Assembly: GCF_902832845.1 (NCBI RefSeq)
Contig: NZ_CADFDB010000012.1
Coordinates: forward strand, 1-64,000
Direction: 5' to 3'
Length of the DNA stretch: 64,000 bases
Origin: Burkholderia metallica
GTDB taxonomy: Bacteria > Pseudomonadota > Gammaproteobacteria > Burkholderiales > Burkholderiaceae
In this document: positions 1-64,000 of the stretch, piece after piece
How positions within the stretch are numbered: position 1 is the first letter of the stretch
How the letters are laid out: each line of letters opens with the position of its first letter
Program-made: the position numbers and the translations under genes
Notes under the pieces: generated by a model
The model's input: only the letters and a program-made list of their open reading frames with translations
Database searches by the model: none
What the model was told of the DNA's origin: nothing

Positions 1-13
1 CAACAACCCTCTT

Positions 14-129
14 TGCCTGATGACCATAGCGAGTCGGTCCCACCCCTTCCCATCCCGAACAGGACCGTGAAACGACTCTACGCCGATGATAGTGCGGATT
101 CCCGTGTGAAAGTAGGTAATCGTCAGGCT
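14..129 (+). rRNA. rrf: 5S ribosomal RNA
   Basis: The sequence has the 5S rRNA form: the TGCCTGA start pairs with the TCAGGCT end, and the internal CCCACCCCTTCCCATCCCGA block is highly conserved. It is the last gene of an rRNA operon whose 16S and 23S genes lie to the left of the window. A rho-independent terminator follows 14 bases later. Confidence 0.96.
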
Positions 130-143
130 CCCTAAGCCAGAAA

Positions 144-170
144 CCCCCGCTCGAACAGGCGGGGGTTTTT
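144..170 (+). terminator. rRNA operon terminator
   Basis: A 7-bp GC stem (CCCCCGC at 144-150, GCGGGGG at 159-165) with an 8-base loop is followed by a five-T run. It sits just after 5S rRNA and ends the ribosomal RNA operon. Confidence 0.9.
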
Positions 171-171
171 G

Positions 172-1688
172 CATTGGTGCGGCGGAAATGCATGCGCGAT
201 CGGGACGAATAGCCTGGTCGCAGCTCAAGCCGGAAACGGCGTATCGATTCTTGTCGCTTGCATCGACTGACGCGAAAGTCGCGAAGACCGGGCGAGCTAG
301 CCCCGCGCCAACGAGCGACGCCGACCGAGACCCGCCACGCAAACTCTCCCTATCTGCTCCTCGCCGCGAGCGCAACTGGGCCGAACAGTGGCTCATCCAC
401 CCCTCATCGCAGATTTGAATATCGCCGGTCGCGAACCGAAAGGGAGTTCGCCAACGGCCGATTGCCGGCTAACGTGTTCCGTTCGTCGACGTATCGCGCT
501 CATTCTCGGCCAAAGATCAAAACAGCTCTTTCGCGCCGCAGTCTCGGTCACGACACGCGCAGTCAACATGACCTAGGCCATGAGCCGGGCCTATCCCGCG
601 TTTGGCGCGGCCCAATCGCAAGCGCTGAACCGTGGCGGCCGATCGAGATTGCGAGGCGGCCTGCGTTCAGATTGCTTCGTGTGGCCATCCGGATTTTTCG
701 GGCTCAACCCACCGCTTCCTCCCTGAAATCGATGACCGTGAGGAAGCGAGAGCGCTTGCTGCATGGGAGCGCGCTGCGCTTGGCACGAATCGCGTCACGT
801 TGAGCTCGTTGGTCTGATGGCATCGGAAATACTGCGGCGGTCCTTTTGTCGAGCAGGGGCTTCGTCTCTTAGCCCGTAGAGTCCAGTCCTCCGATCGTCT
901 GGCGCAGCGCAATCGCCGATCGAAAGCTGGTGGATGGATCTCGAATCACACGCGCCGCGCCGGATAGCGAGCGCTGGACGTTGAAGGTCGGACGCTGCGC
1001 TCCGGCTGGCACGAGCGCTTGGCACGGATCTCGTGCGGTGAATGTCGCGACGCCGAGCGCTGAGGTCACCGCCAGGCGTCCTCGGCACATGCTAGCCGGG
1101 ACCTGTTGGCGAAACCCTGACGACCGTGTTCGAGCGAAGCCAGGCATCCGGCGATACGGGTGCCCGGGCGGTTGATGCCACGATGGCCATCAGAGGGCTA
1201 CCGCGGGCACGGGAGAGCCCGACCCGGCTAAGGTTCGAGAGACCCCGATAGAACCGCGCCTTCCGTTGAGGTCTGCAAAGACCGGCGCCGCACCGTGCTT
1301 TCTCGTTAAATGCCTTGGGGCCCAAAGGCCCGAGAGAGCTGCCGCAAACGCTCACAGGCCCAATCTCGCACCCATCCCGCCGGCGGGGCGAATCAAGCGG
1401 CTCCGGGCACCCGGAATGGCGCCGAAAACTACCGAAAACCGATCAACGAATCTGCCCGGCACGAAATTTGCGGAAATTTTGCATCTACCCGCTTGGCAGG
1501 GCGCTCAAGAGGTCGTATGATGGCGGTCTTTCGTTTTCAGCGTGGATGCAGATCGACGTTGAGGGCGAAGTCTGACGAAGATGTGGCACCGATCGGTAGC
1601 AACCATGCTGGCCTTAGCCGGGCAAGCGCGGGAGATCGGTGGTCAAGCGAGGCGTCGGAAGAGAGTGAAAATAATCTTCCGGATTTGC
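172..1688. other. Gene-poor spacer between rRNA operon and tRNA cluster
   Basis: About 1.5 kb between the rRNA terminator and the tRNA-Tyr promoter. Short ORFs exist in several frames and overlap on both strands. None has a convincing ribosome binding site, a recognisable domain or the third-position GC bias of neighbouring real genes. I see no tRNA, insertion sequence or repeat array. It looks like decayed or non-coding sequence beside an rRNA locus. Confidence 0.6.
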
Positions 1689-1717
1689 TTGACAGATGTG
1701 CGATGCACCCCCATAAT
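1689..1717 (+). promoter_or_regulatory. Sigma-70 promoter of the tRNA-Tyr/Gly/Thr-tuf unit
   Basis: A perfect -35 box TTGACA (1689-1694), a 17-base spacer and a near-perfect -10 box CATAAT (1712-1717) lie 14 bases before tRNA-Tyr. This is the strongest consensus promoter visible in the window and fits a highly expressed stable-RNA/EF-Tu operon. Confidence 0.88.
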
Positions 1718-1731
1718 CGTCAGTTCTCTAC

Positions 1732-1817
1732 GGAGGGGTGCCCGAGTGGCTAAAGGGGGCAGACTGTAAATCTGTTGGCTTACGCCTACGTTGGTTCGAA
1801 TCCAACCTCCTCCACCA
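1732..1817 (+). tRNA. tRNA-Tyr (GTA)
   Basis: 86-nt class II tRNA with a long variable arm. Acceptor arm GGAGGGG pairs with CTCCTCC, followed by encoded ACCA. The anticodon GTA lies in the loop context ACTGTAAATC, and the T-loop GGTTCGAATCC is present. First gene of the tRNA-tuf transcript. Confidence 0.97.
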
Positions 1818-1861
1818 AGATTACCGGCGCAGTGAGTGGTAAGGAATCGTTTGTGGCCCGT

Positions 1862-1935
1862 GCGGGTGTAGCTCAATGGTAGAGCAGAAGCCTTCCAAGC
1901 TTACGACGAGGGTTCGATTCCCTTCACCCGCTCCA
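1862..1935 (+). tRNA. tRNA-Gly (TCC)
   Basis: 74-nt cloverleaf. Acceptor GCGGGTG pairs with CACCCGC and the 3' TCCA is encoded. Anticodon TCC reads GGA/GGG glycine codons. It lies 44 bases after tRNA-Tyr in the same unit. Confidence 0.96.
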
Positions 1936-1959
1936 GACCGCGAAGTTGAAGCGTAAAGC

Positions 1960-2034
<75 letters not shown>

Positions 2035-2101
2035 GCAGTAAAAAAGTCAGTGTCTTGTTTGCGCGCGGCGCAACCTGTGAAATTCCTTTTGGGAGTGGAA
2101 A

Positions 2102-3292
<1,191 letters not shown>

Positions 3293-3355
3293 TATCGGCG
3301 ATCCGCGGATCCCGACGGGGTCCGCGATTCCCGCGGTGCGCGGTTGCACCGTCGA

Positions 3356-3393
3356 AACCGGGTGTCCAGTTTGTTCTGGCACCCGGTTTTTCT
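3356..3393 (+). terminator. tuf terminator
   Basis: AACCGGGTG (3356-3364) pairs perfectly with CACCCGGTT (3380-3388), closing a 15-base loop, and a T-rich tail follows. It separates the tuf transcript from the S10 operon. Confidence 0.85.
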
Positions 3394-3436
3394 TTGTGGC
3401 GTCCCGATCGCTGCATCGAAAAACGCACGCCACCGC

Positions 3437-3462
3437 CGCGATTTTTCGTGTAGAATCGCGGG
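3437..3462 (+). promoter_or_regulatory. Candidate rpsJ promoter within an inverted repeat
   Basis: A TAGAAT -10 box (3452-3457) overlaps the right arm of a perfect 8-bp inverted repeat, CCGCGATT (3437-3444) and AATCGCGG (3455-3462). No good -35 hexamer is visible 16-18 bases upstream, so promoter assignment is tentative. The start of transcription would lie about 110 bases before rpsJ. Confidence 0.5.
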
Positions 3463-3578
3463 CTTAGCAGTGGAAGTGCCGTTCGGAACCTGATGCTTCG
3501 CGCCCCGCAGGTGTCATGTTTCGCGTTCTTTTAGTGTCCGGCGATGCAACATCGCCTCGCTCTTTTCAAGGAATCGTC

Positions 3579-3890
3579 ATGCAGCAACAGAAAATCCGCA
3601 TTCGCCTGAAGGCTTTCGACTATCGTCTGATCGATCAATCGGCTGCCGAAATCGTCGATACCGCGAAGCGGACTGGCGCAATCGTCCGTGGCCCGGTGCC
3701 GCTGCCGACGCGCATTCAGCGTTTTGACATCCTGCGTTCGCCGCACGTCAACAAGACGTCGCGCGATCAGCTCGAAATCCGTACCCACCAGCGCCTGATG
3801 GACATCGTCGACCCGACGGACAAGACCGTCGACGCGCTGATGAAGCTCGATCTGCCGGCTGGCGTCGACGTGGAAATCAAGCTGCAGTAA
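3579..3890 (+). CDS. rpsJ: 30S ribosomal protein S10 (NusE)
   Basis: 103-residue small-subunit protein of the 30S head, also a partner of NusB/NusG in antitermination. The start at [20 protein letters not shown] matches the family, and an AAGGAA ribosome site lies 5 bases upstream. An in-frame ATG 63 bases earlier would add residues foreign to S10 and is rejected. First gene of the S10 cluster; 177 bases with an internal promoter separate it from rplC. Confidence 0.97.
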
Positions 3891-3939
3891 GGCTTCCAGC
3901 GCCGATCGGCTTGCCGGGCGGCGCTAAGTCTTTGATTGC

Positions 3940-3968
3940 TTGCGAAAATCGAGAAGTCGGGCTATACT
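3940..3968 (+). promoter_or_regulatory. Promoter before rplC
   Basis: TTGCGA (3940-3945), a 17-base spacer and TATACT (3963-3968) make a good sigma-70 promoter about 100 bases before rplC. The leader between them is GC-rich with possible hairpins. It would let the rplC-rpsQ genes be expressed independently of rpsJ. Confidence 0.65.
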
Positions 3969-4067
3969 GCTTGGCTTTTCGCGTATTCGCGTAAAAAAGT
4001 TGGGCCTTGCGTGCCCGGCATTTTGTAAATCAGCCCCGACCAATCGCAGTCGGGAATGGAGAAAATG

Positions 4068-4718
4068 ATGAGCCTTGGACTCGTAGGTCGCAAGGTTGGC
4101 ATGACCCGTATCTTCACGGCTGAAGGGGATTCGATTCCCGTCACCGTGCTGGACGTGTCGGACAACCGCGTGACGCAGATCAAGACTGTTGAAACCGACG
4201 GCTACACGGCCGTGCAGGTTGCATTCGGCTCCCGTCGTGCCTCGCGCGTGACGAAGCCGCTGGCAGGTCATCTCGCCAAAGCCGGTGTCGAAGCCGGTGA
4301 AATCCTCAAGGAATTCCGCATTGACGCGGCCAAGGCAGCCGAGCTGTCGAATGGCGCCGTGGTCGGTGCCGATCTTTTCGAAGTGGGCCAGAAGGTCGAC
4401 GTGCAAGGCGTGTCGATCGGTAAGGGCTACGCCGGTACGATCAAGCGTTACAACTTCTCCTCCGGCCGTGCCACGCACGGTAACTCGCGCTCGCACAACG
4501 TGCCGGGCTCGATCGGTATGGCGCAGGATCCGGGTCGTGTTTTCCCGGGTAAACGCATGACGGGTCACATGGGTGACGTGACGGTGACGGTGCAGAACCT
4601 CGAAATCGCCCGTATCGACGCAGAGCGCAAGCTGCTGCTCGTGAAGGGTGCGATTCCGGGCGCGAAGGGCGGCAAGGTCTTCGTGACGCCGGCCGTCAAG
4701 ACCAAGGGGGCGAAATAA
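4068..4718 (+). CDS. rplC: 50S ribosomal protein L3
   Basis: 216-residue early-assembly protein that contacts the peptidyl transferase region. Three in-frame ATGs occur at 4056, 4065 and 4068. GGAG at 4058-4061 fits the last one, giving the family start [16 protein letters not shown]. The conserved GHMG segment and basic loop are present. Its TAA overlaps the rplD ATG (TAATG), implying translational coupling. Confidence 0.95.
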
Positions 4719-5338
4719 TGGAACTCAAGCTCCTGAACGAAAATGGTCAGGAAGGTGCAGTGGTCAACGCATCGGACGTCGTGTTCGGTCGTGACTACAA
4801 CGAAGCGCTGATCCACCAGGTCGTCGTCGCTTACCAGGCGAATGCTCGCCAGGGTAACCGCGCACAGAAGGACCGCGAGCAAGTCAAGCACACGACGAAG
4901 AAGCCGTGGCGCCAGAAGGGTACGGGCCGCGCTCGTGCCGGTATGTCGTCGAGCCCGTTGTGGCGTGGCGGTGGTCGTATCTTCCCGAATTCGCCGGAAG
5001 AAAACTTCTCGCACAAGGTCAACAAGAAGATGCATCGCGCAGGTCTCTGCTCGATCTTCTCGCAGCTGGCCCGTGAAGGCCGTCTGTCGGTCGTCGAGGA
5101 CATCGTTCTCGAAGCGCCGAAGACCAAGCTGCTGGCCGAAAAATTCAAGACCATGGGTCTCGACTCCGTCCTGATCATCACGGATACGGTCGACGAGAAC
5201 CTGTACCTGGCATCGCGCAACCTGCCGCACGTGGCGATTGTCGAGCCGCGCTACGCTGACCCGCTGTCGCTGATCTACTTCAAGAAAGTGCTGGTCACGA
5301 AGGCTGCGGTCGCCCAGATCGAGGAGTTGCTGTCATGA
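4718..5338 (+). CDS. rplD: 50S ribosomal protein L4
   Basis: 206-residue L4, which lines the peptide exit tunnel; in E. coli it also represses the S10 operon. The tunnel-loop motif [15 protein letters not shown] is intact. It starts inside the rplC stop codon and ends with an ATGA overlap into rplW, so the three genes are translationally linked. Confidence 0.97.
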
Positions 5339-5649
5339 GCGAGATTCGCAAGAACGATCATCGTTTGATGCAGGTCCTGCTCGCACCGGTGATCTCGGAA
5401 AAGGCGACGCTGGTTGCCGACAAGAACGAGCAAGTCGTGTTCGAAGTCGCACCGGATGCCACGAAGCAGGAAGTGAAGGCGGCTGTCGAGCTGCTGTTCA
5501 AGGTTGAAGTTGATTCCGTCAACGTGCTGGTTCAGAAGGGCAAGCAGAAGCGCTTTGGCCGTTCGATGGGCCGCCGCAAGGACGTGAAGAAGGCGTACGT
5601 CTGCCTGAAGCCCGGCCAGGAAATCAACTTTGAAGCGGAGGCCAAGTAA
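5335..5649 (+). CDS. rplW: 50S ribosomal protein L23
   Basis: 104 residues. L23 sits at the exit of the peptide tunnel and docks trigger factor and SRP. The core [20 protein letters not shown] is typical, as is the extended loop around [20 protein letters not shown]. It overlaps rplD by four bases (ATGA) and is 2 bases from rplB. Confidence 0.97.
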
Positions 5650-5651
5650 TC

Positions 5652-6479
5652 ATGGCAATCGTTAAAGTTAAGCCGACGTCGCCGGGTCGCCGCGCGATGG
5701 TCAAGGTGGTCAACAAGAATCTGCACCAGGGCAAGCCGTTCGCGGCACTGCTCGACTCGCAGAGCTCGACCGCCGGCCGTAACAACAACGGTCGTATCAC
5801 CACGCGTCACAAGGGTGGTGGTCACAAGCAGCACTATCGTATCGTCGATTTCCGTCGCACGAAGGATGGCATCCCGGCAAAGGTCGAGCGTCTCGAGTAC
5901 GACCCGAACCGTAGCGCGAACATCGCGCTGGTGCTCTACGCAGACGGCGAGCGTCGCTACATCATCGCCCCGAAGGGCCTGACGGTCGGCCAACAGCTGA
6001 TGTCGGGTTCGGAAGCGCCGATCCGCGCAGGCAACACGCTGCCGATCCGCAACATTCCGGTCGGTACGACGATCCACTGCATCGAGATGCTGCCGGGCAA
6101 GGGCGCGCAAATGGCGCGTTCGGCAGGTACGTCGGCCATGCTGCTCGCACGTGAAGGCGTCTACGCGCAGGTTCGTCTGCGTTCGGGCGAAATCCGCCGC
6201 GTGCACATCGAGTGCCGTGCAACGATCGGTGAAGTCGGCAACGAAGAGCATAGCCTGCGCCAGATCGGCAAGGCTGGCGCGAACCGCTGGCGCGGTATCC
6301 GCCCGACGGTGCGTGGCGTTGCGATGAACCCGGTTGATCACCCGCACGGTGGTGGTGAGGGCAAGACGGCTGCAGGTCGCGATCCGGTCAGCCCGTGGGG
6401 TACGCCGGCTAAGGGTTATCGCACCCGTAGCAACAAGCGCACGACGACGATGATCGTCCAGCGCCGTCACAAGCGTTAA
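5652..6479 (+). CDS. rplB: 50S ribosomal protein L2
   Basis: 275 residues, normal length. L2 is needed for subunit association and peptidyl transfer. The C-terminal [13 protein letters not shown] segment with the functionally essential histidine is intact. It opens [16 protein letters not shown] and is packed between rplW and rpsS. Confidence 0.98.
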
Positions 6480-6489
6480 GGAGTAGGCA

Positions 6490-6765
6490 ATGGCACGTTC
6501 TGTAAAAAAAGGTCCGTTCTGCGACGCCCATTTGCTGAAGAAAGTTGAGGCGGCTGCAGCTTCGCGCGACAAAAAGCCGATCAAGACCTGGTCGCGTCGC
6601 TCGACGATTCTGCCGGATTTCATCGGCCTGACGATCGCTGTTCACAACGGCCGTCAACACGTTCCGGTGTACATCTCGGAAAACATGGTCGGCCACAAGC
6701 TTGGCGAGTTCGCACTGACCCGTACGTTCAAGGGTCACGCAGCCGACAAGAAGGCCAAGAAATAA
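6490..6765 (+). CDS. rpsS: 30S ribosomal protein S19
   Basis: 91-residue head protein that pairs with S13 near the A site. [20 protein letters not shown] and the conserved [10 protein letters not shown] motif identify it. AAGGAG lies just before the start. Ten bases separate it from rplB and twelve from rplV. Confidence 0.97.
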
Positions 6766-6777
6766 GGGGCAATCAAG

Positions 6778-7107
6778 ATGGAAGTGAAAGCAATTCATCG
6801 CGGTGCCCGCATCTCGGCGCAAAAAACGCGCCTTGTGGCTGACCAGATCCGCGGTTTGCCGGTCGACAAGGCGCTGAACGTTCTGACGTTCTCGCCGAAG
6901 AAGGCGGCTGGCATCGTGAAGAAGGTTGTGCTGTCGGCAATCGCGAATGCGGAGCACAACGAAGGCGCCGATATCGACGAGCTCAAGATCAAGAGCATCT
7001 ACGTCGACAAGGCTGCATCGCTCAAGCGTTTCACCGCGCGCGCCAAGGGCCGCGGTAACCGCATCGAGAAGCAATCCTGTCACATCACTGTGACGGTCGG
7101 GAATTAA
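6778..7107 (+). CDS. rplV: 50S ribosomal protein L22
   Basis: 109 residues. L22 forms part of the exit-tunnel constriction through a beta-hairpin, seen here near residues 80-95 ([11 protein letters not shown]), where macrolide-resistance changes map in other bacteria. The N-terminal [17 protein letters not shown] is typical. Confidence 0.97.
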
Positions 7108-7118
7108 GGAGCCATACG

Positions 7119-7919
7119 ATGGGACAGAAAATTCATCCGACTGGCTTCCGCCTGGCTGTCAGCCGCAATTGGGCTTCGCGTTGGTACGCGAACAACAACA
7201 ATTTCGCGGCGATGCTGCAGGAAGACATCGGTGTTCGTGAGTACCTGAAGAAGAAGCTGAAGAACGCTTCGGTCGGTCGGGTCGTCATCGAGCGTCCGGC
7301 CAAGAACGCGCGCATCACGATTTACAGCTCGCGTCCGGGTGTGGTCATCGGCAAGAAGGGCGAGGATATCGAGCAGCTGAAGACGGAACTGCAACGCCGC
7401 ATGGGCGTTCCGGTTCACGTCAACATCGAAGAAATCCGCAAGCCGGAAACCGATGCTCAGCTGATCGCTGACTCGATCACGCAACAGCTCGAGCGCCGGA
7501 TCATGTTCCGTCGCGCGATGAAGCGTGCGATGCAGAACGCGATGCGTCTGGGTGCCCAGGGCATCAAGATCATGAGCGCAGGCCGTCTGAACGGTATCGA
7601 AATCGCTCGTACGGAGTGGTATCGCGAAGGTCGCGTGCCCCTTCACACGCTGCGTGCTGATATCGACTACGCGACCTCGGAAGCGAAGACGACTTACGGG
7701 ATCATCGGCGTCAAGGTGTGGGTCTACAAGGGCGATACGCTCGGCCGCAACGACGCACCGGTGGTGGAAGAAGTAGCCGAAGACAAGCGTCCGCGTCGCA
7801 ATGCGCGTCCGGGCGACCGTCGTCCGCGCCGTGACGGCGAAGGCGGCGCTCCGGGTGCTCGTCGTGGCGCACCGCGCCGCGGCGCCGGCAAGCCCGAAGA
7901 CGGCAAGACTGGAGAATAA
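7119..7919 (+). CDS. rpsC: 30S ribosomal protein S3
   Basis: 266 residues with a KH domain; the GxxG loop appears as [14 protein letters not shown] near residues 75-90. S3 lines the mRNA entry channel with S4 and S5. The last 45 residues or so form a low-complexity tail rich in Arg, Gly, Pro and acidic residues, longer than in E. coli S3 (233 residues). GGAG precedes the ATG; rplP follows after 2 bases. Confidence 0.97.
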
Positions 7920-7921
7920 CG

Positions 7922-8338
7922 ATGCTGCAACCGAAACGCAGAAAGTATCGTAAAGAGCAGAAGGGTCGTAACACCGGCAAGGCGACGCGCGGCAACGCAG
8001 TGTCGTTCGGTGAATTCGGCCTGAAGGCTATCGGTCGCGGTCGCCTGACCGCACGTCAGATTGAAGCGGCGCGTCGTGCAATGACGCGTCACATCAAGCG
8101 TGGCGGCCGCATCTGGATCCGGATCTTCCCGGACAAGCCGATTTCGCAGAAGCCGGCGGAAGTGCGTATGGGTAACGGTAAGGGTAACCCGGAGTACTAC
8201 GTCGCCGAGATTCAGCCGGGCAAGATGCTCTATGAAATGGACGGCGTAACCGAAGAACTGGCACGCGAAGCGTTCCGTCTGGCTGCAGCCAAGCTGCCGC
8301 TGAAGACGGCATTCATCGTGCGCCAGCTCGGCGCCTAA
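7922..8338 (+). CDS. rplP: 50S ribosomal protein L16
   Basis: 138 residues; L16 helps organise the A-site tRNA and the 5S rRNA region. [19 protein letters not shown] and the [13 protein letters not shown] motif are characteristic. It begins 2 bases after rpsC and is followed by rpmC with an AAGGAGAAA ribosome site. Confidence 0.97.
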
Positions 8339-8347
8339 GGAGAAAAC

Positions 8348-8542
8348 ATGAAGGCTTCCGAACTTCTCCAGAAAGACCAGGCCGCGCTCAACAAGGAGCT
8401 GGCGGACCTGCTGAAGGCGCAATTCGGCCTGCGCATGCAACTCGCGACCCAGCAGCTCACGAACACGAGCCAGCTGAAGAAGGTTCGTCGCGACATCGCA
8501 CGTGTGCGGACCGTCATGACTCAGAAGGCGAACCAGAAATGA
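8348..8542 (+). CDS. rpmC: 50S ribosomal protein L29
   Basis: 64 residues, two helices ([20 protein letters not shown]...), located near the tunnel exit beside L23. The strong AAGGAG site at its start and a four-base ATGA overlap with rpsQ show tight coupling. Confidence 0.95.
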
Positions 8543-8811
8543 ACGATAGCGTGAAAACCTCGCTGAAGCGGACGCTGGTCGGTCGGGTCGTCAGCAACAA
8601 GATGGACAAGACCGTCACCGTGCTGATCGAGCACCGCGTCAAGCATCCGATCTACGGCAAGTATGTCGTGCGCTCGAAGAAGTACCACGCGCACGATGAA
8701 GCGAACACCTACAACGAAGGCGATCTCGTCGAAATCCAGGAAACGCGTCCTGTTTCGAAGACGAAGGCCTGGACGGTGTCGCGCCTCGTCGAAGCCGCTC
8801 GCGTCATCTAA
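8539..8811 (+). CDS. rpsQ: 30S ribosomal protein S17
   Basis: 90 residues, OB-fold 16S-binding protein. [20 protein letters not shown] and the [14 protein letters not shown] region are characteristic. It is the last gene of the S10 segment; the next 308 bases hold a promoter and the leader of the spc segment. Confidence 0.96.
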
Positions 8812-9119
8812 GCGGCAGTGCAGTAGGCAGTAACAGGCACTTCTCCACGAAGTGCTTGAAATCGCAAAGTTTTTGCTTGCGTGACCGGGATTATTTGTTA
8901 TAATCCCGGTCTTCCCTCTTTATGGGAGCCCCGTCGCGGGCGAAGTTGGTGGGGGAAGCGGACTGGCGCCTGCCTGTCCGAAAGATTCACCGAATTGCGA
9001 TGGCGGGTTTCGTTTGCCGTCGCTGCTGTTCCAACCCAAGCAGCCGATTGGCTGACGGGACCAAGACTGACCGAATGCATCATGGTGGTGCATCCGGATT
9101 AAGTTGGGAAAGACAAACC
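8812..9119 (+). other. S10-spc intergenic region and spc leader
   Basis: This 308-base stretch has no supported gene. It holds a strong promoter within an 11-bp inverted repeat (8883-8911) and then about 200 bases of leader before rplN. An open frame runs from 8922 into rplN, but it adds residues foreign to L14 and is not taken as coding. The leader could carry autoregulatory structure (S8 represses spc in E. coli); I cannot identify a specific S8 site by eye. Confidence 0.6.
8877..8911 (+). promoter_or_regulatory. spc operon promoter with -10 in a perfect palindrome
   Basis: A consensus -10 box TATAAT (8899-8904) is preceded by TTGCGT (8877-8882) with a 16-base spacer. The -10 overlaps the right arm of a perfect 11-bp inverted repeat, GACCGGGATTA (8883-8893) and TAATCCCGGTC (8901-8911), with a 7-base centre. 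Promoter for rplN onward. Confidence 0.72.
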
Positions 9120-9488
9120 ATGATCCAGACCGAATCTCGGCTCGAAGTAGCCGACAACACGGGTGCACGTGAAGTCCTGTGCATCAAGGTGCTCGGCGGC
9201 TCGAAGCGTCGTTATGCCGGCATTGGCGACATCATCAAGGTGAGCGTCAAAGAGGCAACGCCGCGCGGGCGCGTGAAGAAAGGCGAAATTTACAACGCCG
9301 TGGTGGTCCGCACCGCCAAGGGCGTGCGCCGTCAAGACGGCTCGCTGATCAAGTTCGACGGCAACGCCGCTGTGCTTTTGAATAACAAGCTCGAGCCGAT
9401 CGGCACCCGTATCTTCGGGCCGGTTACGCGTGAGCTGCGTAGCGAACGATTCATGAAGATCGTTTCGCTGGCGCCGGAAGTGCTGTAA
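9120..9488 (+). CDS. rplN: 50S ribosomal protein L14
   Basis: 122 residues, the normal L14 length. The ATG at 9120 gives [18 protein letters not shown], the family N-terminus; upstream in-frame codons are rejected as leader. L14 forms part of the intersubunit bridge and contacts L19. First gene of the spc segment, 9 bases before rplX. Confidence 0.97.
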
Positions 9489-9497
9489 GGAGTCGCG

Positions 9498-9806
9498 ATG
9501 AACAAGATTCGCAAAGGTGACGAAGTCATCGTCGTCACTGGCAAAGACAAGGGCAAGCGCGGCGTCGTGCTGGCTGTCGGTGCAGAACATGTGACGGTTG
9601 AAGGTATCAACCTCGTCAAGAAGCATGTGAAGCCGAACCCGATGAAGGGTACGACGGGCGGCGTGGAAGCGAAGACGATGCCCCTGCATATTTCGAACGT
9701 CGCACTGGTCGACGCGAATGGCAAGGCGTCGCGTGTTGGCATCAAGGTCGAGGAAGGCAAGAAGGTTCGCTTCCTGAAAACGACCGGTGCCGTACTGAGC
9801 GCCTGA
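9498..9806 (+). CDS. rplX: 50S ribosomal protein L24
   Basis: 102 residues with an N-terminal KOW motif ([20 protein letters not shown]). It is an assembly initiator that binds the 5' end of 23S rRNA near the tunnel exit. AAGGAG lies upstream of the ATG; rplE follows after 16 bases. Confidence 0.97.
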
Positions 9807-9822
9807 CGCAGCGGAGTAAAAA

Positions 9823-10362
9823 ATGGCTCGTTTTCAAGAGTTTTACAAAGAAAAGGTTGTGCCCGGCCTGATCGAGAAGTTCGGTTACAAGTCGGTCATG
9901 GAAGTGCCGCGCATCACCAAGATCACGCTGAACATGGGTCTTGGCGAAGCGATCGCTGACAAGAAGATCATCGAGAACGCCGTTGGCGACCTCACGAAGA
10001 TCGCCGGCCAGAAGCCGGTCGTCACGAAGGCTCGCAAGGCAATCGCAGGCTTCAAGATCCGCCAGGGTTACCCGATCGGCGCGATGGTGACGCTGCGTGG
10101 CCAGGCGATGTACGAATTCCTCGACCGTTTCGTGACGGTTGCCCTGCCCCGCGTGCGTGACTTCCGCGGCGTGTCGGGTCGTGCTTTCGATGGCCGTGGC
10201 AACTACAACATCGGTGTGAAAGAGCAGATCATTTTCCCCGAAATCGACTACGACAAGATCGACGCACTGCGTGGGCTGAACATCAGCATCACGACCACTG
10301 CGAAGACCGACGACGAAGCAAAGGCTCTGCTCGCCAGCTTCAAGTTCCCGTTCAGAAACTGA
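9823..10362 (+). CDS. rplE: 50S ribosomal protein L5
   Basis: 179 residues, binds 5S rRNA in the central protuberance with L18. The conserved [18 protein letters not shown] and [11 protein letters not shown] segments are present. Seven bases separate it from rpsN. Confidence 0.97.
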
Positions 10363-10369
10363 GGTTACC

Positions 10370-10675
10370 GTGGCTAAACTGGCACTGATCGAACGTGAAA
10401 AGAAGCGCGCCCGCCTGGTCGCGAAGTTCGCAGCAAAGCGCGAAGCGCTGAAGGCGATCGTCGAAGACCAAAGCAAGTCGGAAGAAGAGCGCTACGAAGC
10501 ACGCCTGGAGCTGCAGCAACTGCCCCGCAACGCAAACCCGACCCGCCAGCGTAACCGCTGCGCGATCACGGGCCGTCCGCGTGGCACGTTCCGCAAATTC
10601 GGCCTCGCGCGTAACAAGATTCGTGAAATCGCATTCCGTGGCGAGATTCCTGGCCTGACCAAGGCGAGCTGGTAA
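10370..10675 (+). CDS. rpsN: 30S ribosomal protein S14
   Basis: 101 residues starting with GTG (the context GAGGTTACC gives a ribosome site). It is the longer zinc-free form: only one cysteine remains in [21 protein letters not shown], rather than the CxxC pairs of the short zinc form. It ends in the family's KASW. Confidence 0.96.
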
Positions 10676-10689
10676 TAGGAGAAACGTAA

Positions 10690-11085
10690 ATGAGCATGAG
10701 TGATCCTATCGCCGATATGCTGACTCGCATCCGCAACGCGCAGATGGTCGAGAAGGTATCGGTTGCGATGCCCTCGTCGAAGGTCAAGGTTGCAATCGCG
10801 CAAGTCCTGAAGGACGAAGGTTACATCGACGATTTCGCCGTCAAGGCGGAAGGTGCGAAGTCCGAACTGAATATCGCGCTGAAGTACTACGCGGGCCGCC
10901 CGGTCATCGAACGCCTCGAGCGCGTGTCGAAGCCTGGTCTGCGCGTGTACCGTGGCCGTAACGACATTCCGCAGGTCATGAACGGCCTCGGTGTGGCAAT
11001 CGTGTCGACGCCGAAGGGCGTGATGACCGACCGCAAGGCGCGCGCTACCGGCGTCGGCGGCGAAGTCATCTGCTACGTCGCTTAA
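10690..11085 (+). CDS. rpsH: 30S ribosomal protein S8
   Basis: 131 residues. S8 binds helix 21 of 16S rRNA, and in E. coli it represses the spc operon by binding its m[22 protein letters not shown] and the C-terminal [11 protein letters not shown] are characteristic. TAGGAGAAA precedes the start. Confidence 0.97.
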
Positions 11086-11103
11086 AGCCGAGGAGAGAGA
11101 AAC

Positions 11104-11634
11104 ATGTCTCGAGTAGGTAAGAGCCCGATCGCGCTGCAAGGCGCGGAAGTCAAGCTGGCCGACGGTACGATTACCGTCAAGGGTCCGCTGGGCACCATCA
11201 CGCAAGCGGTCAATCCGCTCGTGAACGTGGCGAACAACGACGGCACGCTGAACCTGTCGCCGGTGGACGAAAGCCGCGAAGCAAATGCACTGTCGGGCAC
11301 GATGCGCGCGATCATCGCGAATGCCGTGCACGGCGTGACCAAGGGTTTCGAGCGCAAGCTGACGCTGGTTGGCGTCGGTTATCGTGCGCAAGCGCAAGGC
11401 GACAAGCTGAACCTGTCGCTGGGTTTCTCGCACCCGGTGGTGCACCAGATGCCGGAAGGCGTCAAGGCAGAAACCCCGACGCAAACCGAAATCGTGATCA
11501 AGGGGATCAACAAGCAACAAGTCGGTCAAGTAGCTGCGGAAGTTCGCGGTTACCGTCCGCCGGAGCCCTACAAGGGCAAGGGCGTGCGCTATTCCGACGA
11601 GGTTGTGATCCTCAAAGAAACGAAGAAGAAGTAA
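11104..11634 (+). CDS. rplF: 50S ribosomal protein L6
   Basis: 176 residues with two related RNA-binding domains. The C-terminal [15 protein letters not shown] motif is the family signature near the factor-binding centre. GAGGAGAGA lies upstream of the start; rplR follows after 12 bases. Confidence 0.97.
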
Positions 11635-11646
11635 GGGTGCGCAATC

Positions 11647-12012
11647 ATGGATAAGACTCAATCTCGCCTGCGCCGCGCTCGCCAGACGCGTATCAAGATC
11701 GCTGAGCTGCAGGTCGCGCGTCTCGCCGTGCATCGCACGAACACGCACATCTACGCTCAAGTGTTCTCGCCGTGCGGCACCAAGGTGCTCGCCAGCGCGT
11801 CGACGCTCGAAGCTGAAGTGCGCGCCGAGCTCGCCGACAAGTCGGGCAAGGGTGGCAACGTTAATGCTGCGACGCTGATCGGCAAGCGTATTGCCGAGAA
11901 GGCCAAGGCCGCCGGCATCGAATCCGTCGCCTTCGATCGCTCGGGCTTCCGCTACCACGGCCGCGTCAAGGCGCTGGCTGAGGCAGCTCGCGAAGCTGGG
12001 CTCAAGTTCTAA
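11647..12012 (+). CDS. rplR: 50S ribosomal protein L18
   Basis: 121 residues, 5S rRNA-binding protein with a basic N-terminus ([15 protein letters not shown]) and the conserved [21 protein letters not shown]-terminal segment. Fourteen bases before rpsE. Confidence 0.97.
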
Positions 12013-12026
12013 GGAAGGAATTCGTC

Positions 12027-12545
12027 ATGGCAAAGATGCAAGCGAAAGTTCAGGCTGACGAGCGCGACGACGGCCTTCGCGAAAAGATGATTTCGGTCAA
12101 CCGCGTGACCAAGGTCGTGAAGGGTGGCCGTATTCTCGGCTTCGCCGCACTGACCGTGGTTGGCGACGGCGATGGCCGCATCGGTATGGGCAAGGGCAAG
12201 GCGAAGGAAGTGCCGGTCGCTGTCCAGAAGGCAATGGAACAAGCTCGCCGCAACATGTTCAAGGTGCCGCTCAAGAACGGCACGCTGCAACACGAAGTGC
12301 ACGGCAAGCATGGCGCGTCGGCTGTCCTCCTCGCTCCGGCGAAGGCAGGTACGGGCGTGATCGCCGGCGGCCCGATGCGCGCAGTGTTCGACGTGATGGG
12401 CGTTCAGAACGTTGTGGCGAAGAGCCACGGTTCGACGAACCCGTACAACCTCGTTCGCGCCACGCTGGACGGTCTGCGCAAGCAGTCCACCCCGGCAGAC
12501 ATCGCGGCGAAGCGCGGCAAGTCCGTCGAAGAAATTTTGGGCTAA
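12027..12545 (+). CDS. rpsE: 30S ribosomal protein S5
   Basis: 172 residues. An N-terminal double-stranded RNA-binding domain carries [20 protein letters not shown]; the [11 protein letters not shown] segment and a C-terminal S5 domain follow. S5 contributes to decoding fidelity and the mRNA entry site. Confidence 0.97.
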
Positions 12546-12560
12546 GCCCGGGTGGTCACC

Positions 12561-12743
12561 ATGTCTGAAAAAACTGTCAAGGTTCAGCTCGTTAAGAGCC
12601 TGATCGGGACCCGCGAATCGCACCGCGCGACCGTGCGTGGCCTGGGCCTGCGCCGACTCAACTCGGTCAGCGAGCTTCAGGACACGCCGGCGGTCCGCGG
12701 CATGATCAACAAGGTCTCGTACCTCGTTAAGGTCATCGCGTAA
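12561..12743 (+). CDS. rpmD: 50S ribosomal protein L30
   Basis: 60 residues: [24 protein letters not shown] nine bases upstream is also in frame, but the ATG at 12561 gives the standard L30 N-terminus, so it is chosen. The gene lies between rpsE and rplO in the usual order. Confidence 0.94.
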
Positions 12744-12769
12744 GCGGCCCTACGGATCAAGGAGTTGAT

Positions 12770-13204
12770 ATGGAATTGAATAACCTGAAGCCGGCCGCTG
12801 GCGCCAAGCACGCCAAGCGTCGCGTCGGCCGTGGCATCGGTTCGGGCCTCGGCAAGACGGCTGGCCGTGGTCACAAGGGTCAGAAATCGCGTTCGGGCGG
12901 CTTCCACAAAGTCGGTTTCGAAGGCGGTCAGATGCCGCTGCAACGTCGTCTGCCGAAGCGCGGCTTCACGTCGCTGACGAAGGAATTCGTCGGTGAAGTG
13001 CGCCTGAGCGACCTCGAGAAGCTGCCGGTCGACGAGATCGATCTGCTCGCACTGAAGCAAGCCGGCCTGGTCGGCGAGCTGACGAAGAGCGCAAAGATCA
13101 TCGCGACGGGCGAACTGAAGCGCAAGATCGTCGTGAAGGGTCTCGGTGCCACCAAGGGTGCGCGCGCTGCGATCGAAGCGGCTGGCGGTTCGTTCGCCGA
13201 GTGA
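12770..13204 (+). CDS. rplO: 50S ribosomal protein L15
   Basis: 144 residues; the Gly/Arg/Lys-rich N-terminal arm ([20 protein letters not shown]) threads into 23S rRNA, and the C-terminal globular part carries [26 protein letters not shown] precedes the start; secY follows 42 bases on. Confidence 0.97.
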
Positions 13205-13246
13205 CACGCGTAGCGCGTCGTCACTTGCATTCATCGGAGAAGGTAC

Positions 13247-14596
13247 TTGGCTAACAGCCCGAGTCTTGCAAAACCCGGTCGAAGCACGGCGAAATTCGGC
13301 GATCTGCGCCGGCGAGCGATGTTCCTGCTCCTGGCGCTGATCGTCTATCGCATCGGCGCGCACATTCCCGTGCCGGGCATCGATCCGGATCAACTGGCTA
13401 AGCTGTTCCAGAGCCAGGCGGGCGGCATCCTGGGCATGTTCAACATGTTCTCGGGTGGCGCGCTTTCCCGCTTCACGATCTTTGCGCTGGGGATCATGCC
13501 GTACATCTCGGCGTCGATCATCATGCAGTTGCTGGCGATCGTCTCGCCGCAGCTCGAGGCGCTGAAGAAGGAAGGGCAGGCTGGGCAACGGAAGATCACG
13601 CAGTACACGCGGTATTTCACCGTGGTGCTCGCGACCTTCCAGGCGTTCGGTATCGCGGCCGCGCTGGAAAACCAGCCGGGCCTCGTCACCGATCCCGGCA
13701 TGCTGTTCCGTCTGACGACGGTCGTGACGCTGGTGACGGGCACGATGTTCCTGATGTGGCTCGGCGAGCAGATTACCGAGCGTGGTCTGGGCAACGGTAT
13801 CTCGATCATCATCTTCGGCGGGATCGCAGCAGGGTTCCCGAACGCCGTCGGTGGGTTGTTCGAACTGGTGCGTACGGGTTCGATGAGCATCATTTCGGCG
13901 ATCATCATCGTCGTTCTGATTGCCGCGGTGACTTACCTGGTCGTGTTCATCGAACGCGGTCAGCGCAAGATCCTCGTGAACTACGCGAAACGCCAGGTCG
14001 GCAACAAGATCTACGGTGGGCAGTCGTCGCATCTGCCGCTGAAGCTGAACATGTCGGGTGTGATTCCGCCGATCTTTGCATCGTCGATCATTCTGTTCCC
14101 GGCAACGATTCTCGGCTGGTTCAGTACCGGTCAGCCGACGGGAAGCTGGATTTCCAATACGTTGCATAACGTAGCGGAAGCGCTTAAGCCGGGCCAGCCG
14201 GTCTATGTGCTGCTGTACACGCTGGCAATCGTGTTTTTCTGCTTCTTCTACACCGCACTGGTGTTCAACAGCAGGGAAACCGCGGACAACCTGAAGAAGA
14301 GCGGCGCGTTTGTTCCGGGCATCCGTCCGGGCGATCAGACCGCACGATATATCGACCGCATCCTCACGCGTCTGACGCTGGCCGGTGCGATCTACATCGT
14401 CTTCGTGTGTCTGCTGCCGGAGTTTCTGGTGCTGCGCTGGAACGTGCCGTTTTATTTTGGTGGAACGTCGCTGCTGATCATTGTCGTCGTCACGATGGAC
14501 TTCATGGCGCAGGTGCAGTCGTACGTTATGTCGCAACAGTATGAGTCGCTGCTCAAGAAGGCTAACTTCAAGGGCGGCAACATCCCGATGCGTTGA
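13247..14596 (+). CDS. secY: Protein translocase subunit SecY
   Basis: 449-residue inner-membrane channel of the Sec translocon with about ten transmembrane segments (first near residues 25-45: [20 protein letters not shown]). Plug and loop regions look intact, and the C-terminal half carries [20 protein letters not shown]. It uses a TTG start ([13 protein letters not shown]), preceded by a GGAGAAGG ribosome site. As in most bacteria it sits at the end of spc, before infA. Confidence 0.97.
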
Positions 14597-14603
14597 AAGG
14601 ACT

Positions 14604-14822
14604 ATGGCCAAAGACGATGTAATCCAGATGCAGGGTGAGGTGATTGAAAACCTCCCGAATGCGACCTTCCGCGTGAAGCTGGAAAACGGCCATGTCGTGT
14701 TGGGGCATATTTCCGGAAAGATGCGGATGCACTACATCCGCATCCTGCCGGGCGACAAGGTGACGGTTGAATTGACGCCTTACGATCTGTCTCGTGCGCG
14801 GATCGTGTTCCGGGCGAAGTGA
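14604..14822 (+). CDS. infA: Translation initiation factor IF-1
   Basis: 72 residues, a single OB-fold ([29 protein letters not shown] end). IF-1 occupies the ribosomal A site during initiation. The start at 14604 gives the exact family N-terminus, with AAAGGA upstream. It lies 7 bases after secY; many bacteria have adk and map between these genes and they are absent here. Confidence 0.96.
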
Positions 14823-14842
14823 TTTGAAAAAAGGGTATTATC

Positions 14843-14959
14843 ATGAAAGTGATGGCATCGGTTAAGCGCATTTGCCGCAATTGCAAGATCATCAAGCGCA
14901 AAGGCGTCGTTCGCGTGATCTGCAGCTCGGATCCGCGCCACAAGCAGCGCCAAGGCTGA
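14843..14959 (+). CDS. rpmJ: 50S ribosomal protein L36
   Basis: 38-residue zinc-ribbon protein: [20 protein letters not shown]. Ligands are CRNC, a later cysteine in VICSSD and the histidine of PRHKQ, so it is the zinc-binding C+ form. Short gene between infA and rpsM in the normal order. Confidence 0.95.
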
Positions 14960-14997
14960 CCGCGCGTTTGTTTGCGCTTTTTGTTTGAGGAAAAACA

Positions 14998-15363
14998 ATG
15001 GCTCGTATCGCAGGGGTTAACATCCCGAATCACCAGCACACCGAAATTGGCCTGACGGCGATCTTCGGTGTCGGCCGCACCCGTTCGCGCAGCATCTGCG
15101 TGGCAGCTGGCGTCGATTTTTCGAAGAAGGTCAAGGATTTGACCGACGCAGACCTGGAAAAGCTGCGTGAAGAAGTGGGCAAGTTTGTCGTCGAAGGCGA
15201 TCTGCGCCGTGAAGTGACGATGAACATCAAGCGCCTGATGGACCTCGGTTGCTACCGCGGTGTCCGTCATCGCAAGGGCCTGCCGATGCGCGGTCAGCGT
15301 ACGCGTACGAACGCACGTACCCGTAAGGGTCCGCGTCGTGCAGCGCAAGCGCTGAAGAAGTAA
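14998..15363 (+). CDS. rpsM: 30S ribosomal protein S13
   Basis: 121 residues. S13 bridges the 30S head to the 50S subunit and contacts P-site tRNA through its basic tail ([20 protein letters not shown]). [19 protein letters not shown] is characteristic. GAGGAAAAA lies before the start. First gene of the alpha segment. Confidence 0.97.
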
Positions 15364-15391
15364 GCGGAACTGACAGTTACAGGAAAACGTA

Positions 15392-15793
15392 ATGGCTAAG
15401 GCTTCGAACACCGCGGCGCAACGCGTTCGCAAGAAGGTTAAGAAGAACGTCGCTGAAGGCGTGGTTCACGTTCACGCGTCGTTCAACAACACGATCATCA
15501 CGATCACCGATCGCCAAGGCAACGCTCTGGCATGGGCGACGTCGGGCGGTCAGGGCTTCAAGGGCTCGCGCAAATCGACGCCGTTCGCTGCTCAGGTCGC
15601 AGCCGAGTCGGCTGGCCGCGTCGCGATGGAATACGGCGTGAAGAATCTGGAAGTGCGGATCAAGGGCCCGGGCCCGGGCCGCGAGTCGGCAGTGCGCGCA
15701 CTGCACGGCCTCGGCATCAAGATCACCGCGATTTCGGACGTCACCCCGATTCCGCACAACGGCTGCCGTCCGCCGAAGCGTCGTCGTATCTAA
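15392..15793 (+). CDS. rpsK: 30S ribosomal protein S11
   Basis: 133 residues, platform protein near the Shine-Dalgarno helix. [19 protein letters not shown] and the C-terminal [13 protein letters not shown] are the family signatures. A 154-base gap with weak hairpins separates it from rpsD. Confidence 0.97.
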
Positions 15794-15947
15794 AGATGTG
15801 CTGGCACGTTCGTGCTGGCGCATTGCCTGTCGCCGCGTAGCGTCGACGGGCGTTGCTTTTTTGATTGACTAAGCCCACCGTTCGCCCCAAAGGGAGCGGA
15901 CTAGCGCGGATTTCGATCCGCGTGACTGATTGATAAAGGAATGCAAA

Positions 15948-16571
15948 GTGGCACGTTATATCGGCCCCAAAGCCAAGCTGTCCCGCCGTGAAGGCACCGA
16001 CCTGTTCCTGAAGAGCGCACGCCGCTCGCTCGCCGACAAGTGCAAGCTCGACAGCAAGCCGGGTCAGCACGGCCGTACCTCGGGCGCACGTACGTCCGAC
16101 TACGGTACGCAGCTGCGCGAAAAGCAGAAGGTCAAGCGTATCTACGGCGTGCTGGAGCGTCAGTTCCGCCGCTACTTCGCTGAAGCCGACCGCCGCAAGG
16201 GCAACACGGGTGAAAACCTGCTGCAACTGCTCGAGTCGCGCCTCGACAACGTCGTGTATCGCATGGGCTTCGGCTCGACCCGCGCTGAAGCGCGTCAGCT
16301 GGTGAGCCACAAGTCGATCACCGTGAACGGCGTCGTCGCGAACGTCCCGTCGCAACAAGTGAAGGCAGGTGACGTCGTCGCGATCCGCGAAAAGGCGAAG
16401 AAGCAGGCGCGTATCGTCGAAGCGCTGTCGCTGGCTGAGCAAGGCGGCATGCCGAGCTGGGTTGCAGTCGATGCGAAGAAGTTCGAAGGCACGTTCAAGC
16501 AAATGCCGGAACGCGCTGAAATCGCAGGCGACATCAACGAAAGCCTGATCGTCGAATTGTATTCGCGTTAA
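15948..16571 (+). CDS. rpsD: 30S ribosomal protein S4
   Basis: 207 residues, a primary 16S-binding protein; in E. coli it is the autoregulator of the alpha operon. It starts with GTG at 15948 ([20 protein letters not shown]), with AAGGA upstream. Longer in-frame starts add non-S4 residues. The S4 RNA-binding domain ([20 protein letters not shown]) begins near residue 97. Confidence 0.96.
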
Positions 16572-16695
16572 TCCGATTGACGGCCGAGGTATCCCGATTG
16601 CGTCATGCAAGGAGGGGCCTCGGCTGTTTATTTTCTGGTTGTTACCGGTCAGCCTTATCGGTGTAACGAGCCGAGGGTATTGAAAAGGAAAGCCC

Positions 16696-17673
16696 ATGCA
16701 AACCAGTTTGCTGAAACCCAAGATCATCGCCGTGGAATCGCTGGGCGAGAACCACGCGAGGGTGGTCATGGAACCGTTCGAACGCGGTTACGGCCACACC
16801 TTGGGCAATGCGCTTCGCCGCGTGCTGCTGTCGTCGATGGTTGGCTACGCGCCGACCGAAGTGACGATCGCGGGCGTGGTGCACGAGTACTCGACGCTGG
16901 ATGGCGTGCAGGAAGACGTCGTCAACCTGCTGCTGAACCTGAAGGGCGTGGTGTTCAAGCTGCATAACCGTGACGAAGTGACGGTTACGCTGCGCAAGGA
17001 AGGTGAAGGTGTTGTCACGGCCGGCGATATCGAGCTGGCCCACGACTGCGAAGTCATCAACCCGAATCACGTGATTGCGCATCTGTCGAAGGGCGGCAAG
17101 CTCGACGTTCAGATCAAGATCGAGAAGGGTCGCGGCTATGTGCCCGGCAACGTCCGTCGCTACGGCGAAGACACGGCCAAGATCATCGGCCGCATCGTGC
17201 TCGACGCATCGTTCTCGCCGGTTCGCCGCGTGAGCTACGCTGTTGAAAGCGCGCGTGTCGAGCAGCGTACCGACCTCGACAAGCTCGTGATGAACATCGA
17301 AACGAGCGGCGTGATCACGCCGGAAGAAGCGATCCGTCAATCGGCCCGCATCCTGGTCGACCAGTTGTCCGTGTTCGCGGCGCTGGAAGGCACGGAAACG
17401 GCAGCCGAAGCGCCGTCGCGTGCACCGCAGATCGATCCGATCCTGCTGCGTCCGGTGGACGATCTCGAGCTGACGGTTCGTTCGGCGAACTGCCTGAAGG
17501 CCGAGAACATCTACTACATCGGCGACCTGATCCAGCGCACGGAAAACGAGCTGCTGAAGACGCCGAACCTCGGTCGCAAGTCGCTCAACGAGATCAAGGA
17601 AGTGCTCGCTTCGCGCGGTCTCACGCTGGGCATGAAGCTCGAGAACTGGCCGCCGGCTGGTCTCGACAAGTAA
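16696..17673 (+). CDS. rpoA: RNA polymerase subunit alpha
   Basis: 325 residues. The N-terminal dimerisation domain runs to about residue 235 ([19 protein letters not shown] is the conserved core). A linker and a helix-hairpin-helix C-terminal domain follow ([40 protein letters not shown]), which binds UP elements and activators. AAAGGAAAG lies upstream. It is separated from rplQ by a promoter/terminator-like element. Confidence 0.98.
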
Positions 17674-17702
17674 GCCTGCTTGTAGCACCGCTGTAGCTGG
17701 AG

Positions 17703-17750
17703 TTGGCAAAGATGCGGATTTTCCTTTAAAATCCGCATCTTGCTTTTTTT
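17703..17750 (+). promoter_or_regulatory. rpoA-rplQ intergenic hairpin and promoter
   Basis: A perfect 12-bp stem, GATGCGGATTTT (17711-17722) with AAAATCCGCATC (17728-17739), has a 5-base loop and is followed by TTGCTTTTTTTT, so it reads as a rho-independent terminator for rpoA. The same DNA contains TTGGCA (17703-17708), an 18-base spacer and TAAAAT (17727-17732), a good sigma-70 promoter for rplQ. The two functions may be combined. Confidence 0.7.
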
Positions 17751-17823
17751 TCGTTACCGGCCCGTGCACCGTTCGAGGTGCGATAGAAGAGCTGGATCAA
17801 AACTTTGAATCAAGGAAACTGAA

Positions 17824-18219
17824 ATGCGCCATCGTCATGGTCTGCGGAAACTGAACCGCACGAGCAGCCACCGTCTGGCTATGCTCCGTAACATGTCCAA
17901 CTCGCTGATCGAGCACGAAGTCATCAAGACGACGCTGCCGAAGGCGAAGGAACTCCGTAAAGTTGTCGAGCCGCTGATCACGCTCGGCAAGAAGCCGTCG
18001 CTGGCAAACCGTCGCCTGGCGTTCAACCGCCTGCGCGATCGTGACTCGGTGGCGAAGCTGTTCGACGTGCTCGGTCCGCGTTTCGCGAACCGTCCGGGCG
18101 GCTACCTGCGCGTGCTGAAGTTCGGCTTCCGCGTCGGCGACAACGCACCGATGGCACTGGTCGAACTGCTCGATCGTCCGGAAGTCGACGAAACGGAAAA
18201 CGTGCAAGAAGCTGAGTAA
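17824..18219 (+). CDS. rplQ: 50S ribosomal protein L17
   Basis: 131 residues: [20 protein letters not shown] is the family N-terminus, and [20 protein letters not shown] lies in the C-terminal half. AAGGAAACTGAA is before the ATG. Last gene of the ribosomal cluster, followed by a strong terminator. Confidence 0.97.
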
Positions 18220-18243
18220 GCTTCCCGTACGTAGCAGGATCTG

Positions 18244-18275
18244 AAAAGGGCCGAGCAATTGCTTGGCCCTTTTTG
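18244..18275 (+). terminator. Terminator of the ribosomal superoperon
   Basis: AAAAGGGCC (18244-18252) pairs with GGCCCTTTT (18265-18273) around a nested AGCAATTGCT hairpin, followed by T residues. It closes the alpha segment after rplQ. Confidence 0.9.
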
Positions 18276-18419
18276 TTTGTCCTGCGCCGGCTGCGATCGA
18301 TTGTCGCAGGACGACGCCGGCAGCGTTGCGCGGGCTGCGCTACGATACGGGCAGCCGGCGTGATCCCAGGTAGGCAATCCGCGTCGGCAGGAGTCGATAC
18401 ACCAGCCAGGAGGGCGCGG

Positions 18420-18746
18420 ATGATAGTGGTGCTGATGCTGACGACGGTGCCCGATGCGGCGACGGCCCAGGCACTGGCCGACGGCGCGCTCGATGCGCGG
18501 TTCGCCGCGTGCGTGTCGGAGCTCGGCGCGATCAAGTCGCGCTATCACTGGCAGGGCAAGGTCGAAACGGCCGACGAGATCCAGTTGCTGTTCAAGACGA
18601 GCCCCGTGCGGGCGCTCGAACTGGAGCGATTTATTCTCGCGCATCATCCGTACGAGACGCCCGAAATCGTCTCGTGGCAGGCGACGGCCTCGGCCGCGTA
18701 CGGCCAGTGGGTGACCAGCGAAACTCAACGTCTATTTCATGTTTAA
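18420..18746 (+). CDS. cutA: Divalent-cation tolerance protein CutA
   Basis: 108 residues, the usual CutA1 size. It is a small trimeric protein implicated in copper/divalent-cation tolerance; exact role uncertain. LMLTTVPDAATAQALADGAL, ACVSEL and the HPYETPEIV motif are conserved. GGAGGG lies 5 bases before the ATG. It overlaps dsbD by 8 bases, so the two are co-transcribed. The CutA-DsbD pairing is common in proteobacteria and links metal tolerance to periplasmic thiol reduction. Confidence 0.93.
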   Translation: MIVVLMLTTVPDAATAQALADGALDARFAACVSELGAIKSRYHWQGKVETADEIQLLFKTSPVRALELERFILAHHPYETPEIVSWQATASAAYGQWVTSETQRLFHV

Positions 18747-20586
18747 CGGTATGGTGCTTTCCGTGCGCGTGCGTGCGCTGCGGTTCCTCGCAGTCCTGTT
18801 GTCGTTCATGGTCGTGCTGGGCAGCCTGTCGGCCGCGCGCGCGGCGGACGATTTCCTCGATCCGTCGGTCGCGTTCAAGTTCAGCGCGAACGAAGCGCCG
18901 GGGCAGGTGGATGTCCGCTTCAAGGTCGCCAACGGCTACTACCTGTACCGCGAGCGGTTCGCGTTCGCAGTGAAGAGCGGCCAGGCGACGCTCGGCGATC
19001 CGCAATTTCCCGCCGGTCACGTGAAGTTCGACCAGACGTTCCAGAAGGAAGTCGAGACCTATCGCGACGAGGTCGTGATCCACGTGCCGGTCAAGCAGGC
19101 GGCGGGGCCGTTCGAGCTCGCGGTCACGTCGCAGGGGTGCGCCGACGAAGGCATCTGCTATCCGCCTGCCGAGCACGTCGTGAAGGTCGACGGCGCGGCC
19201 CTGGGCGCGGTCGCGCCGGCCGATGGCGCCGCGGCTTCGGGCAGCTGGTTCGACAAGGTGACGAGCGCCGATTTCGCGCAGTCGCTGCTGGAGGGGCACG
19301 GCTTCTTCACGATCGTCGCGCTGTATTTCGTCGCTGGCGTCGTGCTGAGTCTCTTGCCGTGTTCGTATCCGATGATTCCCATCGTGTCGGCGATCATCAT
19401 CGGCCAGGGCACGCGCGCGACGCATGCGCGCGGCTTTGCGCTGTCGCTCACGTACGTGGTCGGCATGGCGCTCGTCTATACGGTGCTGGGCATCGCGGCC
19501 GCGCTGGTTGGCCAGAGCCTCGGCGCGTGGCTGCAGAACCCGTGGGTGCTCGGCGCATTCGGCGTGCTGCTCACCGCGTTCGCGATTTCGCTGATCTCGG
19601 GCAAGGACATCGCGCTGCCCGCGCGCTGGCAGAACGGCGCGGCCGACGCGTCGAGCGCGCGCCAGGGCGGCCACTTCGTCGCGGTCGCCGCGATGGGCGC
19701 GCTGTCGGCGCTGGTCGTCGGAGCGTGCATGACGGCGCCGCTGTTTGCGGTGCTCGCGTTCATCGCGCACACCGGCAATGCGCTGCTCGGCGGTGCCGCG
19801 CTGTTCGCGATGGGTCTCGGGCTCGGCGTGCCGCTGCTCGTCGTCGGCGTCGGCGCGGGCACGGTCCTGCCGCGGGCCGGCGCATGGATGGACGGCGTGA
19901 AGGTGTTCTTCGGGATCGTGCTGCTCGCTGCCGCGCTATGGATCGTGTGGCCGGTGCTCGCGGGCGGCGTGAAGATGGTGCTCGCCGCGCTGTGGCTGCT
20001 CGTCGCGGCCGCGGCGCTCGGCCTGTTTACGCCGCATGCAGGTGCCGCGTCGATCTGGCGCCGCCTCGGCCGCGGCCTCGGCGCCGCGCTCGCGATCTGG
20101 GCGGCGACGCTGCTCGTCGGTCTTGCCGCCGGCTCCAACGACCCCGTCAAGCCGCTGGCCATCCTCGCGGCACGCACGGTTGCGTCGGGCGGTGCATCGG
20201 CCGTCGGTGCGCCTTCCGCGCAGGGAGAGGCCGCGTTCGCACCGGTGCGTTCCAGCGGCGAACTCGACGCGTTGCTGAAGACGTCGGGACGGCCCGTGAT
20301 GCTCGATTTCTACGCAGACTGGTGCGTGAGTTGCAAGGAGATGGAGCATTTGACGTTCACCGACGCGCGCGTGCAGAAGCGGCTCGCGCAGCTTCACCTC
20401 GTGCGTGCGGACGTCACGGCGAACAACGCGGACGATCAGGCGCTGCTGAAGCGTTTCAACCTGTTCGGGCCGCCGGGGATCATCTTCTTCGATCGCAACG
20501 GCAACGAGATCGGCCGGGTGGTCGGCTATCAGGCGGCCGAGACGTTCCTGCGTAGTCTCGATCGTGCGGCGGTACCGACGGTTTAA
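18739..20586 (+). CDS. dsbD: Thiol:disulfide interchange protein DsbD
   Basis: 615 residues. DsbD moves electrons from cytoplasmic thioredoxin across the inner membrane to DsbC, CcmG-type proteins and others. Domains in order: signal peptide (to about residue 35), periplasmic alpha domain with C134 and C140 (GCADEGICYPP), a membrane beta domain of about eight helices with C208 (LLPCSYP) and C330 (GACMTAP), and a C-terminal thioredoxin-like gamma domain with C529/C532 (DWCVSCK). All six redox cysteines are present. It lies close to the resB/ccsA genes that need reduced apocytochromes. Confidence 0.96.
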   Translation: MFNGMVLSVRVRALRFLAVLLSFMVVLGSLSAARAADDFLDPSVAFKFSANEAPGQVDVRFKVANGYYLYRERFAFAVKSGQATLGDPQFPAGHVKFDQTFQKEVETYRDEVVIHVPVKQAAGPFELAVTSQGCADEGICYPPAEHVVKVDGAALGAVAPADGAAASGSWFDKVTSADFAQSLLEGHGFFTIVALYFVAGVVLSLLPCSYPMIPIVSAIIIGQGTRATHARGFALSLTYVVGMALVYTVLGIAAALVGQSLGAWLQNPWVLGAFGVLLTAFAISLISGKDIALPARWQNGAADASSARQGGHFVAVAAMGALSALVVGACMTAPLFAVLAFIAHTGNALLGGAALFAMGLGLGVPLLVVGVGAGTVLPRAGAWMDGVKVFFGIVLLAAALWIVWPVLAGGVKMVLAALWLLVAAAALGLFTPHAGAASIWRRLGRGLGAALAIWAATLLVGLAAGSNDPVKPLAILAARTVASGGASAVGAPSAQGEAAFAPVRSSGELDALLKTSGRPVMLDFYADWCVSCKEMEHLTFTDARVQKRLAQLHLVRADVTANNADDQALLKRFNLFGPPGIIFFDRNGNEIGRVVGYQAAETFLRSLDRAAVPTV

Positions 20587-20636
20587 CGCAGATTCGCGTG
20601 CGCACGTCGGCCGCTTCCGCGTCGACTTCATGAAAA

Positions 20637-20668
20637 AAACGGCGGGACACCGAAGTGTCCCGCCGTTT
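20637..20668. terminator. Bidirectional terminator between dsbD and hemB
   Basis: A perfect 13-bp stem (AACGGCGGGACAC at 20638-20650, GTGTCCCGCCGTT at 20655-20667) with a CGAA tetraloop. An A-run lies to its left, so on the minus strand it ends in a run of seven Ts (hemB terminator). On the plus strand the tail is TTTCGCTT. Confidence 0.9.
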
Positions 20669-20693
20669 CGCTTGATGCCGGCAGTCGTGCGGC

Positions 20694-22605
<1,912 letters not shown>

Positions 22606-22819
22606 GGGAACCGGAAGGACGGGCGGCGCAAGCCGCTTGGTGGAGGCGGGGTAGCCCCGATAGGCGCGGGAGCTTTCAACACGATATTGTACAATACGGC
22701 GGTTTTACCGAAGGCCACCGGGCGCCTGCCTCGCGCTTTTATGTGGCTTCTGCGGTAGACTGAACGCCGTCGTTTTTTGCAGAACCTCAAATTCCCACAA
22801 GACGAAACAGGGTGTGCGA

Positions 22820-23473
22820 ATGAATCGACTGTGCAAGTCTCTGATGGTGCTTCAGGTTGCAGCAGGGTTCGTAGGTTTCGTAGCGGAGGCAAACGCGGCA
22901 GATGCGGCCAAGCCGGATCTCGACCGCGGCAAGGCAATTGCCGGGCAAGTATGCGCGTCGTGTCACGGCGCCGACGGCAATAGCGCGTCGGGCAGTTTCC
23001 CGAAGCTCGCCGGCCAGCATCCCGAATATCTGGTCAAGCAGTTGAACGACTTCAAGACGCAGCCGGGCGCGAAGGGGCCGGTGCGTAACAACGCGGTGAT
23101 GGTCGGATTCGCGAGCGCGTTGAGCGCGGACGACATGCGCAACGTCGCCGCGTACTACGGGTCGCAGACGACGAAGCTCGGTACCGCGCGCGATGCGGCC
23201 ACCGTGCCGATCGGCCAGAAGATCTATCGCGGCGGCATCGCGGAGAAGGGCGTTCCCGCCTGCGCGAGCTGTCACGGGCCGACAGGGCAGGGGATTCCGG
23301 TCCAGTATCCGCGGCTGTCCGGGCAATGGGCCGATTACACGGTCGCGCAGTTGACCGCGTTCCAGCAGGGTGCCGGTGCGCGCAACAACAACGAGGCGAT
23401 GCATCAGATCGCGACGCGGCTGTCGGACAACGAGATCAAGGCCGTCGCGGATTACATCGCGGGCCTGCGTTGA
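22820..23473 (+). CDS. Periplasmic diheme cytochrome c4
   Basis: 217 residues from the ATG at 22820 (a GTG two codons earlier is possible). The signal peptide ends near residue 26 (AEANA/ADAAK). Two class I cytochrome domains follow, each with a CASCH heme motif (about residues 44-48 and 149-153). The axial methionines lie in the MVGFASAL and MHQIATRL regions. C4 cytochromes pass electrons to terminal oxidases. It lies directly before resB/ccsA, which attach such hemes. Confidence 0.92.
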   Translation: MNRLCKSLMVLQVAAGFVGFVAEANAADAAKPDLDRGKAIAGQVCASCHGADGNSASGSFPKLAGQHPEYLVKQLNDFKTQPGAKGPVRNNAVMVGFASALSADDMRNVAAYYGSQTTKLGTARDAATVPIGQKIYRGGIAEKGVPACASCHGPTGQGIPVQYPRLSGQWADYTVAQLTAFQQGAGARNNNEAMHQIATRLSDNEIKAVADYIAGLR

Positions 23474-23533
23474 GCGGTCGGCCGCGAATGGCATGACCGG
23501 GCGCCCGAAGGGCGGCCGGAGTCAGAACAAGAA

Positions 23534-23579
23534 AAGGGTGGGGCGCCGCATCGTCGCGGTTGCCTCGCCCTTCTTTTTT
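23534..23579 (+). terminator. Terminator after cytochrome c4
   Basis: AAGGGTGGGGC (23534-23544) pairs with GCCTCGCCCTT (23562-23572), including two G-T wobbles, and CTTTTTT follows. It separates the cytochrome transcript from resB. Confidence 0.75.
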
Positions 23580-23693
23580 GTCGGCACTCGCCGGGCCAGG
23601 CCAGGATGGAAGGGCTTGCCGGAGAGGGGGGGCTGCGCCCCCAGGCGAACCAAGTAAGTGTCGGGGGCGGTTTCCCCCTAAGTCGGAGTTTGA

Positions 23694-25910
23694 ATGAGCG
23701 TTACCACGTCGGGGTTGCAGTCGAAGTCGGGTCAGGGTGCGTCGAAGCGCGCGGTCGAGCTGCTGAGCTCGATGCGCTTCGCGATTGCGTTGCTGGTCGT
23801 GCTGTCGATCGCGAGCATCATCGGCACGGTGCTGACCCAGGACGATCCGTATCCGAACTACGTGAACCAGTTCGGGCCGTTCTGGGCGGACATCTTCCGC
23901 TCGCTCGGCCTGTACAACGTGTACAGCGCATGGTGGTTCATGCTGATCCTGATCTTCCTCGTCGTGTCGATCTCGCTGTGCGTGATCCGCAACGCGCCGA
24001 AGATGCTCGCCGACGCGAAGAGCTGGAAGGACAAGGTTCGCGAAGGCAGCCTGCGCGCGTTCCACCACAAGGCCGAGTACACGGCTGCCGGTACGCGCGC
24101 GACGGTCGCGGCGACGCTCGCCACGTTCGTCACCAAGGCCGGCTACAAGCACGTCGTGCGTGAAAACGACGGTGCGACGCTGATTTCCGCGAAGCGCGGC
24201 GCGATGACCCGGTGGGGCTACATCTCCGCACACCTCGCGATCGTCGTGATCTGTATCGGCGGCCTGCTCGACAGCAACCTGCCGATCAAATTCCAGATGT
24301 GGATGTTCGGCAAGAGCCCGGTCAACACGAGCGCGACGATCAGCGAGATCGCGCCCGACCATCGCCTGTCCGCGTCGAACCCGACGTTCCGCGGCTATGC
24401 GTGGGTGCCCGAGGGGCAGTTCGTGTCGACCGCGATCCTGAACCAGCCGAGCGGCTCGCTGATCCAGGATCTGCCGTTCTCGATCCAGCTCAACAAGTTC
24501 ATCGTCGACTACTACACGACGGGCATGCCGAAGCTGTTCGCGAGCGACATCGTCGTGATCGATCGCGAGACCGGCCAGAAGATTCCGGCGCGTGTCGAGG
24601 TCAACAAGCCGTTCACGTACAAGGGCGTGTCGATCTACCAGTCGAGCTTCCAGGATGGCGGCTCGCAAATGCAGATGACGGCCTACCCGATGACGGGCGG
24701 CAACGCGAAGACCTTCCCCGTGAAGGGCACGATCGGCAGTTCGGCGCCGCTGCAGATGCCGGGCGCCGACGGCGACACGATTGAGTTCTCCGATTTCCGC
24801 GCGATCAACGTCGAGAACATGGCCGACGCGAACGGCAAGCCGGACGTGCGCGGTGTCGCGACGACGAGCTCGCTGAAGGAAGTGTTCGACGAGCGGCTCG
24901 GCTCCGGCGCGAAGACGTCGAAGCCGACGCAGCTCCACAACATCGGCCCGTCCGTGCAGTACAAGATCCGCGGCAAGGACGGCCAGGCGCGCGAATTCAA
25001 CAACTACATGCTGCCCGTCGACATGAACGGCGAGCGCGTGTTCCTCGCCGGCGTGCGCGCGAGCCCGAACGACCCGTTCCGCTACATGCGGATTCCGGCC
25101 GACAGCCAGGATTCGATCGGCGAATGGATGCATCTGCGCGCCGCGCTCGAGGATCCGTCCGTGCGCGCCGAAGCCGCCGCGCGCTTTGCGCAGCGTTCGC
25201 TGCCGGGCACCGACGCATCGCTGCGCAGCCGCCTCCAGGACAGCGCATCGAAGGTGCTGACCCTTTTTGCGGCAAGCGACGACAGCGTCGGTCGCGGCGC
25301 GGACGGCCAGCCGATCGGCGGCTTCCAGGCCGTCGCGACGTTCATCGACCGTTCGGTGCCGAAGGCCGAGCAGGAGAAGGCCGCGAGCCTGCTACTGCGG
25401 ATGCTCGAAGGCTCGATGTGGGAGGTCTGGCAGATCGCGCGCGAGCGTGCGGGCGAGCCGGCCGCGCAGCAGGGCACCGACACGATCCGCTTCGTGCAGA
25501 ACGCGATCAACGCGCTATCCGACAGCTTTTTGTATGGATCGCCGGTCTATTTGCAGCTTGACTCATTCAAGCAGGTGCAAGCTTCGGTATTTCAGTTGAC
25601 GCGCGCACCCGGCAAGAATCTGGTGTATCTTGGCAGCCTGCTGCTGGTCGCCGGCATCTTCTCGATGTTCTACGTGCGCGAGCGGCGCCTCTGGTTCTGG
25701 CTGAAGGACGCCGGTTCGGGCGTCGATGTGGTGATGGCAATGTCCACGGCCCGCAAGACCTTCGATTTCGAGAAAGAATTCGTGCAGACGCGCGACGCGG
25801 CCGGTGCCGCCCTGCGTGCCGCACCTCGCGACGCCGCGCCGGCCGGTGCGGCATCGACGGCCCGTACGCCTGCCGGCGGCGGTTCCGATTCCGAGAATTC
25901 CACCCGGTAA
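23694..25910 (+). CDS. resB: Cytochrome c biogenesis protein ResB (CcsB)
   Basis: 738 residues. With CcsA it forms the system II heme-lyase that exports heme and attaches it to apocytochrome CxxCH sites. Transmembrane segments occur near residues 27-47, 78-100, 170-195 and again near 640-665; the large part between the third and fourth is periplasmic. The C-terminus is a low-complexity Ala/Pro/Gly tail that looks disordered. The stop is 4 bases before ccsA, so they are co-translated. Confidence 0.95.
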   Translation: MSVTTSGLQSKSGQGASKRAVELLSSMRFAIALLVVLSIASIIGTVLTQDDPYPNYVNQFGPFWADIFRSLGLYNVYSAWWFMLILIFLVVSISLCVIRNAPKMLADAKSWKDKVREGSLRAFHHKAEYTAAGTRATVAATLATFVTKAGYKHVVRENDGATLISAKRGAMTRWGYISAHLAIVVICIGGLLDSNLPIKFQMWMFGKSPVNTSATISEIAPDHRLSASNPTFRGYAWVPEGQFVSTAILNQPSGSLIQDLPFSIQLNKFIVDYYTTGMPKLFASDIVVIDRETGQKIPARVEVNKPFTYKGVSIYQSSFQDGGSQMQMTAYPMTGGNAKTFPVKGTIGSSAPLQMPGADGDTIEFSDFRAINVENMADANGKPDVRGVATTSSLKEVFDERLGSGAKTSKPTQLHNIGPSVQYKIRGKDGQAREFNNYMLPVDMNGERVFLAGVRASPNDPFRYMRIPADSQDSIGEWMHLRAALEDPSVRAEAAARFAQRSLPGTDASLRSRLQDSASKVLTLFAASDDSVGRGADGQPIGGFQAVATFIDRSVPKAEQEKAASLLLRMLEGSMWEVWQIARERAGEPAAQQGTDTIRFVQNAINALSDSFLYGSPVYLQLDSFKQVQASVFQLTRAPGKNLVYLGSLLLVAGIFSMFYVRERRLWFWLKDAGSGVDVVMAMSTARKTFDFEKEFVQTRDAAGAALRAAPRDAAPAGAASTARTPAGGGSDSENSTR

Positions 25911-25914
25911 CATC

Positions 25915-27105
25915 ATGGATCTCACACACGTTTCCTCTTCCCAGCGGGCGTCGGCCCAGGCTCCGGCCACGGCGCCGCTGTTCGACGACCGTCCGTTCCT
26001 CGCGCGCCTGTCGCTGCTCGACTGGCTGTTCGCACTGGCGCTCGTGGCGGGCGCGGGCTATGCGCTCGTGCACTACAACGCGCACATGGATTACTACGAC
26101 AAGGCGGTGATGATCGGCACCGTGCCGGCGCTCATCGCGCTCGGCTGGCGCTGGAAGCCCGCGCGGCTGATGATGGCGTCGATCGCCGTGCTGGCGCTGC
26201 TGTCGATTCAGATCTACGAGGGCGATCTTGCGCGCGCCGATTCCGCGTTCTTCCTCAAGTACTTCCTGTCGAGCCAGTCGGCGATCCTGTGGATGAGCGC
26301 GCTGTTCGTGCTCGCGACGATCTTCTACTGGATCGGGCTGCTCGCGCGCTCGGAGTCGGGTTCCGCGATCGGGCAGAAGCTCACGTGGGTCGCCGTGCTG
26401 ATGGGCTTCACCGGCCTGATGGTGCGCTGGTACGAGTCCTACCTGATCGGCGCGGACGTCGGCCACATCCCCGTGTCGAACCTGTATGAAGTGTTCGTGC
26501 TGTTCAGCCTGATCACCGCGCTGCTCTATCTGTATTACGAGGGCCACTACGGCACGCGTTCGCTCGGCGCGTTCGTGCTGCTGGTGATCAGCGCGGCGGT
26601 GGGCTTCCTGATGTGGTATTCGGTCGCGCGCGATGCGCAGCAGATCCAGCCGCTCGTGCCGGCGCTGCAGAGCTGGTGGATGAAGATCCACGTGCCGGCC
26701 AACTTCATCGGCTACGGCAGCTTCGCGCTGTCGGCGATGGTGTCGGTCGCGTATCTGATGAAGGAGCGCGGGGTCCTCGCCGATCGCCTGCCGACGCTCG
26801 AAGTGCTCGACGACGTGATGTACAAGTCGATCGCGGTTGGTTTCGCGTTCTTCACGATCGCGACGATCCTCGGCGCACTGTGGGCCGCCGAAGCGTGGGG
26901 CGGCTACTGGAGCTGGGACCCGAAGGAAACCTGGGCGCTGATCGTGTGGCTCAACTACGCGGCATGGCTGCACATGCGCCTGATGAAAGGCCTGCGCGGC
27001 ACGGTGGCCGCATGGTGGGCGCTCACCGGCCTGCTCGTGACGACCTTCGCGTTCCTCGGTGTCAACATGTTCCTGTCCGGGCTGCACAGCTACGGCAAGC
27101 TGTAA
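25915..27105 (+). CDS. ccsA: Cytochrome c biogenesis protein CcsA (ResC)
   Basis: 396 residues, polytopic with about eight membrane helices. The heme-handling WWD motif is WGGYWSWDPKETW near residues 327-339, flanked by conserved histidines. It starts at ATG 25915, four bases after resB; the longer in-frame extension overlaps resB and is rejected. It is the catalytic partner of ResB in system II. Confidence 0.95.
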   Translation: MDLTHVSSSQRASAQAPATAPLFDDRPFLARLSLLDWLFALALVAGAGYALVHYNAHMDYYDKAVMIGTVPALIALGWRWKPARLMMASIAVLALLSIQIYEGDLARADSAFFLKYFLSSQSAILWMSALFVLATIFYWIGLLARSESGSAIGQKLTWVAVLMGFTGLMVRWYESYLIGADVGHIPVSNLYEVFVLFSLITALLYLYYEGHYGTRSLGAFVLLVISAAVGFLMWYSVARDAQQIQPLVPALQSWWMKIHVPANFIGYGSFALSAMVSVAYLMKERGVLADRLPTLEVLDDVMYKSIAVGFAFFTIATILGALWAAEAWGGYWSWDPKETWALIVWLNYAAWLHMRLMKGLRGTVAAWWALTGLLVTTFAFLGVNMFLSGLHSYGKL

Positions 27106-27132
27106 GATTTCCGCTGCTCGTCCGACTATGAG

Positions 27133-27168
27133 ACCGCCGGCGCACTGCGTGCCCGGCGGTTTTCTTTT
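27133..27168 (+). terminator. ccsA terminator
   Basis: ACCGCCGG (27133-27140) pairs with CCGGCGGT (27153-27160), and TTTCTTTT follows. It ends the resB-ccsA transcript. Confidence 0.82.
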
Positions 27169-27263
27169 GTAACGGGCGAGCGGTCCGGGCGTCGAACGGC
27201 GCAAGACGGGTCGGGTCGAACGCTCATGAAGCTGCGCGCCGCGCAGGCACGAGGAGCAACACG

Positions 27264-28259
27264 ATGTGGATCAAACGCCCTTTGCGGAACGTCCTGACCG
27301 GCGCGGATATTGCGCCGGGCGAGATTACGCCGCGCGCCGTCTTCGAGAACCGGCGGCGCGTATTGCAGGCGGCCGGCCTTGCGGCGGCGGGCGGGCTGCT
27401 CGGCGGCAGCGGCGCAGCATGGGCCGCTTATGCGTCGCCCGATGCGCGGGCCGCGAAGCTGGCGGCCAAGACGAACCCGAAGTTCGTCGCGGCCGACAAG
27501 GTGACGCCGTTCAAGGACATTACGTCCTACAACAACTTCTACGAATTCGGCACCGACAAGAGCGACCCCGCGCAGAACGCCGGCACGTTGCGGCCGCGTC
27601 CGTGGCGCGTGAGCGTCGAGGGCGAGGTGCTGCATCCGAAGGTGTTCGATCTCGACGAGCTGCTCAAGCTCGCGCCGCTCGAAGAGCGCGTATACCGGCT
27701 GCGCTGCGTCGAGGGATGGTCGATGGTGATCCCGTGGATCGGCGTGCCGTTGTCTGAGCTGATCAAGCGCGTGCAGCCGACCGGCAACGCGAAATACGTG
27801 CAGTTCGTCACGCTCGCCGATCCGTCGCAGATGCCCGGCCTGTCGACGCCGGTGCTCGACTGGCCGTACTCGGAAGGGCTGCGGATGGACGAGGCGATGA
27901 ACCCGCTGACGCTGCTGACGATGGGCGTCTACGGGCAGGTGCTGCCGAACCAGAACGGCGCGCCGGTGCGCATCGTCGTGCCGTGGAAGTACGGCTTCAA
28001 GAGCGCGAAATCGCTCGTGAAGATCCGCTTTGTCGACAGGCAGCCGAAGACGAGCTGGAACACGTACGCGTCGAACGAGTACGGCTTTTATTCGAACGTG
28101 AACCCGAACGTCGATCATCCGCGCTGGAGCCAGGCGACCGAGCGGCGCATCGGCGAGGACGGCTTCTTCACGCCGAAGCGCAAGACCCTGATGTTCAACG
28201 GCTACGGCGATCTCGTCGCGTCGATGTATCAGGGCATGGACCTGAAGAAGAATTTCTGA
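27264..28259 (+). CDS. msrP: Periplasmic methionine-sulfoxide reductase catalytic subunit MsrP (YedY)
   Basis: 331 residues, molybdopterin oxidoreductase that repairs oxidised methionine in periplasmic proteins. A twin-arginine signal ([17 protein letters not shown], residues 29-45) exports the folded enzyme. The Mo-ligating cysteine lies in [15 protein letters not shown] near residue 151. GAGGAG lies upstream of the ATG. It is followed by its membrane partner msrQ. Confidence 0.95.
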
Positions 28260-28279
28260 GCGCGCCGGTGAGAAACGAC

Positions 28280-28957
28280 ATGCCTCCTTCGACGCTGACA
28301 CCGCCGCGCGCCGCCGGCGCCGAGCCCGCTGCGCGGGCCGGGGCGCGCCGGCCGGCCGCGCCGCGCTGGCTCGCGCCGGCCAAGGGTCTGGTGTTTGCGG
28401 CTGGCCTTTATCCGCTCGCGCGTCTCGTGCTGTTCGGGCTGACCGACCGGCTCGGCGCGAATCCGATCGAGTTCATCACGCGCTCGACGGGCCTCTGGAC
28501 GCTCGTTCTGCTCTGCGTCACGCTCGCCGTCACGCCGCTTCGGCGCATGACGGGGTTCGCCGCGCTGCTGCGTTTTCGGCGGATGATCGGGCTGTTCGCG
28601 TTCTTCTACGCGACGCTGCACTTCACGACCTACCTCTGGTTCGACAAGTGGTTCGACGTCGTCGCGATCCTGAAGGACGTCGGCAAGCGCCCGTTCATCA
28701 CGGTCGGTTTCGCCGCGTTCGTGCTGCTGATCCCGCTCGCGGCCACGTCGCCGCGCGCGATGGTGCGCCGGCTCGGCCGGCACTGGGCGACGCTGCACAG
28801 CGCGATCTACGCGATCGCGCTGTTCGGCGTGCTGCACTTCTGGTGGATGCGGGCCGGCAAGCACAATCTCGCGCAGCCGAAGCTGTATGCGGCGATCGTC
28901 GCCGCGCTGCTCGGCTGGCGGCTGCTTGCGTGGGGATGGCGGCGCGTGCGCGCATGA
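28280..28957 (+). CDS. msrQ: Heme-binding membrane subunit MsrQ (YedZ)
   Basis: 225 residues from ATG 28280; GGTGAG seven bases upstream supports this start (an in-frame GTG at 28268 is the alternative). About six membrane helices belong to the ferric-reductase-like domain, with heme-ligand histidines in YATLHFTTY, HWATLHSAIY and GVLHFWWM. It feeds electrons to MsrP from the respiratory chain or flavin reductase. Confidence 0.93.
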   Translation: MPPSTLTPPRAAGAEPAARAGARRPAAPRWLAPAKGLVFAAGLYPLARLVLFGLTDRLGANPIEFITRSTGLWTLVLLCVTLAVTPLRRMTGFAALLRFRRMIGLFAFFYATLHFTTYLWFDKWFDVVAILKDVGKRPFITVGFAAFVLLIPLAATSPRAMVRRLGRHWATLHSAIYAIALFGVLHFWWMRAGKHNLAQPKLYAAIVAALLGWRLLAWGWRRVRA

Positions 28958-28970
28958 CGGCGCAGGCTGG

Positions 28971-29004
28971 AAAAACAAAAGGCGATGACCGGGGAGTCAT
29001 CGCC
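28971..29004. terminator. Terminator between msrQ and lptM
   Basis: GGCGATGAC (28981-28989) pairs perfectly with GTCATCGCC (28996-29004) with a 6-base loop. An A-rich tract (AAAAACAAAA) on the left makes it a strong minus-strand terminator for lptM; it may also act weakly for msrQ. Confidence 0.82.
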
Positions 29005-29054
29005 TCGTTTCGCGAGCCGTGCTGGCGGCGGCGCGCCGTTATTTCGTCATGTCG

Positions 29055-29312
29055 TTACTTCGCGACGGCCGGGCTCGATGCCCCGCTCGACAATTCCGGC
29101 GACAGCGTGAGCGGTGTGCCGGACGAATCGGGCACACTGTCGGACGACGCGTTTTCATCGGTCGGCGTCACGTCCGACGGCGGCGTGTCCTGCTGCTGGA
29201 GTGGCTTGGGCATCGGAGGCACGGTGGGCAGATAGAGCGCGCCGCTTTGACCGCAGCCGGCAAGAATCGCCAAAGCCGCTACAATCGCGCTCATCCGGAA
29301 AACGACTCGCAT
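29055..29312 (-). CDS. lptM: Small lipoprotein LptM (YifL-like)
   Basis: 85 residues. MRVVFRMSAIVAALAILAGC is a lipoprotein signal with lipobox LAGC (lipid-anchored Cys20), followed by GQSGALYLP, the conserved LptM core, and a Ser/Thr/Pro-rich tail. LptM helps mature the LptDE LPS translocon. The longer in-frame start is an antisense shadow of cyaY and is rejected. It is divergent from cyaY, as in many proteobacteria, but ends at its own terminator instead of continuing into lysA or dapF. Confidence 0.85.
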   Translation of the reverse strand: MRVVFRMSAIVAALAILAGCGQSGALYLPTVPPMPKPLQQQDTPPSDVTPTDENASSDSVPDSSGTPLTLSPELSSGASSPAVAK

Positions 29313-29324
29313 GATCGTCCCTGA

Positions 29325-29678
<354 letters not shown>

Positions 29679-29725
29679 CGTTTCGGGCTGAAGCCGGGGC
29701 CGCGCCGCGACGCGTCGTGCCAAAG

Positions 29726-29752
29726 AAAAAGCGCCCCGCGGGGCGCTTTTTT
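29726..29752. terminator. Bidirectional terminator between cyaY and mrcA
   Basis: AAAAAGCGCCCCGCGGGGCGCTTTTTT is a near-perfect palindrome: a long GC stem flanked by A-run and T-run, so it can stop transcription from both converging genes. Confidence 0.92.
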
Positions 29753-29769
29753 CATGTCCGGACCGGTGG

Positions 29770-32160
29770 TCAGTGCGCGAACAGGTTCATGATGTCCTGC
29801 TTTTCCTGCTCGTCGACATGCGGCACGGTTGCGTCGACGTTCTGCGCGGCCGGCGCCTGCGGCACGCCGACCGTCGACACGAAACCGTGACCGGGTGTGA
29901 ACTCGGTGAAGTACAGCTCGCCGCCGAGCGTTTCGACGCCGTCCGGCGCCGTCGGCTTGAATTCGGGCACGCCCTTCAGCGCGGCGCTCATGTAGTCGAT
30001 CCACACGGGCAGCGACAGGCCGCCGCCCGTTTCGCGATCGCCGAGGCTGCGCGGATTGTCGTAGCCGATCCACGCGATCGCGGCGAGCGTGTGCTGGTAG
30101 CCGGCGAACCACGCGTCGTGCGAGTCGTTCGTCGTACCGGTCTTGCCCGCGAGATCGGTGCGCTTCAGCACGTTGGTGCGTGCGCCCGTGCCGCGCTGCG
30201 CGACGCTTTGCAGCAGGCTGTTCATCACGTACGCGTTGCGTGCGTCGATCGCGCGCGGCGCATTCTGCTCGGCGATGAGCGGCTGCGCGCGCGTGACGAT
30301 CGCGCCGTTCGGATCGGTGACTTCGGCGATCAGGTACGGATTGACGCGGTAGCCGCCGTTCGCGAATACCGAGTACGCGCCTGCCATTTGCAGCGGCGTG
30401 ACCTGGCCCGCGCCGAGCGCCATCGGCAGGTAGGCCGGATGGCGTTCGGCGTCGAAGCCGAAGCGCGTGATGTACTGCTGTGCGTACTTCGTGCCGATAT
30501 GGTTCAGGATCCGGATCGACACGAGGTTGCGCGAGCGCTGCAGCGCGGTGCGCATCGACATCGGGCCTTCGAAGCCGCCGCCGTAGTTCTTCGGCTCCCA
30601 AGGCTGGCCGCCCGTTTCGGCTGCGCTGAAATACAGCGGACCGTCGTTGATCACGGTTGCCGGCCCGAGGCCCTTGTCGAGCGACGCCGAGTAGATGAAC
30701 GGCTTGAACGACGAACCCGGCTGCCGCCACGCCTGCGTGACGTGGTTGAACTTGTTCTTGTTGTAGTCGAAGCCGCCGACGAGCGAGCGGATCGCACCGT
30801 CCTGCGGGACGATCGACAGGAACGCCCCCTCGACCTGCGGCAACTGCGTGATCGACCATTTGCCTGCGTCGTTCTTCACGACGCGGACGATCGCGCCCGG
30901 GCGGATGCGTCGATTCGGCTGCGCATTGGCCGACAGCGCGCCCGACGCGAAGCGCAGGTTGTCGCCCTCGATCGTCGCGCTGCTGCCGTCGATGAACGCA
31001 ACCGTGATCTGGCGCGGACTGGCGGCCGTGACGACTGCAGCGATCAGTTCGCCGTTGTCGGGGTGTTCGAGCAGCGCATCGTCGATCGCCTGTTCGCGAT
31101 CGTCGGCGCCGGCCGGCAGCTCGATGAAGCCTTCCGGCCCCCGGTAGCCGTGCCGGCGTTCGTAATCCATGATGCCCTTGCGCAGCGCGGTGTACGCGAC
31201 CTGCTGGTCCGCGGAGTCGATCGTCGTGACGACGTTGAAGCCGCGTGTGTAGGTTTCCTCACGGTACTGCGCGTACATCATTTGTCGGACCATTTCCGCG
31301 ACGTACTCGGCGTGTACGCTGAAATCGCGGCCCGGCCCCTTGACGACGAGCGGCTGGGCGACGGCCTCGTCGTACTGTTCGCGCGTGATGAAGTTCAGCT
31401 CGAGCATCCGTTGCAGGATGTACTCCTGGCGCACCTTCGCGCGCTTCGGGTTCACGACCGGGTTGTACGCGGACGGCGCCTTCGGCAGCCCGGCGAGCAT
31501 CGCGGCCTCGGCAAGCGAGATGTCCTTCAGGTCCTTGCCGAAGTAGACCCGCGCGGCGCTCGCGAAGCCGTACGCGCGCTGGCCGAGATAGATCTGATTC
31601 ATGTAGACCTCGAGAATCTGATCCTTCGTCAGCGCACGCTCGATCCGGTACGCGAGCAGCATCTCGTAGATCTTGCGCGTGTAGGTCTTCTCGCTCGACA
31701 GGAAGAAGTTGCGCGCGACCTGCATCGTGATCGTGCTCGCGCCCTGCGACGCATGGCCGTTCGTCAGCGCGACGAAGCCGGCGCGGACGATGCCGGTGAG
31801 GTCGACCCCGCCGTGATCGTAGAAGCGTGCGTCCTCGATCGCGAGGATCGCCTTCTTCAGCGAGTCGGGCACGTCCTTGAAATGGACGACGTCGCGGCGC
31901 TCTTCGCCGAATTCGCCGATCAGCACGTGATCGGACGTATAGATGCGCAGCGGCACCTTCGGCCGATAGTCGGTCAGCGCGTCGAGCGACGGCATGTTCG
32001 GCCACGCGACGACGAGTGCGTAACCGAGTACGAGGCCGCCGGCCACGACGAGCGCCACACACATCGTGGCGAATCCGAGCAGGGCTTTTTGCCACCAGGG
32101 CCGCTTCTTCGGCTCCGGGGCAGGAGGCGGGGACGTAGGAGTCGTGGATTGCATAGGCAT
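29770..32160 (-). CDS. mrcA: Penicillin-binding protein 1A
   Basis: About 796 residues; bifunctional peptidoglycan glycosyltransferase/transpeptidase. One N-terminal membrane helix (LLGFATMCVALVVAGGLVLG), then a GT51 domain with EDARFYDHGGVD and GASTITMQVARN. After an OB-like insert comes the transpeptidase domain with SxxK (GSSFKPF, near residue 483), SxN (SRN) and KTGTT (near 672). Start chosen at MPMQSTTPTS; a second ATG two codons later is possible, and the upstream extension lacks support. Divergent from the pil genes. Confidence 0.95.
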   Translation of the reverse strand: MPMQSTTPTSPPPAPEPKKRPWWQKALLGFATMCVALVVAGGLVLGYALVVAWPNMPSLDALTDYRPKVPLRIYTSDHVLIGEFGEERRDVVHFKDVPDSLKKAILAIEDARFYDHGGVDLTGIVRAGFVALTNGHASQGASTITMQVARNFFLSSEKTYTRKIYEMLLAYRIERALTKDQILEVYMNQIYLGQRAYGFASAARVYFGKDLKDISLAEAAMLAGLPKAPSAYNPVVNPKRAKVRQEYILQRMLELNFITREQYDEAVAQPLVVKGPGRDFSVHAEYVAEMVRQMMYAQYREETYTRGFNVVTTIDSADQQVAYTALRKGIMDYERRHGYRGPEGFIELPAGADDREQAIDDALLEHPDNGELIAAVVTAASPRQITVAFIDGSSATIEGDNLRFASGALSANAQPNRRIRPGAIVRVVKNDAGKWSITQLPQVEGAFLSIVPQDGAIRSLVGGFDYNKNKFNHVTQAWRQPGSSFKPFIYSASLDKGLGPATVINDGPLYFSAAETGGQPWEPKNYGGGFEGPMSMRTALQRSRNLVSIRILNHIGTKYAQQYITRFGFDAERHPAYLPMALGAGQVTPLQMAGAYSVFANGGYRVNPYLIAEVTDPNGAIVTRAQPLIAEQNAPRAIDARNAYVMNSLLQSVAQRGTGARTNVLKRTDLAGKTGTTNDSHDAWFAGYQHTLAAIAWIGYDNPRSLGDRETGGGLSLPVWIDYMSAALKGVPEFKPTAPDGVETLGGELYFTEFTPGHGFVSTVGVPQAPAAQNVDATVPHVDEQEKQDIMNLFAH

Positions 32161-32380
32161 ACCGGAAAACAGTCCCGCGATTATAGCTGCCCGGTAAGAC
32201 CGGTCCTGACGCGGGCGGCTACCCACCGCGAAGGTGCGGCCGGCATGCTTGCAGCATAGCCCGCGCGCGGCCGTCGCGAGCGGTTGCTGGCCATTCGGCC
32301 GACTGTCGGTCTCCCGCGCCGCTTTGCAGAATCAGGTCTCGGAAACGCGGCGTGGTCCGCGACGATTTCGGGAGGTTGGA

Positions 32381-33304
32381 ATGACGGGACGATGGGCAGG
32401 GCGGTTTGCGCAGGGCGGGCACCGGTCGACGGGAATCGACGTCGGCGCGGACGAGGTGAGGGTGGTCGTGCTGAGCCGGCGCGGCCGGAGCGCTCAGGTG
32501 TGCGTCGAGGGGCTCGATCGGGAGCCGGTCGGGTTGGCGGACGGGCCGGAGGATGCGCGCTGGGCGGCGGTCGCACGTGCACTGGCCGCCGCCGTGTCGA
32601 GGCTGTCGGCGGCCGGCGTGCGGTGCGACACATGCGGCGTGATGGCGTTGCACGACGACGAGATGCGCATCGCGACGCTCGACCTGGCGGGGCGGGACGA
32701 TGTCGAAGACGCCGCGCGGCAGGCGGCCGAACGCATCTCGGGGCTGGCGCCGGACAGTCTCGCGTTCGACTGGCGGCAGGACGGCGGCGCGGTGGCGGAC
32801 GAGGTCGAGGTCGCCGTGGCACCGCTTGCGCTGCTCGAACGGCGGATCGACGTGGCCGCGCAGGCGGGTGTCGATCTGACGGTGGTCGACGGCGAGTCGG
32901 CCGCGGCGCTGCGCGCGTTGCGCTATGCCGCGCAATTCGAAGTCGACGTGCACGCGGGCGCGTACGCGGCGTTCTGGTTCCATGACGCGGGCGTGCAGGG
33001 CTGGCGCATCGACGGTCCGTTGGCCGCGCCGGTGCTGACGCTGCCGGGCGCGATGCCGGGGGCGTTTTCCGACGCATTGCGCCGGCGCGCGCTCGGGGCC
33101 GTGAGTTGCATACTCGTGGCCGGGAGCGCGCGATGTATCGCCCGCTTCGATACGTCCGTGGCCGAGATCGGCGACGTGCTCGGCGCGGTCGCGGTGCCGT
33201 TCGACTGCACGAGCTGGAGCGGGCAGCCGTGCCCGGCCGGGCTGCCGGGCGACCCGGCAATGGCGGTCGCGTTCGGGCTGGCATTGCGCGGGGTGTGGGA
33301 ATGA
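32381..33304 (+). CDS. pilM: Type IV pilus assembly protein PilM (divergent)
   Basis: 307 residues. The N-terminal STGIDVGADEVRVVVLSR and the later VDLTVVDGESAAALRALRY resemble the actin/FtsA-like fold of PilM, the cytoplasmic ATP-binding scaffold that binds the PilN tail. It is weakly conserved, so assignment leans on position: first of four overlapping genes ending in a secretin. GGGAGG six bases before ATG 32381 fixes the start. Stop overlaps the next ATG. Confidence 0.8.
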   Translation: MTGRWAGRFAQGGHRSTGIDVGADEVRVVVLSRRGRSAQVCVEGLDREPVGLADGPEDARWAAVARALAAAVSRLSAAGVRCDTCGVMALHDDEMRIATLDLAGRDDVEDAARQAAERISGLAPDSLAFDWRQDGGAVADEVEVAVAPLALLERRIDVAAQAGVDLTVVDGESAAALRALRYAAQFEVDVHAGAYAAFWFHDAGVQGWRIDGPLAAPVLTLPGAMPGAFSDALRRRALGAVSCILVAGSARCIARFDTSVAEIGDVLGAVAVPFDCTSWSGQPCPAGLPGDPAMAVAFGLALRGVWE

Positions 33305-33909
33305 CGGCCTGCCGCGCGGAGCCGGCCGGCTTCAACCTGCTGCCGCATCGCGAGCGGCGGGCGCAGGCGTTGCGACGTCGTCGGGCCGTGCAGTGCGGTA
33401 CGGCGATAGTGGCCGGCATGCTGTGCGCCGGCCTGTGGACGGGCGCCGCCACCGGCGCGCGGTGGCGGGTGGATGCCGAGCGTGCAAACGTGGAGGCGCG
33501 ACTGCTGCAGTTGCAGCCGCAGGTGGGGGCCGCGACGCGCGCCGCCAGTGCCGCGGCGGCCGCCGCGCAGCGCGACGCGCGGGCGGCCGCGCTTGCCGCG
33601 CCATCCCGGTACGTCGCGGGGCTGCTGGCCGCACTGGCGCAGGTGCGCGACGGCACCGTCCGGCTCGACGCGCTGCGCACGACGTCAGCCGGCGCCGTGC
33701 TCGATGTGCGCGCAGCGAGCTACCGGGCGGCCGCGCGATGGCTCGCGGGGATCGCGCGCGAGCAGCGTGGCTGGCGGATCGATATCGACACGTTGAACTC
33801 TGCGTCGGAGGCGCCGGTCGTCCCGGGCGGGATGCCGTTGCGGTTCTCGGTTCAAATGCGCTGGCACGATGCGGTGCCGTCCCGGAAAACGTCCGGAGAT
33901 GGCGCATGA
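33301..33909 (+). CDS. pilN: Type IV pilus assembly protein PilN
   Basis: 202 residues. The short cytoplasmic N-terminus contains GFNLLPHRERR, the PilN sequence that docks into PilM. One membrane helix follows (residues 36-53), then an Ala-rich coiled coil and a small periplasmic domain. It overlaps pilM and the next gene by ATGA, so the set is translationally coupled. GC is very high and sequence is diverged from model PilN. Confidence 0.82.
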   Translation: MTACRAEPAGFNLLPHRERRAQALRRRRAVQCGTAIVAGMLCAGLWTGAATGARWRVDAERANVEARLLQLQPQVGAATRAASAAAAAAQRDARAAALAAPSRYVAGLLAALAQVRDGTVRLDALRTTSAGAVLDVRAASYRAAARWLAGIAREQRGWRIDIDTLNSASEAPVVPGGMPLRFSVQMRWHDAVPSRKTSGDGA

Positions 33910-34772
33910 CGGCGCTTGCACATCGACTCGCACTGCGAAGCACCGGCCGGCGGCGCGGCATGCGACGCGTGTCGCCGGCGCTCGCGCATGGCGCGAGCTG
34001 CGTGGTCGCTTTCACGGCCGTGCTGGCGGGCGGCATTCATCTGGCCAATGCGGCCGACTGGAGCGGGCTCGCGCACAGCCGCGTGCTGCTCGCCGCGGCG
34101 CAGGGGCGTGAGGCCGACGCGCATCGTGTGCTGGCGGCCGCTTCGCGGCAGCGCGACGTGCATCCGGCGGCCGCGCACGGCGATCGCTTGCCGCACGCGC
34201 CGGAATGGGCCGCGTTGATGCTGGAGCTGGCGGATCGCGCCGCGTCGAGCGGGCTGCACCGCGTATCGATCGAACCGCTGCGCGCCGACGGTGCGATGCC
34301 GGACGGCCGGCGCACGGTGCGCATCGTCGCGGCTGGCGGATTTCGCGCGTTGCTGCGGATGGTCGGCGGACTGGCTCACTTCCCGGTGCTCGCGGTGCCG
34401 ACCGCCTTGCGCGTCGAACGGAGCAACGAGGCCGCGCGCGTGGAAATGTCCGTCGACGTGTTTCCGGCGTTGCCGGCGGCAACGTCCACCGGCGGATCGG
34501 CGCCGGTGCTGGCCGACGCGCCCGGCGCCGATCCGTTCGGTGACGCCGGCTCGTCCGACGCGCAGGGGCCGGCCGCGCGCCTGGCCGGCACGATTCGCGA
34601 CGGGCGCGCCGGGCTCGCGCTGTTCGGTGACGGCGGCGGCGCGTTCACGGCCGTGGCGCCTGGCGAAAGCCTCGGGGCCGCGCGGGTGGTGCGGGTCGAT
34701 CCCGTCGCCGTGACGCTCGCGACGGCGGACGGCGTGTATCGGGTCACGCTGGACGACGGGGGGCGGCCATGA
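33906..34772 (+). CDS. PilO-PilP fusion-like pilus protein
   Basis: 288 residues. The first part resembles PilO: one membrane helix near residues 32-50, then a periplasmic region (LELADRAASSGLHRVSIEPL...). After a low-complexity linker (about 195-225), the C-terminal 65 residues resemble the PilP beta-domain (AARLAGTIRDGRAGLALFGD, RVVRVDPVAVTLATADGVYR). PilP normally is a separate lipoprotein that links PilNO to the PilQ secretin. No separate pilP is present between this gene and pilQ. Functional inference only. Confidence 0.7.
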   Translation: MTALAHRLALRSTGRRRGMRRVSPALAHGASCVVAFTAVLAGGIHLANAADWSGLAHSRVLLAAAQGREADAHRVLAAASRQRDVHPAAAHGDRLPHAPEWAALMLELADRAASSGLHRVSIEPLRADGAMPDGRRTVRIVAAGGFRALLRMVGGLAHFPVLAVPTALRVERSNEAARVEMSVDVFPALPAATSTGGSAPVLADAPGADPFGDAGSSDAQGPAARLAGTIRDGRAGLALFGDGGGAFTAVAPGESLGAARVVRVDPVAVTLATADGVYRVTLDDGGRP

Positions 34773-36418
34773 CGAAGCACGGATGTCGGGCGCTTGCTGT
34801 CTGGGCAGGATTGACGGTGTTCACGGCGCTGACGGCGCCCGGTGCAAACGCGTCGCTGCCGCCGCTGCCGGCCGTCTGGCCTGCCGCTGCATCGATGGAT
34901 ATGTCGGTGCCGGGCCTGCCGATCCCCGAAGGCGCGCGGGACGGGGCGGACAACGCCGGAGGGTCGGACGCGGGCCCGCCGCCGTTCGATCAGGCGGCTC
35001 GCGCGGCGCTTCAGCCTGCGGCCGCCACCGCACCCGGGCTGGAAGGGCCGCCGATCCCGTTGGCGCCGCCGGCCCGGATGGGCGACGCCGCTGCCCGGCA
35101 CCCGGGCGACGCGGACGATGCGCGGCGGATCTCGCTGAATCTGCAGGGCGCGGGGCTCGCGGCCGCGTTCGACGCGTTCGCGCGGTTCACCGGGCTCAAT
35201 ATCGTCGTCGGCGAGCAGGTGCGCGGCACGGTCACGTTACGTCTGAATAATGTGCGCTGGCGCGATGCCTTCGACACGCTGCTCGACACGCACGGGCTCG
35301 CGATGTCCCGGCGGGGCGACGTGATCTGGGTCACGCCGGCGGCCGAGCTGGCTGCGCGCGAACGCGAGCGCTTCGAAATGCACGCGCGAGCCGCCGATCT
35401 GGAGCCGCTGGCGAGCCGGACGTTCGCGCTGCATTATCCGCGCGCGCAGGACGTGCAACGCCTGCTGGCCGGCGCGACCGGCCAGCGCCTGCTGTCGAAG
35501 CGCGGTGCGGCGGCGGCCGATCCGCGCACGAACCTGCTGTTCGTCACCGATCTCGCGCCGCGCGTCGACCAGATCGCGAGCCTGATCGATGCGATCGACC
35601 GGCCGTCGCGGCAGGTCCGGATCGAGGCCCGCATCGTCGAGGGCGAGCAGGGGTTTTCACGCAATCTCGGCGCCCGCGTCGCGCTGCGGGCGCAGCAGCG
35701 GCCGCCGTCGGGCGAGGGCGCCGCGTTCACCGCCGGCGCGCACAACGCGCTCGACCTTGCTGCGCGGCCGCTCGGCGGCTTCGAAGCGGCGACCGCCGGT
35801 TTCACGCTGTTCGCCGCGCCGCTCAGCCGCGTGCTCGACGTCGAACTGAGCGCGCTCGAGGCGCAGGGGCGGGGCCAGATCGTTTCGAGCCCGCGCGTGG
35901 TGACCGCCGATCGCGTCAAGGCCATCGTCGAACAGGGTTCGGAGCTGCCGTACCAGGCGAAGGTCGGCAACGGCGTGAGCGGCGTGCAGTTCCGCCGCGC
36001 GACGCTCAAGCTCGAGGTCGAGCCGCAGATCACGCCGGACGGGCGCGTGGTGCTGGACCTGGACGTGACGAAGGACAGCATCGGCGAGCCGACGGCGGCC
36101 GGCCCGGCGATTCATACGAAGCACGTGCAGACGCGCGTCGAGGTCGAGAATGGCGGGACGGTCGCGATCGGCGGGATCTATGAACAACTGAACCGGAACG
36201 ATGTGACGCGCGTGCCGCTCTTGGGCAAAATACCGATTCTGGGCGCGCTTTTCCGGCATCGTGCGCAGCGCGACCACCGCAGCGAACTGGTCGTCTTCAT
36301 CACGCCGACCGTCGTCGATGCGCGCTGCGATGCACGCGGCACGGGCGGCACGGATGCCGATAAAACGGGGCCGGAAGCCGCCGGCGCAGGCTCGACAAGG
36401 CAGCCGCTTTGCCAGTAA
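34769..36418 (+). CDS. pilQ: Type IV pilus secretin PilQ
   Basis: 549 residues. Signal peptide ends near residue 29 (GANA/SLPP), then a Pro/Ala-rich linker. The N-domains ([40 protein letters not shown]) lead to a secretin domain with [20 protein letters not shown] and the C-terminal [17 protein letters not shown]. It forms the outer-membrane pore for pili or DNA-uptake fibres. It lacks the AMIN domains of longer PilQ proteins and is closer in size to HofQ. It overlaps the upstream gene by ATGA. Confidence 0.9.
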
Positions 36419-36458
36419 GCTGCGCCACACACCAGCAAGATTGAAGCAGAGGAAGCCG

Positions 36459-37013
36459 TTGCAAGCGCGGGACCCACATGCAAACGTATTTTTCGTCGGC
36501 CTTATGGGAGCGGGTAAGACCACCGTGGGCCGTGCGGTCGCGCGTCGTCTCGACAGGACGTTCTTCGACTCCGACCACGAAATCGAGGCCCGCACGGGCG
36601 CGCGCATTCCGGTGATCTTCGAGCTGGAGGGCGAGGCCGGATTTCGCGATCGCGAAACGCAGGTGATTGCCGATCTCACGCAGCGCGAGAACATCGTGCT
36701 CGCGACGGGCGGCGGCGCGGTGCTGCGCCCGGAAAATCGCGACTGCCTGAAAAGCAACGGCGTCGTCGTGTACCTGCGCGCCAATCCGCACGATCTGTGG
36801 CTGCGCACGCGCAAGGACAAGAACCGCCCACTGTTGCAGACCGACGACCCGAAGGGGCGTCTCGAAGCGCTGTACGAAGTGCGCGACCCGCTGTACCGCG
36901 AATGCGCGGATTTCGTCATCGAGACCGGCCGTCCGTCGGTCAACGGTCTCGTCAACATGGTGCTGATGCAACTCGAACTGGCAGGCGTCATCGCCAAGCC
37001 GCTACAAGCATGA
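36459..37013 (+). CDS. aroK: Shikimate kinase
   Basis: 184 residues from a TTG start at 36459, with AGAGGAAG upstream; this yields [14 protein letters not shown] before the P-loop [23 protein letters not shown], the Walker B-like [10 protein letters not shown] and the lid [10 protein letters not shown] are present. It phosphorylates shikimate in aromatic amino-acid synthesis. Longer starts overlap pilQ and are rejected. The stop overlaps aroB. Confidence 0.94.
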
Positions 37014-38089
37014 TTACTGTCAACGTCGACCTGGGCGAGCGCGCCTATCCGATTCACATTGGTGCCGGCCTGATCGGGCGCACCGAGCTGTTCGCGCCTC
37101 ACATCAAGGGCTCGTCCGTCACGATCGTCACGAACACGACGGTCGATCCGCTCTACGGCGACGTGCTGCGCGCGGCGCTCGCGCCGCTCGGCAAGCGCGT
37201 GTCGACGGTCGTGCTGCCCGACGGCGAGGCGTACAAGAACTGGGAAACGCTGAACCTGATCTTCGACGGCCTGCTGACCGATCACGCGGATCGCAAGACG
37301 ACGCTCGTCGCGCTCGGCGGCGGCGTGGTCGGCGACATGACGGGCTTTGCCGCCGCGTGCTATATGCGCGGCGTGCCGTTCATCCAGGTGCCGACGACGC
37401 TGCTGTCGCAGGTCGATTCGTCGGTCGGCGGAAAGACGGGCATCAACCATCCGCTCGGCAAGAACATGATCGGCGCGTTCTACCAGCCGCAGGCCGTGAT
37501 CGCGGACATCGGCGCGCTGACCACGCTGCCCGATCGCGAGCTGGCGGCCGGCGTGGCCGAGATCATCAAGACCGGCGCGATCGCCGATGCGGAATTCTTC
37601 GACTGGATCGAGGCGAACGTCGACGCGCTGAACCGCCGCGAACCGGCCGCGCTCGCGCACGCGGTGAAGCGCTCGTGCGAGATCAAGGCGAGCGTGGTGG
37701 CGGCCGACGAACGCGAAGGCGGCCTGCGCGCGATCCTGAACTTCGGCCACACGTTCGGCCACGCGATCGAGGCGGGGCTCGGCTACGGCGAGTGGCTGCA
37801 CGGCGAGGCAGTCGGCTGCGGGATGGTGATGGCCGGCGACCTGTCGGTGCGGCTCGGCCTGTTCGACGAAGCGTCGCGGCGGCGCCTCGACGCGGTGATT
37901 GCGGCCGCGCACCTGCCGACCCGCGCGCCCGCGCTCGGCGACGCACGCTACATGGACCTGATGCGCGTCGACAAGAAGGCCGAGGCCGGCGCGATCAAGT
38001 TCATCCTGCTGAAGCGATTCGGCGATACGGTGATCACGCAGGCGCCGGACGAAGCCGTGTTCGCTACACTGGCACAGACGACCCGCTAA
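37010..38089 (+). CDS. aroB: 3-dehydroquinate synthase
   Basis: 359 residues, NAD- and metal-dependent enzyme for the second shikimate-pathway step. The nucleotide-binding [14 protein letters not shown], the catalytic [11 protein letters not shown], and the metal-ligand histidines in [10 protein letters not shown] are conserved. It starts inside the aroK stop (ATGA), giving a coupled aroKB pair. Confidence 0.97.
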
Positions 38090-38130
38090 CGGCGGCCCGG
38101 ACGCCCCGGCGCCCCAGACATGGAGGAGAC

Positions 38131-39339
38131 GTGAGCGAGACATCCAGCAGCACATTGCCCGAAGCCGGCCGCGCATCCGCTGCGCCGGTGGCCGAGCCGC
38201 CGACGCTGGCGGCGCTGGAAGCCCATCTCGCTCCGTATGCCGCCCACGCGTCGCAGTCGCGCGGCCGTCGCCATCCGGAAACGCCGCCGGCGGCACGCAC
38301 CGAATTCCAGCGCGACCGCGACCGCATCGTCCATTCGACCGCGTTTCGGCGGCTCGAATACAAGACGCAGGTCTTCGTCAATCACGAAGGCGACCTGTTC
38401 CGCACGCGCCTCACGCACAGCCTCGAAGTCGCGCAGATCGCGCGTTCGGTCGCGCGCAACCTGCGGCTGAGCGAGGATCTCGTCGAGGCGATCTCGCTCG
38501 CGCACGATCTCGGCCATACGCCGTTCGGCCATGCCGGGCAGGACGCGCTGAATGCGTGCATGCGCGAGCACGGCGGCTTCGAGCACAACCTGCAGAGCCT
38601 CGCGGTCGTCGACGAGCTCGAGGAGCATTACGGTGCGTTCAACGGGCTGAACCTGTGCTTCGAGACGCGCGAAGGCATCCTGAAGCACTGCTCGCGCGAG
38701 AATGCGCGTAAGCTCGGCGCGCTCGGCGAGCGCTTCCTGCAGGGCCGCCAGCCGTCGCTCGAAGCGCAGCTCGCGAACATCGCCGACGAAATCGCGTACA
38801 ACAACCACGACGTCGACGACGGCCTACGCTCCGGCCTGATCACGATCGAACAGCTCGCCGAAGTCGAGCTGTGGCAGCGCCATTACGAGGCGGCGCTCGC
38901 CGAATTCCCGCATCTCGAAGGCCGCCGGCTCGTGCACGAAACGGTGCGCCGCATCATCAACACGCTGATCGTCGACCTGATCGACGAGACGACGCGCAAT
39001 CTCGCGCGCGTCGCCCCCGCGTCGCTCGACGACGTGCGCGCCGCGCCGCCGCTCGTGTCGCACAGCGAAACGGTGGCCGCGCAGGCGGCCGCCCTCAAGC
39101 GGTTCCTCTTCAAGAACCTCTACCGCCATTACAAGGTGATGCGCATGGCGAGCAAGGCCCAGCGCGTCGTCACCGGGCTGTTCGATGCGTTCATCGACGA
39201 TCCGCGGCTGCTGCCGCCGCCGTACCAGTCCGACGATGCCGCGCATCAGCCGCGTCTCGTCGCGCACTATATCGCCGGCATGACCGACCGCTTCGCGCTG
39301 AAGGAGTATCAGCGCCTGTTCGTCATCAACGACAACTGA
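38131..39339 (+). CDS. dgt: Deoxyguanosine triphosphate triphosphohydrolase-like protein
   Basis: 402 residues from a GTG preceded by GGAGGAG. HD-domain metal ligands appear in [12 protein letters not shown] and [13 protein letters not shown], with a later Asp in [15 protein letters not shown]. Family members hydrolyse dNTPs to deoxynucleosides and triphosphate; specificity cannot be read from sequence. The pilQ-aroK-aroB-dgt order is conserved in many proteobacteria. Confidence 0.92.
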
Positions 39340-39427
39340 CTGTCACAAACGATCACTAGACTTCGCCGGTTCAATGGCGACGGGAATGTTGCACACGCTG
39401 TTGGTAACGTTTTCATAGGAGAGGTCG

Positions 39428-40762
39428 ATGAAGAATAAGCCTGCGGGGACACTGGTTCGTTCGATCGCGCTGGGCGGCGCGCTGATGTTCGGGGTGCAGC
39501 ACGTGGCGCTCGCCGCGACGGAAATCCAGTTCTGGCACGCGATGGAGGCCGCGCTCGGCGAGCGGGTCAACGCGATAGCCGACCAGTTCAATGCGTCGCA
39601 GAGCGACTACAAGATCGTGCCGGTGTTCAAGGGCACCTACGACCAGGCGCTCGCGGCCGGCATCGCGGCCTATCGCAGCGGCAACGCGCCGGCGATCCTC
39701 CAGGTCTATGAAGTCGGCACCGCGACGATGATGCAGGCGAAGAAGGCCGTCGTGCCCGTCTACGACGTGTTCAAGCAGGCCGGCGTGCCGCTCGACGAAA
39801 AGGGGTTCGTGCCGACCATCGCGAGTTACTACAGCGACGCGAAGACGGGCCATCTCGTGTCGATGCCGTTCAACAGCTCGACGCCGGTGCTGTACTACAA
39901 CAAGGACGCGTTCAAGAAGGCCGGCCTCGATCCGAACCAGCCGCCGAAGACGTGGGCCGACGTGAAGGCCGATGCGGAGAAGCTGCGCAAGTCGGGGATG
40001 GCGTGCGGCTTCACGACCGGCTGGCAGGGCTGGATCCAACTCGAAAACTACAGCGCCTGGCACGGGCTGCCGTTCGCGAGCCGCAACAACGGCTTCGACG
40101 GGTCCGACGCGGTGCTCGAATTCAACAAGCCGCAGCAGATCGCACACGTCTCGTTCCTGCAGCAGATGGCGAAGGACGGCACGTTCACGTACGCGGGCCG
40201 CAAGGACGAAGCGTCGGCGAAGTTCTACAGCGGTGACTGCGGGATCATGACGACGTCGTCGGGCGCGCTCGCGAACGTGCAGAAGTTCGCGAAGTTCAGC
40301 TACGGCACCGGCATGATGCCGTACGACGCGAACGTGAAGGGCGCGCCGCAGAACGCGATCATCGGCGGCGCGAGCCTGTGGGTGCTGGCCGGCAAGGATC
40401 CGGCGACCTACAAGGGCGTCGCGAAATTCCTCGCGTATCTGGCGTCGCCTGCCGTCGCCGCGAAGTGGCACCAGGACACAGGCTACCTGCCGGTCACGAC
40501 GGCCGCGTACGACCTGACGCGCCAGCAGGGCTTCTACGCGAAGAACCCGAGCGCCGAAACCGCGATCAAGCAGATGCTGAACAAGCCGCCGCTGCCGTAC
40601 ACGAAGGGGCTGCGCCTGGGCAACATGCCGCAGATCCGCACGGTGGTCGACGAGGAGTTCGAGCAGGTCTGGGCGCAGAAGAAGTCGCCGAAGGACGCGC
40701 TCGATTCGGCTGCGTCGCGCGGCGACGAGCTGCTGCGCCGCTTCGAGAAGTCGGGCGGCTGA
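39428..40762 (+). CDS. ugpB: Glycerol-3-phosphate ABC transporter substrate-binding protein
   Basis: 444 residues. The signal peptide ends near residue 30 (VALA/ATEIQ). The mature part starts with [20 protein letters not shown], the UgpB signature, and the family 1 solute-binding fold follows. It captures sn-glycerol-3-phosphate and glycerophosphodiesters in the periplasm. GGAGAGG lies upstream. A long stem-loop separates it from ugpA. Confidence 0.95.
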
Positions 40763-40776
40763 GCTCGCATCGCTTC

Positions 40777-40829
40777 GCGCCGCCGGCCGCGTCGCATCCG
40801 GTACGGATGCACGCGCGGGCCGGCGGCGC
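40777..40829 (+). repeat. Two-tier stem-loop between ugpB and ugpA
   Basis: GCGCCGCCGGCC (40777-40788) pairs perfectly with GGCCGGCGGCGC (40818-40829). Nested inside, GCATCCG (40794-40800) pairs with CGGATGC (40804-40810) around a GTA loop. There is no T-run. Placement after the binding-protein gene matches the malE-malF type of RNA structure that stabilises the upstream message. Confidence 0.75.
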
Positions 40830-40864
40830 GGCCCCTTTCCGTTGCGCCTGACCGGATATCCGCG

Positions 40865-41749
40865 ATGCAATCCCGTTCCCGTTTCGGTACGAGCCTGTTG
40901 CCGTACCTGCTGATCGCGCCGCAGCTCGCGATCACCGCCGTGTTCTTCCTGTGGCCGGCCGGCGTCGCGCTGTGGCAGTCGACGCAGACGCAGGATGCGT
41001 TCGGCACGTCGAGCGAATTCGTCGGCCTCGCGAACTTCACGCACCTGTTCGCCGATCCGCTGTATCTCGATTCGTTTCGCACGACGCTCGTGTTCAGTTC
41101 GCTCGTCACCGTGAGCGGGCTCGTCGTGTCGCTGCTGCTCGCCGCGTGCGCGGACCGCGTGATCCGCGGCGCGCGCGTGTACCGCACGCTGCTGATCTGG
41201 CCGTACGCGGTCGCCCCGACGATCGCCGCCGTGCTGTGGGCGTTCCTGTTCAACCCGAGCATCGGCCTGATCACGTATGCGCTCGCGAAGAACGGCATCG
41301 TGTGGAACCACGCGCTGAACGGCGGCCAGGCGATGTTCCTGGTCGTGCTCGCGTCGGTGTGGAAGCAGGTGAGCTACAACTTCCTGTTCTTCTACGCGGG
41401 CCTGCAGGCGATCCCGCGCTCGCTGATCGAGGCGGCCGCGATCGACGGTGCGGGGCCCGTGCGGCGCTTCTTCAACATCGTGCTGCCGCTGCTGTCGCCC
41501 ACCAGCTTCTTCCTGCTGGTCGTGAACCTCGTCTACGCATTCTTCGACACGTTCCCGGTGATCGACGCGGCCACCGGCGGCGGCCCGGCGCAGAGCACGA
41601 AGACGCTGATCTACAAGATCTTCGCGGAGGGCTTTCAGGGGCTCGACATCGGCAGCTCGGGCGCGCAATCGGTCGTGCTGATGATCATCGTCGTCGGGCT
41701 CACGGTGATCCAGTTCCGCTTCGTCGAACGCAGGGTGCAATACGCATGA
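40865..41749 (+). CDS. ugpA: Glycerol-3-phosphate ABC transporter permease UgpA
   Basis: 294 residues with six membrane helices. The coupling EAA loop is [21 protein letters not shown] near residues 190-210. The N-terminal [20 protein letters not shown] is typical of UgpA. The stop overlaps the ugpE start (ATGA). Confidence 0.95.
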
Positions 41750-42591
41750 TCGAAAATCGCAAGGGCTTCGACCTGTTCTGCCACGCGGTGCTGGTCGCGG
41801 GCGTCGTGCTGATCGTGTTTCCCGTCTACGTCGCGTTCTGCGCGGCGACGATGAACGCGCAGGAAGTGTTCACGGTGCCGCTGTCGCTCGTGCCGAGCAC
41901 GCACCTGTTCGAGAACGTCGCGTACATCTGGGGGCACGGCAGCGGCGGCACGACCGCGCCGTTCGGCCGCCTGCTCGTGAACAGCTTCGTGATGGCGCTC
42001 GGGATCGCGGTGGGCAAGATCGCCGTGTCGATCCTGTCCGCCTACGCGATCGTCTATTTCCGCTTCCCGTTCCGCAACACGGCGTTCTGGCTGATCTTCA
42101 TCACGCTGATGCTGCCGGTCGAGGTGCGGATCTTCCCGACCGTGCAGGTCGTGTCGACGCTGCATCTGACGAACACCTACGCGGGGCTCACGCTGCCGCT
42201 GATCGCGTCGGCAACCGCGACGTTCCTGTTCCGCCAGTTCTTCATGACGCTGCCTGACGAGCTGATGGATGCCGCGCGCATCGACGGCGCTGGGCCGCTG
42301 CGGTTCTTCTGGGACGTCGTGCTGCCGCTGTCGAAGACGAGCATCGCGGCGCTGTTCGTGATCACGTTCATCTACGGCTGGAACCAGTATCTATGGCCGA
42401 TCCTGATCACGACGGAAGCGTCGCTGTCGACGGCGGTGGTGGGCATCAAGACGATGATCGCGAGCGGCGACGCCGCGACCGAATGGCAATACGTGATGGC
42501 GGCGACGCTGCTGGGCATGATCCCGCCGCTCGTCGTCGTGCTGGCGATGCAGCGCTGGTTCGTGCGCGGCCTCGTCGATTCCGAGAAATGA
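41746..42591 (+). CDS. ugpE: Glycerol-3-phosphate ABC transporter permease UgpE
   Basis: 281 residues, six membrane helices. The EAA loop here is [21 protein letters not shown]. The start at ATG 41746 ([16 protein letters not shown]) overlaps ugpA; the upstream extension is a shadow of ugpA. Pairs with UgpA to form the channel. Confidence 0.95.
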
Positions 42592-42623
42592 ATGACGGAC
42601 GGCAACCGGGAGAAAGACCAAGA

Positions 42624-43709
42624 ATGGCTGCGCTGAGCTTGAAGGGCGTCAGGAAATCCTACGACGGCAAGCAGCACGTGCTGCACGGCATCGACGTGGA
42701 GATCGCCGACGGCGAATTCGTCGTGCTGGTCGGGCCGTCGGGCTGCGGCAAGTCGACGTTGCTGCGGATGATCGCGGGGCTCGAGACCGTGACCGACGGC
42801 GAGATCGCGATCGGCGATCGCGTGGTCAACGCGCTGGAGCCGAAGGACCGCGACATCGCGATGGTGTTCCAGAACTATGCGCTGTACCCGCACATGACGG
42901 TCGCGCAGAACATGGGCTACGGGCTGAAGATCCGCGGGATCGACCGCGCAACGATCGATTCGCGGGTCGCCGCAGCCGCGAAGATCCTCGAACTCGAGCC
43001 GCTGCTCGCGCGGCGGCCGCGCGAGCTGTCGGGCGGCCAGCGGCAGCGCGTCGCGATGGGGCGCGCGATCGTGCGCGAGCCGGCGGTGTTCCTGTTCGAC
43101 GAGCCGTTGTCGAACCTCGACGCGAAGCTGCGCGTGCAGATGCGGCTCGAGATCCAGCGGCTGCATGCGCGGCTCGCGACGACGAGCGTTTACGTGACGC
43201 ACGACCAGATCGAGGCGATGACGCTCGCGCAGCGCGTGATCGTGATGAACCGCGGCTACGCGGAGCAGATCGGCGCGCCGGTCGACGTGTACGAGAAGCC
43301 GGCGACGGTGTTTGTCGCGGGCTTCATCGGCTCGCCCGCGATGAACCTGATGCACGGCCGGCTGTCGGAAGACGGCGCGACCTTCACGGTCGCGGGCGGC
43401 GGCCCCGCGCTGCCGGTGGCCGGCGCGCCCGGCATCGGCACCGAGATCGCCACCGGGCGCGACTGGGTGCTCGGCGTGCGGCCCGAGCACATGACGCCGC
43501 AGCCGGGCGTCGCGCAGGCCGCGCTGCCGGTCGATTCGTGCGAGCTGCTCGGCGCGGACAACCTCGCGCACGGCCGCTGGGGCAATCACGACGTCGCGGT
43601 GCGCCTGCCGCATGCGGACCGACCCGCGCGGGGCACGCCGCTGGCGGCCGCGCTGCCCGCGCACCGGCTGCATTTCTTCGATCCCGAGACCGGCAAGCGC
43701 GCCGGCTGA
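42624..43709 (+). CDS. ugpC: Glycerol-3-phosphate ABC transporter ATPase UgpC
   Basis: 361 residues. Walker [10 protein letters not shown] (about 37-45), Q-loop, signature LSGGQRQRV, Walker [13 protein letters not shown] and the H-loop in VTHDQ are complete. A C-terminal TOBE regulatory domain follows. Start ATG 42624 with GGGAGAAAG upstream. It energises UgpAE. Confidence 0.96.
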
Positions 43710-43736
43710 CCTGTTGCATCCGCCGAGAGACCGACG

Positions 43737-44507
43737 ATGACCCTTCGCACCGACTGGCCCTATCCGCGCGTCGTCGCCCATCGCGGCGGCGGCACGCTCG
43801 CGCCGGAGAACACGCTTGCCGGGCTCGACGAGGCCGCGCGGCGCGGCCACCGGATGGTCGAGTTCGACGCGAAGCTGTCGGCCGACGACGTGACGTTCCT
43901 GCTACACGACGACACGGTCGACCGCACGTCGAACGGCACGGGTGCGGCGGCGGGCATGCGTTATGCGGCGCTGGCCGCGCTCGACGCGGGCGCGTGGCGC
44001 GATGCGCGCTTCGCGGGCGAGCGGATGCCGACGCTCGACGCGGCGGCGGCGCGCTGCATCGCGCACGGGCTGGCCGCGAACGTCGAGATCAAGCCGTGTC
44101 CGGGGCGCGAGCACGAGACCGGGCAGCGCGTGGCGGCCGATGCGGCCGCGTACTGGCGCGATGCGGCCATTGCGCCGTTGCTGTCGTCGTTCTCGTTCGA
44201 TGCGATGCAAGCGGCGCGCGCGACGGCGCCGGCGCTGCCGCTCGGGATGCTCTATGAGGCCGTGCCGGACGACTGGCATGCGCAGGTGGTCGGTGCGCTC
44301 GACTGCGTTTCGTTGCATGCAGACCACAAACGGCTCGACGAACCGCTGGTGCGCGCGATCAAGGCGGCGGGGCTGCGCATCCTGGTTTACACGGTGAACG
44401 ACCTCGAACGGGCGCGCGAACTCGCGCGCTGGGGCGTCGACGCGGTCTGCACGGACCGGATCGACCTGATCGGGCCCGCCGCGCTGGACGACATCGACAT
44501 CGTCTGA
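43737..44507 (+). CDS. ugpQ: Glycerophosphodiester phosphodiesterase UgpQ
   Basis: 256 residues, cytoplasmic GDPD-family TIM barrel. Catalytic residues are in VAHRGGGTLAPENT, MVEFDAKLS and LLHDDTVDRTS. It cleaves imported glycerophosphodiesters to glycerol-3-phosphate and the head-group alcohol. Last gene of ugpBAECQ; a terminator follows. Confidence 0.94.
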   Translation: MTLRTDWPYPRVVAHRGGGTLAPENTLAGLDEAARRGHRMVEFDAKLSADDVTFLLHDDTVDRTSNGTGAAAGMRYAALAALDAGAWRDARFAGERMPTLDAAAARCIAHGLAANVEIKPCPGREHETGQRVAADAAAYWRDAAIAPLLSSFSFDAMQAARATAPALPLGMLYEAVPDDWHAQVVGALDCVSLHADHKRLDEPLVRAIKAAGLRILVYTVNDLERARELARWGVDAVCTDRIDLIGPAALDDIDIV

Positions 44508-44563
44508 CGATTGCCACGGCGGCCGGCAAAGCCGGCATCCGAACGGTCCTGACGCGAAAAAGC

Positions 44564-44596
44564 AACGCCCCGACGGGATTTCCGCCGGGGCGTTTT
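44564..44596. terminator. Bidirectional terminator between ugpQ and ompW
   Basis: AACGCCCCG (44564-44572) pairs with CGGGGCGTT (44586-44594) plus TT, and AAAAA lies just to the left (44556-44561). It serves ugpQ on the plus strand and can serve ompW on the minus strand. Confidence 0.8.
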
Positions 44597-44676
44597 GGAT
44601 CGTGGAGACGTTACGTCACGAAAATTCCGCTACAAATTGCAGCAGGATTAACCATTCCCCAAATATTCGACTACGC

Positions 44677-45408
44677 TTAGAAGCGGTAGCCGACGTTCAG
44701 GTACGTCACGATCGGGTTCAGCGAGATGTGGGCCTTCGACGTTTCCGTCAGCGTACCGACCGGCGTGCGGCGGGCCGTCGTGAAGGTCGCGGTCACGCTG
44801 ACCGGGATGTACGAAAGCGACAGGCCGGCGAACCAGTGTTTCGTGAAGTTGTACGTGAAGCCGGCGTTGAAGACGGGCGCCCACTGGTTGCTGGTCGTCG
44901 CGCTGGTCGGGCCGCCGAGCACGCCGTTCTCGAAGCTGCTGTTCGTGATCTTCGCGCCGGTGAACCACACATACGTCGCGCCGATGCCGACATACGGACG
45001 GAACTTCGCGTTGGCGTCGTTGAAGTGGTAGCGAAGCAGGACGGCAGGGCTCCACTGATACGCGCGGCCGAGCACGCCGAACTTGTCGAACTGACCCTTG
45101 CCGGTAATGTCGAACTTCGGCGGTATCCCCATGACGAGCTCGGTGGAGAGGTGGTCGGTAATGAAGTATCCGGTTGCGAGGCCGAGCGTGTCGGCATCGG
45201 TGATCCCCGCGCCGGTATTGGGAATGGACTGATTGATGGGCGTACCGCCGACGCCGTACACGTAGAGCGGGTCGCTCTTGTCTTGCGGGGCCAGGTGGAG
45301 CCAGCCGGTGCTGACGTAGAAATCACCTGCGGATTGTGCATGTGCCGTACCGCCCGCGAAAGCAAATGCGAGCGCTGCGGCCCCCGTAATGGCCAGTTTT
45401 CGTTTCAT
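44677..45408 (-). CDS. ompW: Outer-membrane protein OmpW family
   Basis: 243 residues. Start at MKRKLAITGAAALAFAFAGG, with GGAGGAGACACA just upstream; a longer in-frame start is rejected. The signal ends at AHA/QSAGD. The mature part is an eight-stranded beta-barrel of the OmpW type (GLATGYFITDHLSTELVMGI; FRPYVGIGATYVWF) ending in VGYRF with a C-terminal Phe, the outer-membrane insertion signal. Likely a small hydrophobic-compound channel. It has a good promoter at 45437-45466. Confidence 0.93.
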   Translation of the reverse strand: MKRKLAITGAAALAFAFAGGTAHAQSAGDFYVSTGWLHLAPQDKSDPLYVYGVGGTPINQSIPNTGAGITDADTLGLATGYFITDHLSTELVMGIPPKFDITGKGQFDKFGVLGRAYQWSPAVLLRYHFNDANAKFRPYVGIGATYVWFTGAKITNSSFENGVLGGPTSATTSNQWAPVFNAGFTYNFTKHWFAGLSLSYIPVSVTATFTTARRTPVGTLTETSKAHISLNPIVTYLNVGYRF

Positions 45409-45436
45409 TGTGTCTCCTCCGATCAAAGGCGTGCTC

Positions 45437-45466
45437 ATTATGACGACAGCGTTTAAAACCAAACAA
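45437..45466 (-). promoter_or_regulatory. ompW promoter
   Basis: On the minus strand: TTGTTT (45466-45461), an 18-base spacer and CATAAT (45442-45437), about 29 bases before the ompW start codon. Confidence 0.65.
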
Positions 45467-45601
45467 GCTCGTAAGTTAGAGTTTTCTCCCTAGGTTTCGT
45501 ACGACCGTACGCTTTCACGCCCCGCGGGGACAGGCATTCTATGCAGGTGCGCATTTTCGGACCTCCGGGTATTTCCTAACGCGTTCAAACGGACATTCAG
45601 C

Positions 45602-46315
45602 ATGGCACGGTTAGCACGACTCTACGTTCCCGACCAGCCGCAGCACGTGATACTGCGCGGCCTGGATCAGCAACCCGCGTTCGTCGACGACCAGGACTAC
45701 GAACTCTTCATCGATTGCCTGAAGGCCGCCGCGCGCGATCATCACCTGTCGGTGCACGCCTACGTGCTGCTGCCGCGCCAGGTGCAACTCCTCGTGACGC
45801 CGAGCGACGAGGCGAGCCTGCCGAAAGCGATGCAGGCCGTCGGCCGCCGCTACGTCGCCCATTTCAATCGGCGCTATTCGCGGCGCGGCACCCTGTGGGA
45901 AGGCCGCTATCGCGCGACCGTGATCGAAGGCGAGCGCTATTTCCTGCTCGCGAGCCGCGTGGTCGAGATGAGTCCGGTGCGCGCGCAGCTCGTCGCGACG
46001 CCCGAGGCCTATCGCTGGTCGAGCTACCGGCACCACGTCGGGCTCACCGTCGACAGCCTGATCACCGACCATCCGCTCTACTGGGCGCTCGGCAATACGC
46101 CGTTCGACCGCCAGCGTGCGTACAAGGAGCTGTGCGAGCAGCCGCTCGACGAGCGGCAGGCCGACCAGTTGCAACAGGCGACGCTGAAGGGCTGGGTGCT
46201 CGGCGGCGAGAATTACCGCGAGTGGGCGGCGCGTACCGCGAACCGGCGCGTATCGCCGCTGCCGCGCGGACGCCCCAGAAAGGTGCGTGAAAACACACCG
46301 CCGGCCCAGCAGTAA
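45602..46315 (+). CDS. Degenerate REP-associated tyrosine transposase (RAYT) homologue
   Basis: 237 residues. It is clearly of the IS200/RAYT (Y1 transposase) family: [57 protein letters not shown] and PWSSY-like WSSYRHH. The HUH motif (normally NHVHLL) reads RQVQLL, with Q60 and Q62 replacing both histidines. The catalytic Tyr (RYIELNPVRA in relatives) is Val120 in [10 protein letters not shown]. The C-terminus has an AT-hook core, [10 protein letters not shown]. The frame is intact, so it is probably a retained DNA-binding protein, not an active transposase. It lies between ompW and gltB. Confidence 0.85.
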
Positions 46316-46333
46316 TACGGAAAGGCGAATCAG

Positions 46334-46366
46334 GAAGCGGCGCAGCGGGCGCCGCTTCTTTTTTTG
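46334..46366 (+). terminator. Terminator after the RAYT homologue
   Basis: GAAGCGGCGC (46334-46343) pairs perfectly with GCGCCGCTTC (46349-46358) around AGCGG; TTTTTTT follows. Confidence 0.92.
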
Positions 46367-46445
46367 CACCAAATCGATACGGACCCAATAAAACGGCACC
46401 AGATAAAGGCATTGATTTAATTGGGGTTCGATCAAGCGGTTTTTG

Positions 46446-46475
46446 TTGCTATTCCTTTGATTCGTCGCGTATATT
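46446..46475 (+). promoter_or_regulatory. Candidate gltBD promoter
   Basis: TTGCTA (46446-46451), an 18-base spacer and TATATT (46470-46475) in an AT-rich stretch about 130 bases before gltB. This is the only plausible sigma-70 site between the preceding terminator and gltB. Confidence 0.55.
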
Positions 46476-46605
46476 CCGAATTCCGGTGGCCCGGGCGAAG
46501 CATGCCCATCCACTGTCGGCCGTGCCGTCTCCTGTCGGGAGCGGGATCGACGGCAACAAGAAAATGGTTCAACGGCCTCCAGGCCCCCTTTACGACGGTG
46601 TCCCC

Positions 46606-49600
46606 ATGAACGACCACCAGCAGCCGCTCGCCGCGGTGCCCGCCGCACAAGGTCTGTACGACCCGCAAAACGAACACGACGCCTGCGGCGTCGGCTTCGT
46701 CGCTCACATCAAGGGCAAGAAGAGCCACGAGATCATTCAGCAGGGTCTGAAGATCCTCGAGAACCTCGATCACCGCGGCGCGGTCGGCGCCGATCCGCTG
46801 ATGGGCGACGGCGCGGGCATCCTGATCCAGATTCCGGACGCGTTCTATCGCGAGGAAATGTCGAAGCAGGGCGTGACGCTGCCGCCGGCCGGCGAATACG
46901 GGGTTGGGATGATCTTCCTGCCGAAGGAAAACGCATCGCGTCTCGCGTGCGAGCAGGAGCTCGAGCGGACGGTGCGGGCGGAAGGTCAGGTCGTGCTCGG
47001 CTGGCGCGACGTGCCGGTCGACCATGCGATGCCGATTTCGCCGACCGTGAAGGCGAGCGAGCCGCTGATCCGCCAGATCTTCATCGGCCGCGGCAAGGAC
47101 ATCATGGTGACCGACGCGCTCGAGCGGAAGCTGTACGTGATCCGCAAGACCGCGAGCCACCGCATCCAGGCGCTGAAGCTCAAGCACGGCAAGGAATACT
47201 TCGTGCCGTCGATGTCGGCGCGCACGATCGTCTACAAGGGGCTGCTGCTCGCGGGCCAGGTCGGCGTGTACTACCGCGACCTGCAGGACCCGCGCGTCGT
47301 GTCGGCGCTCGCGCTCGTGCACCAGCGCTTCTCGACCAACACGTTCCCGGCGTGGGAGCTGGCTCACCCGTACCGGATGATCGCGCACAACGGCGAGATC
47401 AACACCGTGAAGGGCAACGTGAACTGGCTGAACGCGCGTACCGGCGCGATTGCGTCGCACGTGCTGGCCGACGACCTTCCGAAGCTGTGGCCGCTGATCT
47501 ATCCGGGCCAGTCCGACACCGCGTCGTTCGACAACTGTCTCGAACTGCTGGTGATGGCCGGCTACCCGCTCGTGCACGCCGTGATGATGATGATCCCGGA
47601 AGCGTGGGAACAGCACACGCTGATGGACGAGAACCGCCGCGCGTTCTACGAATACCACGCCGCGATGATGGAGCCGTGGGACGGCCCGGCCGCGATCGCC
47701 TTCACCGACGGCCGCCAGATCGGCGCGACGCTCGACCGTAACGGCCTGCGTCCGGCGCGCTACATCGTGACCGACGACGACCTCGTCATCATGGCGTCGG
47801 AAGCCGGCACGCTGCCGATTCCCGAATCGAAGATCGTCAAGAAGTGGCGCCTGCAGCCGGGCAAGATGTTCCTGATCGACATGGAACACGGCCGCATCAT
47901 CGACGACAAGGAACTGAAGGACAACCTCGCGAACGCGAAGCCGTACAAGAGCTGGATCGACGCCGTGCGCATCAAGCTCGACGAGATCGAGCCGAAGGCC
48001 GAGGACGTCGCGGCCGGCCGTACGCAGGGCGCCGCGCTGCTCGACCGCCAGCAGGCGTTCGGCTATACGCAGGAAGACCTGAAGTTCCTGATGGCGCCGA
48101 TGGCGCAGCAGGGCGAGGAAGCGGTCGGCTCGATGGGCAACGACTCGCCGCTCGCGGTGATGTCGAACAAGAACAAGACGCTCTATCACTACTTCAAGCA
48201 GCTGTTCGCGCAGGTCACGAACCCGCCGATCGACCCGATCCGCGAGAACATGGTCATGTCGCTCGTGTCGTTCATCGGCCCGAAGCCGAACCTGCTCGAC
48301 ACGAACAACATCAACCCGCCGATGCGTCTCGAAGTGTCGCAGCCGGTGCTCGACTTCAAGGACATCGCGAAGATCCGCGCGATCGACCAGTACACGGGCG
48401 GCAAGTTCAGCGCGTACGAACTGAACATCTGCTACCCGGTCGCGTGGGGCAAGGAAGGCATCGAGGCGCGCCTCGCGTCGCTGTGCGCGGAAGCCGTCGA
48501 CGCGGTGAAGTCGGGCTACAACATGCTGATCGTGTCGGACCGCAAGACGGACGCCGAGCACGTCGCGATTCCGGCGCTGCTCGCCACGTCGGCGATCCAC
48601 ACGCACCTCGTCCAGCAAGGGCTGCGCACGAGCACGGGCCTCGTCGTCGAGACGGGCTCCGCGCGCGAAACGCACCACTTCGCGCTGCTCGCGGGCTACG
48701 GCGCGGAAGCCGTGCACCCGTATCTCGCGATGGAAACGCTCGCGAAGATGGCCGAAGGGCTGCCGGGCGACCTGTCGCCGGAGAAGGCCGTCTACAACTT
48801 CACGAAGGCGGTCGGCAAGGGCCTGCAGAAAGTGATGTCGAAGATGGGCATCTCGACCTACATGTCGTACACGGGCGCGCAGATCTTCGAAGCGCTCGGC
48901 CTGTCGAGCGACCTCGTCGAGAAGTACTTCAAGGGCACGGCGTCGAAGGTCGGCGGCATCGGGCTGTTCGAAGTCGCGGAAGAGGCGATCCGCCTGCACC
49001 GCGACGCGTTCGGCGACAGCCCGGTCCTGCGCGACATGCTCGACGCGGGCGGCGAGTACGCGTACCGCGTGCGCGGCGAAGACCACATGTGGACGCCGGA
49101 TTCGATCGCGAAGCTCCAGCATGCGACGCGCAGCAACTCGTACCAGACGTACAAGGAATACGCGCACCTGATCAACGACCAGACCAAGCGGCACATGACG
49201 TTCCGTGGCCTGTTCGAGTTCAAGGTCGAGCCGACCAAGGCGATCCCGATCGACGACGTCGAGCCGGCGAAGGACATCGTCAAGCGTTTTGCGACGGGCG
49301 CGATGTCGCTCGGTTCGATCAGCACCGAAGCGCACGCGACGCTCGCGATCGCAATGAACCGGATCGGCGGCAAGTCGAACACCGGCGAAGGCGGCGAGGA
49401 CGAAAAGCGCTATCGCAACGAACTGCGCGGCATTCCGATCAAGTCTGGCGAGACGCTGAAGTCGGTGATCGGCGACGAGATCGTCAGCGACATTCCGCTG
49501 AAGGACGGCGATTCGCTGCGCTCGAAGATCAAGCAGGTCGCATCGGGCCGCTTCGGCGTCACCGCCGAGTACCTCGCGTCGGCCGACCAGATCCAGATCA

Positions 49601-51309
49601 AGATGGCGCAGGGCGCGAAGCCGGGCGAAGGCGGCCAGCTGCCGGGCCACAAGGTGTCCGAATACATCGGCAAGCTGCGTTACTCGGTGCCGGGCGTCGG
49701 CCTGATCTCGCCGCCGCCGCACCACGACATCTACTCGATCGAGGATCTGGCGCAGCTGATCCACGACCTGAAGAACGTGAACCCGAGCTCGAGCATCTCC
49801 GTGAAGCTCGTGTCGGAAGTGGGTGTCGGTACCGTCGCGGCCGGTGTCGCGAAGGCGAAGGCCGATCACGTCGTGATCGCCGGCCATGACGGCGGCACGG
49901 GCGCATCGCCGCTGTCGTCGGTCAAGCACGCCGGCACGCCGTGGGAGCTGGGCCTCGCCGAAACGCAGCAGACGCTGGTGCTGAACCGCCTGCGCGGGCG
50001 CATCCGCGTGCAGGCCGACGGCCAGATGAAGACGGGCCGCGACGTCGTGATCGGCGCGCTGCTCGGCGCGGACGAATTCGGCTTCGCGACGGCGCCGCTC
50101 GTCGTCGAAGGCTGCATCATGATGCGCAAGTGCCACCTGAACACGTGCCCGGTCGGCGTCGCGACGCAGGATCCGGTGCTGCGTGCGAAGTTCAAGGGCC
50201 AGCCCGAGCACGTCGTGAACTACTTCTTCTTCGTCGCCGAGGAAGTGCGCGAAATCATGGCGCAGCTCGGCATCGCGAAGTTCGACGACCTGATCGGCCG
50301 CGCCGACCTGCTCGACACCCGCAAGGGCATCGAGCACTGGAAGGCGAAGGGCCTCGACTTCTCGCGCGTGTTCTACCAGCCGGAAGAGTGCGAAGACGTC
50401 GCGCGCCGTCACGTCGACGTGCAGGATCACGGCCTCGAGCGCGCGCTCGACCACGTGCTGATCGAGAAGGCGAAGGCCGCGATCGAGAACGGCGAGCATG
50501 TGTCGTTCATCCAGCCGGTGCGCAACGTGAACCGTACGGTCGGCGCGATGCTGTCGGGCGTGATCGCGAAGAAGCACGGCCACGACGGCCTGGCCGACGA
50601 CGCGGTGCACATCCAGCTGAAGGGCACGGCCGGCCAGAGCTTCGGCGCGTTCCTCGCGAAGGGCGTGACGCTCGACCTCGTCGGCGACGGCAACGACTAC
50701 GTCGGCAAGGGCCTGTCGGGCGGCCGGATCATCATCCGTCCGACCAACGACTTCCGCGGCAAGTCCGAGGAAAACATCATCTGCGGCAACACGGTGATGT
50801 ACGGCGCGATCGAAGGCGAAGCATTCTTCCGCGGCGTCGCGGGCGAGCGCTTCTGCGTGCGCAACTCGGGCGCGACGGCGGTCGTCGAAGGCACGGGCGA
50901 CCACGGTTGCGAATACATGACGGGCGGCACGGTCGTCGTGCTCGGCGAGACGGGGCGCAACTTCGCGGCCGGCATGTCGGGCGGTCTCGCCTACATCTAC
51001 GATCCGGAAGGCACGTTCGCGGCGAAGTGCAACAAGTCGATGGTCGCGCTCGAGCCGGTGCTGCAGCAGGCCGAGCAGGAGCGTACGGTCGACCGCGCTC
51101 TCTGGCATACGGGCACGACGGACGAAGCGCTGCTCAAGGGGCTCGTCGAGCGTCATTTCCAGTTCACGGGTTCGCCGCGCGCGAAGTCGCTGCTGGAAAA
51201 CTGGGACGCGGCGCGCCGCCAGTTCGTGAAGGTGTTCCCGCACGAATACAAGCGCGCGCTGGGCGAGATCGGTGCGAAGAAGGCGGCGAAGGAAGAACTG
51301 GCCGCCTGA
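46606..51309 (+). CDS. gltB: Glutamate synthase (NADPH) large subunit
   Basis: 1567 residues. It converts glutamine and 2-oxoglutarate to two glutamates. The start at 46606 ([19 protein letters not shown]) leaves a short propeptide before the nucleophile C27 ([10 protein letters not shown]) of the class II amidotransferase domain. A central domain, the FMN barrel with [16 protein letters not shown] and [12 protein letters not shown], the 3Fe-4S site CHLNTCPVG (near residue 1180), and a C-terminal GXGXG beta-helix ([20 protein letters not shown]) follow. Partner gltD is 85 bases downstream. Confidence 0.98.
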
Positions 51310-51394
51310 GCGACGAACGACACAGCGAATGCCGCGCGCGCCTGATGGCCGCGCGCGGCTCCCCCACCCGATACACCGAACAGAAGAGCACCTT

Positions 51395-52861
51395 ATGGGC
51401 AAGGCAACCGGTTTTCTGGAGTTCGAACGCCGCCACGAGGCGTACGAAGCACCGCTCACGCGCGTGAAGCACTACAAGGAATTCGTCGCGGCACTGACCG
51501 ACGCGGACGCGAAGGTCCAGGGCGCGCGCTGCATGGATTGCGGCATCCCGTTCTGCAACAACGGCTGCCCGGTCAACAACATCATTCCGGACTTCAACGA
51601 TCTCGTTTACCGCCAGGACTGGCAGCAGGCGATCGAAGTCCTGCATTCGACCAACAACTTCCCGGAATTCACGGGCCGCATCTGCCCGGCGCCGTGCGAA
51701 GCGGCGTGCACGCTCGGGATCAACGACGACCCGGTCGGCATCAAGTCGATCGAGCACGCGATCATCGACAAGGCCTGGGCGGAAGGCTGGGTGAAGCCGC
51801 TGCCGGCCGAGCACAAGACGGGCAAGAAGGTCGCGGTCGTCGGTTCGGGCCCCGCGGGCCTCGCCGCCGCGCAGCAGCTCGCGCGTGCGGGCCACGACGT
51901 GACGGTGTTCGAGAAGAACGATCGCGTCGGCGGCCTGCTGCGCTACGGGATCCCCGACTTCAAGCTCGAGAAGTGGCTGATCGACCGCCGCATGCGTCAG
52001 ATGGAAGCGGAAGGCGTGACGTTCCGCACCAGCGTGTTCATCGGCAAGGATCCGCTGCCCGAGTCGATCGGCAGTCTCGCGAAGGAAACCATCTCGCCGG
52101 ACACGCTGAAGGAAGAATTCGACGCGGTCGTGATCGCGGGCGGGTCGGAAACGCCGCGCGACTTGCCGGTGCCGGGCCGCGAACTCGCGGGTGTCCATTT
52201 CGCGATGGACTTCCTGCCGCAGCAGAACCGCGTGAACGCGGGCGACAAGCTCGCCGACCAGCTGCTCGCGAAGGGCAAGCACGTGATCGTGATCGGCGGC
52301 GGCGATACGGGTTCGGACTGCGTCGGCACGTCGAATCGTCACGGCGCGAAGCAGGTCACGCAGTTCGAGCTGCTGCCGCAGCCGCCGGAAGAGGAAAACA
52401 AGCCGCTCGTGTGGCCGTACTGGCCGATCAAGCTGCGCACGTCGTCGTCGCACGAGGAAGGTTGCGAGCGTGACTGGGCGGTCGCGACGAAGCGCCTCGA
52501 AGGCAAGAACGGCAAGGTCGAAAAGCTGATCGCGGTGCGCGTCGAGTGGAAGGACGGCAAGATGCAGGAAGTGCCGGGTTCCGAGTTCGAGATGAAGGCC
52601 GACCTCGTGCTGCTCGCGATGGGCTTCACGCAGCCGGCGGCGCCGGTGCTCGACGCGTTCGGCGTCGCGAAGGATGCGCGCGGCAATGCGCGTGCGGCGA
52701 CCGAAGGCGATCGTTCGTACTACACGTCGGTCGACAAGGTGTTCGCGGCGGGCGACATGCGCCGCGGCCAGTCGCTCGTGGTGTGGGCGATCCGCGAAGG
52801 CCGCCAGTGCGCGCGCTCGGTCGATGCGTACCTGATGGGGCATTCGGAACTGCCGCGCTGA
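51395..52861 (+). CDS. gltD: Glutamate synthase (NADPH) small subunit
   Basis: 488 residues. N-terminal CMDCGIPFC...GCPVNN and CPAPCEAAC cysteines bind two 4Fe-4S clusters. FAD site [17 protein letters not shown] and NADPH site [16 protein letters not shown] follow. It feeds electrons from NADPH to GltB. The ATG at 51395 gives [15 protein letters not shown], the family start. Confidence 0.98.
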
Positions 52862-52890
52862 GCTGAATAGCGCGAGCGGGTTTCGATGAG

Positions 52891-52923
52891 AACCGGGCGT
52901 CCGAAAGGGCGCCCGGTTTTTTT
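52891..52923 (+). terminator. gltD terminator
   Basis: AACCGGGCG (52891-52899) pairs with CGCCCGGTT (52910-52918) followed by TTTTT. It marks the boundary between core GC-rich sequence and the lower-GC island on the right. Confidence 0.9.
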
Positions 52924-52933
52924 ATTTCTGAAG

Positions 52934-53317
52934 TTATCGGCGATCCTGAGCTTGTCCGGTTTTGTCGACCGGCTGATCTTTGACTTGCCAATAGCTTGAA
53001 AGCTGTTCGTTGCAGTCGATCATCGCGATGTATCTGGTTTCGACAATGAGCAGGGGGAATTCCCACATGCCCAGTTTCCATGCGTGATACTGCGGCGCTC
53101 CGTCGAACCGGATGCTGTCCAGCGGTATTCCTTGTTCCTCGAGACGTAACAGGACCTTGTTTCGTAGCGTATCGAGAGACATGTCAGGGCAACTGCCTTC
53201 GGTCCGCTCATATCGGGAAGTCGCGACGACGACGAACAGTAGCGCATAGGTGCCGATCGCTGCGATAACCAACCAGAGAACTAGCCGTAGGATTCCGCGT
53301 ATGACTCTGGAAATCAT
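52934..53317 (-). CDS. Probable colicin M-type immunity protein
   Basis: 127 residues, no strong sequence match recalled. One N-terminal membrane helix (about residues 8-32, ILRLVLWLVIAAIGTYALLF) is followed by a soluble domain of about 90 residues that would face the periplasm. It has just two cysteines, C43 and C102. This matches the design of the E. coli colicin M immunity protein Cmi (117 residues, one membrane anchor, two cysteines forming a disulfide). It lies 76 bases downstream of the colicin M-like gene on the same strand. The function is inferred from architecture and neighbourhood. Confidence 0.55.
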   Translation of the reverse strand: MISRVIRGILRLVLWLVIAAIGTYALLFVVVATSRYERTEGSCPDMSLDTLRNKVLLRLEEQGIPLDSIRFDGAPQYHAWKLGMWEFPLLIVETRYIAMIDCNEQLSSYWQVKDQPVDKTGQAQDRR

Positions 53318-53393
53318 GAGGTGCTCAACGTGGGCATGAAAAAAATGACGGTTGACCCGGGCAGTCGAATTTTCGGAGCCGCCCGGGGGCCTG

Positions 53394-54527
53394 CTAGCGA
53401 GTCGGTCGCATCAGTCCACCGAACGACGGCCTATGGACTGCCTGCGGGGGGCGTGTGCCTGCATTCTTGACAGGTCGTTGGCCAGAGAACGTGAGACTTT
53501 TTTCACCGAAAAAGTTGATTTGATAGTCCTTATGTCCCAGGGTGGCTCCGAGCTTGGATAGGAACGTCGTCGCAGCCTCCTGCAGAAATGGTCGGTTTGA
53601 AGGATCTGCATCGAACTTGTCGGGATTGAGTGAGTAGTAACCGACGAATCGATATGTATCGTCCTCCAGCATTTCAAGCGTGCCACGTACCCTGCCGGAT
53701 ACTCGCCCAAAGACTGCGGCACTCCAGAGATCCTTTGTCCCGTGATTGAAGATGTTGGTGCTGAAACCGGTGTCGAACGAGTAGATGCCGGGGCCATACC
53801 CGGGATTTTCGATGGCTCTCGATATTTCCGAGAAATCGAGGATGCTCATCTTCAAGTTGAGTGATTCAATATGAACGGTTCGTTGAGTTCCGTCTCCGTG
53901 TATCCAATGATTGAGTGCTTCGACGAACATCAGCGGATTGCCGTACGACGCGAATGTGCTCGTTGGCGGGATGCCGCTTGATTGTCCGATATAGATGCCA
54001 AATAGCGCAGTGATGTTGGCATATGTTCCAGGTTCAAAATTGAATCCGTATTGATTGGCGCCAGGCAAATATTTGTAGCCACCGATGGCCAGCCAAGGAG
54101 TGAAGCCGCCCACCAGCATTAATTGATTGCGCCAGAATTTTGTGTCGTTGCCCCCGAAGACTTGGAGATGTTTGAGAAACATCTCGGTGGCGCGGATCAT
54201 GTTGCCCGTGTTCGCAAAAAGCAACATGAAATTCGATGTGCAGTACTGATTGAAGCAAATTGAAGGTGCCGGCATTCCGGCGCCGGGGTTGGCGCCGGGA
54301 ATTTCGTTTACCTTGATACCGAAATCGCCAAAATTAAAGTCGGGCGGCCTCGGTGCTGTGATCTCGATGGGCGGGAGGACGTTGTTCTGAGCCATGGCCG
54401 TCGCGTGCTTCAGCAGCGTGCCAAACGGGAGCACGGTTGACGCGACCAGAAGACGTCGTCGCATCAAAGGCTGTTGCTTTTCTTCAGAGGCGTGGCTTGT
54501 CTGTTTCAAAGAGTTATGCTTCGTCAT
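53394..54527 (-). CDS. Colicin M family protein with export signal
   Basis: 377 residues from ATG 54527. Residues 23-46 look like a Sec or Tat signal (MRRRLLVASTVLPFGT...ATAMA/QNN), then a TonB-box-like IEITAPRPP (54-62). Blocks match colicin M as I recall it: ALNHWIHGDGTQRTVHIESL against ALAHYLWGNGAERSVNIANI, and SKLGATLGHKDYQI against TRLGAMFSGKEYQI. Colicin M cleaves lipid II in the periplasm. Its catalytic DKYDFNASTHR is here DKFDADPSNRP (residues 303-313): both Asp are kept, Tyr becomes Phe, and His-Arg becomes Arg-Pro. A basic 27-residue tail is extra. Confidence 0.78.
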   Translation of the reverse strand: MTKHNSLKQTSHASEEKQQPLMRRRLLVASTVLPFGTLLKHATAMAQNNVLPPIEITAPRPPDFNFGDFGIKVNEIPGANPGAGMPAPSICFNQYCTSNFMLLFANTGNMIRATEMFLKHLQVFGGNDTKFWRNQLMLVGGFTPWLAIGGYKYLPGANQYGFNFEPGTYANITALFGIYIGQSSGIPPTSTFASYGNPLMFVEALNHWIHGDGTQRTVHIESLNLKMSILDFSEISRAIENPGYGPGIYSFDTGFSTNIFNHGTKDLWSAAVFGRVSGRVRGTLEMLEDDTYRFVGYYSLNPDKFDADPSNRPFLQEAATTFLSKLGATLGHKDYQINFFGEKSLTFSGQRPVKNAGTRPPQAVHRPSFGGLMRPTR

Positions 54528-55065
54528 TTCATATCCCGTGCAGTGTTGATTTCGATGATTGATTCGCATGCCTGAGAATGAGACGGTTATATTTTTTTTG
54601 CTGCCTGCAAGGAGTTTGTCCGGCACGTATTCGTGGGGGAGTCATCCGGAACACTTCTACGAAGCGAAATCAAAAGAGATTCCCGAGAGCATGCGACCGC
54701 GCTTCCTTGTCTCGGAATTAGCCGGGCGCCGGCTAGGGATGTGGGGATGCTGAGGACGCGTGGTTGGTCGACCGATCGGCTACCGCTGTGTATCGTCCGG
54801 GTAAGGGCCGAGAAAAGTCGAAATGCGGAAACACTTTCCTCTGCGTGTCCTGTTGACTGAGCAATGTGTCAAACAGTCACGGGAGAGTGTCCAAGGTGAC
54901 GGGGGCGTGTTGACGCATCTGATCAGGAGAGATCGGTCCCTTGATTTGTCATGATGCCGAATCCTTTCATTTTGTAATAATTCTTGAGAACTGTCATATC
55001 ATGTCGCCTCTCAGGCCGCGTCCGCGGCTGCCGCATATGACCGACCCTATTTACAAGGACTCTGG
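54528..55065. other. Intergenic region between the colicin M-like gene and the symporter
   Basis: Divergent 538-base region in the low-GC island. Short plus-strand ORFs (64 and 75 codons) have no ribosome site or domain and are not accepted. An AT-rich stretch (54968-55002, with TTGTAA and TATCAT 19 bases apart) could be the symporter promoter. TGTCAAACA and TGTTGACG words near 54872-54915 hint at a repeat but form no clean element. Confidence 0.45.
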
Positions 55066-56562
55066 ATGGAAGCATTCGTGCATGGGCTGATCGACGCCAT
55101 CAATGGCGTGTTGTGGAACTACGTGCTGATCGCGCTGCTGCTCGGCGCCGGTGCGTGGTTCACGTTGCGGTTCCGGATGATCCAGTTGAAGGCGCTGTTC
55201 CTCAGCATGAAACTGGTCGGCAGCAAGGGCGAACCGGGCAGCATCTCGTCGTTCCAGGCGTTCGCGACCGGGCTCGCGAGCCGCGTCGGCACCGGCAACA
55301 TCGCCGGCGTCGCGGTTGCGCTGACGGTCGGCGGGCCGGGCGCGATCTTCTGGATGTGGATGACGGCGCTCGTCGGGATGTCGTCCGCGTTCGTCGAGGC
55401 GACGCTCGCGCAGATCTTCAAGGTGTCGCACGCCGACGGCAGCTATCGCGGCGGCCCCGCGTACTACATCCAGACGGGCCTGCGTTCGCGCGGCTTCGGC
55501 GTGCTGTTCTCGCTGTCGCTGATTCTCGCGTTCGGCTTCGTGTTCAATGCGGTGCAGGCCAACGCGATCGCCGATGCGTTCGACACGTCGTTCGGCTGGA
55601 GCCGCGCAAGCGTCGGTCTCGCGCTCGTGCTGCTGACCGCGCCGATCATCTTCGGCGGGATCCGCCGGATCGCGGCGGTTGCGCAGGTGATCGTGCCGCT
55701 GATGGCGATCGGCTATCTCGCGCTCGCGGTCTATGCGGTCGCGACGCATCTTGCGCTGGTGCCGGGCGTGATCGCGCTGATCGTGAAGAGCGCGTTCGGC
55801 CTCGAGCAGGCGGCGGGCGGCCTGACGGGCTATGCGGTCAGCCAGGCGGTCGCGATGGGCGTGAAGCGCGGGCTGTTCTCGAACGAGGCCGGCATGGGCA
55901 GCGCGCCGAATGCGGCGGCGACCGCCAGCACGCGGCATCCGGTCGTGCAGGGGCTGATCCAGATGCTCGGCGTGTTCGTCGACACGATCGTGATCTGCAG
56001 CGCGACCGCCTTCGTGATTCTGCTGTCGGGCCAGTACGAGCTGGGCACCGGCATGGAAGGCGCGGCGCTCACGCAGCGGTCCATCGCGAGCCACGTCGGC
56101 GACTGGGGCGGCATCTACATGGCGTTCGCGATCTTCTTCTTCGCGTATTCGTCGGTGATCGGCAACTACGCGTATGCGGAAGGCAACGTCGAATTCATCA
56201 CGAAGCGGCGCGGCGTGCTGCCGCTATTCCGCGTCGCGGTGCTCGGCATGGTGATGTTCGGCAGCGTCGGGCAACTGCCGCTCGTGTGGGCGATGGCCGA
56301 TACGAGCATGGGGCTGATGGCGATCATCAACCTGATCGCGATCCTCGCGCTCGGCAAGTACGCGCACGCGGCGTGGCGCGACTATCGCCGCCAGCGCGCG
56401 GAAGGCGTGGCCGATCCGGTGTTCACGCGCAACACGATTCCGGAACTCGCGAACGTGCTGCCGACCGACGTGTGGGGCGAGCATGGCCCGCTGCCGCAGC
56501 GCCCGGCCGCGGCCGATGAGGCCAGCGCGAACGCGCCGCGCACGGTGGTGCGCGAGTCATGA
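55066..56562 (+). CDS. Alanine/glycine:cation symporter (AGCS family)
   Basis: 498 residues with about eleven membrane helices. The family signatures ATGLASRVGTGNIAGVAVAL and GVKRGLFSNEAGMGSAPNAAA are intact. It imports small neutral amino acids with sodium or protons. The start is MEAFVHGLIDAINGVLW. It ends with an ATGA overlap into thpR. The D-amino-acid dehydrogenase gene nearby suggests an alanine-use context, but this is inference. Confidence 0.93.
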   Translation: MEAFVHGLIDAINGVLWNYVLIALLLGAGAWFTLRFRMIQLKALFLSMKLVGSKGEPGSISSFQAFATGLASRVGTGNIAGVAVALTVGGPGAIFWMWMTALVGMSSAFVEATLAQIFKVSHADGSYRGGPAYYIQTGLRSRGFGVLFSLSLILAFGFVFNAVQANAIADAFDTSFGWSRASVGLALVLLTAPIIFGGIRRIAAVAQVIVPLMAIGYLALAVYAVATHLALVPGVIALIVKSAFGLEQAAGGLTGYAVSQAVAMGVKRGLFSNEAGMGSAPNAAATASTRHPVVQGLIQMLGVFVDTIVICSATAFVILLSGQYELGTGMEGAALTQRSIASHVGDWGGIYMAFAIFFFAYSSVIGNYAYAEGNVEFITKRRGVLPLFRVAVLGMVMFGSVGQLPLVWAMADTSMGLMAIINLIAILALGKYAHAAWRDYRRQRAEGVADPVFTRNTIPELANVLPTDVWGEHGPLPQRPAAADEASANAPRTVVRES

Positions 56563-57125
56563 ACGGCGACCGGTTGCGCGTGTTCGTCGCGCTGGTGCCC
56601 GATGCGGCATCGCGCGACGCGCTGCACGCGTTGCCGGTCGCCCGTGGCGCGCGGCGCACGCAGCCCGCGCAACTGCATGTGACGCTCGCGTTCGTCGGTG
56701 CGATCGAGCGGGCCTGCTGCGATGCGCTGGCCGCGTGCCTGCCGGCGCTCGCGGCCGCGCATGCGCTGCCGCCGACACCGGTCGAGCGGATCGCGTGGTG
56801 GCCGAGCCTGCCGCGCGCGCGGCTGATCGTCGCGGAACTCGCGGCCGAGCCGGCGTGTTCGGCGCTTCATGCGGACCTGTCGGCACGGCTGCGCGAGCTG
56901 GGCGTGCCCGCCGACCGGCGGCCGTTCCGTCCGCACGTGACGCTCGCGCGGCTGCTGCACGATGCGGACGGTCAACCTGCGCATGGCGGTGCAACCGGTC
57001 GGCCGCTCGCGTTGCGCTTCGACGCGCTCACGCTGTTCGAAAGCCGGCTGTCGCACGAAGGCGTGTCGCATCGGCCGATCGTGTCGGCGCCGATCACACG
57101 GGCGGACGGCGCGGTAGCGGGCTGA
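56559..57125 (+). CDS. thpR: RNA 2',3'-cyclic phosphodiesterase (2'-5' RNA ligase family)
   Basis: 188 residues. Two catalytic HxT motifs, HVTLAF (residues 40-45) and HVTLAR (about 127-132), define the 2H phosphoesterase fold; RLRVFVALVPD is the usual start. It hydrolyses 2',3'-cyclic phosphate ends of RNA; the physiological role is unclear. The start overlaps the symporter stop by four bases. Confidence 0.9.
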   Translation: MNGDRLRVFVALVPDAASRDALHALPVARGARRTQPAQLHVTLAFVGAIERACCDALAACLPALAAAHALPPTPVERIAWWPSLPRARLIVAELAAEPACSALHADLSARLRELGVPADRRPFRPHVTLARLLHDADGQPAHGGATGRPLALRFDALTLFESRLSHEGVSHRPIVSAPITRADGAVAG

Positions 57126-57227
57126 GCCGTTCCGGCGCAGCCGACGGCCGGTGGCGATCATCGCCGTGCCGAACGCGGGGCCGCCGCTGCCGCATCGCTT
57201 CGGCGACGTCGCGCAACGTCCGACCCG

Positions 57228-58565
57228 CTACCCGTAACGCGCGAGCGTCAATCCCGACAGATCGATCTCCGGTTCTCGTCCCGTGACGAGATCGGCGAGC
57301 ACCTTCCCCGACCCCATCGACATCGCCCAGCCCGTCGAGCCGTGACCGACGTTCAGCCAGAGCCCGTCGATCCCGCTCGCGCCCAGCAGCGGCGGCCCGT
57401 CGGGCGTCATCGGCCGGCGGCCGACCCAGAAGCGCGCCGACGCGCGATCGGCTGCGTGCGGGAACCAGTCGTCGAGCACCTTCATCAGCGTATCGAGCGC
57501 CTGCTGCCGCAGCGCCGCGTGCCGGTTGCCGAGCTCCGCGGTGCCCGCGACGCGCAGCGTCGGGCCGAAGCGCGTGATCGCCGTCTTCAGCGATTCGTCC
57601 ATCAGCGCGGCATGCGGGGCCTTTTCATCGTCGACGACCGCGAGCGTCGCCGAGTACCCCTTCACCGGATACAGCGGCACGTCGATGCCGTACGGCCGCA
57701 GCAGGCCGGCGCTGTCGACGCCGAGCGCGACGACGATCGCGTCGGCCGCGAGCTGCGAGTCGCGACGATTGCCGCCGGTGCGCGACGCGCGCGGATGCGT
57801 GCCGGCCCGGTCGCGCGGATCGCCGGCCTCGTCGCCGTCACCGTTGCCGACGATCCGCACGCCGCGCACTCGGCCGGTTTCGACGTCGAGCGCCTGCACG
57901 TCGGTGCGAAAGCGGAACGTCACGCCGTTCGCTTCGCACAGCGCCCGCAGTTCGCGCGTGAAGCGGGCGCAGTCGCCGGCTTCGTCGTCGGGCAGGTAGA
58001 TGCCGCCGACCGGCGCCTGCCGCGCCCAGCGCAGACCCGGCTCGATCGCCGTGCAGCCGGCCGCATCGAGTTCGCGAAACGCGATACCGGCATCGCGCAG
58101 CACCTTCAGCGCCGGCTGCACCATCTCGACGTCGAACGCGCCGCGCAGCAGTTGCAGGTAGCCGCGGCTCGCGCCGTAATCGAACGGGTGGCGGTCGCGA
58201 AACGCGTGCAGGCACGCGCGGCTGTAATACGCGATACGCTGCATCCGCTGCTTGTTCACGCGGAACCGCCCGAATTCGCATTCGCGCAGCCAGTGCGCGA
58301 TCCAGCGCCACTGCGCGGGGTCTAGCGTCGGCCGGAAGATCAGCGGCGACGCGGGCTCGAACAGGTACTTGAGGATCTTGCCGGGCATCCCGGGCGCGGC
58401 CCACGGCGTCACGTAGCCGGGCGCGATCACGCCCGCGTTGCCGAGGCTCGTCGCCTGCGCGACGTCGGCCTCGCGCTCGATCACGGTGACGTCGCAGCCT
58501 GCTTCGCGCAGGTGCCAGGCGGTGGTGACGCCGATCACGCCGGCGCCGAGAACGATCACGTGCAT
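57228..58565 (-). CDS. dadA: D-amino acid dehydrogenase
   Basis: 445 residues. FAD-binding VIVLGAGVIGVTTAWHLREA at the N-terminus, the conserved SLGNAGVIAPGYVTPWAAPG, and C-terminal WVGRRPMTPDGPPLLG with LNVGHGSTGWAMSMGSGKVL are DadA hallmarks. It oxidises D-alanine and others to keto acids, passing electrons to the membrane. An unusual hydrophilic insert of about 30 residues (GNGDGDEAGD...GGNRRDSQ, near residue 240) interrupts the substrate domain. It is 25 bases downstream of an MFS gene on the same strand. Confidence 0.9.
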   Translation of the reverse strand: MHVIVLGAGVIGVTTAWHLREAGCDVTVIEREADVAQATSLGNAGVIAPGYVTPWAAPGMPGKILKYLFEPASPLIFRPTLDPAQWRWIAHWLRECEFGRFRVNKQRMQRIAYYSRACLHAFRDRHPFDYGASRGYLQLLRGAFDVEMVQPALKVLRDAGIAFRELDAAGCTAIEPGLRWARQAPVGGIYLPDDEAGDCARFTRELRALCEANGVTFRFRTDVQALDVETGRVRGVRIVGNGDGDEAGDPRDRAGTHPRASRTGGNRRDSQLAADAIVVALGVDSAGLLRPYGIDVPLYPVKGYSATLAVVDDEKAPHAALMDESLKTAITRFGPTLRVAGTAELGNRHAALRQQALDTLMKVLDDWFPHAADRASARFWVGRRPMTPDGPPLLGASGIDGLWLNVGHGSTGWAMSMGSGKVLADLVTGREPEIDLSGLTLARYG

Positions 58566-58590
58566 GCGGTTTCCGGAACGAAGCGGTGGT

Positions 58591-59853
58591 TCAGGATGCG
58601 ACGGCCGGATCGTCGGCGAGCGACTTGCCGCGCGTTTCCGGCAGCACGAGCGCGGCGACGATCACGAGCAGGTAGCCGCCACCCGCGACGAGGCCGATCG
58701 CCTTCACGAGCGACATCGACTGCGACAGCGAGCCGACGAGGATCGGGAAGAACGAGCCGAGCCCGCGCCCGAGGTTGTAGCAGAAGCCCTGGCCCGAGCC
58801 GCGGATCGCGCCCGGATACAGCTCGGACAGGTACGCGCCGACGCCCGCGAAGATGCCCTGCACGACGATGCCGAGCGGGAAGCCGAGCAGCAGCATCGCG
58901 GTGTCGGTGATCGGCAGCATCGTGTACGCCATGCCGAGCGAGAACGAGCCGATCGCGAACAGGATGAACGACGCGCGGCGCCCGAGCCGGTCGGACAGGA
59001 TCGCGCCGACCACGTAGCCGACGAACGAGCCGACGATCAGCACGACGAGATAGCCGCTCGTGTTGAACACCGACAGATGGCGCACGGTCTTCAGGTAGGT
59101 GGGCAGCCACGTCGTGATCGCGTAGTAGCCGCCGAGCATGCCGGTGCACAGCGCGCTGCCGAACAGCGTTGCGCGCAGGTGCGGCGGCGAGAAGATCTCG
59201 AGGAAGTGGCCCGACACGCGGCCTTCGTCGCGCGCGCGGCGGGTGGCCGTGTAGATGTCCGGATCGCTGACGTTGCGGCGGATGTACAGGATCCACAGCG
59301 CGGGCACGATGCCGATCCAGAAGCACGCGCGCCATGCGAGCTGCTCGGGCAGCAGCGCGAAGAACGCCCAGTAGAGGATCGCGGCCGCGCCCCAGCCGAA
59401 CGACCAGCTGCTCTGCACGGTGCCGACCGCTTTCGCGCGATGCTCGGGCGAGCGGATCGTCTCGGCCATCATGATCGTCACGACCGACCATTCGCCGCCG
59501 AAGCCGAAGCCCTGCAGCGTGCGCGTCGCGAGCAGCTGCCAGAACGAATGCGTGAAACCGGACAGGCACGTGAACAGCGCGAACGTCGCGATGGTCCACT
59601 GCAGCACGCGGACGCGGCCGTAGCGATCGGCGAGGATGCCGGCGACCCAGCCGCCGAGCGCCGACGAGATCAGCGAACTCGTCGCGATCATTCCGGCCTC
59701 GCTCTTCGTCATGCCCCACGTGGCGATCAGCGTCGGAATCAGGAACGAGTAGATCATGAAGTCGAACGCATCGACCGCGTAGCCGCCGAATCCGGCGTAC
59801 AGCGTCCTGCGCTCGCGCGTCGACAGTTCGTTGAACCACTGGAATGCCTGCAT
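58591..59853 (-). CDS. MFS transporter (sugar/metabolite:H+ symporter type)
   Basis: 420 residues with twelve membrane helices. Motifs GGYAVDAFDFMIYSF (helix 1), ADRYGRVRVL (loop 2-3), FGFGGEWSVV, SDRLGRRASF (loop 8-9) and PETRGKSL at the end place it near the aromatic-acid/sialate-type symporters. Its substrate cannot be read from sequence; co-transcription with dadA suggests an amino acid or keto acid. The start is MQAFQWFNELSTRERRTLYA. Confidence 0.85.
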   Translation of the reverse strand: MQAFQWFNELSTRERRTLYAGFGGYAVDAFDFMIYSFLIPTLIATWGMTKSEAGMIATSSLISSALGGWVAGILADRYGRVRVLQWTIATFALFTCLSGFTHSFWQLLATRTLQGFGFGGEWSVVTIMMAETIRSPEHRAKAVGTVQSSWSFGWGAAAILYWAFFALLPEQLAWRACFWIGIVPALWILYIRRNVSDPDIYTATRRARDEGRVSGHFLEIFSPPHLRATLFGSALCTGMLGGYYAITTWLPTYLKTVRHLSVFNTSGYLVVLIVGSFVGYVVGAILSDRLGRRASFILFAIGSFSLGMAYTMLPITDTAMLLLGFPLGIVVQGIFAGVGAYLSELYPGAIRGSGQGFCYNLGRGLGSFFPILVGSLSQSMSLVKAIGLVAGGGYLLVIVAALVLPETRGKSLADDPAVAS

Positions 59854-60027
59854 GCTTGCCGCCCCCTGTTGTCTCGTCTCTCGTTTCGCGCTGCCGTCTG
59901 GCGGTTATTTTACGGGCGGATGCGGAGCGCCAAAAAGGCACGTGCAGGTGGGCGTGCGGCGGCGCGACGGATCGGGAGGGCGGTGGACGATCGTTCGAGG
60001 AAGGCGCGATGGTCGATCGCTCGCATG

Positions 60028-60066
60028 CCGGGCAGGCGCCGGCGATGATCTTGACGCCTGCCCGGC
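60028..60066. terminator. Hairpin after the SDR gene
   Basis: GCCGGGCAGGCG (60028-60039) pairs perfectly with CGCCTGCCCGGC (60055-60066). There is no T-run on either side, so it is a possible rho-dependent or processing structure at the 3' end of the minus-strand operon. Confidence 0.5.
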
Positions 60067-60088
60067 GGACGCGTTCTCGCGTCAGGCG

Positions 60089-60865
60089 TCAGAGCGTCAG
60101 GCCGCCGTCGACATGAATGACCTGCCCGGTGATCTGCCGAGCCGCATCCGACAGCAGGAACGCGATCAATGCGGCGACGTCGTCGGGTTCGGCGATCCGG
60201 CCGAGCGGCGTCGCCTGTTCGGCCTGCGCCCACGCGTCGGCATTGCCGGCGCTCGGCCCGTGGTCCTTGCGCGTGAAGCCCGGCGCGACCGCGTTGACGG
60301 TGATCCCGCGCGCGGCGAATTCGGCGGCGGCGGTGCGCACGAGCGACTCGAGCGCGGCCTTCGCGGCGGCGGTGGCCGCGAACGGCGTGTCGGCGCGGTA
60401 GCGGTGCGCGACGAACGAGCTGACCGCGACGATCCGCGGCGCGGCCGACGCTTCGAGCAGCGGCCGCGCGCGCCCCGCGAGCGCGGAGAATGCGCCGGGC
60501 ATCGCCGCGAACGCGCACGCGAGCGCATCGGCGGAAAGATCGGAAAAGGATTGGCGCGCGGCGAAGCCCGCATTGGCGACGAGCTGGTCGAGCCCGCCGA
60601 AGTGCGCGGCCGCCGCATCGACGAGCGACGCGGCGACGCCCGGCTCGCCGAGATCGCCGGTGAGCGTGATGCACTCGGCGCCGGCCGCCGTGCAGGCACG
60701 GGCGACGTCGGCGAGCCGGGCGCGCGCCGCGTCGTTTGCGCCGCGTGCGTGCAGTGCCAGCGCGATGCCGGGCGCCGCGAGCCGCCGCGCGAGCGCCGCG
60801 CCGATCCCCGAACCGGCGCCGGTGATCAGCGCGATCCGTGCGAGGGGCGCGGCGCGTACGCTCAC
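60089..60865 (-). CDS. Short-chain dehydrogenase/reductase
   Basis: 258 residues from a GTG. The nucleotide-binding TGAGSGIGAALARRL, NAGFAARQSF (NAG motif), and C-terminal ITVNAVAPGFTRKDHGPSAG...VIHVDGGLTL are typical of classical SDR enzymes. The catalytic Ser-Tyr-Lys region is altered: AVSSFVAHRYRADTPFAATAAAKAAL has the Ser and Lys, but the expected YxxxK Tyr position is Ala or Thr, so activity needs testing. Its GTG overlaps the stop of the ABC protein gene (GTGA). Substrate unknown. Confidence 0.85.
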   Translation of the reverse strand: MSVRAAPLARIALITGAGSGIGAALARRLAAPGIALALHARGANDAARARLADVARACTAAGAECITLTGDLGEPGVAASLVDAAAAHFGGLDQLVANAGFAARQSFSDLSADALACAFAAMPGAFSALAGRARPLLEASAAPRIVAVSSFVAHRYRADTPFAATAAAKAALESLVRTAAAEFAARGITVNAVAPGFTRKDHGPSAGNADAWAQAEQATPLGRIAEPDDVAALIAFLLSDAARQITGQVIHVDGGLTL

Positions 60866-62631
60866 GCCGCGACCTTGTCGCTGTCGTTCACGCGCTCGAC
60901 GTTGATCGTGCCGACGTGGAACGCGGCCAGCGACTCGCGGTGCGCGATGCTGACGATCGCGGCCTTCGGCAGCCGTTCGGCGAACAGGTGATAGAGGCGT
61001 GCTTCGTTGTCGGCGTCGAGCGCGCTGGTCGCTTCGTCGAGGAACAGGAAGTCCGGCTTGTGCAGCAGCACGCGCGCACCGGCGAGGCGTTGCTGTTCGC
61101 CCGGCGACAGCACGCGCGTCCAGTGCGCGGTCTCGTCGAGGCGTTCGACGTAATCTTCCAGGCGGCACGCGCGCAGCGCGTCGCGACAGGCTTCGTCGCT
61201 GAACGCGTCGGCCTTCGCGGGGTAGGTGAGCGCGGCCTTCAGCGTGCCGATCGGCAGATAGCTGGATTGCGGCACGAACATCATCCTCGCGCCGACCGGA
61301 GCGTCGATCGCGCCGTCGCCGAACGGCCACAGGCCCGCGAGCGCGCGCATGAACGTGCTCTTGCCGGAACCCGACTTGCCGATCACGAGCCAGCGCGAGC
61401 CGGGCTCGATCGTCACATTGCCGATGTTCGCGAGCGCGTTGCCGTTCGGCAGCGCGAGCTTCAGCGCCGACGTCGACAGCTTCGCCGCGTCGACGTAGTG
61501 CAGGTTGATGCCGCCGTGCTCGGTGGCGGGCGACAGGCTTTCCTTCAGGTGCGACGTGCCCATCACGCGCTTGAATTCGCGCAGACGGTTGACGGTGGCG
61601 CGCCACTCGACGAGGGTCGAGTAACTGTTGATGAACCACGAGAACGAATCGCTGACCGTGCCGAACGCGGACGAGATCTGCATCAGCACGCCGAACGAGA
61701 ACGCGCCCGCGAAATAGCGCGGCGCGGCGACGACGAGCGGGAAGATGATCGCGATCTGCCCGTAGAAGCTCAGCACGAACGTGAGCCGCTTCGTGTACTT
61801 CATCACGCGCCACCAGTTGTCGCGGATGCGCATGAAGAGGCTCTGCGCGTTGTCGGTCTCGGTCTTCTCGCCGTCGTAGAACGCGATCTGCTCGGCGTTT
61901 TCACGCACGCGGATCAGCCCGAAGCGGAAGTCGGCCTCGACGCGCTGCTGCTGGTAGTTGATCGACACGAGCGGATGGCCGACCTTCTGGATGATCAGCG
62001 AGCCGACCACCGCGTACAGCGCGGCCGCCCACACCATGTAGCCGGGAATCGAGATCGGCGTCGCGCCGAGCGTGAACGTCAGCGCGCCGGCGAGCGACCA
62101 CAGGATCGTGATGAACGACACGAGCGTGACGACCGTCGACAGCAGGTCGAGCGACAGCGCGAGCGTCGTGGTCGCGAACGACTGGAGGTCGTCGGTGATC
62201 CGCTGGTCGGGGTTGTCCGCGAGACGGTCGCGTTCGATCCGGTAGAACGCGCGATCGCCGAGCCACTGGCCGAGAAAGCGGTCGGTGAGCCACTGGCGCC
62301 AGCGGAAGCCGAGCATCTGCCGCAGGTAGCGGCCGTACACGGCGAGGATGATGAACGCGAATGCGAGCGCGGAGAACTGCATCAGCAGGTTCGGGAAGTC
62401 GTGGACGTCCTTCGACTGCAGCGCGTTGTAGAACTGCGCGTTCCACTTGTTCAGCCGGACGTTGATCCAGACCACGCAGAGGTTGATCGCGATGATCGTG
62501 ACCAGCAGGCCCCACGCGATTTTCCATTCGGACGATACCCAGTAGGGCTTGATGAGGCTCCATGCGGATACCGGGCGCTCGTCCTGCGGCGCGTCGGAGA
62601 CGGAGCGGACGGGATCGATCGATTGGGTCAT
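60862..62631 (-). CDS. SbmA/YddA-type ABC transporter, fused permease and ATPase
   Basis: 589 residues. The N-terminal SbmA/BacA-like membrane domain has about six to eight helices (VSAWSLIKPYWVSSEWKIAW; LNKWNAQFYNALQSKD is the family signature). A C-terminal ATPase has Walker A GKSGSGKST, signature LSPGEQQRL and Walker B FLFLDEATSALDADN. SbmA relatives import peptides or, in YddA/Rv1819c-like proteins, other hydrophilic compounds. ATG 62631 has AGGAAG upstream; the longer start is rejected. It is translationally coupled to the SDR gene. Confidence 0.88.
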   Translation of the reverse strand: MTQSIDPVRSVSDAPQDERPVSAWSLIKPYWVSSEWKIAWGLLVTIIAINLCVVWINVRLNKWNAQFYNALQSKDVHDFPNLLMQFSALAFAFIILAVYGRYLRQMLGFRWRQWLTDRFLGQWLGDRAFYRIERDRLADNPDQRITDDLQSFATTTLALSLDLLSTVVTLVSFITILWSLAGALTFTLGATPISIPGYMVWAAALYAVVGSLIIQKVGHPLVSINYQQQRVEADFRFGLIRVRENAEQIAFYDGEKTETDNAQSLFMRIRDNWWRVMKYTKRLTFVLSFYGQIAIIFPLVVAAPRYFAGAFSFGVLMQISSAFGTVSDSFSWFINSYSTLVEWRATVNRLREFKRVMGTSHLKESLSPATEHGGINLHYVDAAKLSTSALKLALPNGNALANIGNVTIEPGSRWLVIGKSGSGKSTFMRALAGLWPFGDGAIDAPVGARMMFVPQSSYLPIGTLKAALTYPAKADAFSDEACRDALRACRLEDYVERLDETAHWTRVLSPGEQQRLAGARVLLHKPDFLFLDEATSALDADNEARLYHLFAERLPKAAIVSIAHRESLAAFHVGTINVERVNDSDKVAA

Positions 62632-62864
62632 GTGCTTCCTGATGAGTAGCCGGCGCGCGGGCCGGGAGAAGCCGGGCGCGCGCCGCGATAAGGCATGCCG
62701 GGACGCGGCGCCGACTGACGGCGGGCGCACGATGGTCGCCCGCGCGTCTTAAACGGCACTTAAGGCCGGCGGTGACGCGGCAACCGGCCGCTCGGGGCGG
62801 CCGGCCTGCGGGCATTGTGCCAGAGCGGCGCGACGCGACGCGAATTTGCCGCAAGGGGGACAGT

Positions 62865-62894
62865 TTGCGGCGCTTTCCGCTTTTATGGTCTAAT
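62865..62894 (+). promoter_or_regulatory. Promoter before the TPP riboswitch
   Basis: TTGCGG (62865-62870), an 18-base spacer and TCTAAT (62889-62894) lie just upstream of the riboswitch and divergent from the ABC transporter. Confidence 0.55.
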
Positions 62895-62906
62895 GGCCGA
62901 CGACGA

Positions 62907-63010
62907 AACAGGGGTGCTTCGTGGCGCGGCCGGCGGATGTTCCGGGCAGCGCGATGAGGCTGAGAAAGACCCTTCGCACCCGATCCGGGTAATACCGGCG
63001 AGGGAAGTTT
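62907..63010 (+). promoter_or_regulatory. TPP (thiamine pyrophosphate) riboswitch
   Basis: The conserved THI-element words occur in order: ACAGGGGTGC (P1/P2 side), GGCTGAGAAAGACCCTT (62958-62974, pyrimidine-sensor core), CACCCGATCCGGGTAATACC, then GGCGAGGGAAGT closing the helix. It senses thiamine pyrophosphate and represses downstream thiamine genes when the cofactor is abundant. A weak hairpin, CCGGC (63073-63077) with GCCGG (63085-63089) and TTTCGTCCTTTT, could be its expression platform. Confidence 0.93.
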
Positions 63011-63129
63011 CTGAACCCGCCGGGCCGCGCTGGCTGCCATCCCACATGGTCAGCGCCCTTGTCCCGCCCGGCCGGCCTTTGCTGCCGGTTTCGTCCTTTT
63101 GGGTACGCGCATTGCGCGTTACGGAAGGA

Positions 63130-63258
63130 ATGATGACCGCACAATCTTCAGTCTTTTGCATGATTCCCGGCCCGAAGTCGCGTGCGTTCGCACGGGGCGG
63201 CGCGCTTGCGTGCGCATCGACGTTCGTCGCGCGCGCCGGCGCGGAGGTCGCGCGATGA
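63130..63258 (+). CDS. Candidate leader ORF upstream of thiO
   Basis: 42 codons (MMTAQSSVFCMIPGPKSRAF...) with a GGAAGGA ribosome site 2-5 bases before two tandem ATGs. Its TGA overlaps the thiO ATG (ATGA at 63255-63258), which would couple their translation. No domain is recognisable; it could be a real small protein, a regulatory leader or chance. Confidence 0.4.
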   Translation: MMTAQSSVFCMIPGPKSRAFARGGALACASTFVARAGAEVAR

Positions 63259-64000
63259 ACGCGCGGGAGTCCCGACCCGATTTCGCGGTGCTCGGCGGCG
63301 GCCTCGTCGGCCGCCTGATCGCGTGGCGGCTCGCCGGCGACGGGCACCGTGTCGCGCTGTACGAACGCGGCGGCCCGGACGGCGAGCAGTCGGCCGCGTG
63401 GATCGCGGCCGCGATGCTCGCGCCGCTCGCGGAAGCGGCGAGCGCGGAGCTGCTGATCACCGAGCTCGGCGCCGCGTCGCTCGCGCGCTGGCCGCAGTGG
63501 CTCGCGGAACTGCCCGAACCCGTCTTCTTCCAGCGTCACGGCACGCTCGTCGTCTGGCATCACGCGGATCGCGCGGAGGCGCCGCTGTTCGAGCGGCGCG
63601 TGCGCGCGAACGCGCCGGCCGACCTGCTCGACAGCGGCTTCGTCACGCTCGCCGGTGCGCAGGTCGATGCGGCCGAGCCGGTGCTCGCGGGCCGCTTCGC
63701 ACGCGGGCTGCTGCTGCCGAACGAAGGCCAGCTCGACAATCGCCAGGCACTGCGCGCGCTCGCGGCGGGCCTCGTCGAGCGCGGCGTCGCGCTGCACTGG
63801 CACGTCGCGATCGACGACGCGAACCTGCCCGACGCGCATTTCACGATCGATTGCCGCGGGCTCGGCGCGAAATCCGCGCTGCCCGCGTTGCGCGGCATCC
63901 GCGGCGAAGTCGCGCGCGTGCATGCGCCCGGCATCGGGCTCACCCGGCCCGTGCGGCTGCTGCATCCGCGCTATCCGCTGTACATCGCACCGAAGCAGGA
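63255..64000 (+). CDS. thiO: Glycine oxidase ThiO (partial, runs off window)
   Basis: At least 248 codons, open to the last base. FAD-binding DFAVLGGGLVGRLIAWRLAG at the N-terminus, SAAWIAAAMLAPLAEA, and later FTIDCRGLGAKSALPALRGI with RGEVARV fit the ThiO/DadA-like amine oxidases. ThiO makes the glycine imine for the thiamine thiazole ring. Placement behind a TPP riboswitch supports this role. The start MNARESRPDF is fixed by the ATGA overlap; a GGAGGT lies 7 bases upstream. Confidence 0.88.
   Translation, partial: MNARESRPDFAVLGGGLVGRLIAWRLAGDGHRVALYERGGPDGEQSAAWIAAAMLAPLAEAASAELLITELGAASLARWPQWLAELPEPVFFQRHGTLVVWHHADRAEAPLFERRVRANAPADLLDSGFVTLAGAQVDAAEPVLAGRFARGLLLPNEGQLDNRQALRALAAGLVERGVALHWHVAIDDANLPDAHFTIDCRGLGAKSALPALRGIRGEVARVHAPGIGLTRPVRLLHPRYPLYIAPKQ

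Follow-up and report, generated by a model that had tools for sequence, protein, structure and literature searches.

A probable burkhocin M toxin–immunity gene pair, burM–bmiB, between gltD and a symporter gene of Burkholderia metallica

Introduction

The window analysed here, a stretch of 64 000 nucleotides at the start of a Burkholderia metallica contig, encodes a protein that resembles colicin M, begins with an apparent export signal and departs from colicin M at its catalytic residues, which raises the question of what such a protein is for. A first-pass annotation of the sequence left three answers side by side: a divergent lipid II hydrolase, a different enzyme on the same fold, or a dead toxin. 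We consider it highly probable that the gene and its downstream neighbour, here called burM and bmiB, form a burkhocin M toxin–immunity pair, whose toxin would be exported by the producer, imported by a TonB-dependent route and held off by BmiB. Burkhocins M were described in 2015 as colicin-M-type bacteriocins with an export signal, an N-terminal box, no catalytic histidine, a C-terminal extension of 26–36 aa and a downstream bmiB gene (PMC4661593). The pair in the window fits this described system, down to its genomic site between the glutamate synthase gene gltD and a symporter gene, which the same paper names for the group of AMMD, GG4, ATCC 25416 and Bu. The finding is therefore mainly a confirmation of a published family, and the pair is of an ordinary, well-described kind.

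Results

The burM gene (53394–54527, minus strand, stop codon included), identified from its open frame, Pfam and its homologues, is intact in the window and encodes 377 aa from an ATG start. Residues 196–351 of the product match the Pfam family PF14859 (Colicin_M) with an E value of 8.4e-15 and 55 bits against a curated cut-off of 27, sequence matches to the colicin M chains of the PDB have E values of 3.1e-10 to 8.7e-10, and in a fold search of the PDB all 14 matches with E<=0.001 were colicin-M-type bacteriocins. On these three lines of evidence the ColM catalytic domain is placed at residues 196–351 (53475–53942, minus strand); the 26 aa that follow the Pfam match (residues 352–377; 53397–53474, minus strand) form a C-terminal extension typical of burkhocins and within their published length range. 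The kinship with colicin M proposed in the first-pass annotation is thus borne out, and both conserved blocks that it named are present in the PDB alignment (ALNHWIHGDGTQRTVHI vs ALAHYLWGNGAERSVNI, and LGATLGHKDYQI vs LGAMFSGKEYQI), but the alignment, said to run over most of the protein, is confined by sequence to residues 196–351 of 377, the C-terminal 40 %. The fold matches scarcely cover residues 1–86 and 147–208. Two results count against a burkhocin assignment: the predicted structure is poor (mean pLDDT 51, and below 50 for residues 302–336), and NCBIfam assigned no family to either BurM or BmiB.

The catalytic motif, DKFDADPSNR (D303–R312; 53592–53621, minus strand), aligns with DKYDFNASTHR of colicin M. 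BurM does not carry the full DxYDx5HR motif, having Phe for Tyr and no His, while Asp and Arg are kept; Arg312 aligns with the arginine of colicin M, the subgroup being one residue shorter ahead of it. The earlier statement that the essential His-Arg is replaced consequently stands for the histidine, which has no counterpart, and falls for the arginine. As had been suggested, conservation of the FDxDPSNR motif was followed through the homologues, in an alignment of the 15 intact burM products of the genus (from 14 genomes; the split copies of G048, G059 and G044 were left out): D303, S310, R312 and E317 are invariant in all 15, position 305 is Phe or Tyr, and position 306 is Asp in 13. A histidine before the arginine is absent from all 15, which we counted against the burkhocin reading. 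Published burkhocins also lack it, their Asp and Arg being strictly conserved and the corresponding histidine absent (PMC4661593), so the incomplete motif is compatible with a place in the burkhocin branch, and the changed residues are normal within this subfamily. A later statement that all burkhocins carry DxYDx5HR (PMC8469651) disagrees with the sequences examined here, which do not bear it out. The block G-H-x-D-[YF] contains His332 (53532–53534, minus strand), a histidine in 14 of the 15 homologues and an arginine in that of G008; colicin M has Gly at this position. We did not meet the conservation of His332 in the available parts of PMC4661593, PMC5821083 and PMC8469651.

Ahead of the mature N terminus, residues 22–47 (MRRRLLVAS...AMAQ; 54387–54464, minus strand) have the form of an export signal, with twin arginines (R23 and R24) that are invariant in 15/15 intact homologues, then a hydrophobic run, and an end near AMAQ47. 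Judged by this motif and by predictions published for relatives (12 Tat, 2 Sec and 2 neither over 16 burkhocin strains; PMC4661593), the signal is probably of the Tat type. Directly after it comes LPPIEITAPRPP, and residues 51–58, LPPIEITA (54354–54377, minus strand), constitute a Ton-box-like segment in the place of the conserved N-terminal box of burkhocins. The pattern Lxx[IV]x[IV] follows the signal in all 15 burkhocins (1.2 of 15 in shuffles) and lies within 70 residues before the plug in all 20 TonB-dependent receptors of the source genome (0.63 of 20 in shuffles), these being its 20 matches to the plug domain PF07715; the pattern was drawn after burkhocins and receptors had been viewed, and the counts describe a likeness rather than a blind test. 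Scored with a profile built from the octamers of the 20 receptors, BurM reaches 14.7 and the next best of the 136 open reading frames of the window 6.6. Against the likeness, the receptors themselves, each left out of its own profile, score 5.6 to 22.8. The homologue in G008 scores poorly (6.8, matched by 32 of 2000 shuffles), and this also counts against the burkhocin reading. The burkhocin box has been described as conserved yet unlike that of colicin M (PMC4661593), and the part of that paper available to us holds nothing on a likeness to receptor Ton boxes. An export signal followed by a TonB-box-like start had been noticed from the first, and both features are supported here; the accompanying remark that a secreted design would be uncommon in Burkholderia is not, since export signals are the rule, predicted in 14 of the 16 burkhocin strains (PMC4661593).

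Downstream of burM and on the same strand lies an open reading frame of 127 aa (52934–53317, minus strand), whose product has one N-terminal hydrophobic helix followed by two cysteines and no match in a Pfam search. From this layout, and from the relatives found beside burM, we judge it to be bmiB, a putative immunity gene. An immunity role had been hinted at for this gene, in our judgement rightly: a bmiB match adjoins burM in 9/9 burM loci at the gltD–symporter gap. Both genes, flanked by gltD and by a gene for a sodium:alanine symporter (PF01235), are located on an insert (52926–54942) delimited by its composition (G+C 0.49–0.58, vs 0.63–0.69 in the flanks) and by comparison of filled with empty sites. 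Its left edge is a terminator-like hairpin after gltD (52888–52921, plus strand) that species with an empty site retain as well, and its right end, near 54942, is the start of the symporter leader. Upstream of burM, and on its strand, a promoter scan gave a single weak site (54997–54969). The repeats found in 52800–55100 are short (12–18 nt) and none frames the insert; a search for tRNA genes in 45000–60000 found none.

The same genome has a second burM elsewhere (C2, locus L071, 9448–10945, minus strand, near a contig end). Its product, of 359 aa, has the motif DKFDFDASRSR and is 39 % identical to BurM over residues 135–374, and a BmiB-like gene of its own lies downstream.

Proteins 84–99 % identical to BurM are encoded in four further species, with bmiB adjoining in each. 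Across 65 species of the genus, burM has a match in 17 and bmiB in 24. There are 18 burM loci, nine at the gltD–symporter gap and nine elsewhere; among the latter a BmiB profile, adopted after a stricter pattern search had detected no true neighbour, finds a Bmi-like neighbour in seven and none in G019 and G027. At three of the 18 loci burM is split between frames (L055 in G048, L058 in G059 and L070 in G044), a further point against the burkhocin reading. We regard these three as decaying copies; in G048 bmiB is split too.

In 65 species (the window and 64 genomes), the gltD–symporter gap contains burM with bmiB in nine, bmiB without burM in 12 (in G041 as a partial match only), a spacer of just 216–379 bp in 28 and other content of 1.3–1.4 kb in five; in the remaining 11, among them G050 and G051 with little sequence to examine, the symporter was not found next to gltD. 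The gap of G053 (L059) has bmiB (matching 52859–53324 of the window), then the burM leader (54525–54877), burM itself being absent, and its bmiB seems to be an orphan immunity gene left by loss of the toxin; orphan bmiB genes have been reported (PMC4661593). Two bmiB-like matches in a row, without burM, occur in L063 (G047, one of them partial), L066 (G022) and L067 (G010).

In a wider sample of the phylum, comprising 398 genomes, PF14859 matched one, the source genome itself, and it matched none of 14 control genomes. A named genome collection, from which records near the source genome may have been left out, yielded one relative, in Burkholderia catarinensis (88 %). The phage records searched gave no match. 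Matching plasmid records numbered 427, from Escherichia, Salmonella, Shigella and Klebsiella; in no case did the match extend over 80 % of the query, and the 20 listed among them are annotated as colicin M.

Discussion

The burM–bmiB pair is very likely functional, and its toxin would act on lipid II, the cell-wall precursor. Our working hypothesis is that an export signal, probably of the Tat type, would take BurM out of the cytoplasm; that the Ton-box-like segment at the N terminus of BurM probably allows it to be pulled through a TonB-dependent receptor of a related Burkholderia; and that BmiB, presumably an inner-membrane-anchored protein that faces the periplasm, would protect the producer. 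Killing of related Burkholderia and protection by the cognate bmi gene have been shown for BurM1 and BurM2, protection by BmiB itself for the BurM2–BmiB pair of B. ambifaria AMMD (PMC4661593). Purified BurM2 kills some Burkholderia, about 7 % of 44 strains (PMC4661593), and we counted this low share against the burkhocin reading. The burkhocin box resembles the Ton boxes found in TonB-dependent receptors of the source genome, and this makes TonB-dependent import a concrete and testable proposal.

Among known systems the closest are BurM2/BmiB of AMMD and the subgroup of ATCC 25416, MC40-6 and LMG 23361, with which the window pair shares bmiB downstream on the same strand, the export signal, the N-terminal box, the motif DKFDADxSNR, the C-terminal extension and the low G+C; B. 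contaminans LMG 23361 has a pair of the same sizes, a 377-aa BurM and a 127-aa BmiB (Table 1 of PMC4661593). Among the differences, BurM is 54 % identical to the homologue in G002, which carries the published BurM2 motif (G002 being presumably AMMD), and its twin arginines suggest Tat, whereas BurM2 is a predicted Sec substrate (PMC4661593). BurM1 of B. ambifaria MEX-5 is likewise a ColM-beta bacteriocin with a Tat signal (PMC4661593), but its immunity protein BmiA has three membrane helices, and gene order and motif differ (PMC4661593, PMC5821083). With colicin M and its ColM-alpha relatives (pectocins M1 and M2, syringacin M and PaeM) BurM has in common the ColM domain, by sequence and by fold, and the catalytic Asp and Arg; these proteins differ in having no export signal, in keeping the His, and in their receptor-binding parts and immunity proteins (PMC5821083).

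As to the three options that had been offered, the divergent lipid II hydrolase is the best supported, because the same His-less motif occurs in BurM2 (DKFDADSSNR), which kills and whose Asp297 is required for killing (PMC4661593). The alternative that survives best, although we think it unlikely, is that the burkhocin kills while its ColM domain, the His being gone, leaves lipid II or a related envelope target uncut after binding it, or cuts another bond. It would account for the lack of a His before the Arg in every homologue; moreover, lipid II cleavage is reported as untested for BurM1 (PMC5821083) and for all burkhocins (PMC8469651), though a later test may exist, and a mutant of pectocin M1 without hydrolysis can still cause lysis (PMC5821083). 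The invariance of Asp303 and Arg312 speaks against it, as does the need of BurM2 for the equivalent Asp, which is what an enzyme would show, although binding could need the Asp too. A dead or decaying toxin, retained only beside its immunity gene, is very improbable. Decay does occur in the genus, where split burM copies, bmiB without burM in 12 species and the burM footprint in G053 are found, but in the window nothing interrupts the frame, which retains its signal, its Ton-box-like segment and the invariant residues, and four other species encode proteins 84–99 % identical beside bmiB; we rejected this reading on these grounds. The last reading, not a weapon but an enzyme with the ColM fold that serves housekeeping or the cell wall in the periplasm, has in its favour that the export signal would deliver BurM to the periplasm of the producer itself, in which lipid II is exposed. 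We rejected it as most improbable of all in view of the patchy distribution (17/65 species), the low-G+C insert, the adjoining immunity-type gene and the relatives that kill (PMC4661593).

If burkhocins are lipid II hydrolases, as preferred here, it is interesting to speculate on what replaces the histidine. One rather doubtful idea is that in the ColM-beta proteins of Burkholderia another part of the domain has supplied a substitute for the lost catalytic His, the candidate being His332 on another strand of the fold. With the invariant Asp334 next to it, this residue could serve as general acid or base, and lipid II would still be cut. Burkhocins could answer the question of whether lipid II is still cut by a ColM domain that lacks the His.

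The gltD–symporter gap, for its part, is a toxin–immunity site whose states can be counted across species, as it is filled in some, immunity-only in others and empty in others again. In G008 (L053) the gap extends to 3.5 kb and includes, upstream of burM, roughly 1.3 kb of additional DNA in which a transposase-like frame was recognized by eye. Elsewhere the gap carries other genes: that of G019 (L116, 334–1413) holds a gene for a PhyH-like dioxygenase (PF05721, E 3.5e-8), with frames judged similar by eye in L109 (G043), L113 (G061) and L065 (G049), and that of G044 (L128, 475–1002) a lectin-like gene whose match, of the ricin-B type, does not reach the Pfam cut-offs, with a similar frame in L122 (G045).
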